64,000 bases of DNA from Chelativorans salis (lineage in GTDB: Bacteria > Pseudomonadota > Alphaproteobacteria > Rhizobiales > Rhizobiaceae): the NCBI RefSeq assembly GCF_025336525.1, contig NZ_JAOCZP010000004.1:1-64000 (forward strand), read 5' to 3'. The position numbers and the translations under genes were made by a program. This document shows, piece after piece, positions 1 through 64,000 of this stretch (its first letter is position 1; every line of letters begins with the position of its first letter). A model generated the notes under the pieces. It did not search any database and was not told where the DNA came from. It saw only the letters and a program-made list of their open reading frames with translations.

Positions 1-114
1 AATGTGCTCGGCCCCGATGGCAAGACCACCGCCGATCCGGCCGAAGCGGTGTCGACCCTCGTGCGCGGGCTGGCGGAGGGCGTGCGCGAGGCGCGTCTTG
101 CCGCCGCCGAATAA
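1..114 (+). CDS. trpA: Tryptophan synthase alpha chain, 3' end only (partial)
   Basis: The window opens inside a reading frame whose last 37 codons end at a double stop (TAA TAA). The tail has the pattern [12 protein letters not shown] followed by [18 protein letters not shown], which resembles the C-terminal helix of rhizobial TrpA. No active-site region is visible, so the call rests on this tail and on position directly upstream of accD and folC, the usual trpFBA-accD-folC order in Hyphomicrobiales. TrpA cleaves indole-3-glycerol phosphate to indole for TrpB. Confidence 0.8.
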
Positions 115-172
115 TAAACGCATTTTTGCCGGACAAGGTGCTGTCCGGAACGGAAACGGAAAGGGCTAGCCC

Positions 173-1099
173 ATGAACTGGATCACCAATTATGTGCGGC
201 CGAAGATCAACTCCATGCTCGGCCGCCGCGATATGCCGGAAAACCTCTGGATCAAGGATCCTGAGACAGGCGAGATGGTCTTCCACAAGGACCTGGAAGA
301 AAACCAGTGGGTGATCCCCTCCTCCGGCCACCACATGAAGATCACCGGGCGCGACCGGCTGAAGTTCTTCTTCGACGACGGCGTCTACGAGACGCTTGCG
401 AACCCCAAGGCCCCGGTTGATCCACTGAAGTTCCGCGACGAACGTCGCTACGTCGACCGCCTGCGTGACGCCAAGGCCAAGACCAATCTTGAAGACGCGG
501 TGCTGAACGCCGTGGGCCGCATCGAGGGCCAGGAGGTGTTGGCCACCGTGCAGGACTTCGCCTTCATCGGCGGTTCGCTGGGCATGGCGGCGGGCGAGGC
601 CATCATCCACGGCTTCGAGACCGCTGTCGAGCGCCGGCTGCCGCTGGTACTGTTTGCCGCTTCCGGCGGTGCGCGCATGCAGGAGGGCATCTTCTCGCTG
701 ATGCAGCTGCCGCGGACGACGGTTGCCGTCGACCGGCTGAAGGAAGCAGGGCTTCCCTATATCGTGGTTCTCACCAACCCGACCACTGGCGGTGTGACCG
801 CCTCCTATGCCATGCTGGGCGATATCCACATCGCTGAGCCGGGTGCCCTTATCGGCTTCGCGGGGCCGCGCGTGATCGCGCAGACGATCCGTGAAAAGCT
901 GCCCGAGGGTTTCCAGCGCGCCGAATATCTGATGGACCACGGCATGGTGGACATGGTTGTCTCCAGGCTGGAGATGAAGGCCACGGTGGCGCGGCTCGTC
1001 AAGATCCTGCTCAAGACACACGAGGAAGCCGAAATCGTGCCCGCCGTGCTGCCGGCGCCGGCCGAAGCGGAGCTTGCCGAAGCGTCCGAGCAAGCCTGA
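173..1099 (+). CDS. accD: Acetyl-CoA carboxylase carboxyltransferase subunit beta
   Basis: This is the beta half of the carboxyltransferase that, with AccA, moves the carboxyl group from biotin to acetyl-CoA to make malonyl-CoA for fatty acid synthesis. The crotonase-fold core is clear: [17 protein letters not shown] near residues 131-147, [18 protein letters not shown] near 160-177, [17 protein letters not shown] and [18 protein letters not shown]. The length of 308 aa is normal; the last ~30 residues are an Ala/Glu/Pro-rich tail. The N-terminal zinc ribbon of E. coli AccD is present in outline but all four cysteine positions are replaced (Asp29, Thr32, Ile48, Ser51). The ATG follows the AACGGAAAGG stretch, a plausible ribosome site. 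The gene sits between trpA and folC, probably in one operon. Confidence 0.97.
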
Positions 1100-1133
1100 T
1101 CGTGCCATCCTGCCTCGCCTTTGAGGGCAACCC

Positions 1134-2462
1134 ATGACCGTGGATACCGCCGAGCGCGCCATCGAGCGGCTGATGTCGCTCCATCCCAAGGGCTTCGACC
1201 TGGCGCTCGAGCGCATCGAGCGGCTGCTTCAACGGCTCGGCAACCCGCACCAGAAGCTGCCGCCGGTCATCCACATCGCCGGCACAAACGGCAAGGGGTC
1301 GGCGGCCGCCTTCTCACGCGCCCTTATCGAAGCCTCCGGCAAGACCGCCCACGTCCACACTTCCCCCCATTTGGTGAACTGGCACGAGCGCTACCGCCTC
1401 GCCGCTCCCGGCGGCGGGCGGCTGGTGGAGGATGCGGTTCTGACTGAGGCGGTGGAGCGGGTGGCGGATGCCAATTGCGGCGAGCAAATCACCGTCTTCG
1501 AAATCCTGACCGCGGTCATGTTCGTGCTCTTCTCCGAGCATCCGGCGAACGTGGCCATCGTCGAGGTGGGGCTCGGAGGCCGCTTCGATGCAACCAACGT
1601 CATCGCCCATCCCGCCGTCAGCCTCATCATGCCGGTCTCGCTCGACCACGAGGCCTATCTGGGCGACCGGGTGGAGCTGATTGCTGCGGAGAAGGCGGGC
1701 ATCATCAAGGCAGGCTCGCCCGTCGTCGTCGGCCAGCAGGAGTGGGACGCGGGGCGTGAGGTGCTGGTGGAGACGGCGGAGCGGCTCGGCTGTCCGCTCA
1801 AGGTCTACGGTCAGGATTTCATCGCCGTGGAAGAGCATGGCCGTATGGTCTATCAGGACGAAGGTGGCCTTTTTGACCTGCCGCTGCCGCGTCTCGCCGG
1901 CCGCCACCAGCTTGCCAACGCGGCGGCTGCCATCGCGGCGGTCAAGGCCGCCGGCTTCCCCGTCAGCAACCGCACGGCCGAGCGCGCCATGACAACGGTC
2001 TCCTGGCCGGGGCGCCTGCAGAAGCTGCCCGAAGGCCGGCTTTCGGCGCTAGCACCGGAGGGCACGGAAATCTGGATCGACGGCGGGCACAACCCGGGCG
2101 CCGGAGCGGTTGTCGCAGAGGCCTTGGCGGAAGCGGAGGAGAAACGGCCGCGGCCGCTCTTCCTTATCGCCGGCATGCTCAACACGAAGGACCAGACCGG
2201 CTATTTCCGCGCCTTCGAGGGCATGGCGCGGCATGTCTACACGGTGCCTGTAAAAAGCAGCGACGCCGGCACACCCAACAATGAGCTCGCCGCCTATGCC
2301 AACACCGCCGGCCTCTCGGCGGAGCCGGTGAATTCGGTTTCCAATGCACTGAAGCTCTTGGCCGGGACGTGGGACGGCGAGGCGCCGCCACGTGTCCTTA
2401 TCGGCGGCTCTATCTATCTCGTCGGCGAGGTACTGCGAGAGAACGGCACACCGCCGGATTGA
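1134..2462 (+). CDS. folC: Bifunctional folylpolyglutamate synthase / dihydrofolate synthase
   Basis: FolC adds glutamate to dihydropteroate to form dihydrofolate and lengthens the glutamyl tail of folates in the cytoplasm. The 442-aa protein has the Mur-ligase-like ATP loop GTNGKGS at residues 50-56, the EVGLGGRFDATN motif, SLDHEAYLGD, the Mg/ATP region EKAGIIKAG, and the C-terminal-domain motif IDGGHNPGAG. Length is typical. It starts 34 bp after accD, consistent with co-transcription, and is followed by a hairpin shared with the convergent trxA gene. Confidence 0.96.
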   Translation: MTVDTAERAIERLMSLHPKGFDLALERIERLLQRLGNPHQKLPPVIHIAGTNGKGSAAAFSRALIEASGKTAHVHTSPHLVNWHERYRLAAPGGGRLVEDAVLTEAVERVADANCGEQITVFEILTAVMFVLFSEHPANVAIVEVGLGGRFDATNVIAHPAVSLIMPVSLDHEAYLGDRVELIAAEKAGIIKAGSPVVVGQQEWDAGREVLVETAERLGCPLKVYGQDFIAVEEHGRMVYQDEGGLFDLPLPRLAGRHQLANAAAAIAAVKAAGFPVSNRTAERAMTTVSWPGRLQKLPEGRLSALAPEGTEIWIDGGHNPGAGAVVAEALAEAEEKRPRPLFLIAGMLNTKDQTGYFRAFEGMARHVYTVPVKSSDAGTPNNELAAYANTAGLSAEPVNSVSNALKLLAGTWDGEAPPRVLIGGSIYLVGEVLRENGTPPD

Positions 2463-2484
2463 GGAAGAGGTGGGGCCACTTCAA

Positions 2485-2512
2485 AGAAAAAGCCCGGCTT
2501 TTGCCGGGCTTT
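2485..2512 (-). terminator. Rho-independent terminator for trxA (partly bidirectional)
   Basis: A perfect stem of 10 bp (2489-2498 pairing with 2503-2512, AAAGCCCGGC with GCCGGGCTTT) encloses a TTTT loop. On the minus strand it is followed by a T-rich tract, so it is best placed to stop the trxA transcript; on the plus strand it can also slow folC transcription but its T run is short. Confidence 0.85.
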
Positions 2513-2542
2513 CGATTCTATTCGAACATCGCTTATGCGGCG

Positions 2543-2866
2543 TTACGCAACCGCGCCGCCAATCCATGCCGACAGCACGGTCTTCGGCGCAGCACCGACC
2601 TTCATGTCGGCCACTTCACCATTCTTGAACAGCATCAGCGTGGGAATGGATCGCACGCCATACTGCGCGGCCAGTTCGGGGTTCTCGTCGATGTTGAGCT
2701 TGGCGACCTTGATCTTGCCGCCCAGTTCGGTGGCAATCTCCTCGAGCGCGGGGGAGATCATCTTGCAGGGGCCGCACCATTCCGCCCAGAAATCCACCAC
2801 GACAGGCTCGCTCGCCTGCAGCACGTCGGCCTGAAAATTGCTGTTGTCTACGGTGACGGTGGCCAT
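2543..2866 (-). CDS. trxA: Thioredoxin 1
   Basis: A 107-aa cytoplasmic thioredoxin with the active site WCGPC (Cys31, Cys34), the preceding DFWAEW strand and the cis-proline loop SIPTLMLF. It reduces protein disulfides and serves ribonucleotide reductase and peroxiredoxins. The open frame runs 26 codons further upstream, but the ATG at 2866 is preceded by AAGGAGAG at good spacing and gives the family's standard length, so it is chosen. It lies 74 bp after addA on the same strand, the usual rhizobial order addB-addA-trxA, and ends at a strong hairpin. Confidence 0.97.
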
Positions 2867-2940
2867 CAGCCTCTCCTTGTCTCGGCAAGTCTCGCTCCGA
2901 CATGTGGGGCCGGGCGGAGAAGGGTTCAAGCGTCCTTTTC

Positions 2941-5900
2941 TCACGCTCTCGTGAGTCGGGCAAGGGCGGCGGCCATGTCCTCATCGCTCAGGGGGAGAAG
3001 GCGCGGTACCTCGGTGAAAAGCAGGGCGGCGGAGATCCGACGGCCTGGATAAAGCGGTTTCAAGAGCTCCGCGTAAAGCGCGAGCTGCGCCACATAGGGC
3101 AGCGGTACTTCGGCAAGCGCGGCGGGTGCCGGACGGTTGGTCTTGTAGTCTATGATGAGCACCGCCTCCTCTGTCACCGCCAGGCGGTCGACCTTGCCGG
3201 CGACGGCGCGACGTGCTCCGCCGATGGTCAGTTCACCCATTACCGACACCTCGGCCCGCGATCCGGGGGCGAAAAGCGGTGCAAAGCCGGCGTCCTGCAG
3301 AATTGCCAGGACGGAGGCGAGGATGCCTTCCGCCTCCCCCTCGGGCCAGCCGGCACCGACACGCGCCAGATAGCGGCGGGCGGCGGGCTCGCGCTCGTCG
3401 GACGACAGGTCGGGCAAAACCTGCAGCAGGCGATGCACCGCGTTCCCCCGCTCCAGCGCAAGGCCCGGCCCTTCTGCGCCGTCGAGGACAGGCGAGCGCG
3501 CCGAGGGAGTCGCCTCGAAACCGCCGTCGATCAAGGCACCGGCACCCGATGGCGAAAGCGGGCGCGGCAACGTTGGCGGAGGCGGCAGCGGCTGCCGCAA
3601 CTCCAGCGGCAGAGGCTCGACCGCCACCTCGCGCGTGGCGGCCGCCTCAACCGGCTCAGCCTCGGAGAGCGGTGTGACGCGGAAGCGCAGAACGGGCGAG
3701 CAATCCTTCGGGTCGTCCCGCTCCTCGGTCTCCGGCTGGCCGGCAAAGGCGTCGCCCACGAGCGTCTGCCAGGTAGTGGGCGCGGGGCGCGTTCCGTGAT
3801 AGCCGCAGACGATCAATCGGTCCTCGGCCCGCGTCATGCCGACATAGAGCAGGCGGCGGTACTCTTCCTCCGCCTTTTCCCGCACTTCCGCCTCGAAACG
3901 GCGGGCAAGCGAATTGGAAAGGTCCTTGCCCTGGCGCCAGAGATAGCCCGTCAGCGGCCGGGGCCCCTGCATGGAGAAAGGCATGAGGGCCGGCAGGTGA
4001 TTGTTGCTGACGGGCGCGCTGCCGGGGTCGACGAGAAAGACCACCGGCGCCTCCAACCCCTTGGCGGCGTGTACGGTCATGATACGAATTTCGTCGCGCG
4101 ACTGGTCCATCTCGCGCTTGATCTCGGGCGCCGCGCCCTCCAGCGTCGCCAAGAGCGCCTCCAGGCCGACCAGGCCCGTCTTCTCGCCCGCCAGGCAGAA
4201 GGAAAGGAACTCGTCCAGGATATCGTGCGCCTCGTGCCCCAGCCGGGCGACGAAGCGGCTGCGGGCGCCTTCACGCTTCGGCGTGCCGGCGAGCACGCCG
4301 GCATAGAACTCGAAGACCGGCTTGAAGGCGGCTTGGGCCTGCCAGTCGACCAGCGTGTCGAGAATATCTTTCAGCGCCCCATCTGCCTCCGCCTGCTCCC
4401 GCAACACAGCGAACAGGGAGACGCGTTCCTTACGCGGCCAAGCGAGACGGAACAGGGCCTCCTCGTCGAGCCCGAAGAGCGGGCTCTTGAGCACCGCCGC
4501 CAGCGACAGGTCGTCGTGGGGTTGCAGGAGAAAACGACCGAGCGCCGTCAGGTCCTTGACGGCGATATGCGCCGTCAGGCGCAGGCGGTCGGCACCGGCC
4601 ACGGAAATCCGGCGGTTCTTGAGGCTGCGCGACAGCGCGTGGACGAAACGGTCGCGCTTCCTGACCAGGACCATGATGTCGCCCGGCCTGAGGCGACGGC
4701 CCTGCCCCTCCAGGATCTCGCCGTCCTTCAGCCAGCGCTCGATCCTGCCGGCGATCACTTCCGCCAGCCGCGCGGCGGGGGCGGAGGCGTGGTCGACGGC
4801 CTGGGTCCAGTCGTCCGGCTCCTCCACGACCTCCGGACTCAGCGGCGACCAGACCTCCACATAACCCGGCGCGTTCTTGCGGACGGCCTCATGCTCGATC
4901 GGCTCGGGATCGCGGGTGAGGCCGCGGCGCGCCTCCTCGCGCGAAAACACCACGTCGACCGCGCGCAGCACGTCGTAGGTGGAGCGGAAGGAGCGCTTCA
5001 GCCGCACTTTCGCAAAGCGCCCGCCGCCCTGCGGAACGCGCTTGTCGAAGGCGGCGCCGCTCTCCGCGAAGGCGGCGGGCTCGGCGCCCTGGAAGGAGTA
5101 GATCGACTGCTTCTCGTCGCCGACGGCAAAGATGGTGCGTTCCACGCCCTTACGCGATCCTTCGCCGGCAAAGAACTCTTCGGCGAGTTGCCGCACGATC
5201 TGCCATTGCGGCGGGCTCGTGTCTTGCGCCTCATCGATCAGGATGTGGTCGATGCCGCGGTCGAGCTTGTACTGCACCCAGGGGCCGACGTCCGGACGGG
5301 CCAGGAGCCGCACTGTGCGCATGATGAGGTCGCTGAAATCGAGGAAACCGCGCGCCCGCTTCAGCCGCTCATAGCGGGAGATCAGCGCGTCGGCGATGGT
5401 GAGCGCGGCACTTGTCGCGTCCAACATGCGGTAGAGCCTCAGCCGGTCGGCGGCCTCCTGCAGAAACGTCGCCGCCTCCAGATAGCGCTGGTAGAGGCCG
5501 GGCAGGCGATCCTTCAGCGCCGCCTTGAAGGTGCTGTCTTCATAGGGGTCGCCGTCTGCCTTGAGGAAGCCCTCGGCCAACAGCTCCAGGCGGCGCACAG
5601 GAGCGACCTCTGCGAACCCCAACGAGGCGATGGGGACGATGTTTTTCAGTACCGTGCGCGCGTCCGTCTCCTCGGCGGCGGCGACGAAGCGGCCGAATTC
5701 CACCGGGTCGAAACCGGGCACGGGCCAGGCCGAGGCGGCAAGGCTCTCGGCGGCCTCGCCTTCAGCGAAACCGAACTCGGCAAGCAGCTCAGGCAGACAG
5801 GAGACGCCATCGGTTGTGGCATCGATGAAGAGGCGCAGCTCCTCGCGTTTCGCCACGATCTCAGCAAGCAGCCGCTGCAGGCCGCTCTCTCCACCGCGCT

Positions 5901-6462
5901 CCAGCACCTGCGCAAAGGCATTCGCCAGCGGGCCGTCGCCCTCGGCGGCGACAGCGGTCAGGAGGTCGCGCCGCGCCTCGGCGAACAACGCCTCTTCCAT
6001 CTGCGCGTCGAGCAGCTCGAAATGGCCGGCGATGTTTGCCTCCAGCGGGAACTGGTGCAGGATCGCCTCGCAGAAGGCGTGGATGGTCTGGATCTTCAGC
6101 CCGCCGGGCGTTTCCAGCGCTCGGGCGAAGAGCTGCCGTGCGCGGCGCAGCTTTTCCTGCCCCGGCATGCCGCCCTCGAGGCGAGTGATCTCCTCGGCCA
6201 GTTTCTCGTCCGGCAGCAGGCTCCAGCCGGCGAGCTTTTCGAACACGCGGTTGGCCATGTTGGCGGCGGCGGCGCGTGTATAGGTGAGGCAGAGGACTTT
6301 CGCGGGGTCCGTGCCCTTCAGAAGCAGGCGGATGACGCGGCTTGCGAGCACATGCGTCTTGCCCGAACCGGCATGGGCCGACACCCAGGCCGAGAGCGCC
6401 GGGTCGGAGGCGAGCGCCTGGGTCCTCAGCGTGTCCTCGGGGATGCGGAGAGGCTTCTTCAT
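2941..6462 (-). CDS. addA: Double-strand break repair helicase/nuclease AddA
   Basis: AddA is the UvrD-like motor and one nuclease of the AddAB complex, which resects double-strand breaks for RecA loading and replaces RecBCD in alphaproteobacteria. The 1173-aa protein has Walker A AGSGKT at residues 31-36, the region [16 protein letters not shown], the Walker B helicase motif [24 protein letters not shown], and [17 protein letters not shown]. The C-terminal RecB-type nuclease shows GKVDRLAV followed by [12 protein letters not shown], with the metal-binding Asp and Lys in place. Its ATG overlaps the addB stop by 4 bp (ATGA), so the two are translationally coupled. Confidence 0.97.
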
Positions 6463-9400
6463 TCGGCCTCTCCTTCGCCCGCATCACCCCCGGCCGACCA
6501 CTCCAGGACACGCGCCAGATGATCGTAGTCGCCCTCCATATCGCCTTCCTTGAAGGGCAGGGCGCGGGAAAGATAGCCGGCTTCGGGAGAGTCGTAATAG
6601 GCGAGCAGCCGTTCGAGCCGCTGCCAGGCCTCTTCCGCCAGCGCCGTGCCGGTCTTCTCGCTACCCTGGACTTTCAGAATAGACTCCGGCTCCACCGTTC
6701 CGTTCGCCTTCAGCCGCACGTAGCACAGTTCGTCAGGGGCAGGGTTGCCCAGCCCCGTAAAGGCGCCGCGGCTCAATAGGGCGGCCTCCAGGGCGAGTTG
6801 CGGGGCGAGCAGGCGGTGTGCCTGCACCTTTGAGGGGTTGGCGCCGGTCTTATAATCGATGATATCGGCGCGGTTGCCGGAGCGGATATCGATGCGGTCG
6901 GCGCGGCCGGCAAGCAGCTTTCCGGTGGCGCCGACTTCGAGCGGCTCGGCGCGGATTTCGGCATGGCGGGCGACAATGCCCTCGGCGCGCCCGCGCTCCC
7001 AGACGATGACGTTGTGCGTTGTGCGTTCGAAGCGCGGCCACCACACGGCCTCGACATCGGCGGGAAGGCCGGCTTCGGCGAACAGCGCGCGGCCGGCCGC
7101 AAGCAGGTTGTCCAGCGCATCGGCTGCGCAGGGGTCGGCGCCCGACTGGATGAACGCCTGCAGGATGTCGTGGAACAGCGTGCCGCGCTCGGCGGCACCC
7201 GGATCGCGAATAAGTTGATCAAGGGGAAAAAGGCCGAGAATGCGCTTTGCGTAGACGGCATAAGGATCGCGGCGCAGCGTCTCGATTTCGGTGATGGAAA
7301 AGCGCTGCGGCCGTGCTTCGAGCGGCGGCTTTGGGCAGGGGCGTGGCGCGAAAGGCTCGTCCTCGCCGGTCTCCAGAGCGTGCGCCCAGTCGATAAAGCG
7401 GCGCCCGCGCGTTTTGATAGCCTCCGTCTCCGCAGGGCCGGCACAGGCCGCCAGCCGCTGTAGCCAGCGCGAGGCAACGGCAGGCGCATCGCCGGCGCGG
7501 GCGGAGCGGGACAGCACGACCTCGGGCGCACCCAGCGCCATCATGAAATCATGGGCGGCAAGGCCGATGCGCCGCTCCGGCGGCTCGAGCGAAAGCTCGG
7601 CCTTCATGAGGCGCGACATGAAGCGGTCGGAGGCGGGCACCTGCGGCCAGCCGCCCTCGTTGAGGCCGGCGAGCACCAGCCTGTCGACGCTCTGCAGGCG
7701 CGCCTCCAGCGTGCCCCAGATGGCGACGCGGTGGTCGGCGCCATGCGCCGGCTTCACCACCTGGCCGGCAATGAGCGCGGCGAAGACGTCCGGCCACTCT
7801 GCAAACTCCACCTCGAGCGCCGCCTGGCCGTCGACCAACTCGCGCAGGAACCGCGCCAACGCTTCGCCCGCCTCGCCACGATAGAGCGTGTGCAGGTTGC
7901 CGTCGGCATCGCGGGCCAGCGCCTCCAGTGCCTCGACAGAAGCGCGCGTCGCATCGGCAAGGCCGATGGAGCGGTCGACCCGCAACGCAATGAGTGGTGC
8001 CAGCGCCTTTTCGAGTGCCGCCAGAACCTCGCGCGTTTCATCCATGCTCCGCTTGGCCAGTCGGCCGAACCAGAACGGCTTGCGCGCCTCGGTGAGGGCC
8101 GCGTGACGCATGTCGAACAGGGTTGTGAGCGCAGCGACGTCCGGCCGCCCTGTGCCGCCGCGCAGCGCCACGAGCTCGATCAGTTCCGCTGCGCTGCGCA
8201 CCTGTTGGCGCGGCAGGCCGAGTTGCAGGAGAGGATGTTTCAGGAGGCCGACGATCGCCACCGGCTCGCCGGGGCGGCAGACAGCCTCCAGCATGAGCCG
8301 CATCAGGGTGGCCGGCACACTGTCGGCAAGCGGACTGCCGCCCGAATCGTCGGCTTCGATGCCGAAGCGCCGCAGCTCTGCCGCCACCCGCCGCGCTAAC
8401 GCCCGGTCGGGCGTGACCAGCGCAGCCGTCTTCCCTTCGCCGGCGGCGGCGTGGCGCAGCGCAACGGCAACGGCAAGCGCCTCCTCGCGCTCATTCGCCG
8501 CCTCGACCAAGCTGACGCCGGCCAGCGCGCCATCGGCAAGGGCCTGGTCGACGCTTTCTCGGTTACTCGCCCACGCCTCGGTCGTCTCTGCCGGCCGCAA
8601 CGCCTCGCTCACCAGCCGGCGCCGCGCGGCGAGCGCGGGCGGCGGTGCGGCAAGCTCGGCTACGTCTGTGCGCGCAATGCCGATGCCCCCGACCAGCTTC
8701 TTCAGGCCGAATTGCGGGTGGCCACAGGCAGCCGGCTCCTCGCTGGCACCCACCGCCTCCCAAGACGCCTCGTCGAGATCACGATCGAGACCGGGCAGGA
8801 TGACGGCGCCGTTGTCGAGGCGGGCGATGGTGGCGAGCAGCCGGGCCGTGGCGGGAATGGAGCCGGTGGAACCGGCGGCGATCACCGGGCCACGGCCGGA
8901 CTCGCGCTTCAGCCGCGCCGCCTCAGCCGCCAGCATGGCGTTGCGGTGGGCGGCAGGATTCGAGCGGTCGCGCTCGGCCAGCAGATTCGGCCAGGCAGCG
9001 GTGACAATCTCCAAGAAATCGAGGGTGACCTGCCACCAGCCGGCTAGCTCGTCGGGCACCAGAGCGGCAAGCTTCGTCCAGTCCGCCTCCTCGGTCTCGA
9101 TCTCGTCCATCAGGGCGGCAAGCTCGCGGGCGAGCCACAGGCTGTCGCTCAGCGAGGCCGGTACGACCACCCCTTCCTCGAAGAGTGCCGCGACATGCGC
9201 CGGCACGCGCGCCTTCCATGCCCGCACCAACGGGGAAAGCAGCAGGATGCGCTCGAGCGAGCCGATGGGCGGCGCATGGTCAAGGGCGTCCGCCCCGCCC
9301 TCGCCCTCCAGATCGGCAAGATCGGCCTCGAATTCACCCAGGGGGCGGATGACGGGCAGGATAGCGGAGCTGCCGCCAAGCCGCTCGACCAGAACGCTTC

Positions 9401-9584
9401 TCAGTTCCCGCGCCGCGCGGCGGGTGGGCAGATAGATGGTTGCCTCGGCGAGCGCCAGCGGATCGCCGTCGTAGCGAAAGCCCGGCACCAGCCGGCCCTC
9501 CAGCAGCGCCTCGGCAAGTGCCGGTAGGAAGCGCACGCCGGGCGGGATGGAGAAGACGCGCGGGCTGATATGCGCCGTTGTCAC
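6459..9584 (-). CDS. addB: Double-strand break repair protein AddB (alphaproteobacterial type)
   Basis: AddB partners AddA in break resection and supplies the second nuclease. The protein (about 1041 aa) starts best at a GTG at 9584 that overlaps the stop of the upstream gene as GTGA; this gives the N-terminus VTTAHISPRVFSIPPGVRF, and 24 codons upstream are an artefact of the open frame. The N-terminal part is an inactivated helicase-like domain. The C-terminal nuclease keeps LAGRADRIDI and ADIIDYKTGANPS. The Cys-x2-Cys-x5-Cys iron-sulfur signature of Firmicute AddB is not seen after the nuclease motif. It overlaps addA by 4 bp downstream. Confidence 0.95.
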   Translation of the reverse strand: MTTAHISPRVFSIPPGVRFLPALAEALLEGRLVPGFRYDGDPLALAEATIYLPTRRAARELRSVLVERLGGSSAILPVIRPLGEFEADLADLEGEGGADALDHAPPIGSLERILLLSPLVRAWKARVPAHVAALFEEGVVVPASLSDSLWLARELAALMDEIETEEADWTKLAALVPDELAGWWQVTLDFLEIVTAAWPNLLAERDRSNPAAHRNAMLAAEAARLKRESGRGPVIAAGSTGSIPATARLLATIARLDNGAVILPGLDRDLDEASWEAVGASEEPAACGHPQFGLKKLVGGIGIARTDVAELAAPPPALAARRRLVSEALRPAETTEAWASNRESVDQALADGALAGVSLVEAANEREEALAVAVALRHAAAGEGKTAALVTPDRALARRVAAELRRFGIEADDSGGSPLADSVPATLMRLMLEAVCRPGEPVAIVGLLKHPLLQLGLPRQQVRSAAELIELVALRGGTGRPDVAALTTLFDMRHAALTEARKPFWFGRLAKRSMDETREVLAALEKALAPLIALRVDRSIGLADATRASVEALEALARDADGNLHTLYRGEAGEALARFLRELVDGQAALEVEFAEWPDVFAALIAGQVVKPAHGADHRVAIWGTLEARLQSVDRLVLAGLNEGGWPQVPASDRFMSRLMKAELSLEPPERRIGLAAHDFMMALGAPEVVLSRSARAGDAPAVASRWLQRLAACAGPAETEAIKTRGRRFIDWAHALETGEDEPFAPRPCPKPPLEARPQRFSITEIETLRRDPYAVYAKRILGLFPLDQLIRDPGAAERGTLFHDILQAFIQSGADPCAADALDNLLAAGRALFAEAGLPADVEAVWWPRFERTTHNVIVWERGRAEGIVARHAEIRAEPLEVGATGKLLAGRADRIDIRSGNRADIIDYKTGANPSKVQAHRLLAPQLALEAALLSRGAFTGLGNPAPDELCYVRLKANGTVEPESILKVQGSEKTGTALAEEAWQRLERLLAYYDSPEAGYLSRALPFKEGDMEGDYDHLARVLEWSAGGDAGEGEAE

Positions 9585-10297
9585 GGGGCAGCGCCGAGCC
9601 GCCGCAGCGCCGCCTCGGCGGGAGCGATCGCCCCGGGCGTGCCGACGGTGATCCAATGGCCATCAAGCGGCAGGCCGAAGAATCGCCCTGAAGCAGCGGC
9701 CTGGTCGAACTGCCTGTTGAGGGAATGCGGGCCGGCGGGGACGCCGGCGAACAGGCGCGGATGGACGATGAAGACGCCGGCATAGATGAAGCCGTCCTCC
9801 CGGTCGCCCGCGCGCTTTAGCCGCCCTTCCCCATCCATGATGAAGTCCACCTTGCCCGTGTGCCCCGTGGCGGACGCCGGGTCCGCCAGCAGCATGAGTA
9901 TATCCATGCGGGCAGCGTCCCATGCAAGCGCAAGGCGCTCGAGGTTCGGCTCGTCCCGGTCGACCCAGAAGGTGTCCGCGTTGAGGACGAGGAAGGGGTC
10001 AGTGCCCAGAAGGGGAAGCGCCTTGACGACGCCGCCGCCCGAATCGAGGAGCAGGTTCCGCTCATCTGAAATCGTCACGCGCGGTGCCGCGCGCCGGCCC
10101 AGATGGGCGGCCATCAATTCGGGCAGGTAGTGAATGTTCACCACCACCTCGGGCACCCCGGCCCGCTGCAGCGCGTCGAGACCCCAGTCGATCAGCGGCT
10201 TTCCGGCGATGGGCACCAGCGGCTTCGGCATTGTCTCCGTCAACGGCCGCATGCGCGTGCCGAGGCCTGCAGCGAGCACCATGGCCTTGTGCGGCAT
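9581..10297 (-). CDS. murU: Nucleotidyltransferase, MurU-like (N-acetylmuramate 1-phosphate uridylyltransferase)
   Basis: A 238-aa sugar-phosphate nucleotidyltransferase. The nucleotide-binding N-terminus MVLAAGLGTRMRPLT, the KPLVPIAGKPLIDWG segment, the Asp-containing VLNADTFW and the sugar-binding end HWITVGTPGAI identify the fold. In rhizobia the gene next to addB is the MurU-type enzyme of peptidoglycan recycling, which makes UDP-MurNAc from MurNAc 1-phosphate. The ATG at 10297 (MPHKAM) is preferred to one 17 codons upstream inside queG. Its usual partner kinase AmgK is not beside it here; queG is. A different sugar nucleotide cannot be excluded. Confidence 0.8.
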   Translation of the reverse strand: MPHKAMVLAAGLGTRMRPLTETMPKPLVPIAGKPLIDWGLDALQRAGVPEVVVNIHYLPELMAAHLGRRAAPRVTISDERNLLLDSGGGVVKALPLLGTDPFLVLNADTFWVDRDEPNLERLALAWDAARMDILMLLADPASATGHTGKVDFIMDGEGRLKRAGDREDGFIYAGVFIVHPRLFAGVPAGPHSLNRQFDQAAASGRFFGLPLDGHWITVGTPGAIAPAEAALRRLGAAP

Positions 10298-10305
10298 CAC
10301 CCCGC

Positions 10306-11465
<1,160 letters not shown>

Positions 11466-11466
<1 letters not shown>

Positions 11467-12155
11467 CAGAAATCCAGATCCGCGTAGAGGGAGGCGGGTG
11501 AAAGCCCGCGCACGCGGTCGCTCAGAAGGGACCGGAAGGAGGGGCGCGACTTCATGCGGCTGTACCAGTCGCGCGCCGCCGGATACTCGGCCCATTCGAT
11601 CTCGCCCAGATAGTCGAGAACCGACAGCGAAGCGGCCGCCGCCACGTCCGCATAGGAAAGGCGCGGGCCGGCCAGCCAGTCGCGCGTGGCGGCCAGATAG
11701 TTGGTGTATTTCAGGTGCTGGCGCACATTCGCCCGCGCCGCGCGGATGGCGGCGGAATCGGGTGCCCCGCCACCCTCGCCCCCCATCAGCGGCTTCAGCG
11801 CCCGCTCGCGCACCAGATGCCGTGTCACGTCACCATCGGTCTTGACCAGATACCAATCGACGAGGCGGCGGATTTCCGCTCGGGCGATCGAATCCTCGGC
11901 CATCAGCCGTTTCTCGCGCTTATAGGCGCCGCGCGTCTCGTCAAGATACTCGCCGATCACCGTCGCGCCGACGATGACGTGGTCGCCTTCCGCCAGGAGC
12001 ACGGGGATCGTCCCGGCCGGATTGAGCGACAAAAATTCCTTGCGCCGCGCCCAGGGACGCTCCTCGATCAGGGCTATTTCCTCGCCGTATTCGCCGAAAG
12101 TCAGGCGGACAAAACGGCAGGAGGCATAGAGCGGATGGTGAAACAGGGTCAGCAT
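11466..12155 (-). CDS. Glutathione S-transferase family protein
   Basis: A 229-aa cytosolic GST. The N-terminal thioredoxin fold begins [18 protein letters not shown], with Ser/Cys at the usual activating position, and has the cis-proline segment [10 protein letters not shown]; the Glu-Ser pair that binds the glutathione gamma-glutamyl group reads GATVIGEYL here, so that site is variant. The C-terminal helical domain includes [20 protein letters not shown] with the conserved N-capping Asp. It is the first gene of a minus-strand run with queG. The substrate is unknown. Confidence 0.9.
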
Positions 12156-12292
12156 GTGTGCACGTGGTACATGAATGCTCTGGTCATTTCGTGGCCGCGA
12201 CGGTATTCCTCAGGCGGTCTGATTCCCGAGTTCTCCGCCGAGCTATACGGGCAGACGCCGGGCCTGACAAGCAAACCCACCAAGGAGAAAGC

Positions 12293-13099
12293 GTGCCGGA
12301 CCAGACCATCGCGGAAGCCCTCCTGCTCGGCGTTCTGGAGGGGTTGACCGAGTTCATTCCCGTCTCTTCCACGGGGCACATTCTGTTGGCAGGCCATTTC
12401 CTCGGCTTCGAGTCGACCGGCAAGGCGTTCGAGATCCTCATCCAGCTCGGCGCTATCCTGGCGATCCTGAGCGTTTATGCCGCGCGCCTGTGGAAAATGG
12501 CCTTGGAGTTACCGCACGACAAGGCGACCCGGCGCTTCATGCTCGGCATTCTGCTTGCCTTCCTGCCCGCCGCCATCATCGGCGTGCTCGCCTACACTGT
12601 CATCAAGACTGTGCTCTTCGAAACGCCGCGGCTGATCTGCATCATGCTCATCTTGGGCGGCATCGTGCTTCTTTGGGTCGACCGCTGGGTCAAGGCGCCG
12701 CGCTACGACGATATCACCCGTTTCCCGCTGCCTATGTATTTCAAGATAGGCCTGTTCCAGTGCCTGTCCATGATTCCCGGCACCTCGCGCTCCGGCGCGA
12801 CGATCGTCGGCGGGCTCATCCTGGGCGCCGACAAGCGCGCGGCGGCGGAATTTTCCTTCTTCCTTGCCATGCCCACCATGGCAGGTGCCTTTGCCTACGA
12901 TCTTTATAGGAACTACAGCCTGCTTACCGCCGCCGACGTGGAAATCATCGCCGTCGGCTTCATCGCCGCCTTCATCGCCGGCGTGGTCGTGGTGCGGTCG
13001 CTGCTCGGCTTCGTTTCCAGGCGCGGCTATTCACTGTTCGGCTGGTGGCGGATCCTCGTCGGGGTGCTGGGGCTCGCTGCGCTTTTCCTGCTGGGATAA
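12293..13099 (+). CDS. uppP: Undecaprenyl-diphosphatase
   Basis: UppP (BacA) is an inner-membrane phosphatase that regenerates undecaprenyl phosphate, the lipid carrier for peptidoglycan and surface polysaccharides; overproduction gives bacitracin resistance. Both catalytic signatures are present: [18 protein letters not shown] near the N-terminus and [13 protein letters not shown] in the middle, separated by hydrophobic helices. A GTG at 12293 is chosen because AAGGAG lies just upstream and it gives the family length (268 aa); 45 further open codons upstream look non-coding. It is alone on its strand and divergent from the GST gene. Confidence 0.97.
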
Positions 13100-13160
13100 G
13101 GGGTCTCCCGCTCTCAAGCGGCTTGCAGGAACATGGCTTCTTGCAGGGCGGCGGTAAATG

Positions 13161-13184
13161 TGATTTTTTTACTCCACTATAAAT
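13161..13184 (+). promoter_or_regulatory. Possible promoter and iron-box-like site upstream of the imelysin operon
   Basis: A TATAAAT hexamer-like element lies at 13178-13184, about 55 bp before the first imelysin gene, in a 139-bp gap. Just upstream, TGA-N9-TCC (13161-13175) is one base away from the TGA-N9-TCA core of rhizobial RirA sites. The fit is imperfect and may be chance. Confidence 0.25.
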
Positions 13185-13238
13185 GGTGGGGCAAGATCTG
13201 GCCGCCGCACCCAGAAACCTGCTCCGGAGGATTTTTCG

Positions 13239-14492
13239 ATGAAGCTGACGATTGCCTTTGCCGCGGTCGGCGTTGCCGTCTCGGGCGCCCATGCCGCCGA
13301 GCCCTCAGCCGTTCTGACCACCTATGCCGACATTGCGCTCGCCGGTTACGAGGATAGCCTGGAGACGGCGCGCTCCCTGCAAGGTGAGGTGGATGCACTG
13401 ATTGCCGATCCTTCCGAGGAGACGTTGGCTGCCGCCCGCGAGGCCTGGCTTGCTTCCCGCGTGCCCTATCAGCAGACGGAGGCCTACCGCTTCGGCAACG
13501 CCATCGTCGACGATTGGGAAGGCCGGGTGAATGCCTGGCCGCTGGACGAGGGGCTGATCGATTATGTCGACGCCAGCTACGGCACCGAGTCCGACGAAAA
13601 CAGCTTCTACACGGTCAACGTCATCGCTAGCGACGAGGTAAGCGCCGGCGGCGAGACTGTGGTCGCTTCTAAGATCATGCCCGACCTCATCCAGTCCCTG
13701 CACGAACTGGGCGGCGTCGAGGCCAATGTCGCCACGGGCTATCACGCCATCGAGTTCCTCTTGTGGGGGCAGGACCTGAACGGCACCGGACCCGGCGCTG
13801 GCGACCGGCCCTATACGGATTTCGCCCCGGAGAACTGCACCGGCGGCAACTGCGAGCGCCGCGCGCGATATCTCAAGGCGGCGGCGGACCTGCTGGTTGC
13901 TGACCTGGAAGAGATGGTAGGCAACTGGCAGGATGGTGGCGAGGCGCGCGCAGCGCTTAGCGAAGGCGGCCCGGAGACCGGGCTGACGGCCATGCTGACC
14001 GGCCTCGGCTCGCTCTCCTACGGTGAGCTTGCCGGCGAGCGCATGAAGCTCGGGCTGCTCTTGAACGATCCGGAGGAGGAGCACGACTGCTTCTCCGACA
14101 ACACCCACAACAGCCATTATTACGACGTCCTGGGCATCAACAACGTCTATTTCGGCCGTTACGAGCGAACTGGCGGCGAGAAGGTCGAAGGGCCGAGCAT
14201 GGCGGAATTGGTGCGCGAGGCGGACCCGGCCCTTGCCGACGAGATGGAGGCCAAGCTCGCCGCCACGCTCGAAGCGGCCGAGGCGCTTAAAGATCGCGCC
14301 GAGACGGTCGAAGCCTACGATCAGATGATCGGCGAGGGCAATGCCGAGGGGAATGCCGCCGTGCAGGTGCTTATCGACGGCCTTGTCGACCAGACCCGCT
14401 CCATCGAGCGCGTCATCGCGGCGCTTGATCTTTCCGGCGTGACGATCGAAGGCTCCGACAGCCTGGACGATCCCAGCGCCGTCTTCCAGTAG
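13239..14492 (+). CDS. Imelysin family periplasmic protein (iron-regulated, EfeO/IrpA-like)
   Basis: A 417-aa secreted protein with a cleavable signal peptide (cut near AHA-AEPS, residue 19/20). It carries the imelysin metal-site motif GxHxxE as GYHAIE at residues 167-172, followed by FLLWGQDLNG. Imelysin-family (M75 peptidase-like) proteins are linked to iron uptake and iron-regulated expression but are not shown to be proteases. The ATG follows the strong ribosome site CCGGAGGA. It heads a tight four-gene cluster (imelysin, diheme DUF1111, second imelysin, DUF1513), a recurring proteobacterial neighbourhood thought to act in periplasmic iron handling. Confidence 0.93.
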   Translation: MKLTIAFAAVGVAVSGAHAAEPSAVLTTYADIALAGYEDSLETARSLQGEVDALIADPSEETLAAAREAWLASRVPYQQTEAYRFGNAIVDDWEGRVNAWPLDEGLIDYVDASYGTESDENSFYTVNVIASDEVSAGGETVVASKIMPDLIQSLHELGGVEANVATGYHAIEFLLWGQDLNGTGPGAGDRPYTDFAPENCTGGNCERRARYLKAAADLLVADLEEMVGNWQDGGEARAALSEGGPETGLTAMLTGLGSLSYGELAGERMKLGLLLNDPEEEHDCFSDNTHNSHYYDVLGINNVYFGRYERTGGEKVEGPSMAELVREADPALADEMEAKLAATLEAAEALKDRAETVEAYDQMIGEGNAEGNAAVQVLIDGLVDQTRSIERVIAALDLSGVTIEGSDSLDDPSAVFQ

Positions 14493-14547
14493 GAATGGAG
14501 AGCCGTCGCGCGAGGCGTGTGACGGCCTTTTCTCCCGCGCCGGTGTG

Positions 14548-16065
14548 ATGCGTTTGTCTTTTCGCTTATACTTTTCCCTGGCGGCGGCGGGCTTGCTCGC
14601 CGCCTTTGCCGTTCAGGCGCGCGCACCCGCGCCGCGGGACGATCTGAGCGAGGCCGACCGGGCGCGGGTCGAAAAGGTCGTCCGTCCGGCGACGACCTTC
14701 GAGAAGGCCGAGCCCTTCGAGCGTATGCAGGCCGGGGCGGCCACCTCCACAAAGCGCATCAACGCCGACGCCTTCTCCCACCCCTCGGCCAATCTGAAGT
14801 TCGAGGGGGAGCAGCGATTCCTGCTTGGCAACGGGCTGTTCCGCAAAGAATGGGTGTCAGCGCCGTCTTCCACCCAGGCCTCCGACGGCCTCGGCCCGTT
14901 GTTCAACGCGCGGGCCTGCCAGTCCTGCCACATTAAGGATGGACGCGGCCATGCGCCCGCGCATGCCGAGGATTCCGCCGTTTCGCTGCTGGTGCGCCTT
15001 TCCGTGCCGCCAAGCGAAGAGCAGGAAGAGGCCATCCGCGCCGGCCGTCTTTCCGGCGCCCCGGAGCCCGTCTACGGCGGCCAGCTCCAGGACTTTGCCG
15101 TGGCGGGCCTACCGGTCGAAGGCCGCGTGCGCATTTACTACGAGGAAATCCCCGTGGAGCTCAACGGCGGCGAGACGGTGAAGCTGCGCAAGCCCACGAT
15201 TGCCGTCGATAACCCCGGCTACGGCCCGCTCCACCCAGACACCATGCTGTCGGCGCGCGTCGCCCCGCCGATGATCGGCCTCGGCCTCTTGGAGGCTATC
15301 GGCGAGGGCGACATCCTCTCTCGCGCGGACCCCGAGGATGCGGACGGCGACGGCATCTCCGGCCGCGCCCGCCAAGTGCGCGACGAGACGGCCGAATGGC
15401 GCCTTGGCCGCTTCGGCTGGAAAGGCAATGCGGCGAGTGTGAGGCAGCAGACGGCGGACGCCTTCTCCGGCGACATGGGCCTTTCCACGCCGCTGGTGCC
15501 GGACCATTGGGGCGAGTGCACGGCGGCGCAAAAGCCCTGCCGCAGATTGCCCCACGGTGCCCAGCCGCGCCTTGGCGACCAGGAGGTGCCGGCGGAGCTT
15601 CTGGATCTCGTGGCCTTTTATTCGCAAAACCTCGCTGTTCCCGCCCGCCGGGACGTGGAGGACGCCCGAGTGCTGGCCGGGAAAAAGGTCTTCTACGAGA
15701 CCGGCTGCGTCGGCTGCCACACGCCGAAATACGTTACGCGGCGCGATGCGGCGGTGCCGGCGCTCGCCTTCCAGCTTATCTGGCCCTATACTGATCTTCT
15801 CCTGCACGACATGGGCGAAGGCCTCGCCGACAACCGGCCGGAAGGAACTGCCACCGGCTACGAGTGGCGCACGCCGGCGCTTTGGGGCATCGGCCTTGCC
15901 AAGACCGTCAGCGGCGAGGCAGGGTTCCTGCACGACGGTCGCGCCCGCACGCTTCTGGAAGCCGTGTTGTGGCACGGCGGCGAGGCCGAGGCGATGCGCC
16001 AGAAGGTGGTTGAGATGAAAAAATCGGACCGCGACAACCTCATCCGTTTCCTGGAGTCGCTGTGA
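14548..16065 (+). CDS. Diheme oxidoreductase family protein (DUF1111, c-type cytochrome)
   Basis: About 505 aa with an N-terminal membrane/signal segment (FRLYFSLAAAGLLAAFAVQA) and two c-type heme sites, CQSCH at residues 124-128 and CVGCH at 387-391. The architecture matches the DUF1111 'thiol oxidoreductase-like' diheme family, distantly like MauG peroxidases. It is expected in the periplasm, where it could transfer electrons to or from iron or an imelysin partner; the substrate is not known. It starts 55 bp after the first imelysin gene, and its TGA overlaps the start of the next gene. A GTG three bases upstream of the chosen ATG is also possible. Confidence 0.92.
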   Translation: MRLSFRLYFSLAAAGLLAAFAVQARAPAPRDDLSEADRARVEKVVRPATTFEKAEPFERMQAGAATSTKRINADAFSHPSANLKFEGEQRFLLGNGLFRKEWVSAPSSTQASDGLGPLFNARACQSCHIKDGRGHAPAHAEDSAVSLLVRLSVPPSEEQEEAIRAGRLSGAPEPVYGGQLQDFAVAGLPVEGRVRIYYEEIPVELNGGETVKLRKPTIAVDNPGYGPLHPDTMLSARVAPPMIGLGLLEAIGEGDILSRADPEDADGDGISGRARQVRDETAEWRLGRFGWKGNAASVRQQTADAFSGDMGLSTPLVPDHWGECTAAQKPCRRLPHGAQPRLGDQEVPAELLDLVAFYSQNLAVPARRDVEDARVLAGKKVFYETGCVGCHTPKYVTRRDAAVPALAFQLIWPYTDLLLHDMGEGLADNRPEGTATGYEWRTPALWGIGLAKTVSGEAGFLHDGRARTLLEAVLWHGGEAEAMRQKVVEMKKSDRDNLIRFLESL

Positions 16066-17144
16066 TGCTGAGGAACGCGCTTTTTTGCCTTGCCCTTGCC
16101 TGCGGATTGCCAGCGCACGCGCAGGATGCGGCGGAATCCATTCCGCCCGACATCGGCCAGCGCGTGGCGGAGCGCTACGTCGTGCCGAGCGTTGTTGCCT
16201 TTTCCGGTGTAACGGGGCGCCTCGTGGGCAAGACGGGGGAGCTTTGCGCAGCGCCCGGCGACGACGCCCTGGAAGAGGCGCGTGCCACCTTTGCCGATAC
16301 AGTGCGGGCATGGGGGCCTGTCTCCATCCTGCGCTTCGGCCCGCTGGTCGAAGAAAGCCGCTTCGAGCACCTATTCTTCTGGCCCGATGTGCGCGGCGTC
16401 ACCCTTCGTCAAGTGCAGGGCGTGCTGGCGAAGGAGGACGAGAGTGCGGCCACCCCTGCGAGCCTGAAGGAGAAGAGCGTGGCCCTGCAGGGACTGCCAG
16501 CGCTGGAGTTCGTGCTTTTCGGTTCCGGCTCCGAAGAGCTTGCGGGTGCCGAAGGCGCCTATCGCTGCCGCTACAGTGCGGCCATCGCCGCAAACTTGGC
16601 CGCCCGCGCAGCGGAGCTCGCGCAAGCCTGGGCGCCGGACGCCCCGTTCCATTCTCAGTTCACGCAGCCTTCCGCCGACAACGCGCTCTACCGCTCACCG
16701 GGCGAGGTGGCCGGCGAGACCATCAAGGCGCTGACAACGGGGCTGCAGTTTGCCCGCAACGCCGAGCTTCTGCCTGCGCTCGGCGCAAATCCGGACAAAG
16801 CCAACGGCAAACGCGCGCCGCTCTGGCGCTCAAACCTGACGTTCGACCTGGTTGGCACGCAGATCGAGGGCGTGATGGGACTGGTCGACGCGGCAGAGTT
16901 CAGGTCGCATCTCGATGAGGCGGACGGCGCCATCGTCAACTCCATGCTCTTCGATCTCAAGCACGCTCTGAAGGCGCTGGAGGAGGTGGAGGCGCCGGCC
17001 GAAACGGCCTTCACCGACGCCGAGGACCGCGCGCGCGTCTCCTACGTCGGTGTGGCGCTCGAAGGCGCCGAGCGCACGATAAGCGAGCAGCTTTCGGCTG
17101 CCATCGGACTGACGATGGGTTTCAATGCGCTCGACGGTGATTGA
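16065..17144 (+). CDS. Second imelysin family protein, without the GxHxxE histidine
   Basis: About 359 aa with a signal peptide ending near PAHAQDAAE. It aligns by pattern with imelysin-like proteins: an early region with RFGPL, the central GLPALEFVLFG, and a C-terminal region GVMGLVDAAEFRSHL. The central motif replaces the canonical GxHxxE by GLPALE, so the conserved glycine and glutamate remain but the histidine is lost, as happens in the second paralogue of such clusters. The start shares a base with the stop of the diheme gene (TGATG), and the 3' end overlaps the DUF1513 gene by 20 bp. It is probably a periplasmic partner of the first imelysin rather than a duplicate with the same chemistry. 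Confidence 0.87.
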   Translation: MLRNALFCLALACGLPAHAQDAAESIPPDIGQRVAERYVVPSVVAFSGVTGRLVGKTGELCAAPGDDALEEARATFADTVRAWGPVSILRFGPLVEESRFEHLFFWPDVRGVTLRQVQGVLAKEDESAATPASLKEKSVALQGLPALEFVLFGSGSEELAGAEGAYRCRYSAAIAANLAARAAELAQAWAPDAPFHSQFTQPSADNALYRSPGEVAGETIKALTTGLQFARNAELLPALGANPDKANGKRAPLWRSNLTFDLVGTQIEGVMGLVDAAEFRSHLDEADGAIVNSMLFDLKHALKALEEVEAPAETAFTDAEDRARVSYVGVALEGAERTISEQLSAAIGLTMGFNALDGD

Positions 17145-18222
17145 CCGCAGAACGTTTCTCATCCTTGCCGGCGGGGCCGCGCTTGCGCCTGCGTGGGCGG
17201 AGGTCGCCGAGGAGGCGCTCTTCCTCGGAGCCAGGCTCAATAACGGCCGCTTCGAGGCGGCCATCATCGACGAAAAGGGCCGTGACCGGCTGGTGCTGCC
17301 GCTCGAGGCCCGTGGCCACTCCTTCGCCATCGACCAGCCGCGCCGCCGCGCCGTGGCCTTCGCCCGCTCGCCCGGGCGCTTCGCCGTCGCTTTCGATGTA
17401 GACGGCAGGAACGAGCCCATTGCGATCGCCGCCGCCCCCGATCGCCGTTTCCACGGCCACGGCGTCTTTACCCGCGACGGCAGGCTGATGCTCGCCACCG
17501 AGAACGATTTCGAAGCGGGGCGTGGTGTTGTCGGCATCTACGACGCGACGGACGGCTTCCGCCGCCTCGGTGAGTTTCCAAGCGACGGCATCGGCCCGCA
17601 CGAGACCTTGCTTCTGCACGACGGCCGCACCGTCTGCGTTGCCAATGGCGGCATCCTCACCCATCCCGACTACGGCCGCGCCAAGCTCAACCTCGCCACT
17701 ATGGCGCCCAGCCTCGCCTATATCGACGCTGCTTCCGGCGAGGTGGTGGAGAAGGCGGCTCTGGCGCCGGAGCTCAACCGGCTCTCCATCCGCCACATGG
17801 CGCTGGACGCAGCCGGTCATGTCTGGTTCGGCTGCCAGTACGAGGGCGCGGCCTCGGAGCGCCCGCCCCTGGTGGGCCGCCACAGGCGCGGCCGCGAAAT
17901 TGAGCTTTTTCCCGGCCCCCAGGGGGTGTTGCACAGCATGCAAAACTATGTCGGCTCCGTCGCGGTGGACACCTCGGGCATGGTTCTCGCCACCTCCAGC
18001 CCACGCGGCGGCCTCATTGCCTTCTGGGATACCGAAACCGGCCAGTACCTGGGCCGGCAGTCGCTCGCCGACGGATGCGGCGTCGCCCCCATCGCGCGTG
18101 GGAGAGTGCTTGCCACCAGCGGGCGCGGGGCGGTGGTGAGTGCGAGTCCGAAGGGGGAAAGGGGCCTCGTTGAGGCGGGGGCCGAGGCCCCCGCGTGGGA
18201 TAATCATCTGCGCCGGATATAA
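17125..18222 (+). CDS. DUF1513 domain-containing protein, Tat-type signal
   Basis: A 365-aa protein of the DUF1513 family with a predicted seven-bladed propeller-like repeat pattern (repeated G-x-H and D-x-x-G segments such as FHGHGVFTRDGRLMLATEND and GIGPHETLLLHDGRTVCVAN). The N-terminus MRSTVIDRRTFLILAGGAA contains a twin-arginine-like motif (DRRTFL), suggesting export in a folded state. The ATG lies inside the 3' end of the preceding imelysin gene. DUF1513 genes regularly close imelysin/DUF1111 clusters; no reaction is known. It ends 34 bp from a convergent gene with no clear hairpin between. Confidence 0.9.
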   Translation: MRSTVIDRRTFLILAGGAALAPAWAEVAEEALFLGARLNNGRFEAAIIDEKGRDRLVLPLEARGHSFAIDQPRRRAVAFARSPGRFAVAFDVDGRNEPIAIAAAPDRRFHGHGVFTRDGRLMLATENDFEAGRGVVGIYDATDGFRRLGEFPSDGIGPHETLLLHDGRTVCVANGGILTHPDYGRAKLNLATMAPSLAYIDAASGEVVEKAALAPELNRLSIRHMALDAAGHVWFGCQYEGAASERPPLVGRHRRGREIELFPGPQGVLHSMQNYVGSVAVDTSGMVLATSSPRGGLIAFWDTETGQYLGRQSLADGCGVAPIARGRVLATSGRGAVVSASPKGERGLVEAGAEAPAWDNHLRRI

Positions 18223-18255
18223 GCGGTTGGGCGCTGTGTGCCGACGCACGGTGAA

Positions 18256-19110
18256 TCAATCCGGCCGCCGATACCCCGTCGGCATCCCGTAAAGCGGCTC
18301 GATCCGCCGTATCGCTTCGCTAAGCGGTTCGCGCGATACCGTCATCGTATGGCCGTTGGCGTGAATGACATGCTCGCCATCGGTCATGATTGCCACGTGC
18401 CCGCGCCAGAAGACGAGGTCGCCGCGCTTCAACCCATTCTCCGGATCGAGCGCTGTGCCGATGCCCTTCGCCTGCATGTCCGTGTCGCGTGGTACGTTCC
18501 GCCCGGCCATCAGCATGGGAAGCTGTACCAGCCCGGAGCAGTCAATGCCGAGGCCGCTCGTGCCGCCCCACAGATAGGGCGTATGCAGGAACTGTTCCAC
18601 TACCGAAACGAAATCCTCGATATATTGATCGATGGGGCGCAGGTGCCGTGCGATCATCGCCTCGCCCGAAGTGAGGAGTGCATAGCGCGTGCCTCGCTTC
18701 TCCACCTCGCCGGTGATCGCCAGCCGCGCCCCCATGCTGTGGACGGTCGTCATCGGCGCCTTCAGCTCCGGCTCGGGATAGACGAAGCTGCGCGGCACGT
18801 GGACCACATGGGTCGGCGCAGCGAGCGGCCGGCCGACCGCCGCCTCGTCCGCATACCCTACATAGCCATCGCGTGCCGCCTGCACCCAGGCCCAGCCATC
18901 CTCCCGCTCGAACACCTGGATTGCCTCTCCATGAAGAAGCTGCGTGTCGATCCCGGCGCCCGCGTCCGGCGCCGAATGAAGATCTGCCACGGGCGCGGCA
19001 ATCACGGCCGGCTGTCCGGCGACGAAGCGTTCCGCCGCCACGCGCCCCATCAGCCGCTCGTCGGCGAGGTCGGGCCGGTAGGCATTGAGGCGGTGGTCGA
19101 GGGTCGTCAT
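18256..19110 (-). CDS. NlpC/P60 family cysteine hydrolase with N-terminal SH3 domains
   Basis: A 284-aa C40-family protein. The C-terminal papain-like domain contains WGGTSGLGIDCSG with the nucleophile Cys191, then GDLVFWRGHVAI with catalytic His238 and a polar third residue near His250. The first ~150 residues are SH3-like repeats (VADLHSAPDAGAG, DGWAWVQAARDGYVGYAD) that would bind cell wall peptides. Such enzymes cleave gamma-D-Glu-diamino acid bonds in peptidoglycan. There is no clear signal peptide, so it may act on recycled cytoplasmic muropeptides or be exported by another route. It overlaps the upstream MarR gene by 4 bp and follows the M17 aminopeptidase, a usual alphaproteobacterial order. 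Confidence 0.93.
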   Translation of the reverse strand: MTTLDHRLNAYRPDLADERLMGRVAAERFVAGQPAVIAAPVADLHSAPDAGAGIDTQLLHGEAIQVFEREDGWAWVQAARDGYVGYADEAAVGRPLAAPTHVVHVPRSFVYPEPELKAPMTTVHSMGARLAITGEVEKRGTRYALLTSGEAMIARHLRPIDQYIEDFVSVVEQFLHTPYLWGGTSGLGIDCSGLVQLPMLMAGRNVPRDTDMQAKGIGTALDPENGLKRGDLVFWRGHVAIMTDGEHVIHANGHTMTVSREPLSEAIRRIEPLYGMPTGYRRPD

Positions 19111-19454
19111 ATTGGAAGCTCCGCCGCGTTGGCGACCACCACGTCACCGAAGCGCTCGACGAACAATGCACCTTCCACCGTACGCCGGATAAGCACGTTG
19201 CGCCGGTCGCGCTGGTCGCGGTGGCGCGCGAGAAGCTTCATCGCGCCCATGGTATCGAGCGCCCGCGTAATCACCGGTTTCGTCACCTTCAGCTTCTCCG
19301 CCAGCCCGCGCACCGTGTGCGGGGGCGGATCGAGATAAACAGTGAGCAGGATCGCCATCTGCCGCTCCGTCAGGTCCGGCATGTCACCGCGCACCTCAGC
19401 AAGGCATACCTGTTGCCAGAGTCTCAGCGCCTGAAGGGGCCGCAGAGCGACCAT
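19107..19454 (-). CDS. MarR family transcriptional regulator
   Basis: A 115-aa winged-helix protein. The pattern LTERQMAILLTVYLDPPPHT, VRGLAEKLKVTKPVITRALD (recognition helix) and LARHRDQRDRRNVLIRRT (wing) is MarR-like. It is shorter than classic MarR (~140 aa), with a minimal dimerisation region. Its stop overlaps the start of the NlpC/P60 gene as ATGA, so it is likely co-transcribed with a peptidoglycan hydrolase; ligand and targets are unknown. Confidence 0.85.
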   Translation of the reverse strand: MVALRPLQALRLWQQVCLAEVRGDMPDLTERQMAILLTVYLDPPPHTVRGLAEKLKVTKPVITRALDTMGAMKLLARHRDQRDRRNVLIRRTVEGALFVERFGDVVVANAAELPI

Positions 19455-19516
19455 GGAACCCTCTGCAATCGTTTCGGTACCGTATCATTACGCCGATTGC
19501 CGGTATTCGCAATGGG

Positions 19517-20878
19517 TCAGGCGCCGTAGCGCTCCGTCAGCACCCGTTCGATAGCACGGATTCCCTGTGCCTCACCACCCACCGGCGCGGCAGGCTTCTC
19601 GCTCGGGTTCCAGCCGTAGATGTCGAAATGCGCCCAAGCGGAAGCCTTTTCGACAAAGCGCTCGAGGAAAAGTGCCGCTGTGATCGAGCCAGCAAAGCCG
19701 TCGGAGGTGACGTTGTTCGTGTCGGCCACCTTGGAGCGCAGCTTATCCTTGTAGGGCTGCCACAGCGGCATGCGCCAAAGGGGGTCGACGACCATCTCCG
19801 CTGCCTCCGAAAGCCTGGCCGCCAGCGCTTCGTTATGAGTATAGAAGGGCGGTAGGTCTGGGCCGAGCGCGACGCGGGCCGCTCCGGTCAGCGTCGCCAT
19901 GTCGATCACGAGTTCTGGCGCCTCTTCGTCCGCCAAGGCGAGCGCGTCGGCCAGCACCAACCGGCCCTCGGCGTCGGTGTTGCCTACCTCCACCGTTATG
20001 CCTTTACGGCTCGTCAGGATGTCGCCGGGGCGGAAGGCGTTGCCAGCAATAGCGTTTTCCACCGCCGGGATCAGAACGCGCAAGCGCACCGGCAGCTTGG
20101 CCGCCATGATCATGGAGGCGAGCCCCAGCACATTCGCCGCACCGCCCATATCCTTCTTCATGAGCAGCATGCCGTTGGCCGGCTTGATGTCGAGCCCGCC
20201 GGTGTCGAAACACACACCCTTACCTACCAGCGTTACCTTGGGTGCGCTTTCGGCCCCCCAGCGCATGTCGATAAGACGCGGTGCCTGCGCACCGGCGCGG
20301 CCGACGGCGTGGATCATCGGCAGGTTCTCCGAAAGAAGCGCCTCGCCCGCCGTCACTCGTATCTCCACCCCGTGCTTCTCAGCCAGCCTTCGCGCGGCCT
20401 CTTCCAGCGCTTCCGGTCCCATGTCGTTCGCCGGCGTGTTGATCAGATCGCGGGCAAGGAAGGTACCTTCCGCCTGCCGTTCAACGGCGGCGAGGTCGGC
20501 CCCCTCCGGCGCGGCGAAACTGATCTCCGGCGTCGGCTTCTTGCCGTAGCGGGTGAAGGCATAGCTGCCGAGCTTAAGCGCGAGGGAAGCCAAATTCGGG
20601 TCCTTCGGCGGTGCGGCGAAATGCCAGGCACCCTTCGGCAGGGCGCGCGCCAGCCTGCCGAGGCCAAAGGTGGCATTGCCGACACCGAAGAAGGCACCTC
20701 CAAGCGCCCCGTCGTCCCCCGGGATGGTGAGCATTGCCCCCTCCGCGCCCTGAAAGCCGTTCGCCCGCGCCCAGACGCAGGCCGCGGCGCTTGCCCCCGT
20801 CTCTTCCAGCGCATCCCCGGATGTCAGATAGACGGGAAGAGAGGCGGTGTCTTTGCGGGCGGTCAGGGTGAGCGGCAT
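19517..20878 (-). CDS. Leucyl aminopeptidase family protein (M17)
   Basis: A 453-aa cytoplasmic metallopeptidase. The M17 signature NTDAEGRLVLADALALAD and the upstream metal/substrate segment GKGVCFDTGGLDIKP plus MKKDMGGAANVLG are intact. It is closer to the shorter PepB/'leucyl aminopeptidase family' group than to canonical PepA. The ATG at 20878 has AAGGAA upstream; the frame remains open for over 600 further codons upstream, but that stretch runs antisense to two other genes and is not real. It is divergent from the TadD-like gene. Confidence 0.95.
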   Translation of the reverse strand: MPLTLTARKDTASLPVYLTSGDALEETGASAAACVWARANGFQGAEGAMLTIPGDDGALGGAFFGVGNATFGLGRLARALPKGAWHFAAPPKDPNLASLALKLGSYAFTRYGKKPTPEISFAAPEGADLAAVERQAEGTFLARDLINTPANDMGPEALEEAARRLAEKHGVEIRVTAGEALLSENLPMIHAVGRAGAQAPRLIDMRWGAESAPKVTLVGKGVCFDTGGLDIKPANGMLLMKKDMGGAANVLGLASMIMAAKLPVRLRVLIPAVENAIAGNAFRPGDILTSRKGITVEVGNTDAEGRLVLADALALADEEAPELVIDMATLTGAARVALGPDLPPFYTHNEALAARLSEAAEMVVDPLWRMPLWQPYKDKLRSKVADTNNVTSDGFAGSITAALFLERFVEKASAWAHFDIYGWNPSEKPAAPVGGEAQGIRAIERVLTERYGA

Positions 20879-20965
20879 GGCGGTTCTTTCCTTGGCGATT
20901 AACGCTCCGTTAGGGTTAACAGAATACTTCTCGGCGAGGGAAGTAAATTGGCGTAGGGGGCGCGC

Positions 20966-21796
20966 ATGTTCACCCACAGCTCGGTTCGCCGAAGATCGCG
21001 CGGCGGCAGACTTGCCGTCACCATGGCGACGCTGCTTTTGGCAGCCGCAGTCGCCGGTTGCGCCGGCCACAACCGCAAGGTCGGCGGCATGACCACCGGC
21101 TCCATCGCCGGCGGCGACCGGTCTGTCGTGGCATCGATGTCCGGCCCCGAACTCGAAAACGCCGCCGCCAGTCTCGGCAGGACCTACACCCAAAACCCCA
21201 AGGATAAGCCGGTCGCGCTGCAATACGCCAGCATCCTGCAGATGAGTGGGCGCACCGACCAGTCGCTCGCCGTCATGCGCAAGCTGGCGATCGCCTATCC
21301 GAAGGACCGCGAGGTGCTGGCCGCCTACGGCAAGGCGCTCGCCGCCGCCGGCGAGTTGGAGCCGGCGCTGGATGCCGTCCGCCGCGCACAAACGCCGGAA
21401 TATCCCGATTGGCGCCTGCTGTCGGCCGAAGGGGCGATCCTTGACCAGCTCGGGGAACCCGACCAGGCCCGTGCGCTCTATCACCGCGCGCTGGATATCG
21501 AACCCGGCGAGCCGTCCGTTCTCTCCAACCTCGGCATGTCCTACTTGCTCGCAGGCGACCTGAAGACTGCCGAGACGCATATGCGCCAAGCCGCCGCCGC
21601 GCCCGGCGCCGACAGCCGCGTGCGCCAGAACCTGGCCCTCGTTATCGGCCTGCAAGGCCGCTTCACTGAGGCCGAAAAGATCGCCCGCCAGGAGCTTTCG
21701 CCCCAGCAGGCCGAAGCCAACGTCACCTATCTGCGCTCGATGCTCGCCCAGAGCGACAGCTGGACGCAGATCGCCAGGGAGGACGGTGCAGGCTGA
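20966..21796 (+). CDS. TadD-like tetratricopeptide lipoprotein
   Basis: A 276-aa protein with a lipoprotein signal: basic N-terminus, hydrophobic stretch and lipobox VAGC (Cys32). The mature part is built of TPR units (KPVALQYASILQMSGRTDQS, EVLAAYGKALAAAGELEPAL, PSVLSNLGMSYLLAGDLKTA). This matches TadD, the outer-membrane pilotin-like factor of Flp/Tad pilus machines. No other tad gene lies in this window, so it is either an orphan or serves a locus elsewhere. It diverges from the M17 aminopeptidase, as in related genomes. Confidence 0.8.
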   Translation: MFTHSSVRRRSRGGRLAVTMATLLLAAAVAGCAGHNRKVGGMTTGSIAGGDRSVVASMSGPELENAAASLGRTYTQNPKDKPVALQYASILQMSGRTDQSLAVMRKLAIAYPKDREVLAAYGKALAAAGELEPALDAVRRAQTPEYPDWRLLSAEGAILDQLGEPDQARALYHRALDIEPGEPSVLSNLGMSYLLAGDLKTAETHMRQAAAAPGADSRVRQNLALVIGLQGRFTEAEKIARQELSPQQAEANVTYLRSMLAQSDSWTQIAREDGAG

Positions 21797-21895
21797 CGGA
21801 GGCATCCCTGCGATATGCGCACGGCTGTGGAAAGCCCGCAGATGCGGGCTTGAGCCTTTGAACCGCCCCACGGCGGCTGCTATTTCATAGGCTCC

Positions 21896-22700
21896 ATGAC
21901 CTTTCATGCTGACCTGCACGTCCATTCGAAATATTCCCGCGCCACCAGTCGGAATCTCGATCTCGAGCATCTTGCCTGGTGGGCGGCGCGCAAGGGAGTT
22001 GGTGTAGTCGGCACCGGCGACTGCGTGCATCCGGCCTGGCTTTCCGAGATCAAGGACATGCTCGTGCCCGATGGCGGGCTTTTCCGCCTGCGGCCCGAGA
22101 TCGACGCGGAGATCGAAAAGACCCTGCCGCCCGCCTGCCGCAAGCCCGTCCGCTTCATGCTGTCGACGGAAATCTCGACCATCTATAAGAAGGGCGAGAA
22201 GACTCGGAAAATCCACCACCTGATCTACGCACCCGATCTGGAAGCCGTCACCGGCTGGCGGCGAACCTTGGGCGGATCGGCAATATTGCCTCCGACGGGC
22301 GGCCGATCCTCGGGCTCGATTCGCGCGACCTTCTGGAGATCGCGCTGGAATCGGGGCCGCATTCCTATCTCGTGCCGGCGCATATCTGGACGCCGTGGTT
22401 CGCCGCCCTCGGCTCGCAGTCGGGCTTCGATTCAATCGAGGAATGCTACGGCGACCTCGCCCATCACATTTTCGCAGTGGAGACCGGGCTTTCCTCCGAC
22501 CCGGAGATGAACTGGCGCGTCTCGTTCCTCGACCGCTACAGGCTGACGTCCAACTCCGATGCGCATTCGCCGGGCAAGCTCGGCCGCGAGGCGACGCGCT
22601 TTTCCTGCGAGGCGGACTATTTCGCCATCCGCCGGGCGCTGGAGACGGGCGAGGGGTATGAAGGCACGGTGGCGTTTTTCCCGGAGGAAGGAAATACCAC
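21896..22700 (+). pseudogene. Endonuclease Q-like PHP nuclease domain, split by two -1 frameshifts from its helicase half
   Basis: The ATG at 21896 opens a PHP-fold nuclease (HADLHVHSKYSRATS, GTGDCVHPAW, RFMLSTEISTIYKKGEKTR) that reads normally to LIYAPDLEAVTGW. Near 22259 the coding frame moves by -1 to a second frame carrying IGNIASDGRPILGLDSRDLL, PAHIWTPWFAALGSQSGFDS and LTSNSDAHSPGKLGREATR. Near 22690 (FFPEEG then KYHMDGHR) it moves by -1 again into the frame of the 740-aa helicase. Restoring one base at each point would give a single ~1010-residue protein: PHP nuclease, zinc motif, UvrD helicase. EndoQ of archaea nicks DNA 5' of deaminated bases. As it stands, the product would stop at codon 204 with ~80 wrong residues. 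The breaks could be real inactivation or base-call errors. Confidence 0.82.
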
Positions 22701-24923
22701 ATGGACGGGCATCGCGCCTGCGGCGTGCGGCTCGACCCGAAAGAGACGCTGGCGCTCAACGGGCGCTGCCCGGTCTGTGGCAACCGGGTGACAGTGGGCG
22801 TGGCGCACCGCGTGGAGAAGCTGGCCGACCACGGCGAGGCCGTGCGACCGGCAACGGCCGGAGAGGTGGCGAGTCTCCCGGGCGACAGCGGCGCTGGGCC
22901 GGAGCTTTTCGCGCTTGCTGAGGTGCCGGTGGAGGATATCGGACGTGCCGATTCGCTGCTCGGGGAGGCGGTGGCGCGGCTGCGGGCGTGCGCGGTGATC
23001 CGTCAGGCCGGCTATGACGGGGAATACGGCGTGATCCGGCTGTTCGAGGAAAGCGAACTCGACCGTTTCACCAAGGGCGACCTTCTTTTCGACGCGCCGG
23101 TGCGTCGCCGCAAACGGGCACCTAAGCCGCAGGCAGAGCAATCAGCGCCGGTAGAGGCGCCTTCGCAGCCAGCGCCCTCGGTGCCGGCGCCTTCCGCACG
23201 CCAAGGGGTACTGGCCACCCTCGACGCCGATCAGGCTGCCGCGGCAGCGATGATCGAAGGACCGCTGACGGTCATCGGCGGACCCGGCTCGGGCAAGACA
23301 CGCATGCTGACCCGCCGCATCGCCCATCTGGTGCTGGAATGCGGCGTGCCGGCCGCCTCCTGCCTTGCCATCACCTTCACGCGCAAGGCGACGGAAGAGT
23401 TGCGGGCGCGGCTTGCCGCTCTGCTGCCGGGCGTGGCGAAGGATGCGGCGGTGCACAGTTTCCATTCGCTGGGTCTTGCCATCCTGCGCACCCATGGGAC
23501 GGAGCTCGGCCTTGGCACCGATTTCCGCATTGCCGATGAAAAGGAACGGACGGCAGCACTCGTCGCGGCGCTGCAAATCAGCGAAAGCCGCGCCACACGG
23601 CTCGTCAAGGCGGTCTCCGTGATGAAGCGGACGGGCGCCATCGACGAGGGCGAGGAAGGGGGAGCTCGCGCCGTGCTCGACCGGCTGGGGCGGGAGGGAA
23701 ACTGGGTCGATTTCGACGATCTGGTGGCGCTTTCGGTGGCACTTCTGGAGGAGCGCGCGGAGATCGCCGCGCTCTGGCGGGAGCGCTTTACACATATCCT
23801 GGCCGACGAGTTCCAGGACGTGGACGAGCAGCAGTATCGCCTCTTACAGCTTCTTGCCGGGCCTGGCGGCAATCTCTGCGTGATCGGCGATCCCAACCAG
23901 GCGATCTACGGATTCCGCGGCGCAGACGCCACGTGCTTTGCACGCTTTGCCGGCGACTTCCCCGACGCCCGTACGGCACGGCTCAAGCACAATTACCGCT
24001 CCACCGGCACCATTGTCACCGCCGCCACCCAGCTTATGGACGAAGCGCCGGACGGTATGACACGGCCGATGGAGGCGCCAATCGTGGTGCGCACGGCTGC
24101 GGACGAGGAGGCCGAAGCGGCCTTTGTCGCCGCGACGATCGAGGCGTTTTTGGGCGGGCACGACATGCTTGCCGCGCACGGTGGCAAGCCGGATCGGCAG
24201 GGCGACACGCCGCTCAGCTTCGCCGATTTCGCCGTACTTTGCCGCACCGACGCACAGTCGGCGGCCTTCCGCGAGGCCTTCGACCGCGCCGGCATCCCGT
24301 TCAAGAAGAGTTCACCCGCGCCGATCGCCGGGCATGCGGGCCTCGGGGCGATGCTTCGTGCGCTGGAACGGCAGAGCGACGCGGAGGCTGGCCGGGATTT
24401 GCCGGGGCGTCTTGCCGCGGCCGCGGAAGCTGCGAGGCGAGAGGAGGATGCGGACGCTGCGGCGCTCGCCGAGGCGCGAGGGTGGCTCACAACGCTCGCC
24501 ACCTCCGAGTCGGTAGGTGGCGATGTGGCGCTGCTCGCCGAACAGATAGCACTTTCCACCGAAGCCGACTTCCGCGATGCCCGTGCCGACCGTGTCTCGC
24601 TGCTCACCATGCACGCTGCCAAGGGGCTGGAGTTTCCGGTGGTCTTTGTCGTCGGGATGGAGGACGGGCTGGTGCCGTTCTCCTGGGCACCGAGCGCCGA
24701 ACAGGACGTGCACTCGCGCGCCGAGGAGCGGCGCCTGTTCTACGTCGCCATGACGCGGGCCATGGACTGGCTGTTCCTTACGCGCACTGCCGAGCGGTTC
24801 TGGCGCGGCGCCGTGCGCTCGCTACCGCCTTCGCCTTTCCTGGGCGACATTGCGGATACGTTGACGGCGAGCCATACTGCGGCGAAGCGAAAGCCGCGGG
24901 CGCGGCAGCTCAGTCTGTTCTGA
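22701..24923 (+). CDS. UvrD/Rep-type helicase (C-terminal part of EndoQ-helicase fusion), ends in a beta-clamp motif
   Basis: A 740-aa open frame. It begins with the zinc motif normally ending EndoQ (HRACGV then GRCPVCGNRV), a basic/proline-rich linker (~residues 125-170), and a superfamily 1A helicase: Walker A GGPGSGKT near 193-200, AITFTRKATEELRARL, DEFQDVDEQQYRLLQLL, GDPNQAIYGFRGAD, HNYRST, TMHAAKGLEFPVVFVVG and VAMTRAMDWLFLT. The last residues, RQLSLF, match the bacterial sliding-clamp-binding pentapeptide QL[SD]LF. In relatives the protein is fused to the PHP nuclease just upstream; here a frameshift separates them. GAAGGA (22687-22692) lies 8 bases before this ATG, so the helicase could still be translated alone. 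It is convergent with ubiB. Confidence 0.9.
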   Translation: MDGHRACGVRLDPKETLALNGRCPVCGNRVTVGVAHRVEKLADHGEAVRPATAGEVASLPGDSGAGPELFALAEVPVEDIGRADSLLGEAVARLRACAVIRQAGYDGEYGVIRLFEESELDRFTKGDLLFDAPVRRRKRAPKPQAEQSAPVEAPSQPAPSVPAPSARQGVLATLDADQAAAAAMIEGPLTVIGGPGSGKTRMLTRRIAHLVLECGVPAASCLAITFTRKATEELRARLAALLPGVAKDAAVHSFHSLGLAILRTHGTELGLGTDFRIADEKERTAALVAALQISESRATRLVKAVSVMKRTGAIDEGEEGGARAVLDRLGREGNWVDFDDLVALSVALLEERAEIAALWRERFTHILADEFQDVDEQQYRLLQLLAGPGGNLCVIGDPNQAIYGFRGADATCFARFAGDFPDARTARLKHNYRSTGTIVTAATQLMDEAPDGMTRPMEAPIVVRTAADEEAEAAFVAATIEAFLGGHDMLAAHGGKPDRQGDTPLSFADFAVLCRTDAQSAAFREAFDRAGIPFKKSSPAPIAGHAGLGAMLRALERQSDAEAGRDLPGRLAAAAEAARREEDADAAALAEARGWLTTLATSESVGGDVALLAEQIALSTEADFRDARADRVSLLTMHAAKGLEFPVVFVVGMEDGLVPFSWAPSAEQDVHSRAEERRLFYVAMTRAMDWLFLTRTAERFWRGAVRSLPPSPFLGDIADTLTASHTAAKRKPRARQLSLF

Positions 24924-24936
24924 ACCTCAACAAGCC

Positions 24937-26511
24937 TCAAAAAAGCCGCAAGGCGATAGCCAGAAGTGCCAGGGCGATCACCCACAGCGCCAGGCGGCCG
25001 GACCGAGTGTGCTTTGCTTCGGCGCGGCCGATGGCCTCGGCGGTCTCCGCATCGAAGCGCAGGCCGTTCTCGGCCATCGTTTCGATCTCGCGCGACAGGC
25101 GCTCGGTGCGGGCGGCCAGTTCCGGCGCCTGGCGGGCCAGCGCCGTAAGCGCTGTGAGGCCGTCGCGGGCGTCGGTGATGAGGCCGCGTGGGCCGAGATT
25201 GGCGGCGATCCAGCTCGACACCACGGGCTCCGAGGCCTTCCACATGTTGAAATGTGGATCGAGCGTGCGCGCCACGCCCTCGACCACCACCATGGTCTTC
25301 TGCAGAAGCAGGAGTTCCGGCCGCGTCTGCATGTCGAAGAGCTCGGTCACCTCGAACAAGAGGGTCAGCAGACGTGCCATCGAGATGGTCTCGGCCGGCT
25401 GGCCGTGGATCGGCTCGCCGATGGCACGCAGCGCTTGGGCGAAGGCGGAGATGTTGTGGTGAGAAGGAACATAACCGGCTTCGAAATGCACTTCCGCCAC
25501 GCGGCGGAAGTCGCGCGTGATAAATCCGTAGAGGATCTCGGCCAGGAAGCGGCGCTCCTTGCGGCGAATGCGGCCCATGATGCCGAAGTCGACTGCGACG
25601 ATGGTGCCGTCCGCCTCCACAAACAGGTTTCCGGGGTGCATGTCGGCGTGGAAGAAGCCATCGCGCAGCGTGTGCCGCAGGAACGACTGGATGAGGGTGA
25701 CGGCGAGCCCTTCCAGGTCGTGTCCGGCAACGCGCAGCGCTTCGATGTTGGACATCTTGATGCCGTCGATCCACTCCAGCGTCAGCACGTCGCGGCCGGT
25801 GCGCCGCCAGTCCACCCATGGCACGCGGAAGCCGGGGTCTTCCTTTGCGAATTCGTGCATCTCGGAGATGGCGGCGGCCTCCAGCCTCAGGTCCATCTCG
25901 ATCTTGGTGGTCTGGGCAAGCGTCTCCGTCACCTCCACCGGGCGCAGGCGGCGGGCGGCGGCGATGTAGCGCTCCTGCAGGCGCGCGGCCAGGAAGTAGC
26001 TTTCCAGGTCATTGTAGAAGCGGCGGCGCACGCCCGGCCGGATGATCTTGACGGCGACCGGCTGCATCTCGCCTTCGCGCATGATCTTTGCCTGATGCAC
26101 CTGGGCGATGGAGGCGGCCGCCACCGGAGCGCCGAAATCCGTGTAGAGCGCCTCCACGGTGGCACCAAGCGAGGCCTCGATGGCCGCCCGCGCCTGCACC
26201 TCGGGAAAGGTCTCCATGCGGTCCTGGAGGCGCGCCAGGTCGAAGGCCATGTCGTGGCCGACCACGTCGGGCCGCGTGGCGAGGAACTGCCCGAGCTTCA
26301 CATAGGAGGGGCCGAGGCGGTCGACAGCGATCGCCAGGCGCTCGGGACGGTCGCGCTGCCCAGCGCGGCGGCGCGAAACCAGCTTGGCCACCCGCCAGCC
26401 GAGGCGCGGCATGCCTTCAAGCTGATCGCCCGGAAGGGCAGCCACCACGCCCTCGCGCAGGAGAATCCAGCCCGCGCGGACAAGGCGGAGATATGCGCCC
26501 ACTGTGCTCAT
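24937..26511 (-). CDS. ubiB: ABC1-family atypical kinase for ubiquinone biosynthesis
   Basis: A 524-aa UbiB/COQ8-type protein needed for ubiquinone assembly, probably as an ATPase acting on membrane-bound intermediates. The family's KxGQ motif appears as SYVKLGQFLATRPD, followed by the Ala-rich loop and AVKIIRP (lysine), the catalytic region HADMHPGNLFVEADGTIVAVDFG (the HxDxHPGN and DFG elements) and GRIRRKERRF. The C-terminus ends in a hydrophobic anchor (ALWVIALALLAIALRL). It follows ubiE by 7 bp on the same strand, the standard alphaproteobacterial pair. Confidence 0.96.
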   Translation of the reverse strand: MSTVGAYLRLVRAGWILLREGVVAALPGDQLEGMPRLGWRVAKLVSRRRAGQRDRPERLAIAVDRLGPSYVKLGQFLATRPDVVGHDMAFDLARLQDRMETFPEVQARAAIEASLGATVEALYTDFGAPVAAASIAQVHQAKIMREGEMQPVAVKIIRPGVRRRFYNDLESYFLAARLQERYIAAARRLRPVEVTETLAQTTKIEMDLRLEAAAISEMHEFAKEDPGFRVPWVDWRRTGRDVLTLEWIDGIKMSNIEALRVAGHDLEGLAVTLIQSFLRHTLRDGFFHADMHPGNLFVEADGTIVAVDFGIMGRIRRKERRFLAEILYGFITRDFRRVAEVHFEAGYVPSHHNISAFAQALRAIGEPIHGQPAETISMARLLTLLFEVTELFDMQTRPELLLLQKTMVVVEGVARTLDPHFNMWKASEPVVSSWIAANLGPRGLITDARDGLTALTALARQAPELAARTERLSREIETMAENGLRFDAETAEAIGRAEAKHTRSGRLALWVIALALLAIALRLF

Positions 26512-26518
26512 GTGCGTG

Positions 26519-27295
26519 TCAGATCTTCCAGCCGGAGTGCAGCGCGGCGATGCCGCCGGAATAGTCGCGCCAGGCGACGCGGGAGAAACCGGCCTCGCGC
26601 ATCATCGCCGCGAAATTCTCCTGGTTGGGGAACTTGCGGATGGATTCGACGAGATAGCGGTAGGGCTCGCCGTCGCCGGTGACGACTTGGCCGATGCGCG
26701 GAATCGCATGGAAGGACCAGGCGTCGTAGACCTTGTCGAGGAGCGGCATGCCGACATCGGAGAACTCCAGACACAGGAAGCGGCCGCCCGGCCTCAGCAC
26801 GCGGAAGGCCTCGGCGAGCGCGGTGTCAATATGCGGCACGTTGCGGATGCCGAAGGCGATCGTATAGGCGTCGAAGGAGGAGGCGGGGAACGGCAGCTCC
26901 TCTGCATTGGCCTCGACGAAGGTGAGATTGGCGCCGAGGCCCCGCTTCTCTGCCCGCTCGCGTCCCACCGCCAGCATGGAGCCGTTGATGTCGAGCACCG
27001 TCACGTCCGCTTGGCTGCCGGACGCTTCGGCGATGCGGAGGGCGATGTCGCCCGTGCCGCCGGCCACGTCCAGTGCCTTGAAGCCCGGCCGCTTCGGCGG
27101 GGACAGCCAGGCCACCATCGCGTCCTTCCACACGCGGTGCAGACCGGCCGACATGACATCGTTCATCAGGTCGTAGCGGTCAGCGACGCGGTGAAAAACC
27201 GCATCGACAAGACCCTGCTTCTCCCCCTCGCCGACCTGTCGGAAACCGAAGGCGGTCTCCATCCCGCCCGAGGCCGTGGAACGCTCCTGCGACAT
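26519..27295 (-). CDS. ubiE: Ubiquinone/menaquinone biosynthesis C-methyltransferase
   Basis: A 258-aa class I SAM-dependent methyltransferase that C-methylates 2-polyprenyl-6-methoxybenzoquinol. Motifs are intact: [20 protein letters not shown] at the N-terminus, SAM loop [17 protein letters not shown], acidic VLDINGSM, and the UbiE signature [16 protein letters not shown]. The ATG at 27295 gives normal length. It is the first gene before ubiB; the gene that often lies divergently upstream in rhizobia (mutM) is not here. Confidence 0.97.
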
Positions 27296-27435
27296 TGCTT
27301 TCCCTCAAAAAACGGCGCGACCATAGCCGATCGCTCAGGCGGATGCCATTGGCAATAGCTGCGATTTAGGGCCGCGTTCGAGGCGGTGATCCAAACGAGA
27401 ACCGGCAAACGGACAATGATCGTAAGCGACTTCAT

Positions 27436-27470
27436 GAAAAAGGCTCCGTCCTTAAACAGGGCGGAGCCTT
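27436..27470 (-). terminator. Rho-independent terminator downstream of the peroxiredoxin gene
   Basis: A 9-bp stem (AAGGCTCCG at 27440-27448 with CGGAGCCTT at 27462-27470) is followed on the minus strand by a run of T, about 40 bp after the peroxiredoxin stop. Confidence 0.85.
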
Positions 27471-27509
27471 CCTTGATCGCGATGGCCGATCAGTAGGTCC
27501 GGCTCGAAC

Positions 27510-28169
27510 TCAGGCGCTCGGCTGCTTCGTCTTCCTGAGGTAGGGCAGGATGGTGTCGAAGGCGCCGAAGCGCTTGATTGCGTCCTCGTTGGAAACGGCG
27601 GCGGTGATGATCACGTCCTCGCCCAGCTTCCAGTTGGCGGGTGTGGCCACCTGGTGCTTGGCCGTGAGCTGGATCGAATCGATGGCGCGCAGGATCTCGT
27701 CGAAATTGCGCCCCGTGGTCATCGGGTAGGTCAGCACCAGCTTGACCTTCTTGTCCGGGCCGATCACGTAGACCGAGCGCACAGTGGCGTTGTCGGCCGG
27801 GGTGCGGCCTTCGGACGAATCGCCGGCGTCCGCCGGCAGCATGTCGTAGAGCTTGGCGACCTTGAGGTCCTTATCGCCGATCAACGGATAATCGACGGCG
27901 AAGCCGGTGGCCTTCTGGATGTCCGCCTTCCAGCGGTCGTGATCCTCCACCGGATCGACGGAGATGCCGATGATCTTGGCATTGCGCTTTTTGAACTCAC
28001 CCTCCAGGCCGGCCATCGTGCCGAGTTCCGTCGTGCAAACGGGCGTGAAGTTCTTCGGATGGCTGAAGAGCACAGCCCAGCCGTCACCGATCCACTCGTG
28101 GAAGTTGATCGTGCCGTGGGTGGTTTCCGCCGTGAAGTCAGGCGCGGTGTCGTTGATGCGAAGGCCCAT
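27510..28169 (-). CDS. 1-Cys peroxiredoxin (Prx6 type)
   Basis: A 219-aa cytoplasmic peroxidase that reduces hydrogen peroxide and alkyl hydroperoxides. The active site is HPKNFTPVCTTELG with peroxidatic Cys45; no other cysteine occurs in the protein, so resolution must come from an external thiol. The extended C-terminal domain (HQVATPANWKLGEDVIIT, LPYLRKTKQPS) is typical of the Prx6 subgroup. The ATG is followed by GLRINDTAPDF as in relatives. It has its own terminator and a long upstream region, so it is monocistronic. Confidence 0.95.
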   Translation of the reverse strand: MGLRINDTAPDFTAETTHGTINFHEWIGDGWAVLFSHPKNFTPVCTTELGTMAGLEGEFKKRNAKIIGISVDPVEDHDRWKADIQKATGFAVDYPLIGDKDLKVAKLYDMLPADAGDSSEGRTPADNATVRSVYVIGPDKKVKLVLTYPMTTGRNFDEILRAIDSIQLTAKHQVATPANWKLGEDVIITAAVSNEDAIKRFGAFDTILPYLRKTKQPSA

Positions 28170-28595
28170 GGATGTCTCTCCCTGCTTGAACTGTTCTTGT
28201 AAGATAGGCGCCGTCCGTTGCCGTATTGAGCATCAGAATGGTCGAGAGACGGCAGTGTCGAAAAAATTATACCACAAGGGCGGCAAAAGAAGGATGTGCT
28301 TTTGCGAGGGGAGATTCCCCTCCTCCGCCACAACGCGCGCTGAGGGAGGAGTGTATGGCGGTGCAGACGGGGAGGACGGGAAAAAGCGTCGGCCATGGGA
28401 CGCGCGATGCAACTTATTTTTGTAATCGGCGGATTATGCTGCAAAGCGCGCCCGCATGGCTAATGTGAGGACGCTACTCATCTACGCACGATACGCGTAC
28501 TGAGAGATGCAATTTACGGTAATTTTCGCGCGGGCATAAGTCCAGCAACAGGGATTTCCACAACTTTGACGCGCATCCTTCGCAGAACGATCGCC
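28170..28595 (+). other. Non-coding gap of 426 bp (peroxiredoxin promoter region)
   Basis: No conserved gene is visible. It must hold the peroxiredoxin promoter on the minus strand. A short hairpin (AGGGGA-GAT-TCCCCT, 28306-28320) lies near its middle. A 37-codon open frame on the plus strand (28355-28468) has a strong AGGGAGGA ribosome site 4 bases before its ATG, but its product is not recognised. Confidence 0.5.
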
Positions 28596-30194
28596 TCACG
28601 CTGCTTTCGCCTTGCCGCTCACCTGGTAATCCTTCACCGCATTGAACGTGATCGCCTTCCAGCGCTCGGCTTCGTAGTTGAGGCCGAATTCGTGTGGCGC
28701 GAGGAAGACGGGGTCGTCGTCGAGGTCGCGGGCGATATCGCCGCGATGGGCGGTGATGAAGCGGTCGAGCTCGGTGCGGTCGCCGGCGGAAATCCAGCGG
28801 CAGACGGAAAAGCGCGCCGTCTCGAAATCAACCGGCAAGGCATATTCGTTGTTCAGCCGCTCCTTAAGCACGTCGAGCTGCAACGCGCCGACGACGCCGA
28901 CGATGGCCGGCGAGCCATCCTCCGGCGTGAAGAGCTGCACCACACCTTCCTCTGCCATCTGCCGCAGGGCTTCCTTCAGCTTCTTCGCCTTCATGGCGTC
29001 GGAGAGGCGAACGCGGCGCAGAATCTCCGGCGCGAAGTTGGGCACGCCGCGAAAGACGAGCTCCTCGCCCTCGGTCAGGGTATCGCCGATCCTGAGGGTG
29101 CCGTGGTTGGGGATACCGACGACGTCGCCGGCAAAGGCCTCGTCCGCGGTGATGCGGTTCTTGGCGAAGAAGAACTGCGGCGCCGAAAGGCTGATCGGCT
29201 TGCCGGTGCGTATCAGCTTCGCCTTCATGCCACGCTCCAGCCGTCCGGAGCACACGCGCACGAAGGCAATGCGGTCGCGGTGGTTGGGGTCCATATTGGC
29301 CTGGATCTTGAAGACGAAGGAGGTCATCTTCTCCTCCGTCGCCTCGACCTTGCGTGAATCCGCCGCCTGCGCGCGCGGCTGCGGGCCGATGGCGCCGAGC
29401 GCTTCGATCAGGTCGCGCACGCCGTTGTTCCTGAGCGCCGAGCCGAAATAGACCGGGGTGAGATGACCCTCGCGGAACGCCTTGAGATCGAAGGGACGGC
29501 AGGCTTCCCTAGCCAGGAGCATCTCCTCGATGAAAGCCTCGCGCTCATGCTCCGGCAGGAGGCCCGACACCGCCTCGGCCTCCGGCCCGTTGACAGGGAT
29601 CGGCGTCGTGTCCTCATCGGAATGGCGAATAGTGTTGTCCGCCAGGTGATAGGTGCCGGAAAAGCTCTTTCCCCGGCCGATGGGCCAGGTGACGGGCGCG
29701 GTGTCGAGCGCCAGCTTCTGTTCGATCTCGTCCAGGATCTCGAACGGATCGCGGCTTTCCCGGTCGAGCTTGTTGACGAAGGTGACGATGGGGATGTCGC
29801 GGAGGCGGCATACCTCGAACAGCTTCAGCGTGCGCGGCTCGATGCCCTTGGCCGCGTCGATAACCATCACCGCCGAATCCACCGCCGTCAGCGTACGGTA
29901 GGTATCGTCGGCGAAGTCCTCGTGGCCGGGCGTATCGAGCAGGTTGAAGACGTGGTCGCCATATTCGAAGGTCATCACCGAGGTGACGACCGAGATGCCG
30001 CGCTCGCGTTCGATCTTCATCCAGTCCGAGCGCGTCTGCACCCGGTTCTTCTTCGCCTTCACCTCGCCGGCAAGCTGGATGGCGCCGCCGAAAAGCAGCA
30101 GCTTTTCGGTGAGCGTGGTCTTGCCCGCGTCGGGGTGTGAAATGATCGCGAATGTGCGGCGGCGCGCCACCGCATCGGCGAGTTTCTCGGCCAT
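28596..30194 (-). CDS. prfC: Peptide chain release factor 3
   Basis: RF3 is the GTPase that removes RF1/RF2 from the ribosome after termination. The 532-aa protein has all G motifs: SHPDAGKTTLTEKLLL (G1), RGISVVTSVMTF (G2), DTPGHEDF (G3), NKLDRES (G4), and the RF3-specific region with KIQANMDPNHRDRIAFVRV. The ATG at 30194 (MAEKLADAVARRRTFAII) gives family length; 31 extra open codons upstream are not used. It is divergent from the ArsR gene at 30335. Confidence 0.96.
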   Translation of the reverse strand: MAEKLADAVARRRTFAIISHPDAGKTTLTEKLLLFGGAIQLAGEVKAKKNRVQTRSDWMKIERERGISVVTSVMTFEYGDHVFNLLDTPGHEDFADDTYRTLTAVDSAVMVIDAAKGIEPRTLKLFEVCRLRDIPIVTFVNKLDRESRDPFEILDEIEQKLALDTAPVTWPIGRGKSFSGTYHLADNTIRHSDEDTTPIPVNGPEAEAVSGLLPEHEREAFIEEMLLAREACRPFDLKAFREGHLTPVYFGSALRNNGVRDLIEALGAIGPQPRAQAADSRKVEATEEKMTSFVFKIQANMDPNHRDRIAFVRVCSGRLERGMKAKLIRTGKPISLSAPQFFFAKNRITADEAFAGDVVGIPNHGTLRIGDTLTEGEELVFRGVPNFAPEILRRVRLSDAMKAKKLKEALRQMAEEGVVQLFTPEDGSPAIVGVVGALQLDVLKERLNNEYALPVDFETARFSVCRWISAGDRTELDRFITAHRGDIARDLDDDPVFLAPHEFGLNYEAERWKAITFNAVKDYQVSGKAKAA

Positions 30195-30307
30195 GTCCTG
30201 AGGTCCTTTCGACGGCGGGCTCTTAGCAGCCGCGGCCGCCGCTGTCGAATGGAAATCCGTCTGCATATAGGGAGCCCGAGTGCACATTTCAGCCCCGGCT
30301 TGACTCT

Positions 30308-30346
30308 ATCATTAGTATAAGCTAATCATTAGTTATGGCTAATGAT
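30308..30346 (+). promoter_or_regulatory. Tandem ATTAG-N6-CTAAT operator overlapping the arsR start codon
   Basis: Two copies of the inverted repeat ATTAG-N6-CTAAT stand 17 bp apart (30311-30326 and 30328-30343), flanked by ATC and GAT so that the ends also match. The second copy covers the ATG of the ArsR gene. This is the form expected for binding of two dimers of the downstream regulator and for autorepression. Confidence 0.75.
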
Positions 30347-30652
30347 AACGCGCAGCTGACTGCACTTGCCGACACGACCCGCCGGGCTGTCTTTGAACTC
30401 GTGGCGGAGAGGCCTCGCTCGGTGGCGGAGATCACCCGCGCCCTGCCGGTGACCCAGTCGGCGGTTTCGCAGCACCTGAAAGTGCTCAAGGCAGCGCAGC
30501 TTGTCCGTGCCGAGCCGAAGGGCGCCAGCAACATCTATCACGTCGATCCCGATGGACTGGCGAGCCTTCGCGCGGAACTCGATCGTTTTTGGAGCAAGAC
30601 GCTGGCGGCCTACAAGATAGCCGTCGAGCAACCACCGGAGGAGGAGCGATGA
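30335..30652 (+). CDS. ArsR/SmtB-family transcriptional regulator
   Basis: A 105-aa winged-helix repressor: LADTTRRAVFELVAERPRS, recognition helix LPVTQSAVSQHLKVLKAAQ, wing KGASNIYHVDPDG. No metal-binding cysteines are visible, so it belongs to the non-metal subgroup that often pairs with SRPBCC/AHSA1 genes. There is no ribosome site before the ATG, which lies inside the operator, so the mRNA may be leaderless. Its stop overlaps the SRPBCC gene as ATGA. It likely controls this two-gene operon. Confidence 0.93.
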   Translation: MANDNAQLTALADTTRRAVFELVAERPRSVAEITRALPVTQSAVSQHLKVLKAAQLVRAEPKGASNIYHVDPDGLASLRAELDRFWSKTLAAYKIAVEQPPEEER

Positions 30653-31134
30653 GCACGCATGCAGCAGACACGTCCGTAAAACAGTCCGTCGTGGTCGAGG
30701 CGCCGATCGAGCGCGCGTTCAAGGTCTTCACCGAGGACTTCGGCAGTTTCAAACCCGCCGAGCACAATTTGCTCGCCGTCCAGATCGCCGAGACGGTGTT
30801 CGAGCCTCGAGTCGGCGGCCATATCTATGATCGCGGTGTCGACGGCAGCGAGTGCCGCTGGGCACGGGTACTGGCCTACCAACCGCCCAACCGTGTGGTG
30901 CTCAGCTGGAACATCAGCCCGCAATGGCAGATCGAGACCGACCCCGAAAAGGCCAGTGAGTGGGAAGTCCGCTTCACCGCCGAGACGGCGAACCGGACCC
31001 GCGTGGAGATCGAGCACCGAAAGCTGGAACGCCACGGTGAGGGCTGGGAAAGCGTGCGCGATGGTGTTGCCGGCGATGGAGGTTGGCCGCTTTACCTGCA
31101 GCGGTACGCCGACCTGTTGGCCCACCAGGCCTGA
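30649..31134 (+). CDS. SRPBCC / AHSA1-domain protein
   Basis: A 161-aa START-like protein (QSVVVEAPIERAFKVFTEDF, RWARVLAYQPPNRVVLSWNI, TRVEIEHRKLERHGEGWESV). The Bet v 1-like cavity binds small hydrophobic ligands in other members; the ligand here is unknown. It is coupled to the ArsR gene by a 4-bp overlap, and GAGGAG precedes its ATG. ArsR-SRPBCC pairs are widespread in proteobacteria. Confidence 0.92.
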   Translation: MSTHAADTSVKQSVVVEAPIERAFKVFTEDFGSFKPAEHNLLAVQIAETVFEPRVGGHIYDRGVDGSECRWARVLAYQPPNRVVLSWNISPQWQIETDPEKASEWEVRFTAETANRTRVEIEHRKLERHGEGWESVRDGVAGDGGWPLYLQRYADLLAHQA

Positions 31135-31266
31135 CGGCCGCATGTCGCCAAAGGACCGGGTTAAGTGGGGCGGCAGAAACCCTTGGCTTGCTGAAAAGCG
31201 TTGAAAAGCGTGGTGGCGGAAGGCGTCGGAATTGACGCCTCTGCCCGTCGGCGCCAGATAGGAGGC

Positions 31267-31752
31267 ATGGTCAGTTCGCCCACCTCCACGTCTGTCATCG
31301 GCCCCACTCTTGGCGTCGTGCGCCTGCCGCATGCCGAGGGCCTGCCTTTGCCGGCCTACGAATCCACCGGCGCAGCGGGGATGGACCTGCGTGCCGCCAT
31401 GCCCGAGGATCGGCAGGTCATCCTCCTGCCGGGCAAGCGTGCGCTGGTGCCGACTGGCTTCATCCTCGAGATTCCGGAAGGTTTCGAGGGGCAGGTGCGG
31501 CCGCGCTCGGGGCTGGCGCTGCGCCACGGCATCACGTGCCTCAACACGCCGGGCACCATCGACAGTGACTATCGCGGCGAGCTGCAGATCCTGCTTATCA
31601 ATCTGGGCGAAGAGGACTTCGCCCTAACGCGTGGCATGCGCATCGCCCAGCTCATCATCGCGCCGGTCACCCACGTGGCGGTCGAGGAGCGCGGCAGTGC
31701 CGGCGAGACAGTGCGCGGGATGGGCGGGTTCGGCTCCACCGGCACAGCCTGA
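31267..31752 (+). CDS. dut: dUTP diphosphatase
   Basis: Dut hydrolyses dUTP to dUMP, keeping uracil out of DNA and supplying dTMP synthesis. The 161-aa trimeric type has all five motifs: [37 protein letters not shown] and the C-terminal [10 protein letters not shown] that closes over the substrate. The ATG at 31267 lies only one base after AGGAGG, an unusually short spacing, but the upstream frame has no better start. The usual neighbour coaBC is absent. Confidence 0.96.
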
Positions 31753-31857
31753 GACGCCCTCCCCGTATTGTCAGTAGCACGCCATCTGCCCCTTGACATC
31801 GGCACGGGCGCGGGCACCTCATCGCTGAAACTGAAGTCACCGGCAGAGGCAAGAATC

Positions 31858-32667
31858 ATGGCTGACATCGGCTCCACCTTCCGCGCGCTCCACGAGGCCG
31901 AAGGTGCCTTCATCATCCCCAACCCGTGGGACATCGGCACGGCGAAACTGCTCGCCGCACTGGGCTTCAAGGCGCTGGCGACGACCAGTGCCGGCTATGC
32001 CTTCTCGCGCGGCCTGCCCGATGGCGGCGTACCCTTCGACGAACGCATGGACCATTGCCGCGAAATCGTCGACGCCATGCCGCTTCCGGTCTCCGCCGAC
32101 CTGGAGCACGGCAAGGGCGACAGCCCGGACAGTGCCGCCGAAACCATCTTTGCGGCCGAGGCGGCGGGGCTTGCCGGCTGTTCGATCGAGGACGCCACCG
32201 GCGACCCGCAAAACCCGATCTACGATTTCCAGCTCGCCGTTGAGCGTGTCACCGCAGCGGCCGAGGCGGCACGTGCCCTGCCGCGCGATTTCGTCTTCAC
32301 CGCGCGGGCGGAGAATTTTCTTCACGGTCGCCCGGACCTAGACGACACCATTCGCCGACTGCAGGCCTTTGAGAAGGCCGGCGCGGATGTGCTTTACGCG
32401 CCGGGCCTCTCCGACATCAAGCAGGTGCGTACCGTCTGCCAGGCGGTCGGCAAGCCAGTGAACGTGCTGGCCACGGCCGGCTTTTCCGTTGCAGCACTCG
32501 CCGAGGCCGGCGCCAAGCGCATCTCGCTCGGCTCCAAGCTCACCAACCTCGCCTTCGGCGCGGTGGAGCGCGCGGCGCAGGAGATGCTGCACAAGGGCAC
32601 CTTCACCTATGCCCGGGAGATCATGCCCTTCGCGCAGCTGCAGGACATGTTCTCGAAAGCCGACTGA
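31858..32667 (+). CDS. Isocitrate lyase / PEP mutase family protein
   Basis: A 269-aa TIM-barrel enzyme of the ICL/PEP mutase superfamily: FIIPNPWDIGTAKLLAALGF, the metal-binding SADLEHGKGD and CSIEDATGD, and the C-terminal substrate helix. The isocitrate lyase KKCGH motif is absent, so it is not AceA. Members of this group are oxaloacetate decarboxylases or 2-methylisocitrate-lyase-like C-C lyases; the substrate cannot be told. The ATG at 31858 starts the recognisable fold. Confidence 0.88.
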   Translation: MADIGSTFRALHEAEGAFIIPNPWDIGTAKLLAALGFKALATTSAGYAFSRGLPDGGVPFDERMDHCREIVDAMPLPVSADLEHGKGDSPDSAAETIFAAEAAGLAGCSIEDATGDPQNPIYDFQLAVERVTAAAEAARALPRDFVFTARAENFLHGRPDLDDTIRRLQAFEKAGADVLYAPGLSDIKQVRTVCQAVGKPVNVLATAGFSVAALAEAGAKRISLGSKLTNLAFGAVERAAQEMLHKGTFTYAREIMPFAQLQDMFSKAD

Positions 32668-32854
32668 GGCGCCGCCTCCGCCTTTTCCCGAACGTAGCGT
32701 CCGGCACCCGTTTCCCAGCCGCGCGCTTGTCGCTATTGTGCCGGGCGGCCGGCGCCGATTTTTGTTGGCACCGCGCTGCAATGGGCTACATTCCGCCTCC
32801 TTCCGTGCCGGAAGGCGCGCGGACAACAAAAGCATCCAAAGCGGAGGAACAAAC

Positions 32855-33811
32855 ATGTTTCGCACGAAAGGGAAGTCTCTGGCCGCCGGCGCCGTGGCGC
32901 TCGGCCTCGGTCTCAACGCGGCCGCGGCGAACGCACAGGAATTCATCAATGTGCTGACCGGCGGCACGTCCGGCGTCTATTATCCGCTAGGTGTCGCACT
33001 GTCGAAGATCTACGGCGACAACATCGAGGGCGTGCGCACGCAGGTGCAGTCCACCAAGGCATCCGTGGAGAACCTCAACCTCCTGCAGCAGGGGCGCGGC
33101 GAGATCGCTTTTGCGCTTGGCGATTCCGTCAAATCCGCCTGGGAAGGCGATGAGGAGGCCGGTTTCCCGCAGCAGCTCGACAAGCTGCGCGGCATCGCCG
33201 CCATCTACCCGAACTACATCCAGATCGTCGCCTCGCAGGAGTCCGGGATCCAGAACTTCGAAGACCTGAAGGGCAAGAGCCTTTCCGTCGGCGCGCCGAA
33301 ATCCGGCACCGAGCTCAACGCAAGGCGCATCTTCGATGCCATGGGCATGAGCTATGACGACCTGTCGCAGACCGAGTATCTGCCCTTCGGCGAATCTGTC
33401 GAGCTCATCAAGAACCGCCAGCTCGATGCCACGCTGCAGTCAGCAGGCCTGGGCGTCGCCTCCATCAAGGACCTGGCGCTCTCCATGCCGGTGACCATGG
33501 TCGCCGTTCCGGAAGAGGTGGCCGAGACCCTCGGCGCACCGTTCCTATCGGCGACAATCCCTGCCGGCACCTATGAGGGCCAGGACGAGGACGTGCCGAC
33601 GCTGGCGATCACCAATATCCTGGTCACCCATTCGGATGTCTCGGACGACATGGCCTACGAGATGACCAAGCAGCTCTTCGAGAACCTGGACGAGATGACG
33701 GCCGCGCACGCCGCCGCCAAGGCGATCTCCGCGGAAAAGGGTCCTCAAGGTGTTCCCGTTCCCCTGCATCCGGGAGCCGAGCGCTACTACAAGGAACAGG
33801 GTCTGCTGTAA
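32855..33811 (+). CDS. TAXI-family TRAP transporter substrate-binding protein
   Basis: A 318-aa periplasmic binding protein with a signal peptide cut near ANA-QEF (residue ~27). The TAXI signature follows: LTGGTSGVYYPLGVALSKI, then STKASVENLNLLQQGRGEIA, and SVGAPKSGTELNARRI. TAXI-TRAP systems import organic acids or amino acids using an ion gradient. GCGGAGGA precedes the ATG. A GC-rich hairpin follows before the permease gene. With the fused permease and DUF1850 gene downstream it forms a complete system. Confidence 0.95.
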   Translation: MFRTKGKSLAAGAVALGLGLNAAAANAQEFINVLTGGTSGVYYPLGVALSKIYGDNIEGVRTQVQSTKASVENLNLLQQGRGEIAFALGDSVKSAWEGDEEAGFPQQLDKLRGIAAIYPNYIQIVASQESGIQNFEDLKGKSLSVGAPKSGTELNARRIFDAMGMSYDDLSQTEYLPFGESVELIKNRQLDATLQSAGLGVASIKDLALSMPVTMVAVPEEVAETLGAPFLSATIPAGTYEGQDEDVPTLAITNILVTHSDVSDDMAYEMTKQLFENLDEMTAAHAAAKAISAEKGPQGVPVPLHPGAERYYKEQGLL

Positions 33812-33829
33812 GGGCGAACGCGAGTAAAC

Positions 33830-33854
33830 TCCCCTCCCCCTCGTGGGGAGGGGA
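33830..33854. repeat. REP-like GC hairpin between TAXI and permease genes
   Basis: A 10-bp perfect stem (TCCCCTCCCC, 33830-33839, with GGGGAGGGGA, 33845-33854) around a CTCGT loop. Its CCCC/TCGTGGGG core resembles the larger repeat at 50171-50323, so it is probably one of the genome's dispersed palindromes; it may also attenuate transcription between binding protein and permease. Confidence 0.65.
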
Positions 33855-33928
33855 ACCGGATAGGTCGGCGCTTGCCCCTGGCCACTGGGAAATGGGGACT
33901 GTGACAGGCATGCAGATTGGGAGACGTG

Positions 33929-36058
33929 ATGAGCAGGGCCGAGAGTGACGCGACTGCCAGCCTGCCGGAGGCGGAGCTTCAGGACCCGACGCATGCCGAT
34001 TTCCGCCCGACGCTGGAAGGGCGGCTGCTCATGTGGATCGCCGTCGTCTTCTCGCTCTACCAGATCGCCACCGCCGCGCATCTCCTCACCCTGCCGAGTC
34101 AGATCGTGCGCGCCTTCCACGTCGGCTTTCTGATGCTGCTGGTCTTCCCGCTGATCGCCTCCTCGCGCGGCGCGGGCCGTTTGGTGAAGGCCGGCGCATG
34201 GGCGCTGGCGCTCGCCGGCGTCTCGGTCGCCGTCTATCAGTTCGTCGAATACAGGCCGCTGCTCCTGCGCGCCGGCGATCCGTTGCCGCTCGACATCTTC
34301 TTCGGCGTCATCGCGCTTTTCACAGTTTTTGCAGCGGCCTACGTGTTGATGGGCCCGGCGCTGCCCATCATCTCCGGCATCTTCCTCGCCTATTGCCTCT
34401 TCGGGGAATACCTGCCAGCGCCGCTCAACCACCGTGGCTACGACTTCTCCCAGGTCATCGACCACATGGCCTACGGCACCGAAGGCATCTACGGCATTCC
34501 GATCTACGTCTCGGCCACCTACATCTTCCTCTTCATCCTCTTCGGCTCGTTCCTCGAGCGGGCGGGCATGATCAAGCTCTTCACCGACGTCTCGCTCGGC
34601 CTCGTCGGCCATGCGCGCGGAGGTGCCGCGAAGGTGTCGGTGATCTCCTCCGGCCTCATGGGCACGATCTCCGGCTCGGGCGTGGCCAACGTTGTCACCA
34701 CCGGCCAGTTCACCATCCCGCTGATGAAGCGCTTCGGCTACCGCGCCGCCTTCGCCGGCGGCGTGGAATCCACCTCCTCCATGGGCGGGCAGCTCATGCC
34801 GCCGGTCATGGGCGCCGTCGCCTTCATCATGGCCGAGACGCTGGGTATCGAATATTACGAAGTGGTCACGGCCGCCATCATCCCGGCGCTGCTGTATTTC
34901 GGCTCCGCCTTCTGGATGGTGCACCTGGAGGCGGGGAAGTTCGGCTTGCACGGCCTGCCGAAGGCGGAACTGCCGTCGGCGCCGCGTGCCCTGCGCGAGC
35001 GCTGGTATCTGATCCTGCCGCTCGCCGTGCTCGTCTATCTGCTGTTCACCGGCTACACGCCGCTCTTCGCCGGCACGATCGGTCTTTCGCTGACCGTGCT
35101 ATTGATCCTCGGTGGCACGGCCGCACTTGGCCTGCCAAACCAGGTCCTGCGGGTGATCTTCTGGATCGGGCTTGGCCTCGTAGCGGCCAGCTTCTTTCGT
35201 TACGGCATCAACGCCATCCTGATCGCCGCCCTCGCGCTCATTGCCGCCAACATCTTCGTCGAAGGCGGGCGCAAGACGCTCGACGTGTGCCGCGCCTCAC
35301 TCGCCGAGGGCGCCAAGACGGCGCTGCCGGTGGGCGTCGCCTGCGCCGTCGTCGGCATCATCATCGGCACGATGACGCTGACGGGCGCGGCCAATACCTT
35401 CGGCCAGTTCATCGTCGCCGTGGGTGAGACGAGCCTTTTCCTGTCGCTGGTGCTCACGATGATCACCTGCATCATCCTCGGCATGGGCATCCCGACGATT
35501 CCCAACTATATCATCACTTCGTCCATCGCCGGTCCGGCGCTCCTGGCGCTTGGCGTGCCGCTGCTCGTCAGCCACATGTTCGTCTTCTATTTCGGGATCC
35601 TGGCCGACCTTACGCCACCGGTGGCGCTCGCCTGCTTCGCCGCCGGGCCGATCGCCCGTGAGAGCGGGCTGAAGATCTCCATGGAGGCGATCAAGATCGC
35701 CGCCGCGGGCTTCGTCATCCCCTTCATGGCGGTCTACACGCCCGCCCTCATGCTGCAGGACGGCGGGCCGCTGGCCGAAACCATCGGCTATGCCCCGGCC
35801 GTCGCCTACATCGTCCTCAAGGCCAGCCTGGCCATCGCTCTGTGGGGCGCAGCCGTCATTGGCTATCTGCGCCGGCCGCTCGCCGCGTGGGAGCGTCTCC
35901 TGGGCGCGGCGGCGGCTTTCACGCTGATTGCCGCGCTGCCGATCACCGACGAGATCGGCTTCGCGCTTTGCGCCCTCTTCTTCGGCGTCAATTTCTTCCT
36001 GAAACGCCCGGGGCCGGCGGAGACGATCCAGCGCAAGACGGGCGACGCGGCCGAATGA
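33929..36058 (+). CDS. TRAP transporter fused permease (DctQM type, TAXI system)
   Basis: About 709 aa with roughly 16 to 18 hydrophobic helices: an N-terminal DctQ-like quarter and the large DctM-like part. Conserved TRAP-fused segments include ISGSGVANVVTTGQFTIPLM, VESTSSMGGQLMPPVMGAVA, LGMGIPTIPNYI and ADLTPPVALACFAAG. It works with the TAXI binding protein just upstream. GGGAG lies 5 bases before the chosen ATG (MSRAESD); four more upstream codons are open. The stop overlaps the DUF1850 gene (ATGA). Confidence 0.96.
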   Translation: MSRAESDATASLPEAELQDPTHADFRPTLEGRLLMWIAVVFSLYQIATAAHLLTLPSQIVRAFHVGFLMLLVFPLIASSRGAGRLVKAGAWALALAGVSVAVYQFVEYRPLLLRAGDPLPLDIFFGVIALFTVFAAAYVLMGPALPIISGIFLAYCLFGEYLPAPLNHRGYDFSQVIDHMAYGTEGIYGIPIYVSATYIFLFILFGSFLERAGMIKLFTDVSLGLVGHARGGAAKVSVISSGLMGTISGSGVANVVTTGQFTIPLMKRFGYRAAFAGGVESTSSMGGQLMPPVMGAVAFIMAETLGIEYYEVVTAAIIPALLYFGSAFWMVHLEAGKFGLHGLPKAELPSAPRALRERWYLILPLAVLVYLLFTGYTPLFAGTIGLSLTVLLILGGTAALGLPNQVLRVIFWIGLGLVAASFFRYGINAILIAALALIAANIFVEGGRKTLDVCRASLAEGAKTALPVGVACAVVGIIIGTMTLTGAANTFGQFIVAVGETSLFLSLVLTMITCIILGMGIPTIPNYIITSSIAGPALLALGVPLLVSHMFVFYFGILADLTPPVALACFAAGPIARESGLKISMEAIKIAAAGFVIPFMAVYTPALMLQDGGPLAETIGYAPAVAYIVLKASLAIALWGAAVIGYLRRPLAAWERLLGAAAAFTLIAALPITDEIGFALCALFFGVNFFLKRPGPAETIQRKTGDAAE

Positions 36059-36414
36059 GCCTGTGCGTGATCGCCGGCAGCGAGACTGCGGTCGTCGCCG
36101 CCACCCTCTTCACGCTCTCCTGGACACATTCGGTGGAGAAGGTGGAGTGGCGCGAGACGTGGCAGGTGCTGCCGTCGGGCCTGCAGATCGTCGAAGCGCG
36201 CGTGAAAGGCTCAGGCGCCGGCATGGAGCCCCCGTCGGATGCGCGTTTTGAGGATGGATGGTGGGTCTATGCGCCGGCGCTCGGGCCCCTGCCGGAACTG
36301 CGCCTTGCCGCCTCGGGCGCCACGACGAGCGCCTGGCGCCTGTGCGCCGGCGGCGAGTGCCGCGATCTAGGCGCCGAGCCGGGCGCCCCGGTCGTTCTCG
36401 AGCCCTGCTCCTGA
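36055..36414 (+). CDS. DUF1850 domain-containing protein (TRAP-associated)
   Basis: A 119-aa protein with the DUF1850 pattern TLSWTHSVEKVEWRETWQV and GAGMEPPSDARFEDGWW. DUF1850 genes nearly always sit next to TAXI-type fused TRAP permeases; the role in transport is unknown. Its ATG overlaps the permease stop. A short N-terminal hydrophobic stretch (VVAATLFTLSW) could be a weak signal anchor. Confidence 0.9.
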   Translation: MSLCVIAGSETAVVAATLFTLSWTHSVEKVEWRETWQVLPSGLQIVEARVKGSGAGMEPPSDARFEDGWWVYAPALGPLPELRLAASGATTSAWRLCAGGECRDLGAEPGAPVVLEPCS

Positions 36415-36864
36415 CCCCTCAGGCGTGCGCCGACGGGCCGTCGTCGCGCCGGGCGCACGCCGGTCCCGGCCCGCGCATATAATGGCGCTCTGGATGATAG
36501 CGCTTTGTAAAGGCGTTACGGATCGCCTCTACGCATCCGATCAATAGCTTAACCAACCCCATGATCCCGTACCCAGATTTCTCGGGCGTCCCTTCGTTCA
36601 CACCGTAGCGTCCGTGGGTGAACACTCGGTGAATTCACGCCTGCACAAGGCCACCTGTCCATGGCGGAAAGTGGGATTCATCTTGGCGCTCCCGTGGCAG
36701 GGATCTTTCCTCCGCATCCGTTGCAGAAAAACCACAGTTCCCTCCCCCGGCGAAAAAGCGAAGCAAGCTTTCTTTTCCTGGAACAGAGCAGCCACTGACG
36801 GTGTTAGGCGGCAGGGCCGGGACGGGCTTATCCGGCTGCAACAAAAGAGCAAGAGGACAGGACC
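36415..36864. other. Intergenic gap of 450 bp with no supported gene
   Basis: This stretch holds the promoter of the DUF892 gene. A minus-strand frame with an ATG at 36562 could encode ~47 aa beginning MGLVKLLIGCVEAIRNAF, but it lacks a good ribosome site and is not recognised. Confidence 0.4.
36780..36805 (+). promoter_or_regulatory. Possible EcfG (general stress) promoter for the DUF892 gene
   Basis: GGAAC at 36780-36784 is followed after 17 bases by TGTT (36802-36805). The alphaproteobacterial general-stress sigma factor EcfG recognises GGAAC-N16/17-CGTT, so this differs at one position. It lies 60 bp before a stress-type ferritin-like gene. Confidence 0.45.
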
Positions 36865-37368
36865 ATGGGTTTGTTTTCCAGGGACATCAAGTCGATGGAC
36901 GATCTTTTCGTCCACACACTGCGTGACATCTACTATGCCGAAAACCAGATCGTGAAGGCGCTGCCGAAGATGATGGACAAGGCGAGCGACCCGGAGCTGA
37001 AGCAAGGCTTCGAGAAGCACCTGAAGGAGTCCGAGGGGCACGTGCGTAATCTGGAGGAGGTATTCCAGAAGATGGATATGGAGCCGAGCGGCGTCGACTG
37101 TCCGGCGATCGACGGCATCATCGAGGAAGCGAACGAGGTGGCCGGCGAGGTCGACGACAAGAACGTGCTCGACGCCGCTCTCATCGCCGCCGCGCAGGCC
37201 GTCGAGCACTACGAGATCACGCGCTACGGCACGCTGATCACCTGGGCGAAGGAGCTCGGCCGCGACGACTGCGGCGAAATCATGAAGCGCAACCTCGCCG
37301 ACGAGAAGGCGACCGACGAGAAACTCACGCAGATGGCCGAAAGCCGCATCAACCTCGCCGCCGAATAG
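36865..37368 (+). CDS. DUF892 ferritin-like protein (YciE/YciF family)
   Basis: A 167-aa four-helix protein: MDDLFVHTLRDIYYAENQIV, KHLKESEGHVRNLEEVF, AAAQAVEHYEITRYGTLI, NLADEKATDEKLTQMAE. The spaced Glu and His residues (ExxxH, EHYE) are those of a diiron ferritin-like site. Family members are induced by osmotic and general stress; their activity is unproven. AAGAGGACAGG precedes the ATG. It stands alone, followed by a convergent ArsR gene. Confidence 0.93.
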   Translation: MGLFSRDIKSMDDLFVHTLRDIYYAENQIVKALPKMMDKASDPELKQGFEKHLKESEGHVRNLEEVFQKMDMEPSGVDCPAIDGIIEEANEVAGEVDDKNVLDAALIAAAQAVEHYEITRYGTLITWAKELGRDDCGEIMKRNLADEKATDEKLTQMAESRINLAAE

Positions 37369-37424
37369 GCTCACAGCTCTCCGCGTGCGCCTCCTCTCCG
37401 TCCTGCCCGCGGGGCGGAGAGGGA

Positions 37425-38105
37425 TCAGCCGCGCAGCATCATCTCGAATTCGCGCCGCCCCATGGGAGTGAAGCGGACGACGCGGCTGTCCTTCTCCCGC
37501 CGTGCCCAGCCCTTGGCTTGGATACGCTCCAGCATCGCCGCGCCCAGGCCGCCGGCCAAATGCGAGCGGCGCACGCTCCAATCGAGGCAGGTGCGGCACA
37601 TCGGCCGCCGCTTGCGGCCCATGGCGTCGAGATCGATGCCGAGGCCGGCGAAGTATGAAGCGCCGGCTTCACTCATCTCCGCCTGCTCGCCATCGACCCG
37701 GATCAGCCCGCGCCCGACGAAGCTGTCGAGCATGGCCACCCCCATCTCTCCCGCCAGATGATCGTAGCAGACCCGCGCCTCGCGCATCGCCTTGTCGCGC
37801 GGGCCGGGCAAGACGCGCTTCGGCCCGAGCGTCGCCGCAACACCCATGATATTTTCCAGCATCGCCGCCACACTGTGGTCGGCCAGCGCGTAATAGCGGT
37901 GCCGGCCCTGCCGTGCCACGCTGACGAGCCCTCCTTCGCCAAGCTTTGCCAGATGGGCGCTCGCCGTGGGAAGCGTCACCCCCGCCTCCAGTGCCAGCTC
38001 GCTCGCCGTCAGCGCCGTGCCGCCCATCAGCGCTGCCAGCATGTTGGCGCGTGCCGGATCGCCCACCAGGCTGCCGATTTGCGCGAGGTCCGTTCCTGCT
38101 TTCAT
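37425..38105 (-). CDS. ArsR-family transcriptional regulator with C-terminal domain
   Basis: A 226-aa protein: N-terminal winged helix (GDPARANMLAALMGGTALTA, ELALEAGVTLPTASAHLAKL, RQGRHRYYALADHSV) and a longer C-terminal domain with ARVCYDHLAGEMGVAMLD and the cysteine pair RPMCRTCLDWSVRRSHLAG. This two-domain type is common in alpha- and betaproteobacteria; the Cys and His residues may sense a metal or redox state. It is divergent from the DUF1127 and NIPSNAP genes, which it likely represses. Confidence 0.92.
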   Translation of the reverse strand: MKAGTDLAQIGSLVGDPARANMLAALMGGTALTASELALEAGVTLPTASAHLAKLGEGGLVSVARQGRHRYYALADHSVAAMLENIMGVAATLGPKRVLPGPRDKAMREARVCYDHLAGEMGVAMLDSFVGRGLIRVDGEQAEMSEAGASYFAGLGIDLDAMGRKRRPMCRTCLDWSVRRSHLAGGLGAAMLERIQAKGWARREKDSRVVRFTPMGRREFEMMLRG

Positions 38106-38171
38106 ACTTCGATCGTAACAAAACTATCTACGTACAACAACTGCTATCACTCCTCCTGAAAGGAGCGAGCC

Positions 38172-38378
38172 ATGCAGAACATCGCCGCCCGCAGGCGGAA
38201 GCGCCGGAGCAATCCCCTGCGCCGCCTGGCTGCCGCCGCCCTCGCCGCTGTGCTTCGTATCGAGGAGCGCCGGCGCCAGCGCCTGCATCTCTCCGAGCTT
38301 GACGATCATCTCCTGGCCGACATCGGCCTGACACGGCAGGCCGTGCGCCGCGAATGCGCGAGCCCCTTCTGGCGTTAG
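38172..38378 (+). CDS. DUF1127 domain-containing small protein
   Basis: A 68-aa Arg-rich protein with the DUF1127 core ELDDHLLADIGLTRQAVRRE. Small proteins of this family in rhizobia affect RNA turnover and phosphate or carbon metabolism; longer ones are known as YjiS-like. Here it has a basic N-terminal extension. AAAGGAG precedes the ATG. It is divergent from the ArsR gene by 66 bp and followed by the NIPSNAP gene. Confidence 0.9.
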   Translation: MQNIAARRRKRRSNPLRRLAAAALAAVLRIEERRRQRLHLSELDDHLLADIGLTRQAVRRECASPFWR

Positions 38379-38456
38379 CCGGCCCCACCCATTCTGCCAC
38401 AGGCGGACTGCAGACATTTCGATCACCACCGAACCATAGAAGGACCTCGAAAACCC

Positions 38457-38789
38457 ATGCCGATCACCTGCTTCATCCGCTATGAGATCGATCCGTTCAG
38501 GCGCGAGGCCTTCGAGCAATACGCCCGCAATTGGGGCGAGGCGATTCCGCGCGCGGGCGCCGACCTCATCGGCTACTTTGCGCCGCACGAGGGTTCCGCC
38601 ACCACCGCCTACGGCGTCTACACCATCGACAGCCTCGCCGCCTACGAGGCCTACCGCGCCAGGCTCGCCGCCGATCCGCTGGGGCGTGAGAACTATGAAT
38701 TCGCGCGATGCGAGCGTTTCATCCTGAAGGAGGATCGCATGTTCCTGAAGCTCGTCTCCGCCCCCCATAGCAAGCCTGCACACGGCTAG
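38457..38789 (+). CDS. NIPSNAP family protein
   Basis: A 110-aa dimeric alpha-beta barrel protein beginning MPITCFIRYEIDPFRREAFE and containing ENYEFARCERFILKEDRMFL. NIPSNAP proteins are of unsettled function in bacteria. It lies 78 bp after the DUF1127 gene and probably shares its ArsR-controlled promoter. Confidence 0.9.
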   Translation: MPITCFIRYEIDPFRREAFEQYARNWGEAIPRAGADLIGYFAPHEGSATTAYGVYTIDSLAAYEAYRARLAADPLGRENYEFARCERFILKEDRMFLKLVSAPHSKPAHG

Positions 38790-38866
38790 CCCGGCGCTTG
38801 ACGAACGTTTTGCGCCGGAAGATCATCGGCAGCTGCGGAGGCATCGCCCTCCGGAAGGCAGGAACA

Positions 38867-39385
38867 ATGCGCTGGCAGTGGTCGGAAAAGAAGGTTCTGG
38901 GGATCGCCCTCGCCCTGGTGGCGGTGCTGTTCGCCATCGGATGGGTCACGCGCGAGAGCCCTTCCGACGATCCCTATCTGGAAGTCGTGGGCGGCGGCTT
39001 CATGTTCAATTACCGCGAAGCCGAGGTTTTCTACGGCTTCACTGCCCAGGTGGTGCGCCCGCTCGCCAGCGGATCGATCATCGAAGCTTCCTTCGAGGAT
39101 CCCGCGGGCGGCCCGCCGCACGTGGTTTCGGAACGGGTGAGCACCATGACTGACCGCTACGCCCTGCGCTCGCCACCCGTCCGTAGCATCGAGGCGGGAA
39201 AGCCCTATCAGGTGGCCATCAAGGTCTATGACCGTGAGCGGAAGGCGCTGCTTTGGGAGGCGGAGCGCAGCTACAAGAGCCAGATCAGCGACCGCATGAT
39301 GCGGGAGAAGCCGCTCACCATCGGCCCCGGCTACCACCGCAACCCCGAACTGAGAAGTGAAGCCGGGGAAGGGCGGGAGCGATGA
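38867..39385 (+). CDS. Conserved hypothetical protein with one N-terminal membrane anchor
   Basis: A 172-aa protein not recognised by name. The N-terminus MRWQWSEKKVLGIALALVAV has one transmembrane helix (about residues 10-27), followed by a soluble region predicted mostly as beta strands (YLEVVGGGFMFNYREAEVFY, YQVAIKVYDRERKALLWEAE). It would be anchored facing the periplasm. GGAAGGCAGGAACA precedes the ATG at 38867, so the 23 upstream codons are not used. It may be transcribed with the NIPSNAP gene, 77 bp away. Confidence 0.75.
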   Translation: MRWQWSEKKVLGIALALVAVLFAIGWVTRESPSDDPYLEVVGGGFMFNYREAEVFYGFTAQVVRPLASGSIIEASFEDPAGGPPHVVSERVSTMTDRYALRSPPVRSIEAGKPYQVAIKVYDRERKALLWEAERSYKSQISDRMMREKPLTIGPGYHRNPELRSEAGEGRER

Positions 39386-39632
39386 CAACCCTTCGGGAGG
39401 CCGACGACCTCGTGTCGAGCACCCGCCACGCCCACCATCCGCCCGGTTCCAGCCGTGCACAGGCGTGGCGAGCTAACGGCAACATTCACGCTTGCAGCAT
39501 GATAGGCGAGCCCCCTCGCGGACCTCGAGCGAATCGGCTTTGGCGGAGGAAGCGGAGGCGACCTCCGATAACGCTAAAGCAGCAGCATCTGCCGCTTCTT
39601 CAAAATCACTACACTCGCTGAAAAATGGTAGA
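39386..39632. other. Gap of 247 bp without a supported gene
   Basis: Only a 79-codon Arg/Pro-rich open frame overlapping the previous stop is present and it does not look coding. The stretch next to the tRNA holds a short T run on the minus strand that could end the tRNA transcript. Confidence 0.5.
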
Positions 39633-39708
<76 letters not shown>

Positions 39709-39862
39709 ACACCGCGGCCTTCGGGCCGCCGCCGTTTCCGGCGAAGAGGTTCTTCGGCGATCGCTCGCCATCGTCGTGCTCGCGGCTTCTAAACCTGCCC
39801 GGCCGCAGAATCAAGCCCCGCGAGCATGCGACCGGACAAGACGCCGCACGGGCGTCCTAAAC

Positions 39863-40246
39863 CTATCTTTCCTCGTCGTCCTCGCCGACGCCGATGATGC
39901 CCTTGACGTCATCATCTTCCTCTTCCTCCTCCTCGAGGAAGGTGTCGTCTCCATCGGTGTCGATGTCGACATCCTCATCGTCATCGATGTCGGGCAGGTC
40001 GGTGTCGCCGCCCTTCGTCTCTTCGTCGGCATCCTCCAGCGAGACGATCTCGGGGCCGTCTTCGCTGAGCTCCTTGTCCTCCACGTCCTCTTCTTCTTCG
40101 ACGATGATGTCGCCGTCCGATTCGAAAAAGCTGCGCGGATAGGATTGGCCCGTATAGGGCGACACGATCGGATCCCTGTTCAGATCGTAGAATTTGCGGC
40201 CCGTCTCCGGGCAGATGCGTTTGGTGCCGAGTTGGGGTTTAGCCAC
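39863..40246 (-). CDS. TIGR02300 family protein with acidic tail
   Basis: A 127-aa alphaproteobacterial protein of unknown function. The N-terminal half has the family pattern KPQLGTKRICPETGRKFYDL and RDPIVSPYTGQSYPRSFFE, a small ribbon with one cysteine. The C-terminal half is almost wholly Asp and Glu and must be disordered. It is divergent from aroA and next to tRNA-Ala, a conserved order in Hyphomicrobiales. Confidence 0.95.
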   Translation of the reverse strand: MAKPQLGTKRICPETGRKFYDLNRDPIVSPYTGQSYPRSFFESDGDIIVEEEEDVEDKELSEDGPEIVSLEDADEETKGGDTDLPDIDDDEDVDIDTDGDDTFLEEEEEEDDDVKGIIGVGEDDEER

Positions 40247-40350
40247 CGTATTGCCTCATCGTCTCTTAAAGGGCCGGATCCGGCCACCGGCTTCCTCGGG
40301 CGTGCCGAAACCGGGAGCGATCCTCTGCCAAGAATTTTCGGACCCCATAA

Positions 40351-42506
<2,156 letters not shown>

Positions 42507-42604
42507 AGCAAAGCGGCGCTTCGTGGCTTTCCAGAGGGAGGCGGCAAGCGTATTTTTGCGTTGGATGGAAAACCGGCCTGCGCGCGTTCCCATGCGCCGG
42601 ATTT

Positions 42605-42641
42605 GCCGCCCGAGAGGCGGCTTTGAGCTTGGACAAAGCTC
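42605..42641 (+). promoter_or_regulatory. Two consecutive hairpins in the rpsA leader
   Basis: GCCGCC-CGAGA-GGCGGC (42605-42621) is followed directly by GAGCTT-GGACA-AAGCTC (42625-42641), about 80 bp before the rpsA start. The first could be a weak cmk terminator; the pair could also be part of an S1 autoregulatory leader. Neither has a strong T tract. Confidence 0.35.
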
Positions 42642-42721
42642 GGATGTGCGGCAGGCCTGACGCAACACGAACCCACCGGCGCCCTGCCTTCGACCATCGG
42701 GAGGCATTTTCAGGAGCATCA

Positions 42722-44437
42722 ATGTCACAACTCAATCCGTCTCGCGACGATTTCGCGAGTCTTCTCGAAGAATCCTTTTCCGAGCGCGACACCAGCGAAG
42801 GCTCGGTCGTCAAGGGCATCGTCACGGCCATCGAAAAGGACATGGCCATCATCGACGTCGGCCTGAAGGTCGAGGGCCGCGTGCCGCTCAAGGAGTTTGG
42901 CGCCAAGGCGAAAGATGGTCAGCTCAACCCCGGTGACGAGGTCGAGGTTTATGTAGAGCGCATCGAGAATGCGCTGGGCGAGGCCATGCTGTCGCGCGAG
43001 AAGGCGCGCCGCGAGGAAAGCTGGGTCAAGCTGGAAGAGAAGTTCAACAACGGCGAGCGCGTCGAAGGTGTGATCTTCAACCAGGTCAAGGGCGGCTTCA
43101 CGGTCGACCTCGACGGCGCCGTGGCCTTCCTGCCGCGTTCGCAGGTGGATATCCGCCCGATCCGCGACGTCTCCCCGCTCATGCACACGCCGCAGCCCTT
43201 CGAAATCCTCAAGATGGACAAGCGGCGCGGCAACATCGTCGTCTCGCGCCGCACCGTTCTTGAGGAGAGCCGTGCCGAGCAGCGCTCGGAGATCGTGCAG
43301 AACCTCGAGGAAGGCCAGGTGGTCGAGGGCATGGTCAAGAACATCACCGACTACGGTGCGTTCGTGGACCTCGGCGGCATCGACGGCCTGCTGCACGTCA
43401 CCGACATGGCATGGCGCCGCGTCAACCATCCGACCGAGATCCTGAACATCGGCCAGACGGTGAAGGTGCAGATCATCCGCATTAACCAGGAGACGCACCG
43501 CATCTCGCTCGGCATGAAGCAGCTCGAGGCCGACCCGTGGGAAGGCATCGGCGGCAAGTATCCGCTGGGCAAGAAGGTGCAGGGCCGCGTCACCAACATC
43601 ACCGACTACGGCGCCTTCGTGGAGCTGGAGCCGGGGATCGAGGGCCTCATCCACGTCTCCGAGATGTCCTGGACCAAGAAGAACGTGCACCCCGGCAAGA
43701 TCCTGTCGACCACGCAGGAAGTCGAAGTGGTTGTGCTCGAGGTCGATCCGGTCAAGCGCCGCATCTCGCTGGGCCTCAAGCAGACGCTGGAGAACCCCTG
43801 GGAGGCCTTCGCCCGCACCCATCCGGCCGGCACGGTCGTCGAGGGCGAGGTCAAGAACAAGACCGAGTTCGGTCTGTTCATCGGGCTCGAAGGCGACGTG
43901 GACGGCATGGTCCACCTCTCCGACCTCGACTGGACGCGTCCGGGCGAGCAGGTGATCGAGGAGTTCAACCGTGGCGACATGGTGCAAGCGCAGGTTCTTG
44001 ACGTCGACGTTGAGAAGGAGCGCATCTCGCTCGGCATCAAGCAGCTCGGCCGTGACGTCATCGGCGAAGCGGCTGCCTCCGGCGAACTGCGCAAGGGCGC
44101 CGTCGTCACCTGCGAAGTCACCGGCGTCAAGGAGGGCGGTCTGGAAGTGCGCCTGGTCGACCACGACCTGGAGTCGTTCATCAAGCGCTCCGACCTTTCC
44201 CGCGACCGCGGCGAGCAGCGCCCCGAGCGCTTCGCAACGGGCCAGAAGGTCGATGCCCGCGTGACGATGTTCGACAAGAAGACGCGCAGGATCAATGTCT
44301 CGATCAAGGCGCTGGAAATCGCCGAGGAGAAGGAAGCGGTGGCCCAGTTCGGCTCGACCGACTCCGGCGCCTCGCTCGGCGACATCCTGGGCGCCGCGCT
44401 CAAGAAGCAGGGCGGTAAGGAGGAGGAGCAAGAGTAG
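42722..44437 (+). CDS. rpsA: 30S ribosomal protein S1
   Basis: A 571-aa protein with six S1 RNA-binding domains; domains 3 to 5 show the full repeat (GMVKNITDYGAFVDLGGIDG, GRVTNITDYGAFVELEPGIE, GEVKNKTEFGLFIGLEGDVD). S1 captures mRNA on the 30S subunit. The ATG at 42722 with CAGGAGC upstream gives the normal start MSQLNPSRDDFASLLEESF. It is followed by a strong terminator. Confidence 0.98.
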   Translation: MSQLNPSRDDFASLLEESFSERDTSEGSVVKGIVTAIEKDMAIIDVGLKVEGRVPLKEFGAKAKDGQLNPGDEVEVYVERIENALGEAMLSREKARREESWVKLEEKFNNGERVEGVIFNQVKGGFTVDLDGAVAFLPRSQVDIRPIRDVSPLMHTPQPFEILKMDKRRGNIVVSRRTVLEESRAEQRSEIVQNLEEGQVVEGMVKNITDYGAFVDLGGIDGLLHVTDMAWRRVNHPTEILNIGQTVKVQIIRINQETHRISLGMKQLEADPWEGIGGKYPLGKKVQGRVTNITDYGAFVELEPGIEGLIHVSEMSWTKKNVHPGKILSTTQEVEVVVLEVDPVKRRISLGLKQTLENPWEAFARTHPAGTVVEGEVKNKTEFGLFIGLEGDVDGMVHLSDLDWTRPGEQVIEEFNRGDMVQAQVLDVDVEKERISLGIKQLGRDVIGEAAASGELRKGAVVTCEVTGVKEGGLEVRLVDHDLESFIKRSDLSRDRGEQRPERFATGQKVDARVTMFDKKTRRINVSIKALEIAEEKEAVAQFGSTDSGASLGDILGAALKKQGGKEEEQE

Positions 44438-44465
44438 TCCTCTGCTCCTTTCGCACTACCGGTAA

Positions 44466-44502
44466 GAGCCCCGCGCGCCTCAGGCCGCGGGGCTTTTCTT
44501 TT
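44466..44502 (+). terminator. Rho-independent terminator of rpsA
   Basis: An 8-bp GC stem (GCCCCGCG at 44468-44475 with CGCGGGGC at 44486-44493) is followed by TTTTCTTTT. Confidence 0.93.
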
Positions 44503-44577
44503 CAGGGCCAGCGCTTGTCATGGGGTCCTCCAGCAACGAAACTCACCCTGGCGGTGGGTCCGATAAGTGAGGAACGC

Positions 44578-44940
44578 ATGAAGCAGAAGGTTTCCGGTAT
44601 CGGCGGCGTCTTCTTACGCGCCCGCGATCCCAAGGCGCTCGCCGCCTGGTACGAGGAACATCTCGGCATCGACGACCTGAACAAGGCCGTCTGGCACCAG
44701 GAGGCGGGCACCACCATCTTTGGGCCGTTCTCAATGGAGACCGACTATTTCGGCAGGCCGGAGCAGCAATGGATGATCAACTTCCGCGTCGATGATCTCA
44801 ATGCGATGATGGATCAGCTAAAGGCGGCGGGCATAGCGGTGGCAACGCGCGCCGAATGGGATTCGGAGGTCGGCCGCTTGGCGCGCATCCACGATCCCCA
44901 GGGCAATCCGATCGAACTGTGGGGGCCGTCAGCGAAATAG
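44578..44940 (+). CDS. VOC family (glyoxalase/bleomycin resistance-like) protein
   Basis: A 120-aa single-domain VOC protein: IGGVFLRARDPKALAAWYEE at the start, WMINFRVDDLNAMMDQLKAA in the middle and ARIHDPQGNPIELWGPS at the end, where the Glu is a metal ligand position. The substrate is unknown. The ATG at 44578 has GAGGA upstream. It ends 10 bp from the convergent slyX gene. Confidence 0.9.
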   Translation: MKQKVSGIGGVFLRARDPKALAAWYEEHLGIDDLNKAVWHQEAGTTIFGPFSMETDYFGRPEQQWMINFRVDDLNAMMDQLKAAGIAVATRAEWDSEVGRLARIHDPQGNPIELWGPSAK

Positions 44941-44950
44941 CTTGGGCAGC

Positions 44951-45154
44951 TCACCAGTGCGGCGGCTTGGTCACCGGCACGTCAGGTGCGGTCTGCTCTT
45001 CCAGCGCCAGGAAGCGCTCCGTCAGCCGTTCGAGCGTGGTCTGCAGCCGTTCGATCTCGGTCCACTGGTCGCTGATCTGTCCCGACAGCTCCTCGATCGT
45101 CTTTTCCTGCTCGGCGACCAGGATCTCGAGCTTCTCCAGCCGCGTTTCATTCAT
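44951..45154 (-). CDS. slyX: SlyX family protein
   Basis: A 67-aa coiled-coil protein (RLEKLEILVAEQEKTIEELS, IERLQTTLERLTERFLALEE) ending in the SlyX hallmark KPPHW. The function of SlyX is unknown. A start three codons upstream (ATG at 45163) is also possible. The antisense frame here continues far upstream, but only this part resembles a known family. It is divergent from the nucleoside ABC operon. Confidence 0.9.
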   Translation of the reverse strand: MNETRLEKLEILVAEQEKTIEELSGQISDQWTEIERLQTTLERLTERFLALEEQTAPDVPVTKPPHW

Positions 45155-45254
45155 GATTTCCATCTCCGCTTGCCGCTTGAGAATTGACAATTCCCTTGGC
45201 CTTTGTCGAGTGTAAGCTGGCGTCGGTTGGCACGTGCAAAACGGCGTGATACCT

Positions 45255-45279
45255 GTTTGACCAAACGATAAAAAATAGG
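45255..45279 (+). promoter_or_regulatory. Possible promoter/operator of the nucleoside transport operon
   Basis: A small inverted repeat GTTTG-AC-CAAAC (45255-45266), followed by an A-rich GATAAAAAAT, lies ~30 bp before the first ATG. It could be an operator overlapping the promoter; evidence is only its position and symmetry. Confidence 0.35.
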
Positions 45280-45295
45280 GGGCAGCGGGGCCCGT

Positions 45296-46828
45296 ATGGC
45301 GGAAGCTGCAATCGAACTCAAGGGCATCAGCAAAAGCTTCGGCTCCGTGCGCGCCAACCGCGACATCGACCTGAAGATAGCGCCCGGCACCATCCACGGC
45401 ATCATCGGCGAGAACGGTGCCGGCAAGTCGACCCTGATGTCGATCCTCTACGGCTTCTATCAGGCCGACAGCGGGGAGATCTTCGTCAATGGCGAACGCG
45501 CCGTCATCCACGCTTCGAGCGATGCCATCGCCCGCGGCATCGGCATGGTGCACCAGCACTTCATGCTGGTGCACAACTTCACCGTTCTGGAGAACGTCAT
45601 CCTCGGCGCGGAGGGCGAGCCGCTTCTGAAGACCTCCATCGCCAAGGCGCGGTCGGAGCTGGAACGGCTGGAACGCGACTACGGGCTGGAGGTCGATCCC
45701 GACGCGGTGATCGAGGACCTGCCGGTCGGCCTGCAGCAGCGGGTGGAAATCCTCAAGGCGCTCTTCCGCGGCGCCGACATCCTGATCCTCGACGAGCCCA
45801 CGGGCGTGCTGACGCCAGCCGAGGCCGAGCACCTCTTCCGCATCCTGCGCCAGCTCAAGGACGAGGGGAAAACCATCGTCCTTATCACGCACAAGCTGCG
45901 CGAGATCATGGCGGTTACCGACAATGTCTCGGTCATGCGCCAGGGCGCGCTGGTCGCCACGCGGAAGACGGCGGAGACCACGGTGGAGGAACTGGCCGAG
46001 CTGATGGTCGGCCGCCGCGTGCTCCTGCGCGTCGAGAAGGGCGACGCCCACCCGGGCGACTTCATCCTCTCGGTCAAGAACCTGACGGTGGAGGACATGC
46101 GCGGCGTGAAGATGGTCGACGACGTTTCCCTGGACGTGCGCACCGGTGAGATCGTCGGCATCGCCGGCGTGGCCGGCAATGGCCAGACGGAGCTTCTGGA
46201 GACCATCACCGGTATGCGCAAGGCCGTCTCCGGCACCGTCACGCTGGACGGTGCGCCGGTGGAGCTGACGGGGGAGGCCGATCCGACGGACCTGCGCCGG
46301 CGCGGCATGGCGCACGTGCCGGAGGACCGGCACAATATGGGCCTGGTGCTGCCCTTCGAGGAGAACGAGAACGCCATCCTCGGCTACCACTGGCAGGACA
46401 AATACGTGAACGGCCCCTTCCTCGACATCGAGGCGATCCGCCGCGATGCGCAGGGGAAGATCGAGAAATACGACATCCGCCCCACCGACGCCCGGCTCAA
46501 GACCGCCAATTTCTCCGGCGGCAACCAGCAGAAGATCGTGCTCGCCCGCGAGATGGAGCAGGACCCGAAAGTGCTGATCGTCGGTCAGCCGACGCGCGGC
46601 GTCGATGTGGGGGCCATCGAGTTCATCCACAAACGCCTCATCGACATGCGCGACCAGGGCAAGGCGGTCCTCCTCGTCTCCGTCGAGCTCGACGAGATCC
46701 GCTCGCTTTCCGACCGCATCCTGGTGATGTTCGCCGGCCGCATCGTCGGCGAGCGCGGGCCGGACGCGACGGAGGGCGAACTTGGGCTCCTGATGGCCGG
46801 CGTGGAAGAGAAGGAGGCCGCCGAGTGA
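45296..46828 (+). CDS. Nucleoside-type ABC transporter, ATP-binding protein
   Basis: A 510-aa tandem ATPase of the sugar/nucleoside (Rbs/NupA, YufO) type. The first domain has Walker [10 protein letters not shown] and [10 protein letters not shown]; the second has the degenerate GVAGNGQTE loop usual in this family and [19 protein letters not shown] with GQPTRGVD. With two BMP-family permeases downstream it should energise nucleoside uptake. No periplasmic binding protein gene of the system is in the window; it must be encoded elsewhere. The stop overlaps the next gene as GTGA. Confidence 0.94.
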
Positions 46829-47964
46829 GCACACCTTACGCAAAGCTGCCCGCTTGGGCCGATTACGGGCTGATCCCGCTCATCAACCTGCTCGTGGCCT
46901 TCGTGGTTGCCGGCCTCGTCGTTCTGCTTATTGGTGAGAACCCGCTGCGGGCGGCGGTCATCCTCGTCGACGGGGCGATCGGTCGGGGGCAAGCGATCGC
47001 TTATACGCTCTATTATGCGACGAGCTTCATTTTCACCGGGCTCGCCGTCGCCGTCGCCTTTCACTGCAGCCTCTTCAATATTGGCGGCGAGGGGCAGGCC
47101 TATATCGGTGGGCTGGGGGTAGCGCTCGTCTGCCTCACCTTCGACAGCGTGCTCCCGTGGTGGCTCACCTTCCCGCTCGCCATTGCAGGCGCGGCGCTGT
47201 TCGGTGCCGCGTGGGCCTTTATTCCCGCCTATTTCCAGGCCAAGCGCGGTTCGCACATCGTCATCACCACCATCATGTTCAACTTCATCGCCGCCAGCCT
47301 GATGGTCTATCTGCTGGTGGAGGTGCTCAAGCCTGCGGGAAGTCAGGCACCGCAGACGCGGACCTTCCTGGAGGGCGGGCAGCTGCCGAAGCTCAACTGG
47401 ATGCTGGAGGCGGTCGGTCTTACGGTGCGCTCGGCGCCCCTGAACGTGTCCTTCCTCCTGGCCCTCGTCGCTGCCTTCTTGGTCTGGGTGCTGATCTGGC
47501 GCACGCGGCTCGGCTATGAAATCCGCATGCGCGGCCACAGCCCGAAGGCGGCGCGTTATGCCGGCGTGAGCGAGGTGCGCGTCATCATCGTCACCATGCT
47601 GATCTCGGGGGCGCTGGCCGGCATGATGGCGCTCAACCCGGTGATGGGCGACCAGAACCGCCTGCAGATCGACTTCGTCACCGGTGCGGGATTCGTCGGC
47701 ATTGCCGTCGCGCTGATGGGGCGTTCGCATCCTGCCGGCATCGTGCCGGCGGCCATCCTGTTCGGCATGCTCTACCAGGGCGGCGCCGAACTTGCCTTCG
47801 AGATGCCAGGCATCTCGCGCGATATGATCGTCATCATCCAGGGCCTGGTTATCCTCTTCGCCGGAGCGCTCGAACACATGTTCCGGCCCAGCTTGCAGGC
47901 GCTGTTCGCCAGTTTCAGCCCGCGCGCGGTAGGGGCTGAAGCGAAGCAGGGGGAGAGCGCCTGA
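46825..47964 (+). CDS. Nucleoside-type ABC transporter permease 1
   Basis: A 379-aa inner-membrane protein of the branched-chain/sugar (BPD_transp_2) family with about ten helices and the segments [14 protein letters not shown] and [18 protein letters not shown]. It resembles NupB/YufP. The GTG start overlaps the ATPase stop, and its TGA overlaps the next ATG. Confidence 0.94.
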
Positions 47965-48935
47965 TGGACCTGTTCAGCACGCTCGTCCTCCTTCTGGATT
48001 CCACCGTACGGCTTTCCGTGCCGCTGCTTTTCGCCGCTCTCGCCGGCCTTTATTCAGAGCGCTCGGGCGTCTTCGACATCGGGCTTGAGGGCAAGATGCT
48101 GGCGGGTGCTTTTGCCGCCGGCGCGGCAGCCGCCGTTTCGGGCTCCGCATGGGTCGGGCTCATGGCGGCGGTGCTGGTCTCCAGCTTCATGGCCCTGGTG
48201 CACGGTTTCGCCTCCATCACCCACCGCGGCAACCAGATCGTCTCGGGCGTGGCGATCAACTTCATCGCCGCCGGCTCCACCATCATCCTCGGCCAGGCCT
48301 GGTTCAGCCAGGGCGGCCGCACGCCGCTCGTCGGCTCGGACGGCCGCTTTGGCGCCATCCACCTGCCTTTTGCCGATGCGCTGCGCGGCGTGCCGGTGGT
48401 GGGGCCGCTCTATTCGCAGCTTCTGTCCGGCCACTCGCTGCTCGTCTATCTGGCCTTCCTGCTGGTGCCGTTCACCTGGTGGGTGCTGTTCCGCACCCGT
48501 TTCGGACTGCGGCTGCGTGCGGTGGGCGAGAACCCGGCGGCGGTGGACACGGCGGGTATCTCCGTCCAGTGGCTGCGCTACCGCGCCGTCATCTGCACCG
48601 GCGTGCTGACCGGCCTTGCCGGCACCTATCTGGCGCTGGCGCAGAATGCCGGCTTCGTGAAGGATATGACGGCCGGCCGCGGTTTCATCGCGCTCGCTGC
48701 CCTCATCTTCGCCAAGTGGCGGCCGGTGCCGGTGATGTTCGCCTGCCTGCTGTTCGGCTTCCTGGATGCCCTTTCCATCCGCATCCAGGGCACGCCGCTG
48801 CCTCTCATCGGCCGGGTGCCGGTGCAGTTCATGCAGGCGCTGCCCTACATTCTCACCGTTGTCCTCTTGGCCGGTTTCATCGGCAGGGCCATCCCGCCCC
48901 GCGCCGGAGGCGTGCCCTATGTGAAGGAGCGTTGA
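47964..48935 (+). CDS. Nucleoside-type ABC transporter permease 2
   Basis: A 323-aa permease of the NupC/YufQ type: [60 protein letters not shown] and [18 protein letters not shown]. It pairs with the preceding permease. Both ends overlap neighbours by one base (TGATG), so the transporter is translated as a chain together with cdd. Confidence 0.95.
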
Positions 48936-49330
48936 TGAGCGCGAGTGAGCTTTTCAAGGCCGCAAAGGCGGCGATGAGCCGTGCCTATGCGCCCTATTCC
49001 CGCTTTCCCGTCGGCGCGGCGATCCGCACCGATGCCGGCGCCGTGCATGCCGGCTGCAACATCGAAAATGCCTCCTATCCCGAAGGCTGGTGTGCGGAGA
49101 CAACGGCGCTCGGCCATATGATCATGGCCGGCGGCGGCAAGGTGGCGGAGATTGCCGTCGTGGCGGAGAAGATGCCGAAGATCATGCCCTGCGGCGGCTG
49201 CCGGCAACGCCTGTCGGAATTCGTGACTGCGGACGCGAAGCTGCATCTGTGCGACCTTGACGGCGTGGTGGAGACCGTGCCGTTTTCGACCGTCTTTCCA
49301 CGCGCATTCGATCTGGAGGCGAACGGGTGA
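48935..49330 (+). CDS. cdd: Cytidine deaminase
   Basis: A 131-aa tetrameric-type enzyme that converts (deoxy)cytidine to (deoxy)uridine. The zinc site is seen as CAE (WCAETTALGHM) with the catalytic Glu and as PCGGCRQRLSEF; NIENASYPEGW is the nucleoside-binding motif. It sits between a nucleoside transporter and a purine nucleoside phosphorylase in one overlapping operon, which supports a salvage role. Confidence 0.97.
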   Translation: MSASELFKAAKAAMSRAYAPYSRFPVGAAIRTDAGAVHAGCNIENASYPEGWCAETTALGHMIMAGGGKVAEIAVVAEKMPKIMPCGGCRQRLSEFVTADAKLHLCDLDGVVETVPFSTVFPRAFDLEANG

Positions 49331-50133
49331 AGGAAGCGGTAGACCTTCTGACGAAGCGGCTGAACGGACGCGCTCCGCGGCTGGCACTGGTGCTCGGCTC
49401 CGGTCTCGGCGGCCTCGTGGACGAGGTGACGGATGCTGTCCGCATCCCCTATAGCGAGCTGCCCGGCTTCCCGCAGAGCGGCGTGACGGGCCACGCCGGC
49501 ACGCTTGTCGCCGGTGATCTGGCGGGAAGGCCGGTGATCGTGCTAGCCGGCCGCGCCCACTACTACGAACACGGCGACCCGGCCGCCATGCGCCCGGCGC
49601 TGGAGGTGTTGGCCGGCATCGGCATCACCTCCCTCATCCTCACCAACGCCGCTGGCTCGCTGAAGGCGGAGATGCCGCCGGGCTCGGTGATGCTGATCGA
49701 GGACCACATCAACTTCTCCGGCGCCAGTCCGCTGATCGGCGAAGGCACCGACCGCCGCTTCGTCGGCATGAGCGAGGCCTACGACGTCGACCTGCGGACG
49801 GCGCTCGAAAAGGCCGCCGAAAAGGCCGGCATGACGCTTCACAAGGGCGTCTACATGTGGTTCGCCGGCCCCAACTTCGAAACCCCGGCTGAAATACGCA
49901 TGGCGCGCACGATGGGGGCGGACGCCGTCGGCATGTCGACTGTGCCGGAGGTGATCCTGGCGCGCTTCCTGGGCCTCAGGGTAGCGGCCTGCTCCGTCAT
50001 CACCAACCTCGCCGCCGGCATGGCCGCGGGCGAGCTGTCACACGAAGAGACCAAGGACATGGCCCCGGTGGGAGGGGAGAAGCTGGCGCGGATGTTGCGG
50101 CGTTTTTTCACTGAGGGGTTGGCGGATGTCTGA
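49327..50133 (+). CDS. punA: Purine-nucleoside phosphorylase
   Basis: A 268-aa trimeric-type PNP that cleaves purine nucleosides with phosphate. Visible motifs: LVLGSGLGGLVD (phosphate loop), GHAGTL, AGRAHYYEHGDP, LTNAAGSLKAEM, WFAGPNFETPAEIRMAR and SVITNLAAGM with the Asn that favours 6-oxopurines. The GTG start overlaps the cdd stop. A large inverted repeat separates it from deoA. Confidence 0.95.
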   Translation: MKEAVDLLTKRLNGRAPRLALVLGSGLGGLVDEVTDAVRIPYSELPGFPQSGVTGHAGTLVAGDLAGRPVIVLAGRAHYYEHGDPAAMRPALEVLAGIGITSLILTNAAGSLKAEMPPGSVMLIEDHINFSGASPLIGEGTDRRFVGMSEAYDVDLRTALEKAAEKAGMTLHKGVYMWFAGPNFETPAEIRMARTMGADAVGMSTVPEVILARFLGLRVAACSVITNLAAGMAAGELSHEETKDMAPVGGEKLARMLRRFFTEGLADV

Positions 50134-50170
50134 GGACACCGTCCAAAGCGAAGAAACGACGCCCCTTCGT

Positions 50171-50323
50171 GCCCCCCTTTGTCCTGCCGGACATCTCCCC
50201 CACGAGGGGGGAGATCGGCTGACTGCTCGGACGGCGATTTTCCGGCGGCAACACAGGCGCGGCAACCATGAAGCCGCGATCTCCCCCCTCGTGGGGGAGA
50301 TGTCCGGCAGGACAGAGGGGGGC
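50171..50323. repeat. Paired REP-like elements forming a 46-bp inverted repeat
   Basis: The arm at 50180-50216 is the exact reverse complement of 50278-50314 (37 bp); with one mismatch the match extends to 50171 and 50323. Each arm is itself a hairpin (ATCTCCCCC-ACGA-GGGGGGAGAT). The 61-bp spacer is GC-rich and non-coding. This is the form of a REP pair (BIME-like) of the kind dispersed in Mesorhizobium-like genomes, here inside the salvage operon. Confidence 0.9.
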
Positions 50324-50359
50324 GAGATCGCGCGCTCACATATCAGGGTGTCCTAAGCC

Positions 50360-51679
50360 ATGTTGCCGCAGGAGATCATCCGCAAGAAGCGCGACGGCGC
50401 GGTGCTCTCGGCGGCGGAGATCGGAAATTTCGCGACGGGTCTTGCCAAGGGCGGCTGGAGCGAGGGGCAGATTGCCGCACTCGGCATGGCGATCTTCCTC
50501 AAGGGCATGAGCCGCGAAGAAACCGTCGCGCTGACGCTTTCCATGCGCGATTCGGGCGAGGTGCTCGACTGGTCATCGCTCTCCGGGGCCATCACGGATA
50601 AGCACTCCACCGGCGGCGTGGGCGATAACGTCTCCCTCATGCTGGCGCCCATCGTGGCGGCTTGTGGCGCCTATGTGCCGATGATCTCCGGCCGCGGCCT
50701 CGGCCACACGGGCGGAACGCTCGACAAGATGGACTCCATTCCCGGCTACCGAAGCCAGCCGGGCGGGGCGCTGTTCGCCAAGGCCGTGCGAGAGGCCGGC
50801 TGCGCCATCATCGGCCAGACGGGAGACCTGGCGCCGGCTGACCGCCGCTTCTATGCCGTGCGCGACGTCACCGGCACGGTGGAGTCCGTCCCGCTGATCA
50901 CCGCGTCAATCCTGTCGAAGAAGCTGGCGGCGGGGCTGCAGTCGCTCGTGCTCGACGTGAAATCCGGCAACGGCGCCTTCATGGCGAGCAGCCGCGAGGC
51001 GCGAAAGCTCGCCGAAAGCCTGGTGCAAGTCGCCGAGGGCGCTGGGCTTTCCGCCAGCGCCCTGATCACCGATATGAACGAGCCGCTGGCCTCCTGCGCC
51101 GGCAATGCTATCGAGGTCCTGGAGGCGGTTGATTTCCTCACCGGGAAGAAACGCAACCAGCGTCTGGAGGAGGTGACGCTGGCGCTGGCTGCCGAGATGC
51201 TGCTTTCGGCCGGCATCGCCGGGTCTACGCGCGAGGCCTACGACCGCACGCGCCAGGCGCTCGATAGCGGGAAGGCGGCAGAGCGATTCGGCCGCATGGT
51301 GCGGGTGCTGGGCGGGCCCGCCGATTTTGTCGAGAACGTCCGCAAACACCTGCCGGAAGCGCCGGAGCAGGTGGCGGTGACGGCAGAACGCGATGGTTTC
51401 ATCGGCCACATCGATACGCGCGGCCTCGGTATTGCCGTGGTCGAGCTCGGCGGCGGCCGGCGTACGCCGGAAGACGCGATCGATCATGCGGTGGGCCTCG
51501 ACAGCATCGCGCCGGCGGGCAGCGCTGTGCAGAGCGGAGAAGCGTTGGCAACCGTGCATGCCCGCACGAAGGCCGATGCGCAGCGGGCGGCCGAGGTCGT
51601 ATCGAAGGCCTTTGAGATTATCGATGAACGGCCGCGCCGCCGCCCGGCGATCCTGCGGAAAGTAACCGCGGACGGGTGA
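50360..51679 (+). CDS. deoA: Thymidine phosphorylase
   Basis: A 439-aa enzyme that cleaves thymidine and deoxyuridine to the base and deoxyribose 1-phosphate. The family signature is present from TDKHSTGGVGDNVSLMLAPI through SGRGLGHTGGTLDKMDSI, with DVKSGNGAFM and the C-terminal barrel domain. It is the fourth catabolic step of the nucleoside operon, after the REP pair. It ends 3 bp from a convergent protease gene. Confidence 0.96.
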   Translation: MLPQEIIRKKRDGAVLSAAEIGNFATGLAKGGWSEGQIAALGMAIFLKGMSREETVALTLSMRDSGEVLDWSSLSGAITDKHSTGGVGDNVSLMLAPIVAACGAYVPMISGRGLGHTGGTLDKMDSIPGYRSQPGGALFAKAVREAGCAIIGQTGDLAPADRRFYAVRDVTGTVESVPLITASILSKKLAAGLQSLVLDVKSGNGAFMASSREARKLAESLVQVAEGAGLSASALITDMNEPLASCAGNAIEVLEAVDFLTGKKRNQRLEEVTLALAAEMLLSAGIAGSTREAYDRTRQALDSGKAAERFGRMVRVLGGPADFVENVRKHLPEAPEQVAVTAERDGFIGHIDTRGLGIAVVELGGGRRTPEDAIDHAVGLDSIAPAGSAVQSGEALATVHARTKADAQRAAEVVSKAFEIIDERPRRRPAILRKVTADG

Positions 51680-51682
51680 CCC

Positions 51683-52246
51683 CTACTGCTCCAAGAGCAG
51701 CGCGCCGTTCTCCATCTCGAAGCGGGACAGCCGGCTGAGAAAGCTCATGCCCACCAGCGTGCCGCTCAAGGCTTCGTCCTTGAGAACCACCGCCTGCACC
51801 TCCTCAACGAAGATGCGGCCTATCTGCAGGTTTCCAATGGTTCCTGCCGCCGCGGCGGTGGTGCCGTTTGCGGTGTCGACCCGATGGCGGAAATCGGACT
51901 GCGAGAGCTTCAGGCCGATGCGCCGGGCGGTCGACTCGTTGATGGCGACGAAGGTCGCCCCTGTGTCCACCATCGCATGGATCGTGCGTCCGTTGAGCTT
52001 GAACTCAGCCGAATAGTGGCCGCGGCCATCGGAAGGGATGCGCACCTTCCTGCCCAGAAGCGTCTCGGCGCGGCCCGGCGCATGTTTGACGGAAGCGGCG
52101 GCATGCTGTGTCTGCGGCGCCTCTTCCGTCAGCACCCGGCGCAGCATCCCGTCGAAAGCCTGCGGGTTCCGCTGATAGATAGCCGGGATCGAGGCGAAAA
52201 TCCCCGCGACGGCACCCAGAAGGATGAGATTACGCAGCATCGGCAT
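51683..52246 (-). CDS. TIGR02281 family clan AA aspartic protease
   Basis: A 187-aa retropepsin-like protein with one N-terminal membrane helix (LRNLILLGAVAGIFASIPAI) and one catalytic motif MVDTGATFVAI (Asp-Thr-Gly); a dimer is needed for activity. The second conserved region is GTLVGMSFLSRLSRFEM. The active domain should face the periplasm. The start is at 52246 or at the next ATG two codons on. It follows upp with a 91-bp gap. Confidence 0.9.
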   Translation of the reverse strand: MPMLRNLILLGAVAGIFASIPAIYQRNPQAFDGMLRRVLTEEAPQTQHAAASVKHAPGRAETLLGRKVRIPSDGRGHYSAEFKLNGRTIHAMVDTGATFVAINESTARRIGLKLSQSDFRHRVDTANGTTAAAAGTIGNLQIGRIFVEEVQAVVLKDEALSGTLVGMSFLSRLSRFEMENGALLLEQ

Positions 52247-52337
52247 TGTCCGTTTCGGAAATGCACGGTGGCAGCGCAGCCTCACCGCCGGCTTAACGCC
52301 GGCCGAGAGATGGCGGCGTGGTTAGCGGGAGGTGAAG

Positions 52338-52967
52338 CTACTTCGTCCCGTACATGCGGTCGCCCGCATCGCCCAGGCCCGGCAGGATGTAGCCCTTCTC
52401 GTTCAGCCGCTCGTCGATGGAGGCGGTGAAGACCGGCACGTCCGGGTGCGCGGCGCGGAAGCGCTCGATGCCCTCCGGTGCGGCGAGCAGGCAGAGGAAA
52501 CGCAGGTTGGTGGCTCCGCGGGACTTCAGCTTTTCGACCGCCGCCACGGCCGAATTGGCCGTCGCCAGCATGGGATCGACGACGATGACCAGACGGTTCT
52601 CCAGGTCGCCCGGCGCCTTGAAGAAATACTCGATCGCCTCCAGCGTGTCGTGGTCTCGGTAGAGGCCGACATGGGCGACGCGGGCCGCCGGCACCAGGTC
52701 CAGCATGCCATCGAGCAGGCCGTTGCCAGCACGCAGCACCGAGGCGAAGACCAGCTTCTTGCCCTCCAGCGTCGGCGCTTCCATGCCGGTCAACGGCGTT
52801 TCGATGGTGCGCGTGGTCAGTTCCAGGTCGCGCGTCACCTCGTAGCACAAAAGCAGCGAAATCTCGCGCAGGAGCCGACGGAAGCTGGCGGTCGAGGTCT
52901 CCTTGTCGCGCATGATGGTCAGCTTGTGCTGGACAAGCGGATGGTCGACGACGGTCACGCCCTGCAT
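52338..52967 (-). CDS. upp: Uracil phosphoribosyltransferase
   Basis: A 209-aa salvage enzyme converting uracil and PRPP to UMP. Conserved parts: [37 protein letters not shown], the PRPP loop [19 protein letters not shown] (usually ATGGSA), [20 protein letters not shown] and a C-terminal RMYGTK. It complements the plus-strand deamination and phosphorolysis genes by capturing the uracil they release. Confidence 0.96.
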
Positions 52968-53184
52968 ATCACTACTCCACGAACTCCTAATCCGTCAGCG
53001 ATACTAGCGCCGGCGCGGCAAGCGGCATACTGCGGAGCGGCAACGGGCCACAATTTTTCACGGTGCCGGAACGCTAGCGTGTCTGGGCATACAGTTGCAG
53101 GAAATGTCTCCACCCCTTCGATGAACCTCAGGGCAGAGGGGCGACAACCCTTAGCTTTGACCGTTTTGCCGATTGGACCGTTCC

Positions 53185-53221
53185 GGCATGGATCCTCGGG
53201 TCAAGCCCGAGGATCCATGCC
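53185..53221. repeat. Perfect 16-bp-arm palindrome between upp and the CHAD gene
   Basis: GGCATGGATCCTCGGG (53185-53200) pairs perfectly with 53206-53221 around TCAAG. The 297-bp gap holds this element and otherwise nothing recognised. The GATCCTCGGGTCAAGCCCGAG pattern recalls dispersed palindromes of rhizobial intergenic regions; it also stands 44 bp after the minus-strand CHAD stop and could act as a transcript end. Confidence 0.8.
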
Positions 53222-53264
53222 TGAAGATTGACGCACAGCCTGCGGTCCACAAAGGCCGCTCGTG

Positions 53265-54164
53265 CTAAGCAGCCTTGCGCATCTCGCGCTCGATCCTCGA
53301 GCGCAGCTTCTTGCCTTCTCCTTCCAGTAGAGCGGCAGCTTGGCTAAGGCATGCCTTGCGCAGCGTCTTCTCCCGCGCGGCGAGAAGCTTGCGGAAGGTG
53401 CGGACGGCGTCGGGCGCCGCGATCTCCGCCTCCTCCTGGTCGAGCATGTGATACATGGCGCAAATGTCGTTCAGTTCGCCCAGCTTCTCGGCCAGCCGGT
53501 CGGCGCGGCGCCGGTGCGCCGGCGTTCGACCGGGCCACATGTGGCCGAGCAGGTTCAGATGCATCCAGTGATATTTCAGCGCCTTGCGCAGCTCGTGAAA
53601 ATCCTCGGCCCCGCCGCCCTTCTTCGCCACCTTCAGCGCCCGGCGCGCCTTGGCCACCATGGCGCGGGCACCGCGGGCTAGAAGCCGGGCGCCTTCCTGC
53701 CTTGTGCCGGGAAGGGCGAGGGTATCGAGCGCCGCCCGCGCCTCGGTAAGGGAGGCGAGCGCAGCCGGCACGGCCTCCCGCTCAGCATGCTCGTGCACAA
53801 TGCGGTCACGACGGTTCTCCAGATGGGTCCGGATGACCGCTAGCTCGGCAGCGGCCCTGTTGCGGGAGCCAACGGCAAAGCGATCCAGCGTTTCGACCAG
53901 TGCGTCGGCGTCTCGCACCGCCGAGAGGCTGCGCGCCATATCGCGGAAACGCCGGTTCTCGCGCGTGTGGAAGTCCTCGTCGCCCTCGCGCACCAGCTTG
54001 ATAAGCCCGCGCAGCCTTTTCAGCCGCTTGCGCGCGCCGTGCAGGGAGCGCTGACGCCCTTCCGGTGCCCTCTGCAGCAGTGCGGCAATGGTGGCTATTT
54101 CTTCGCCGGCGATCCGCCGGACCTCCGCATCGACAGGAAGAGCCGGGTCGAAGCAGTAACTCAT
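53265..54164 (-). CDS. CHAD domain-containing protein
   Basis: A 299-aa helical protein with the conserved histidines and basic residues of the CHAD domain: SLHGARKRLKRLRGLIKL, SLSAVRDADALVETLDRF, DFHELRKALKYHWMHLNLL and LGELNDICAMYHML. CHAD domains bind inorganic polyphosphate. Its ATG overlaps the CYTH gene stop (ATGA), so the two are made together. Confidence 0.94.
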   Translation of the reverse strand: MSYCFDPALPVDAEVRRIAGEEIATIAALLQRAPEGRQRSLHGARKRLKRLRGLIKLVREGDEDFHTRENRRFRDMARSLSAVRDADALVETLDRFAVGSRNRAAAELAVIRTHLENRRDRIVHEHAEREAVPAALASLTEARAALDTLALPGTRQEGARLLARGARAMVAKARRALKVAKKGGGAEDFHELRKALKYHWMHLNLLGHMWPGRTPAHRRRADRLAEKLGELNDICAMYHMLDQEEAEIAAPDAVRTFRKLLAAREKTLRKACLSQAAALLEGEGKKLRSRIEREMRKAA

Positions 54165-54631
54165 TCAGCACACTCCGGCAGACCGTCCACGGCGAGCGAG
54201 GCGTTATAGTATGCCGGCTCGCCGGTTATTTCCAGGCCGAGCCAGGGCGGCAGATCCTCGTCCGCCACCGCTTCCGCCGTCTCCAGCTCGGCGATGACGA
54301 GGCCGGAAAGCGAGCCGGCAAACACGTCCACCTCGTAAAGGTAGCCATGGTGGCGGACGAGATGCCGCGCCTTCTCGATAATACTGCCTAAGGCGAAGGC
54401 CTCCATCTGCCGGGCTTCGGCCAGGGGAACGGAATATTCATACTCGTCCCGCACCCGCACATGGGCGCCGAACTTGAGCGCCAGCGTGGCACGCCCTTCC
54501 TTGAGGCGCACGCGCAGAGAGCGATCCGGCCCGATGAAGAGATAGAACTGACGGATGGTGAGAACCTCTGCAGCCTCGCCGCGCCAGGCGTCGCTCGCGA
54601 CCAGGAATTTACGCTCGGTTTCCTTGGCCAT
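54161..54631 (-). CDS. CYTH domain-containing protein (triphosphate tunnel metalloenzyme)
   Basis: A 156-aa protein beginning MAKETERKFLV, the ExExK metal/substrate motif of the CYTH fold, with tunnel strands RSLRVRLKEGRATLALKF and DEYEYSVPLAEARQ. Bacterial single-domain members hydrolyse tripolyphosphate or related triphosphates. GGAGGACAA precedes the ATG at 54631. Coupling with a CHAD protein suggests work on polyphosphate or triphosphate. Confidence 0.94.
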   Translation of the reverse strand: MAKETERKFLVASDAWRGEAAEVLTIRQFYLFIGPDRSLRVRLKEGRATLALKFGAHVRVRDEYEYSVPLAEARQMEAFALGSIIEKARHLVRHHGYLYEVDVFAGSLSGLVIAELETAEAVADEDLPPWLGLEITGEPAYYNASLAVDGLPECAE

Positions 54632-54696
54632 TTGTCCTCCTGAAAGCATAGAAGCGTGCCACGCCCGGCGACGCAAGGGCGGGTTCCAGTATGGAG

Positions 54697-54722
54697 TTGA
54701 CATTAATCAATCGATTGATTAA
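54697..54722 (+). promoter_or_regulatory. Promoter with 20-bp palindromic TetR operator
   Basis: TTGACA (54697-54702) is followed at once by the perfect palindrome TTAATCAATCGATTGATTAA (54703-54722), which fills the space to the expected -10 region. The TetR gene starts 10 bp later, so self-repression is likely. Confidence 0.8.
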
Positions 54723-54732
54723 AGATATTCGC

Positions 54733-55431
54733 ATGACAGAGCAGGAACATGACACCAAAGAAAAGGTCACCCGCCTCACCAGCGCCGAGCGAACGCGCGA
54801 GGCACTGATCCGCGCCGGGCTGAGGCTCTTCGGCGAAAAGGGCTTCGAGGCCGCCTCGACGCGCGAGCTGGCCGCCGCCGCAGGCGCCAATATCGGCTCC
54901 ATCGCCTATCACTTCGGCGGCAAGGAAGGCCTGCACGGGGCTTGTGCGGACTATATCGTCGACCTGATCTCCAGCGTTGCCGAGGACGCCCTGGGCGATG
55001 TGGCTGCGCCGCAAACCTATCCGGCATCGCCGAGGCAGGCGCGGGCGATGCTGGGCCAGGCGCTGCAGGCGATGTTCGGCTTCATTGTCCAACGGCCGGA
55101 GGCCGGCGAGATCGTGCAGTTCATTCTGCGCGAGATGACGCACCCTACCACCGCCCTCGACACGATCTATGCCGGCGTGTTCGAGCCCGTGCACAAGCGG
55201 CTGTGCGGCCTCTGGGAAGCCGCCACCGGAGAGCCCGCCGAAAGCGAGCGCACCAAGATCACCGTTTTCACGCTGATCGGCCAGGTCGTCTACTTCCGCA
55301 TCGGCCGCGAGGCCGTCAAACGCCGCATGGGCTGGCGCGAAATCGGCCAGCCCGAGGCTGCCGCCGTTGTGAGTGTGGCCAGCGGCAATCTTTCCGCCAT
55401 TCTGGACGCGAGGGAGCGCGAAAAGTCATGA
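54733..55431 (+). CDS. TetR/AcrR family regulator (CecR-like)
   Basis: A 232-aa repressor. The N-terminal helix-turn-helix reads RTREALIRAGLRLFGEKGFE, STRELAAAAGANIGSIAYHF, GGKEGLH; the C-terminal domain resembles the CerR/CecR type (LREMTHPTTALDTIYAGVFE). In E. coli CecR controls the ybhG-ybhFSR exporter, and here an HlyD protein, an ATPase and a permease follow in the same operon. The ATG is just downstream of the palindromic operator and its stop overlaps the HlyD gene. Confidence 0.93.
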   Translation: MTEQEHDTKEKVTRLTSAERTREALIRAGLRLFGEKGFEAASTRELAAAAGANIGSIAYHFGGKEGLHGACADYIVDLISSVAEDALGDVAAPQTYPASPRQARAMLGQALQAMFGFIVQRPEAGEIVQFILREMTHPTTALDTIYAGVFEPVHKRLCGLWEAATGEPAESERTKITVFTLIGQVVYFRIGREAVKRRMGWREIGQPEAAAVVSVASGNLSAILDAREREKS

Positions 55432-56387
55432 GCATGCTTTGCGCAATACCCTTTGCCGCTGCGCTGTTTTCCACTTGCGCCGCGCCCGAGCCGCTGGCCG
55501 TGGGCTACGTGGAGGGCGAATACGTGCTCCTGGCGCCGACCGAGGTGGGCCAGGTGCGCTCCATCGCCACGCGCCGGGGCGCACGGGTGGAGGAGGGCGA
55601 GACCGTAGCGCGGATGGAGCAGACAGATGCCAGAATCGCCGTCGCCCAGGCCGAAGCCGCGCTGGCCGAGGCGGAGGCACGGCTGGCCGATCTGAAGCAG
55701 GGAAAGCGTCCCGAGGAGATCGCCGTGCTGGAAGCCACACTTGCCTCCGCCAATGCGCAAGCTGCGGAGGCCGAGCGCGTTCTGACGCGCACCGAGGATC
55801 TCTTCAGGCGCGGCATCGCCACCCAGGCCGAGCTCGACAAGGCGCGCACGGAGGCCGAGCTTGCGCAGGCACGGGTCGGCGAGGCGGAGGCGAACCTGGC
55901 GGTCGCCCGCCTGCCCGCCCGCGCGCAGGAGATCGGCGCCGCCGAAAAGCGCCGCGAACAGGCGAAGGCTTCGCTGGAGGAGGCGCACTGGAAACTGTCC
56001 GAACGTGAGATCAAAGCGCCGGCCGACGGCCGCGTCGATGACATCATACGCAATCCCGGCGACGTGGCCGGCCCCTCCGCCCCCGTCATCTCCATGCTGC
56101 CGGACGGGGCTGTGAAGCTGAAACTTTACGTGCCGGAGCCGTCCTTTTCCGCCGTCGAGGTGGGCTCGCTGCTCGCGGTGAGTTGCGACGGCTGTCCGCG
56201 CGGTCTCGCGGCCCGCGTCTCCTACGTCTCGCCGGACCCGGAGTTCACGCCGCCGGTGATCTACTCGCTGGAAACGCGGCAGAAGCTCGTCTTCCTCATC
56301 GAGGCCAGGCCGGAAGGGGAAGGGACAAGGTGGCTGCAGCCGGGGCAGATCGTCGATGTAAGGTTGGAGGAAACGAATAACGAGTAG
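55428..56387 (+). CDS. HlyD-family membrane fusion (periplasmic adaptor) protein
   Basis: A 319-aa adaptor like YbhG: short N-terminal hydrophobic stretch (LCAIPFAAALFSTCA), a biotinyl-lipoyl half (EVGQVRSIATRRGARVEEGE), a long coiled coil (residues ~70-185, rich in Ala and Glu), the second lipoyl half (EREIKAPADGRVDDIIRNPG) and a beta-barrel domain. It would bridge the inner-membrane ABC pump to an outer-membrane channel. The last codons and the stop TAG lie inside an AGTAG-rich repeat. Confidence 0.92.
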   Translation: MSMLCAIPFAAALFSTCAAPEPLAVGYVEGEYVLLAPTEVGQVRSIATRRGARVEEGETVARMEQTDARIAVAQAEAALAEAEARLADLKQGKRPEEIAVLEATLASANAQAAEAERVLTRTEDLFRRGIATQAELDKARTEAELAQARVGEAEANLAVARLPARAQEIGAAEKRREQAKASLEEAHWKLSEREIKAPADGRVDDIIRNPGDVAGPSAPVISMLPDGAVKLKLYVPEPSFSAVEVGSLLAVSCDGCPRGLAARVSYVSPDPEFTPPVIYSLETRQKLVFLIEARPEGEGTRWLQPGQIVDVRLEETNNE

Positions 56388-56470
56388 CGAGTAGTCAATA
56401 GGGGCGTCGATACCGCCCCTCGCGCATCCGACCTTCCCTACTTGCTATTCGCTACTCCCTATTCGCTCTC
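56373..56470. repeat. Intergenic repeat region with GC hairpin between HlyD and ATPase genes
   Basis: Short units of the type CGAGTAG / AATAGCGAATAG appear on both sides (GAATAACGAGTAGCGAGTAG on the left, CTATTCGCTACTCCCTATTC on the right, roughly inverted) around the hairpin AGGGGCG-N7-CGCCCCT (56400-56420). The whole can fold as one large imperfect stem-loop. It looks like a dispersed intergenic element. Confidence 0.65.
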
Positions 56471-56484
56471 TCGGAGAGAGATAC

Positions 56485-57402
56485 ATGCACGCCATAGACG
56501 TCCACGACCTCGTCAAGAGCTTCGGCGACAAGACCGTTGTCGATCACGTGTCCATGACCGTGGACACGGGGGAGATCGTCGGTTTTCTCGGCCCCAACGG
56601 CTCCGGCAAGACCACCACGATCCGCCTGATGTGCGGCCTCCTGACGGCGGACGAGGGCCACGGCCAGGTGCTCGGCTACGACCTGATAACCGAGCAACTG
56701 AAGATCAAGCGCGAGGTCGGCTATATGACCCAGCGCTTCTCCTTTTACGAGGATCTGACGATCGCAGAGAACCTCGCCTTCGTCGCGCGGCTCTATCAGC
56801 TGAGGCCGGCCAAGGAACATGTCGACCGGACTCTCGAAGATCTCGGCCTGACGACGCGGCGCAACCAGCTTGCCGGCACTCTGTCGGGCGGCTGGAAGCA
56901 GCGCCTCGCGCTTGCCGCCTGCATCATGCACAAGCCGAGGCTGTTGCTGCTCGATGAGCCGACGGCGGGCGTCGACCCCAAGGCGCGGCGCGACTTTTGG
57001 GACGAGATCCATCGTCTCGCGGCGGACGGGCTGACCGTGCTCGTCTCCACCCACTACATGGACGAGGCCGAGCGCTGCCACCGCATCTCCTACATCTCCT
57101 ACGGGAAGATGCTGGCGGGCGGCACCGTCGCCGAGGTCGTGCGCGACGCCGGGCTGACGACGTTTGTGATCGAAGGCCCGGATCTCGACCGCCTGGCGCG
57201 CGAAATCGAGAGGCTGCCCGGCGTCGAGCAGGTAGCGCCCTTCGGCGCCACGCTGCATGTGGTGGGGTCCGACGGGCAGGCGCTGGGTACCACACTTGAG
57301 GAAATTGGCCGGCGCCCCGGCGTGACGGTAGCGCACGGCGAGACCAGCCTCGAGGACGTATTCATCCAGTTCATGGGCGATGCGACGGACAACATGTCAT
57401 GA
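56485..57402 (+). CDS. ABC exporter ATP-binding protein (YbhF-like, single domain)
   Basis: A 305-aa ATPase with Walker A GPNGSGKTTTIRL, signature LSGGWKQRLALAACIMHKP, Walker B LLLLDEPTAGVDP and the switch His in VSTHYMDEAERC. A C-terminal regulatory tail of ~80 residues follows. E. coli YbhF has two ATPase domains in one chain; this has one, so it must dimerise. GGAGAGAG precedes the ATG and the stop overlaps the permease gene. Confidence 0.94.
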   Translation: MHAIDVHDLVKSFGDKTVVDHVSMTVDTGEIVGFLGPNGSGKTTTIRLMCGLLTADEGHGQVLGYDLITEQLKIKREVGYMTQRFSFYEDLTIAENLAFVARLYQLRPAKEHVDRTLEDLGLTTRRNQLAGTLSGGWKQRLALAACIMHKPRLLLLDEPTAGVDPKARRDFWDEIHRLAADGLTVLVSTHYMDEAERCHRISYISYGKMLAGGTVAEVVRDAGLTTFVIEGPDLDRLAREIERLPGVEQVAPFGATLHVVGSDGQALGTTLEEIGRRPGVTVAHGETSLEDVFIQFMGDATDNMS

Positions 57403-58535
57403 AGCAGCGGTTCTTCTCCCTCGGCCGGCTCGCCGCGCTGCTCTTGAAGGAGTTCATCCAGATGCGGCGCGACCGCATCACCTTCGGCATGATGCTCGGC
57501 GTGCCGCTGATGCAGCTCGTGCTGTTCGGCTACGCCATCAACAGCGATCCGAAATACCTGCCCGCCGCCCTCGTCACCACCAGCCAGGACCACTACACAC
57601 GCGCCATGGTCTCGGCCCTGGAGTTGACCGACTACTATCGCTTCAACCACGTGGTGGGGAGCGCGGCCGAGGCGGAAGCGCTGATGGCGAGCGGCGCCGT
57701 GGCCTTCATCGTCACCATTCCCGCCGATTTCTCGCGAAAGGTGGATCGCGGAGAGAAGGCGCAGATCCTTATCGAAGCGGACGCCACCGACCCGTCGGTC
57801 GCCAGCGGCGCGATCTCCACGCTCGGCACCGTGGCGAACCAGGCGCTGACGCGCGAACGTGGCATCACGCCGGCCGAGGCCGAAGCCGAAGGCGGGCTCG
57901 ATGTGGTCGTCCACCGCCGCTACAACCCCGAGGGCCTCTCGCAATACAACATCGTGCCGGGCCTCCTCGGCGTCATCCTGCAGATGACCATGGTCATGAT
58001 GACCTCCATCGCGCTGACCCGCGAGCGGGAGCGCGGCACCATGGAAAACCTGCTCGCCATGCCGGCAAGCCCGCTGGAGATCATGCTGGGCAAGATCCTG
58101 CCTTATTTCGTGATCGGCGCCGTGCAGGTGGCGGTAGTGCTCACCACTGCTGGCCTCCTCTTCGGCATTCCCTTCGTCGGCGACATGTCGCTGCTTTTGT
58201 TCGCTGTCTTCATCTTCGTGATGGCGCTAGTGCTCCTGGGCTACACCATCTCCACCATCGCCAAGACGCAGATGCAGGCCATGCAGCTCACCTTTTTCTT
58301 TTTCCTGCCGTCGATCCTGCTTTCGGGATTCATGTTCCCCTTCCGCGGCATGCCGCAATGGGCGCAATGGCTCGGCGAAATCTTTCCGCTCACCCATTTC
58401 CTGCGCGTCATCCGCGCCGTGATGCTCAAGGGCGCCGACCTGCCGGCCGTGGCGTTCGAGACCGGCATCCTGGCGCTCTTCATCCTCATCTATGCTGCGA
58501 TCGCGCTGATGCGCTTCAGGAGGACGCTAGATTAA
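57399..58535 (+). CDS. ABC-2 type exporter permease (YbhR/YhhJ-like)
   Basis: A 378-aa permease with one N-terminal helix, a ~130-residue periplasmic loop and five C-terminal helices; typical segments are KEFIQMRRDRITFGMMLGVP, TRERERGTMENLLAMPASPL, LPSILLSGFMFPFRGMPQW and FPLTHFLRVIRAVMLKG. E. coli has a YbhS/YbhR pair; only one permease is present here, so it is probably a homodimer. The stop TAA overlaps the DUF2283 start. Confidence 0.94.
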   Translation: MKQRFFSLGRLAALLLKEFIQMRRDRITFGMMLGVPLMQLVLFGYAINSDPKYLPAALVTTSQDHYTRAMVSALELTDYYRFNHVVGSAAEAEALMASGAVAFIVTIPADFSRKVDRGEKAQILIEADATDPSVASGAISTLGTVANQALTRERGITPAEAEAEGGLDVVVHRRYNPEGLSQYNIVPGLLGVILQMTMVMMTSIALTRERERGTMENLLAMPASPLEIMLGKILPYFVIGAVQVAVVLTTAGLLFGIPFVGDMSLLLFAVFIFVMALVLLGYTISTIAKTQMQAMQLTFFFFLPSILLSGFMFPFRGMPQWAQWLGEIFPLTHFLRVIRAVMLKGADLPAVAFETGILALFILIYAAIALMRFRRTLD

Positions 58536-58756
58536 TGCGGCTCAAGATAGAATACGACGCCGACACCGACGCTGCCTATATCCACTTCTCGGCAGCTGCC
58601 GTCGTCGAAAGCGAGGAGGTCTCGCGCGGAATCGTGCTCGATTATGATGAGGAAGGCCGCATCGCCGGCATGGAGCTGCCGGGCGCAAGCGGCCATCTGT
58701 CGCCGACGCTCCTGAGGCGGCGGCACCCGCGCCCGGCGCGCGTCTCACGTTCTTGA
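58535..58756 (+). CDS. DUF2283 domain-containing small protein
   Basis: A 73-aa protein with the DUF2283 pattern IEYDADTDAAYIHFS and VSRGIVLDYDEEGRIAGMEL. Function unknown; many are near toxin-antitoxin or transport genes. Its ATG shares the last base of the permease stop (TAATG), so it is translated with the exporter. The iron-box palindrome begins 12 bp after its stop. Confidence 0.85.
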   Translation: MRLKIEYDADTDAAYIHFSAAAVVESEEVSRGIVLDYDEEGRIAGMELPGASGHLSPTLLRRRHPRPARVSRS

Positions 58757-58768
58757 CGGGCTCATCCT

Positions 58769-58805
58769 CCAGCACTAGTTTAGAATTATTCTAAACTAGT
58801 GCTGG
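58769..58805 (+). promoter_or_regulatory. 37-bp perfect palindrome: iron control element (Irr box) upstream of mbfA
   Basis: Arms of 18 bp (58769-58786 and 58788-58805) are perfect reverse complements around a single T. The core TTTAGAA-TTA-TTCTAAA type sequence matches the rhizobial iron control element (ICE) bound by Irr, which represses iron-storage genes when iron is scarce. It ends 12 bp before the mbfA ATG. Confidence 0.85.
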
Positions 58806-58817
58806 ATTTCTCTCCTC

Positions 58818-59801
58818 ATGTTCAACCGCCTTTTCGGCTTCAACCGCCGCGCCTTCTCCTCGCTGTCGGAGCAAGAGGTTCTGGCGCTGGCGATTTCTTC
58901 GGAGGAGGACGACGCGCGCATCTATCGGGCCTATGCTGATGGGCTTTCAGACGATTATCCTCATTCCGCGGCGATGTTCGAGGATATGGCGGAAGAAGAG
59001 GATCGGCACCGCGCTTCCCTGATCGAGCTCCACCGCCAGCGCTTCGGCGAGCGCATTCCCCTCATCCGCCGCGAGCACGTGCGCGGCTATTACCAGCGCC
59101 GGCCGGACTGGCTGATGCGGCCACTGGGCCTTGAAACCGTGCGCGCCCAAGCCGCGCTCATGGAAGAAGAGGCACAGCGCTTCTACATCGAAGCCGCCAA
59201 GCGCACTGCGGACGCCGCCACACGCAAGCTCCTGGGCGACCTGGCCGCCGCCGAGCAAAAGCACGAATCGCTGGCCGAACACCTGTCGGAAAAGCATCTC
59301 GGCACCGATGCACGGGAGGAGGAAGCGCGCACCGAGCAGCGCCAGTTCATCCTCACCTATGTGCAACCGGGCCTGGCCGGGCTGATGGACGGCTCCGTCT
59401 CGACGCTCGCACCCATCTTTGCCGCCGCATTCGCCACCGGCGACACCTGGCAGACCTTCCTGGTCGGCCTTGCCGCCTCCATCGGCGCCGGCATCTCCAT
59501 GGGCTTCACCGAAGTCGCCTCGGACGACGGCGTGATTTCGGGACGGGGCTCACCCATCAAGCGCGGCCTCACCACGGGCATCATGACCACGCTCGGCGGC
59601 CTCGGCCATGCACTCCCCTACCTCATCCCGGACTTCTGGACGGCAACGACCATCGCCATCATCGTCGTCTTCTTCGAACTATGGGCGATCGCCTTCATCC
59701 AGAACCGCTACATGGAAACGCCCTGGAGCCGCGCCACCTTCCAGGTGGTACTCGGCGGCGCGCTGGTGTTCGCGGCGGGCATGCTGATCGGGAATGCATA
59801 G
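58818..59801 (+). CDS. mbfA: Membrane-bound ferritin A (erythrin-VIT1 family)
   Basis: A 327-aa two-part protein. Residues ~10-165 are a ferritin-like diiron domain with repeated E-x-x-D/H sites (SSEEDDARIYRAYAD, DMAEEEDRHRASLIELH, LMEEEAQRFYIEAAK, AAEQKHESLAEHL). Residues ~185-327 are a VIT1-like membrane domain (GLMDGSVSTLAPIFAAAFAT, GAGISMGFTEVASDDG). In Agrobacterium and Bradyrhizobium MbfA exports iron, protects against iron and peroxide, and is controlled by Irr. The ICE-like palindrome just upstream supports the same control here. No clear ribosome site precedes the ATG. Confidence 0.95.
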   Translation: MFNRLFGFNRRAFSSLSEQEVLALAISSEEDDARIYRAYADGLSDDYPHSAAMFEDMAEEEDRHRASLIELHRQRFGERIPLIRREHVRGYYQRRPDWLMRPLGLETVRAQAALMEEEAQRFYIEAAKRTADAATRKLLGDLAAAEQKHESLAEHLSEKHLGTDAREEEARTEQRQFILTYVQPGLAGLMDGSVSTLAPIFAAAFATGDTWQTFLVGLAASIGAGISMGFTEVASDDGVISGRGSPIKRGLTTGIMTTLGGLGHALPYLIPDFWTATTIAIIVVFFELWAIAFIQNRYMETPWSRATFQVVLGGALVFAAGMLIGNA

Positions 59802-59802
59802 G

Positions 59803-59825
59803 CCCCTCCCCTTGAGGGGAAGGGG
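59803..59825. repeat. GC hairpin between mbfA and gyrB
   Basis: CCCCTCCCC and GGGGAAGGGG pair with one bulged base around TTGA in the 31-bp gap between convergent genes. It lacks a T run on either strand; its CCCC/GGGG arms recall the element at 33830-33854. Confidence 0.6.
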
Positions 59826-59832
59826 AAAACGC

Positions 59833-62292
<2,460 letters not shown>

Positions 62293-62340
62293 TTAAGGGA
62301 GCGCCGTGGAAGGCGCCTGGAAATGCCGCGAATCAACGGC

Positions 62341-62369
62341 TGTTATCGCCTAAGATATAGGCGTTTCAA
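62341..62369 (-). promoter_or_regulatory. Candidate gyrB promoter with palindromic spacer
   Basis: On the minus strand TTGAAA (62369-62364) is followed by exactly 17 bases and ATAACA (62346-62341). The 17-base spacer is a perfect inverted repeat (CGCCTA-TATCT-TAGGCG), so a repressor site could lie between the promoter boxes. The match to -10 is weak. Confidence 0.35.
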
Positions 62370-62496
62370 TGGATTTTTCCAAGTTTAGCCGGCCTACGAG
62401 GCTGGGGATGAAAAGCCGCCTCACGGGCCTTTGCCTTTGGCGGAAAAGGCGATTATGAAGCCCGGTAACAGGGACAAAGCAAAAGACCGAGGCATC

Positions 62497-63468
62497 ATGG
62501 CCACCATCAGCCAGAGACCCAAGCTCGTCACCGTGTTCGGCGGCTCCGGATTCGTCGGCCGCCACGTGGTGCAGGCGCTGACGCGGCGCGGCTACCGGGT
62601 GCGCGTCGCCTGCCGCAATCCGAACACGGCGGTGCACGTGCAGCCCCTCGGCAATATGGGCCAGGTGCACACGGTGCAGGCCAATCTGCGCTACCGCTGG
62701 TCGATCGACCGCGCGGTGGAGGGAGCCGACCACGTCATCAATCTCGTCGGCATCCTCTACGAATCCGGCCGCCAACGCTTCGACGCGGTGCAGAATTTCG
62801 GCGCCCGCGCGGTGGCGGAGGCCGCGCGCGCCGCCGGCGCCGGCCTCACCCAGGCCTCGGCCATCGGCGCCGACCTCAATTCGCCCGCGGCCTACGGCCG
62901 CACCAAGGCCGAGGGCGAACAGGCGGTTCTGGAGACGGTGAAGAACGCCAACATCATCCGCCCCTCCATCATCTTCGGGCCGGAAGACTCCTTCTTCAAC
63001 CGCTTCGCCGGCATGGCGCGCTTCTCGCCTTTCCTGCCACTCATCGGCGGCGGGCATACGAAGTTTCAGCTCGTCTATGTGGGCGATGTGGCGGAAGCCT
63101 ATGCGCGGGCCGTTGACGGCGCGCTCAAGCCGGGCGTAACCTATGAACTGGGCGGGCCGCAGGTGCTGACCTTCCGTGAATGCATGGAAGAGATGCTCGA
63201 GGTCATCAACCGCAAGCGGCTTCTCGTTTCCATCCCCTGGCCGATCGCCCGTCTGCAGGGCCGCATTCTGGGCATGCTGCCGAAGCCGCTGATCACGCTC
63301 GACCAGGTGCGCATGCTCGAAGTGGACAATGTGGTCTCGGAGGAAGCCAAGGAGCGCGGGCACACGCTGGAAGGGCTCGGCATCGCCCGGCATTCCATCC
63401 ACGCCATCCTGCCCACCTATCTGTGGACCTACCGGCCGGCCGGACAATTCACGCTGCCGCAGGCCTGA
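62497..63468 (+). CDS. Complex I NDUFA9 subunit family protein (atypical SDR)
   Basis: A 323-aa NAD(P)-binding Rossmann protein of the atypical short-chain dehydrogenase group. The glycine loop VFGGSGFVGRHVVQALTRRG is at the N-terminus; HVINLVGILYESG, ASAIGADLNSPAAYGRTKAE (Tyr and Lys kept) and RPSIIFGPEDSFFNRFAGMA follow. The closest named relatives are the NDUFA9 subunit of mitochondrial complex I; the bacterial role is unclear. The ATG at 62497 has GAGG upstream; starts 14 or 22 codons earlier are open. It is divergent from gyrB. Confidence 0.93.
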   Translation: MATISQRPKLVTVFGGSGFVGRHVVQALTRRGYRVRVACRNPNTAVHVQPLGNMGQVHTVQANLRYRWSIDRAVEGADHVINLVGILYESGRQRFDAVQNFGARAVAEAARAAGAGLTQASAIGADLNSPAAYGRTKAEGEQAVLETVKNANIIRPSIIFGPEDSFFNRFAGMARFSPFLPLIGGGHTKFQLVYVGDVAEAYARAVDGALKPGVTYELGGPQVLTFRECMEEMLEVINRKRLLVSIPWPIARLQGRILGMLPKPLITLDQVRMLEVDNVVSEEAKERGHTLEGLGIARHSIHAILPTYLWTYRPAGQFTLPQA

Positions 63469-63588
63469 AAGTCCTTGTGAAAATGGATCAGGCCGAGGCG
63501 AAGATGACGATTTTCGAGCACCGGAGAGCAGGAAATCGCCATTTGCAGGCCGGCCTCATTCAATTTTCAAAAGTGCTCTGAGGCGAGA

Positions 63589-64000
63589 TTGGACGCGCTG
63601 GCCAACCTCCTGCCGGAGGGTCTCGGCGCCGCGGCAGGGCTCGTCCTCGTCGTTGCCAGCTTCTTCACCTCTGCGCTGACCGCCGTCTTCGGGATCGGCG
63701 GCGGGGTGGCGATGTTGGCGCTGCTCGGGCTCTTCATCCCCGTCGCAGCCCTCATCCCGGTGCATGGGCTCATCCAGCTCGGTTCCAACACCGGGCGGGC
63801 GTGGCACCAGCGGACGCATATCGTACGCGGCATCGCAGTGCCGTTTATCGCGGGAAGCGTGGCGGGTGCCGTCGTCGGCGCCTTTTTCGTCGTCCAGCTT
63901 CCCGATGCGGTGCTGAAGCTTGCGCTCGGCCTCTTCGTGATCGCCGTCACCTGGACGAAGATACCGGGGGTGGCCCAGATCGGCCATGCGGGGCTTGTGG
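63589..64000 (+). CDS. TauE/SafE family sulfite-exporter-like permease (partial, 5' end)
   Basis: A frame from a TTG at 63589 runs off the window end. GAGG stands 5 bases before the TTG, and no ATG fits better. The translated part is hydrophobic with a first long helix (GLVLVVASFFTSALTAVF), the family's GIGGGVAMLALLGLFIP loop and HGLIQLGSNTGRAWHQR, then a third helix. TauE/SafE proteins are proposed anion exporters. The 120-bp gap before it holds nothing recognised. Confidence 0.85.
   Translation, partial: MDALANLLPEGLGAAAGLVLVVASFFTSALTAVFGIGGGVAMLALLGLFIPVAALIPVHGLIQLGSNTGRAWHQRTHIVRGIAVPFIAGSVAGAVVGAFFVVQLPDAVLKLALGLFVIAVTWTKIPGVAQIGHAGLV

Follow-up and report, generated by a model that had tools for sequence, protein, structure and literature searches.

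Endonuclease Q (EndoQ) cuts DNA at damaged bases, and the locus studied here raises the question of whether bacteria join this nuclease, a UvrD-type helicase and a sliding-clamp tag in one protein, and whether such a protein is still encoded intact in Chelativorans salis. The locus occupies positions 21896-24923 of the window, the 64,000-nt stretch of C. salis DNA that was analyzed. Four features had been read here in the initial annotation, namely a PHP region of the EndoQ type, a zinc motif, a UvrD-type helicase that is complete, and RQLSLF at the end, and each of them was found again:

20966-21796, + strand: flanking TPR-type gene (name by our own reading), a syntenic marker outside the system
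21896-22249, + strand: N-terminal (PHP) segment of EndoQ in the first frame, with start codon, DLHVHS, GTGD, STEIS and KIHHLIY
22250-22689, + strand: middle segment of EndoQ in the second frame, with PAHIWTPWF, ETGLSSD and SNSDAHSP
22701-24923, + strand: open frame of 740 aa with the zinc motif, the EndoQ remainder (net 75-nt deletion), a linker, the helicase and a clamp-type tail
22710-22778, + strand: zinc-binding motif H..C...CxxC (HRACG...CPVCG), corresponding to H274, C277, C293 and C296 of P0003
22877-22896 (about), + strand: site of the net 75-nt deletion, by sequence comparison with two intact congeners
23277-23300, + strand: helicase motif I (Walker A, GGPGSGKT), from the sequence and the family-invariant G493, K496 and T497
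23805-23819, + strand: helicase motif II (DEFQD), from the sequence and the family-invariant D666 and E667
24741-24758, + strand: helicase motif VI (YVAMTR), from the sequence and the family-invariant R981
24906-24920, + strand: QLSLF at the very C-terminus, candidate motif for beta-clamp binding, from the sequence and family conservation
24937-26511, - strand: flanking ubiB-like gene (name by our own reading), a syntenic marker outside the system

The broken gene copy in Chelativorans salis

The three frame pieces at 21896-22249, 22250-22689 and 22701-24923 are 87%, 91% and 84% identical to residues 1-127, 119-278 and 361-1035 of P0003, respectively. Counterparts of the EndoQ metal ligands (E93, H108 and H164) are present but spread over two frames. 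Compared with two intact congeners, the EndoQ half has two single-base frameshifts (1 nt missing near 22249 and 1 nt near 22689) and is shorter by a net 75 nt in the stretch from about 22877 to 22896. Because of these lesions, only 22701-24923 is open; the EndoQ part is spread over three different reading frames, and no single open frame runs across nuclease and helicase. The one-chain fusion that had been proposed for this DNA is real for the family, of which 67 intact fusions were compared, but not for the present copy. Programmed frameshifting that would join the frames was rejected, because the two congeners read the gene in a single frame. Two extra matches at 3820-4077 fall within a different gene of the UvrD type on the minus strand (2941-6462), which we take to be AddA; a second fusion copy in the genome was accordingly rejected.

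An intact 1035-aa fusion was found in 2 of 15 congeners, that is, in 2 of the 16 genomes of the genus, which indicates that the gene is dispensable. In a third congener the gene is mostly lost and a remnant is left. The five neighbor genes tested match their G003 counterparts over almost the full length, so the breaks in the window are local. Nonsynonymous and synonymous substitutions numbered 65 and 127 on the window lineage and 65 and 96 on the G003 lineage, and this comparison gave no sign of relaxed selection on the window lineage. Since its substitutions are still coding-like, the breaks are recent or are in part assembly errors.

It is conceivable, though doubtful, that the 740-aa frame survives here as a nuclease-less, clamp-tagged helicase that is still made after the loss of EndoQ. 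The frame is intact and keeps the helicase motifs and the tail, substitutions in the helicase part number 45 nonsynonymous to 80 synonymous, and helicases in a separate frame are known from other sampled loci. A purine-rich stretch precedes the ATG at 22701, but it is coding sequence in intact relatives; moreover, the frame starts within EndoQ and includes a partial, deleted remnant of it, and its expression is a prediction from the sequence. We consider it unlikely that the breaks arose in sequencing or assembly and that the gene is an ordinary intact fusion. The coding-like substitutions and the open helicase frame would agree with such errors; however, three separate lesions, one of them of 75 nt net, fall in one gene whereas the five neighbor genes align almost fully, and most of the same gene is gone in a congener. 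The locus is thus probably a recently broken fusion of EndoQ and an SF1A UvrD-type helicase with a C-terminal sliding-clamp tag, the intact form of which would nick, unwind and hand over DNA as proposed below.

Nuclease and helicase halves of the intact fusions

Conservation was assessed across ten named phyla in a set of 67 intact fusions, and PfuEndoQ residues were mapped to the fusion by counting along an alignment. According to a review, PfuEndoQ binds metal through E76, H84 and H139, and its H139, G169 and S171 keep T and A out of the pocket (PMC8307549). The counterparts of the metal ligands (E93, H108 and H164) and of the pocket residues (H164, G199 and S201) are present in 67/67 fusions, and H8 of the HxH pair is H in 65 and Q in two; the alignment thus upholds the EndoQ assignment made initially. 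In the zinc motif, C277, C293 and C296 are found in all 67, and H274 in 66, with C in the other. Residues 1-423 of an AlphaFold2 model of the intact protein superpose on PfuEndoQ (5zb8) with Z 44.6 and rmsd 2.8 over 386 aligned residues. TIGR00375 scores of 147.6 and 167.7 bits are under the curated cut-off (326.6) of this hypoth_equivalog model, therefore we file the fusion as a divergent EndoQ branch and not as that hypoth_equivalog. By analogy with its relatives, the nuclease half would nick 5' of uracil, hypoxanthine, xanthine or AP sites.

In the helicase half, nine motif residues (G493, K496, T497, D666, E667, Q697, R703, R730 and R981) are invariant in the 67 fusions. This part matches PF00580 with an E-value of 3.1e-60, and residues 465-1025 of the AlphaFold2 model, which does not settle how the domains are oriented (pTM 0.59), superpose on UvrD with Z 38.0 and rmsd 2.6 over 531 aligned residues. 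Scores against the NCBIfam equivalogs PcrA, UvrD and Rep were 332.5, 275.1 and 287.8 bits, below the respective cut-offs of 911.2, 1144.45 and 951.45, indicating that the helicase half is a relative and not an orthologue of these proteins. The NYRS-to-KGLE stretch, in our reading the one with the 2B subdomain, has 190-244 residues in the 67 fusions (median 208) versus 270-273 in 26 PcrA/UvrD-type proteins.

Distribution and the terminal motif

The gene is sparse across the Pseudomonadota and Actinomycetota genomes sampled: any TIGR00375 match at E 1e-15 occurred in 17 of 398 and 7 of 296, respectively. A UDG-family gene was found in 9 of 10 genomes tested, including 5 of 6 with an intact fusion, therefore the pathway of the fusion would be mostly redundant. 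Judged by eye, the genes around the fusion differ among the 8 loci recovered of 14 tried, with no conserved neighbor, and searches of 50,697 phage and 72,556 plasmid records with the EndoQ part gave no match at E 1e-5. When defense models were searched, the best 25 of 50 matches were GajB-type or one DRT-type helicase models. There is a small chance that the fusion acts mainly on uracil- or hypoxanthine-bearing phage DNA and not in housekeeping repair: the helicase part matches PADLOC GajB models, the gene is patchily distributed and has been lost repeatedly, and a review suggests that bacterial EndoQ may join antiviral defense (PMC8307549). However, the best GajB match (237 bits) is below that of PcrA (332 bits), which fits general UvrD kinship, the neighbors in the 8 loci look unrelated, and a clamp tag would better suit replication-linked repair.

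Conservation of the terminal motif in homologues, which the initial annotation had proposed to check, holds for the intact fusions. Among 66 complete fusions, which are the nearest relatives (from the best 80 of at least 589), 58 end exactly in Q[LMF]xL[FLI], 38 of these in QLxLF; MAFFT is prone to aligning a terminal Q, and this count is independent of MAFFT. In the alignment of 67 fusions, Q1031 is present in all and L1034 in 66, position 1035 is F, L or I in all, and position 1032 is L or M in 63. Positions 1018-1030 are variable save for a mostly basic 1028, and the tail 1024-1035 has pLDDT under 50 in the AlphaFold2 model. The fusions thus carry, at a flexible terminus, a conserved peptide of the QLxLF type, as is looked for in a bacterial sliding-clamp partner.

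As background, 484 other stop-to-stop ORFs (not called genes) of at least 150 aa from the same loci were examined, including the EndoQ pieces of fusion-less loci. Three matched and were set aside as helicase pieces of the fusion family itself, leaving 0 of 481 that end in Q[LMF]xL[FLI]. The terminal motif was also absent from the PcrA/UvrD-type relatives examined (26 control rows, in two of which, L008 and L014, the longest ORF shown is not the PcrA one), with L030 ending in QGDLF. In a more distant sample, all 23 complete fusions have a Q motif near the end; five end exactly in Q[LMF]xL[FLI] and 18 are displaced or variant, 10 of them variant. Looser endings among these distant fusions include QLTLNWDD, QLSLQWE, QLAFKLE, QKSLFDF, QKKLF and QNLLF.

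Where EndoQ and helicase lie in separate frames, the motif is on the helicase frame. Since the open frames of L183, L184, L186 and L187 meet or overlap where EndoQ passes into the helicase, a real split is favored over an erroneous or decay frameshift. The helicase piece of L059, also split, ends in QLSLF; its tree label 'split ... no' arose from reading the first piece. Likewise, the label 'clamp' of L185 reflects an internal QNELI and not a terminal motif, and 'no' was given to L096 despite QLTLF 14 residues from the end and to L099 with QMSFDF. Nineteen standalone EndoQs on the same tree branch as the fusions have neither the motif nor an adjoining helicase, thus EndoQ is not strictly dependent on either; for L146 and L149 the absence of a helicase is weakly tested, because no more than about 0.7 and 0.4 kb separate EndoQ from the contig end. 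A deep standalone EndoQ clade (support 84), separate in the tree, carries its own terminal motif (QLSLL, QMKLF, QKELF, QMRMF or QMRLF in L151 and L157-L160). A search for a fusion-type helicase elsewhere in the standalone-EndoQ genomes G984, G990, G1100, G1066 and G1029 gave only PcrA-like matches of 35-44% identity, and the fused control G1002 gave 69%.

These observations suggest that the terminal QLxLF is a DnaN-binding tag in intact fusions. A role other than clamp binding, for example as a dock for the helicase core or for another partner, would suit the deviation of the more distant fusions from the pentapeptide and the predicted status of clamp binding, but it is quite improbable, given that the motif closes a low-confidence tail, alternates between L and M and among F, L and I in the way clamp motifs do, is missing from the PcrA/UvrD-type relatives examined apart from the QGDLF noted above, and has a counterpart of the same kind in the standalone EndoQ clade.

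Proposed mechanism and comparison with known systems

Taking the terminal motif as a clamp tag, we propose the following for the intact fusion. Tethered to DnaN via QLxLF, the protein would follow the clamp. The EndoQ part would flip out a deaminated base (uracil, hypoxanthine or xanthine) or an AP site and, if its chemistry is that described for its relatives, nick just 5' of the lesion to leave 3'-OH and 5'-P. The helicase, presumably translocating 3'->5' along the intact strand, would then peel away the strand with the lesion at its 5' end, so that ligase could not simply reseal the nick. Finally, a polymerase would receive the 3'-OH from the clamp, and the flap would be removed. Nicking, unwinding and handoff may be coupled.

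The nick made by EndoQ is ligatable, and the published post-nick models involve either a polymerase and Fen1 or EndoV along with a helicase step (PMC4357722). In the branch sampled here, the clamp motif ends the helicase-bearing chain, fused or split, and is missing from EndoQs without a helicase. It is an evenly balanced proposal that this represents a widespread one-polypeptide excision repair, in which a clamp-tethered enzyme cuts on the 5' side of a deaminated base, the helicase in the same chain prevents futile resealing, and the 3'-OH goes to a polymerase. The fusion of EndoQ, helicase and clamp tag would then show which post-nick steps belong together, and it offers a single protein for rebuilding and testing glycosylase-free repair of deaminated bases in bacteria.

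In titles and abstracts of the open-access literature, no account of an EndoQ-helicase fusion or of its clamp motif was found. UvrD, PcrA and Rep, which are SF1A helicases, have the fold and helicase motifs in common with the fusion; however, the fusion helicase is joined to a nuclease and clamp-tagged, and its NYRS-to-KGLE stretch is about 60 residues shorter than theirs. DinG of E. coli is an XPD-type helicase without an EndoQ part, and like the fusion it carries a predicted clamp pentapeptide. This motif, QLDLF, is predicted to bind DnaN, and the paper leaves the significance undecided (PMC12525004). Endonuclease Q of P. furiosus, T. kodakarensis and B. pumilus (PfuEndoQ, TkoEndoQ and B. 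pumilus EndoQ) shares the fold and the catalytic and pocket residues, but only the fusion adds a helicase after the nuclease and a clamp-type motif at the helicase end. The standalone bacterial EndoQs L151 and L157-L160 combine EndoQ with a terminal motif as the fusion does, but they have no adjoining helicase and form the separate deep clade.

The initial annotation knew of no description of the clamp link in this fusion. However, Shiraishi et al. 2016 already gave a beta-clamp motif consensus in the C-terminal region of bacterial EndoQ homologues (PMC4858679); the part for which no account was found is the joining to a helicase, at whose end the motif lies. The same paper states that most archaeal EndoQ homologues carry a C-terminal PCNA motif and that PCNA tethers and stimulates the archaeal enzyme via a C-terminal PIP box (PMC4858679). 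Seen beside these proteins, the fusion would show that EndoQ is tethered to the clamp in two forms, through a PCNA box in the archaeal proteins and through a beta-clamp motif in the bacterial ones.

Breakage of the fusion gene and its decay in the genus

The initial annotation, reading across frames, had placed an EndoQ-type PHP nuclease, a zinc motif, a UvrD-type helicase and a terminal RQLSLF at 21896-24923. All of these elements are present, distributed over three forward frames:

From 21896, forward strand: frame 1, PHP start of the EndoQ-type nuclease (frame reading)
About 22250-22689, forward strand: frame 2, middle of the EndoQ-type nuclease (frame reading; sub-threshold Pfam PHP_C)
22701-24923, forward strand: frame 3, 740 aa, zinc motif, remaining EndoQ and complete UvrD-type helicase (Pfam UvrD-helicase, UvrD_C), ending RQLSLF

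Weak matches to TIGR00375, the NCBIfam EndoQ-family model, were found in all three pieces, which are a single broken gene. Three lesions, all in the EndoQ part, set the window copy apart from both intact orthologues (those of G003, taken as Chelativorans xinjiangense, and its congener G009): a missing nucleotide near 22249, another near 22689, and a net loss of 75 nt somewhere from about 22877 to 22896. There are in-frame differences too. Nonsynonymous and synonymous changes number 65 and 127 on the window lineage and 65 and 96 on the G003 lineage, and no relaxed selection on the window lineage was seen in this comparison. The breaks are therefore recent, or in part assembly error. Among the DNA matches to the fusion listed for the window's genome, those outside the locus all fall in an intact 1173-aa UvrD-type gene (2941-6462, reverse strand), which we read as AddA.

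In a search of 61 genomes (the window's own and 60 relatives), close orthologues were found in two others only, G003 (84% identity) and G009 (73%), each in a single open frame. Elsewhere in the set, matches at full-gene scale reached about 40% identity at best. Within the 16 genomes of the genus, the fusion is intact in these two, broken in the window and a remnant in G001, and the other 12 gave no fusion match at E 1e-60. The remnant (L114, contig C13 of G001, about 4978-5340) lies in the syntenic place and keeps residues 1-47 and 962-1035 around an internal deletion. A TPR-type gene and a ubiB-like gene flank the fusion loci of the window, G001 and G003; at the G009 locus the TPR side alone was matched within the stretch fetched. 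The genus holds a decay series from intact gene to broken gene to remnant.

Intact family and its terminal motif

Our first sample comprises 80 relatives, the best of at least 589 in a single scan of genome contigs, and therefore leans to near relatives. A complete fusion of >900 aa was found in 66 loci; of the rest, two have EndoQ and helicase as adjoining frames (L078, L081), one is broken by a frameshift (L059), five have no helicase adjoining EndoQ (L039, L040, L073, L088, L094) and six run off their contig. Complete fusions come, by the labels of the tree, from these named phyla: Pseudomonadota, Binatota, Melainabacteria, Elusimicrobiota, Actinomycetota, Myxococcota, Acidobacteriota, Planctomycetota, Verrucomicrobiota and Poribacteria. 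The alignment A2 has 67 rows, namely L005 (which is the L034 gene), L006 and the remaining 65 complete fusions. A second sample, drawn from further out, comes from searches with TIGR00375 at E 1e-15, which matched 17/398 Pseudomonadota genomes, 7/296 Actinomycetota (phylum of G454), 23/199 Planctomycetota (phylum of G455) and 46/194 of the phylum of G456, a Gastranaerophilales genome. We fetched 57 of these 93 places (17/17, 6/7, 22/23 and 12/46, the last picked so as to include all nine short ORFs), and 23 were complete fusions.

The predicted conservation of the C-terminal motif held in the intact homologues. In the first sample, 38 of the 66 complete fusions end exactly in QLxLF and 20 more in Q[LMF]xL[FLI] (58/66), versus 0/481 other ORFs of the same loci; three have the latter within the last 14 residues, and five have variants (QDSLF, QLTLSLD, QRTLFEIE, QMSFDF, QETLFEL). 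None of 26 rows from PcrA/UvrD-type loci, two of which are the wrong ORF, ends in the motif. The QGDLF that ends the 888-aa PcrA/UvrD-type protein L030 may be a clamp motif carried by an ordinary helicase. Every row of A2 has Q1031; L or M stands at 1032 in 63 rows, L at 1034 in 66, and F, L or I at 1035 in 67, while positions 1018-1030 are variable save for a mostly basic 1028.

A Q motif near the end is present in all 23 second-sample fusions, in looser form: Q[LMF]xL[FLI] is terminal in five and followed by 1-5 further residues in five, QLSF[FL] occurs in three, and ten have variants (QLTLNWDD in two, QLSLQWE, QLTLSLD, QLAFKLE, QLTLLWE, QLTLLWD, QKSLFDF, QNLLF, QKKLF). Seven fusions of one family, f68 (L135, L137, L138, L140, L141, L144, L145), end in longer variants, QLTLxW[DE] or QLxLxL-like ones among them, perhaps a hexapeptide form of the clamp motif. 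L140 duplicates a first-sample locus, L095, which it matches and which is named as Magnetococcales.

Nuclease and helicase halves

By phmmer, fusion residues 3-414 match the archaeal PfuEndoQ (5zb8, E 1.6e-48; also 7k30-7k33). Counted along this alignment, E93, H108 and H164, the metal residues whose presence had been called for, are the counterparts of PfuEndoQ E76, H84 and H139, and G199 and S201 those of G169 and S171. These five, together with D223 and H225, do not vary in 67/67 fusions; at H8, in the HxH pair, 65 have H and two have Q. According to section 4.4 of PMC8307549, E76A, H84A and H139A abolish PfuEndoQ activity, and H139, G169 and S171 exclude T and A from the pocket. Since the catalytic and pocket residues are invariant, the parts needed for cutting at U or Hx are kept in intact fusions. 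TIGR00375 scores of fusions (147.6 and 167.7 bits) do not reach the cut-off of 326.6, and by sequence the nuclease is a divergent EndoQ branch.

Nine helicase motor residues are invariant in all 67 fusions. The protein scores under the PcrA, UvrD and Rep equivalog cut-offs. The NYRS-to-KGLE stretch is 190-244 residues long (median 208) in the 67 fusions versus 270-273 in 26 PcrA/UvrD-type relatives, and is taken here to be a shortened 2B subdomain. The 2B subdomain is a regulatory part of UvrD and Rep; if it is shortened, the fusion motor may be less self-inhibited. In the AlphaFold2 model on A2 (mean pLDDT 86.9, pTM 0.59), a linker (423-452), a loop (784-797) and the tail (1024-1035) have pLDDT <50. 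By Foldseek and VIA-align, PfuEndoQ matches residues 1-423 (386 aligned, rmsd 2.8, Z 44.6), and UvrD matches 465-1025 (531 aligned, rmsd 2.6, best Z 38.0). The mutual placing of the halves is not fixed.

Split forms, standalone relatives and proposed mechanism

Split forms occur at four distinct loci (L183, L184, L186, L187), and two of these are the L078 and L081 genes again. Each has an EndoQ frame without the motif and an overlapping or adjoining helicase frame ending in QLSLF or QLTLF; by its position, the clamp-type motif goes with the helicase. The border is always at the end of EndoQ, which makes a real split likelier than a frameshift by error. These pairs may be natural split versions and would suit two-protein assays.

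A branch of 112 rows in the EndoQ tree (support 93) contains 19 standalone EndoQs with no helicase beside them and no clamp-motif end; L185 was counted as lacking a terminal motif. In a separate deep clade (support 84), the standalone EndoQs L151 and L157-L160 end in QLSLL, QMKLF, QKELF, QMRMF and QMRLF, bearing out a 2016 remark on bacterial EndoQ. The highly divergent standalone TIGR00375 relatives L173-L178 (32-37% identity), on a long branch and without the motif, may be a different enzyme. The three labels cluster in the tree, yet 17 changes are needed (least possible 2), which implies repeated fusion and loss, or gene movement, in a midpoint-rooted tree with 37 of 123 inner branches weak. 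A 41-row group (L049 to L063) brings together termite-named Elusimicrobiota, Gastranaerophilales, an alphaproteobacterium, a deltaproteobacterium and a Rickettsiales MAG, a grouping that points to gene transfer between bacteria of the gut.

We propose that the intact fusion is a clamp-tethered nick-and-unwind enzyme. By kinship, the EndoQ part would nick on the 5' side of the lesion. A helicase moving 3'->5' along the intact strand would strip off exactly the lesion-bearing 5' end, and the clamp would be the next place for the 3'-OH; clamp binding and the coupling of these steps are what we infer. The nick made by TkoEndoQ is ligatable (PMC4357722), so that resealing with the lesion in place is possible, and the nick-then-unwind order would solve this real problem. 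UDG-family genes are present in 9/10 tested genomes, including 5/6 with an intact fusion; the fusion would therefore mostly add a further pathway, which fits with how often it is lost. G082 (L147), the sole genome of the ten with no UDG-family match at E 1e-5, has an intact fusion and is a candidate for one where it is not redundant.

In the initial annotation the clamp link of the fusion was regarded as undescribed. A beta-clamp motif consensus in the C-terminal part of EndoQ homologues from bacteria is already noted in PMC4858679; the helicase fusion itself was not found in any paper in the open PMC literature searched. Overall, the initial observation is confirmed in part, and the window copy is broken. 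The idea of a clamp-tagged EndoQ-helicase, already anticipated partly in print, has strong support at the level of the family. Among known systems, B. pumilus EndoQ is active (PMC6202378), QLDLF is predicted in E. coli DinG (PMC12525004), and EndoQ pathway models continue either with Fen1 and a polymerase or with EndoV and a helicase step (PMC4357722). TkoEndoQ binds PCNA via a C-terminal PIP box (KD 55 nM) and is stimulated by it (PMC4858679).
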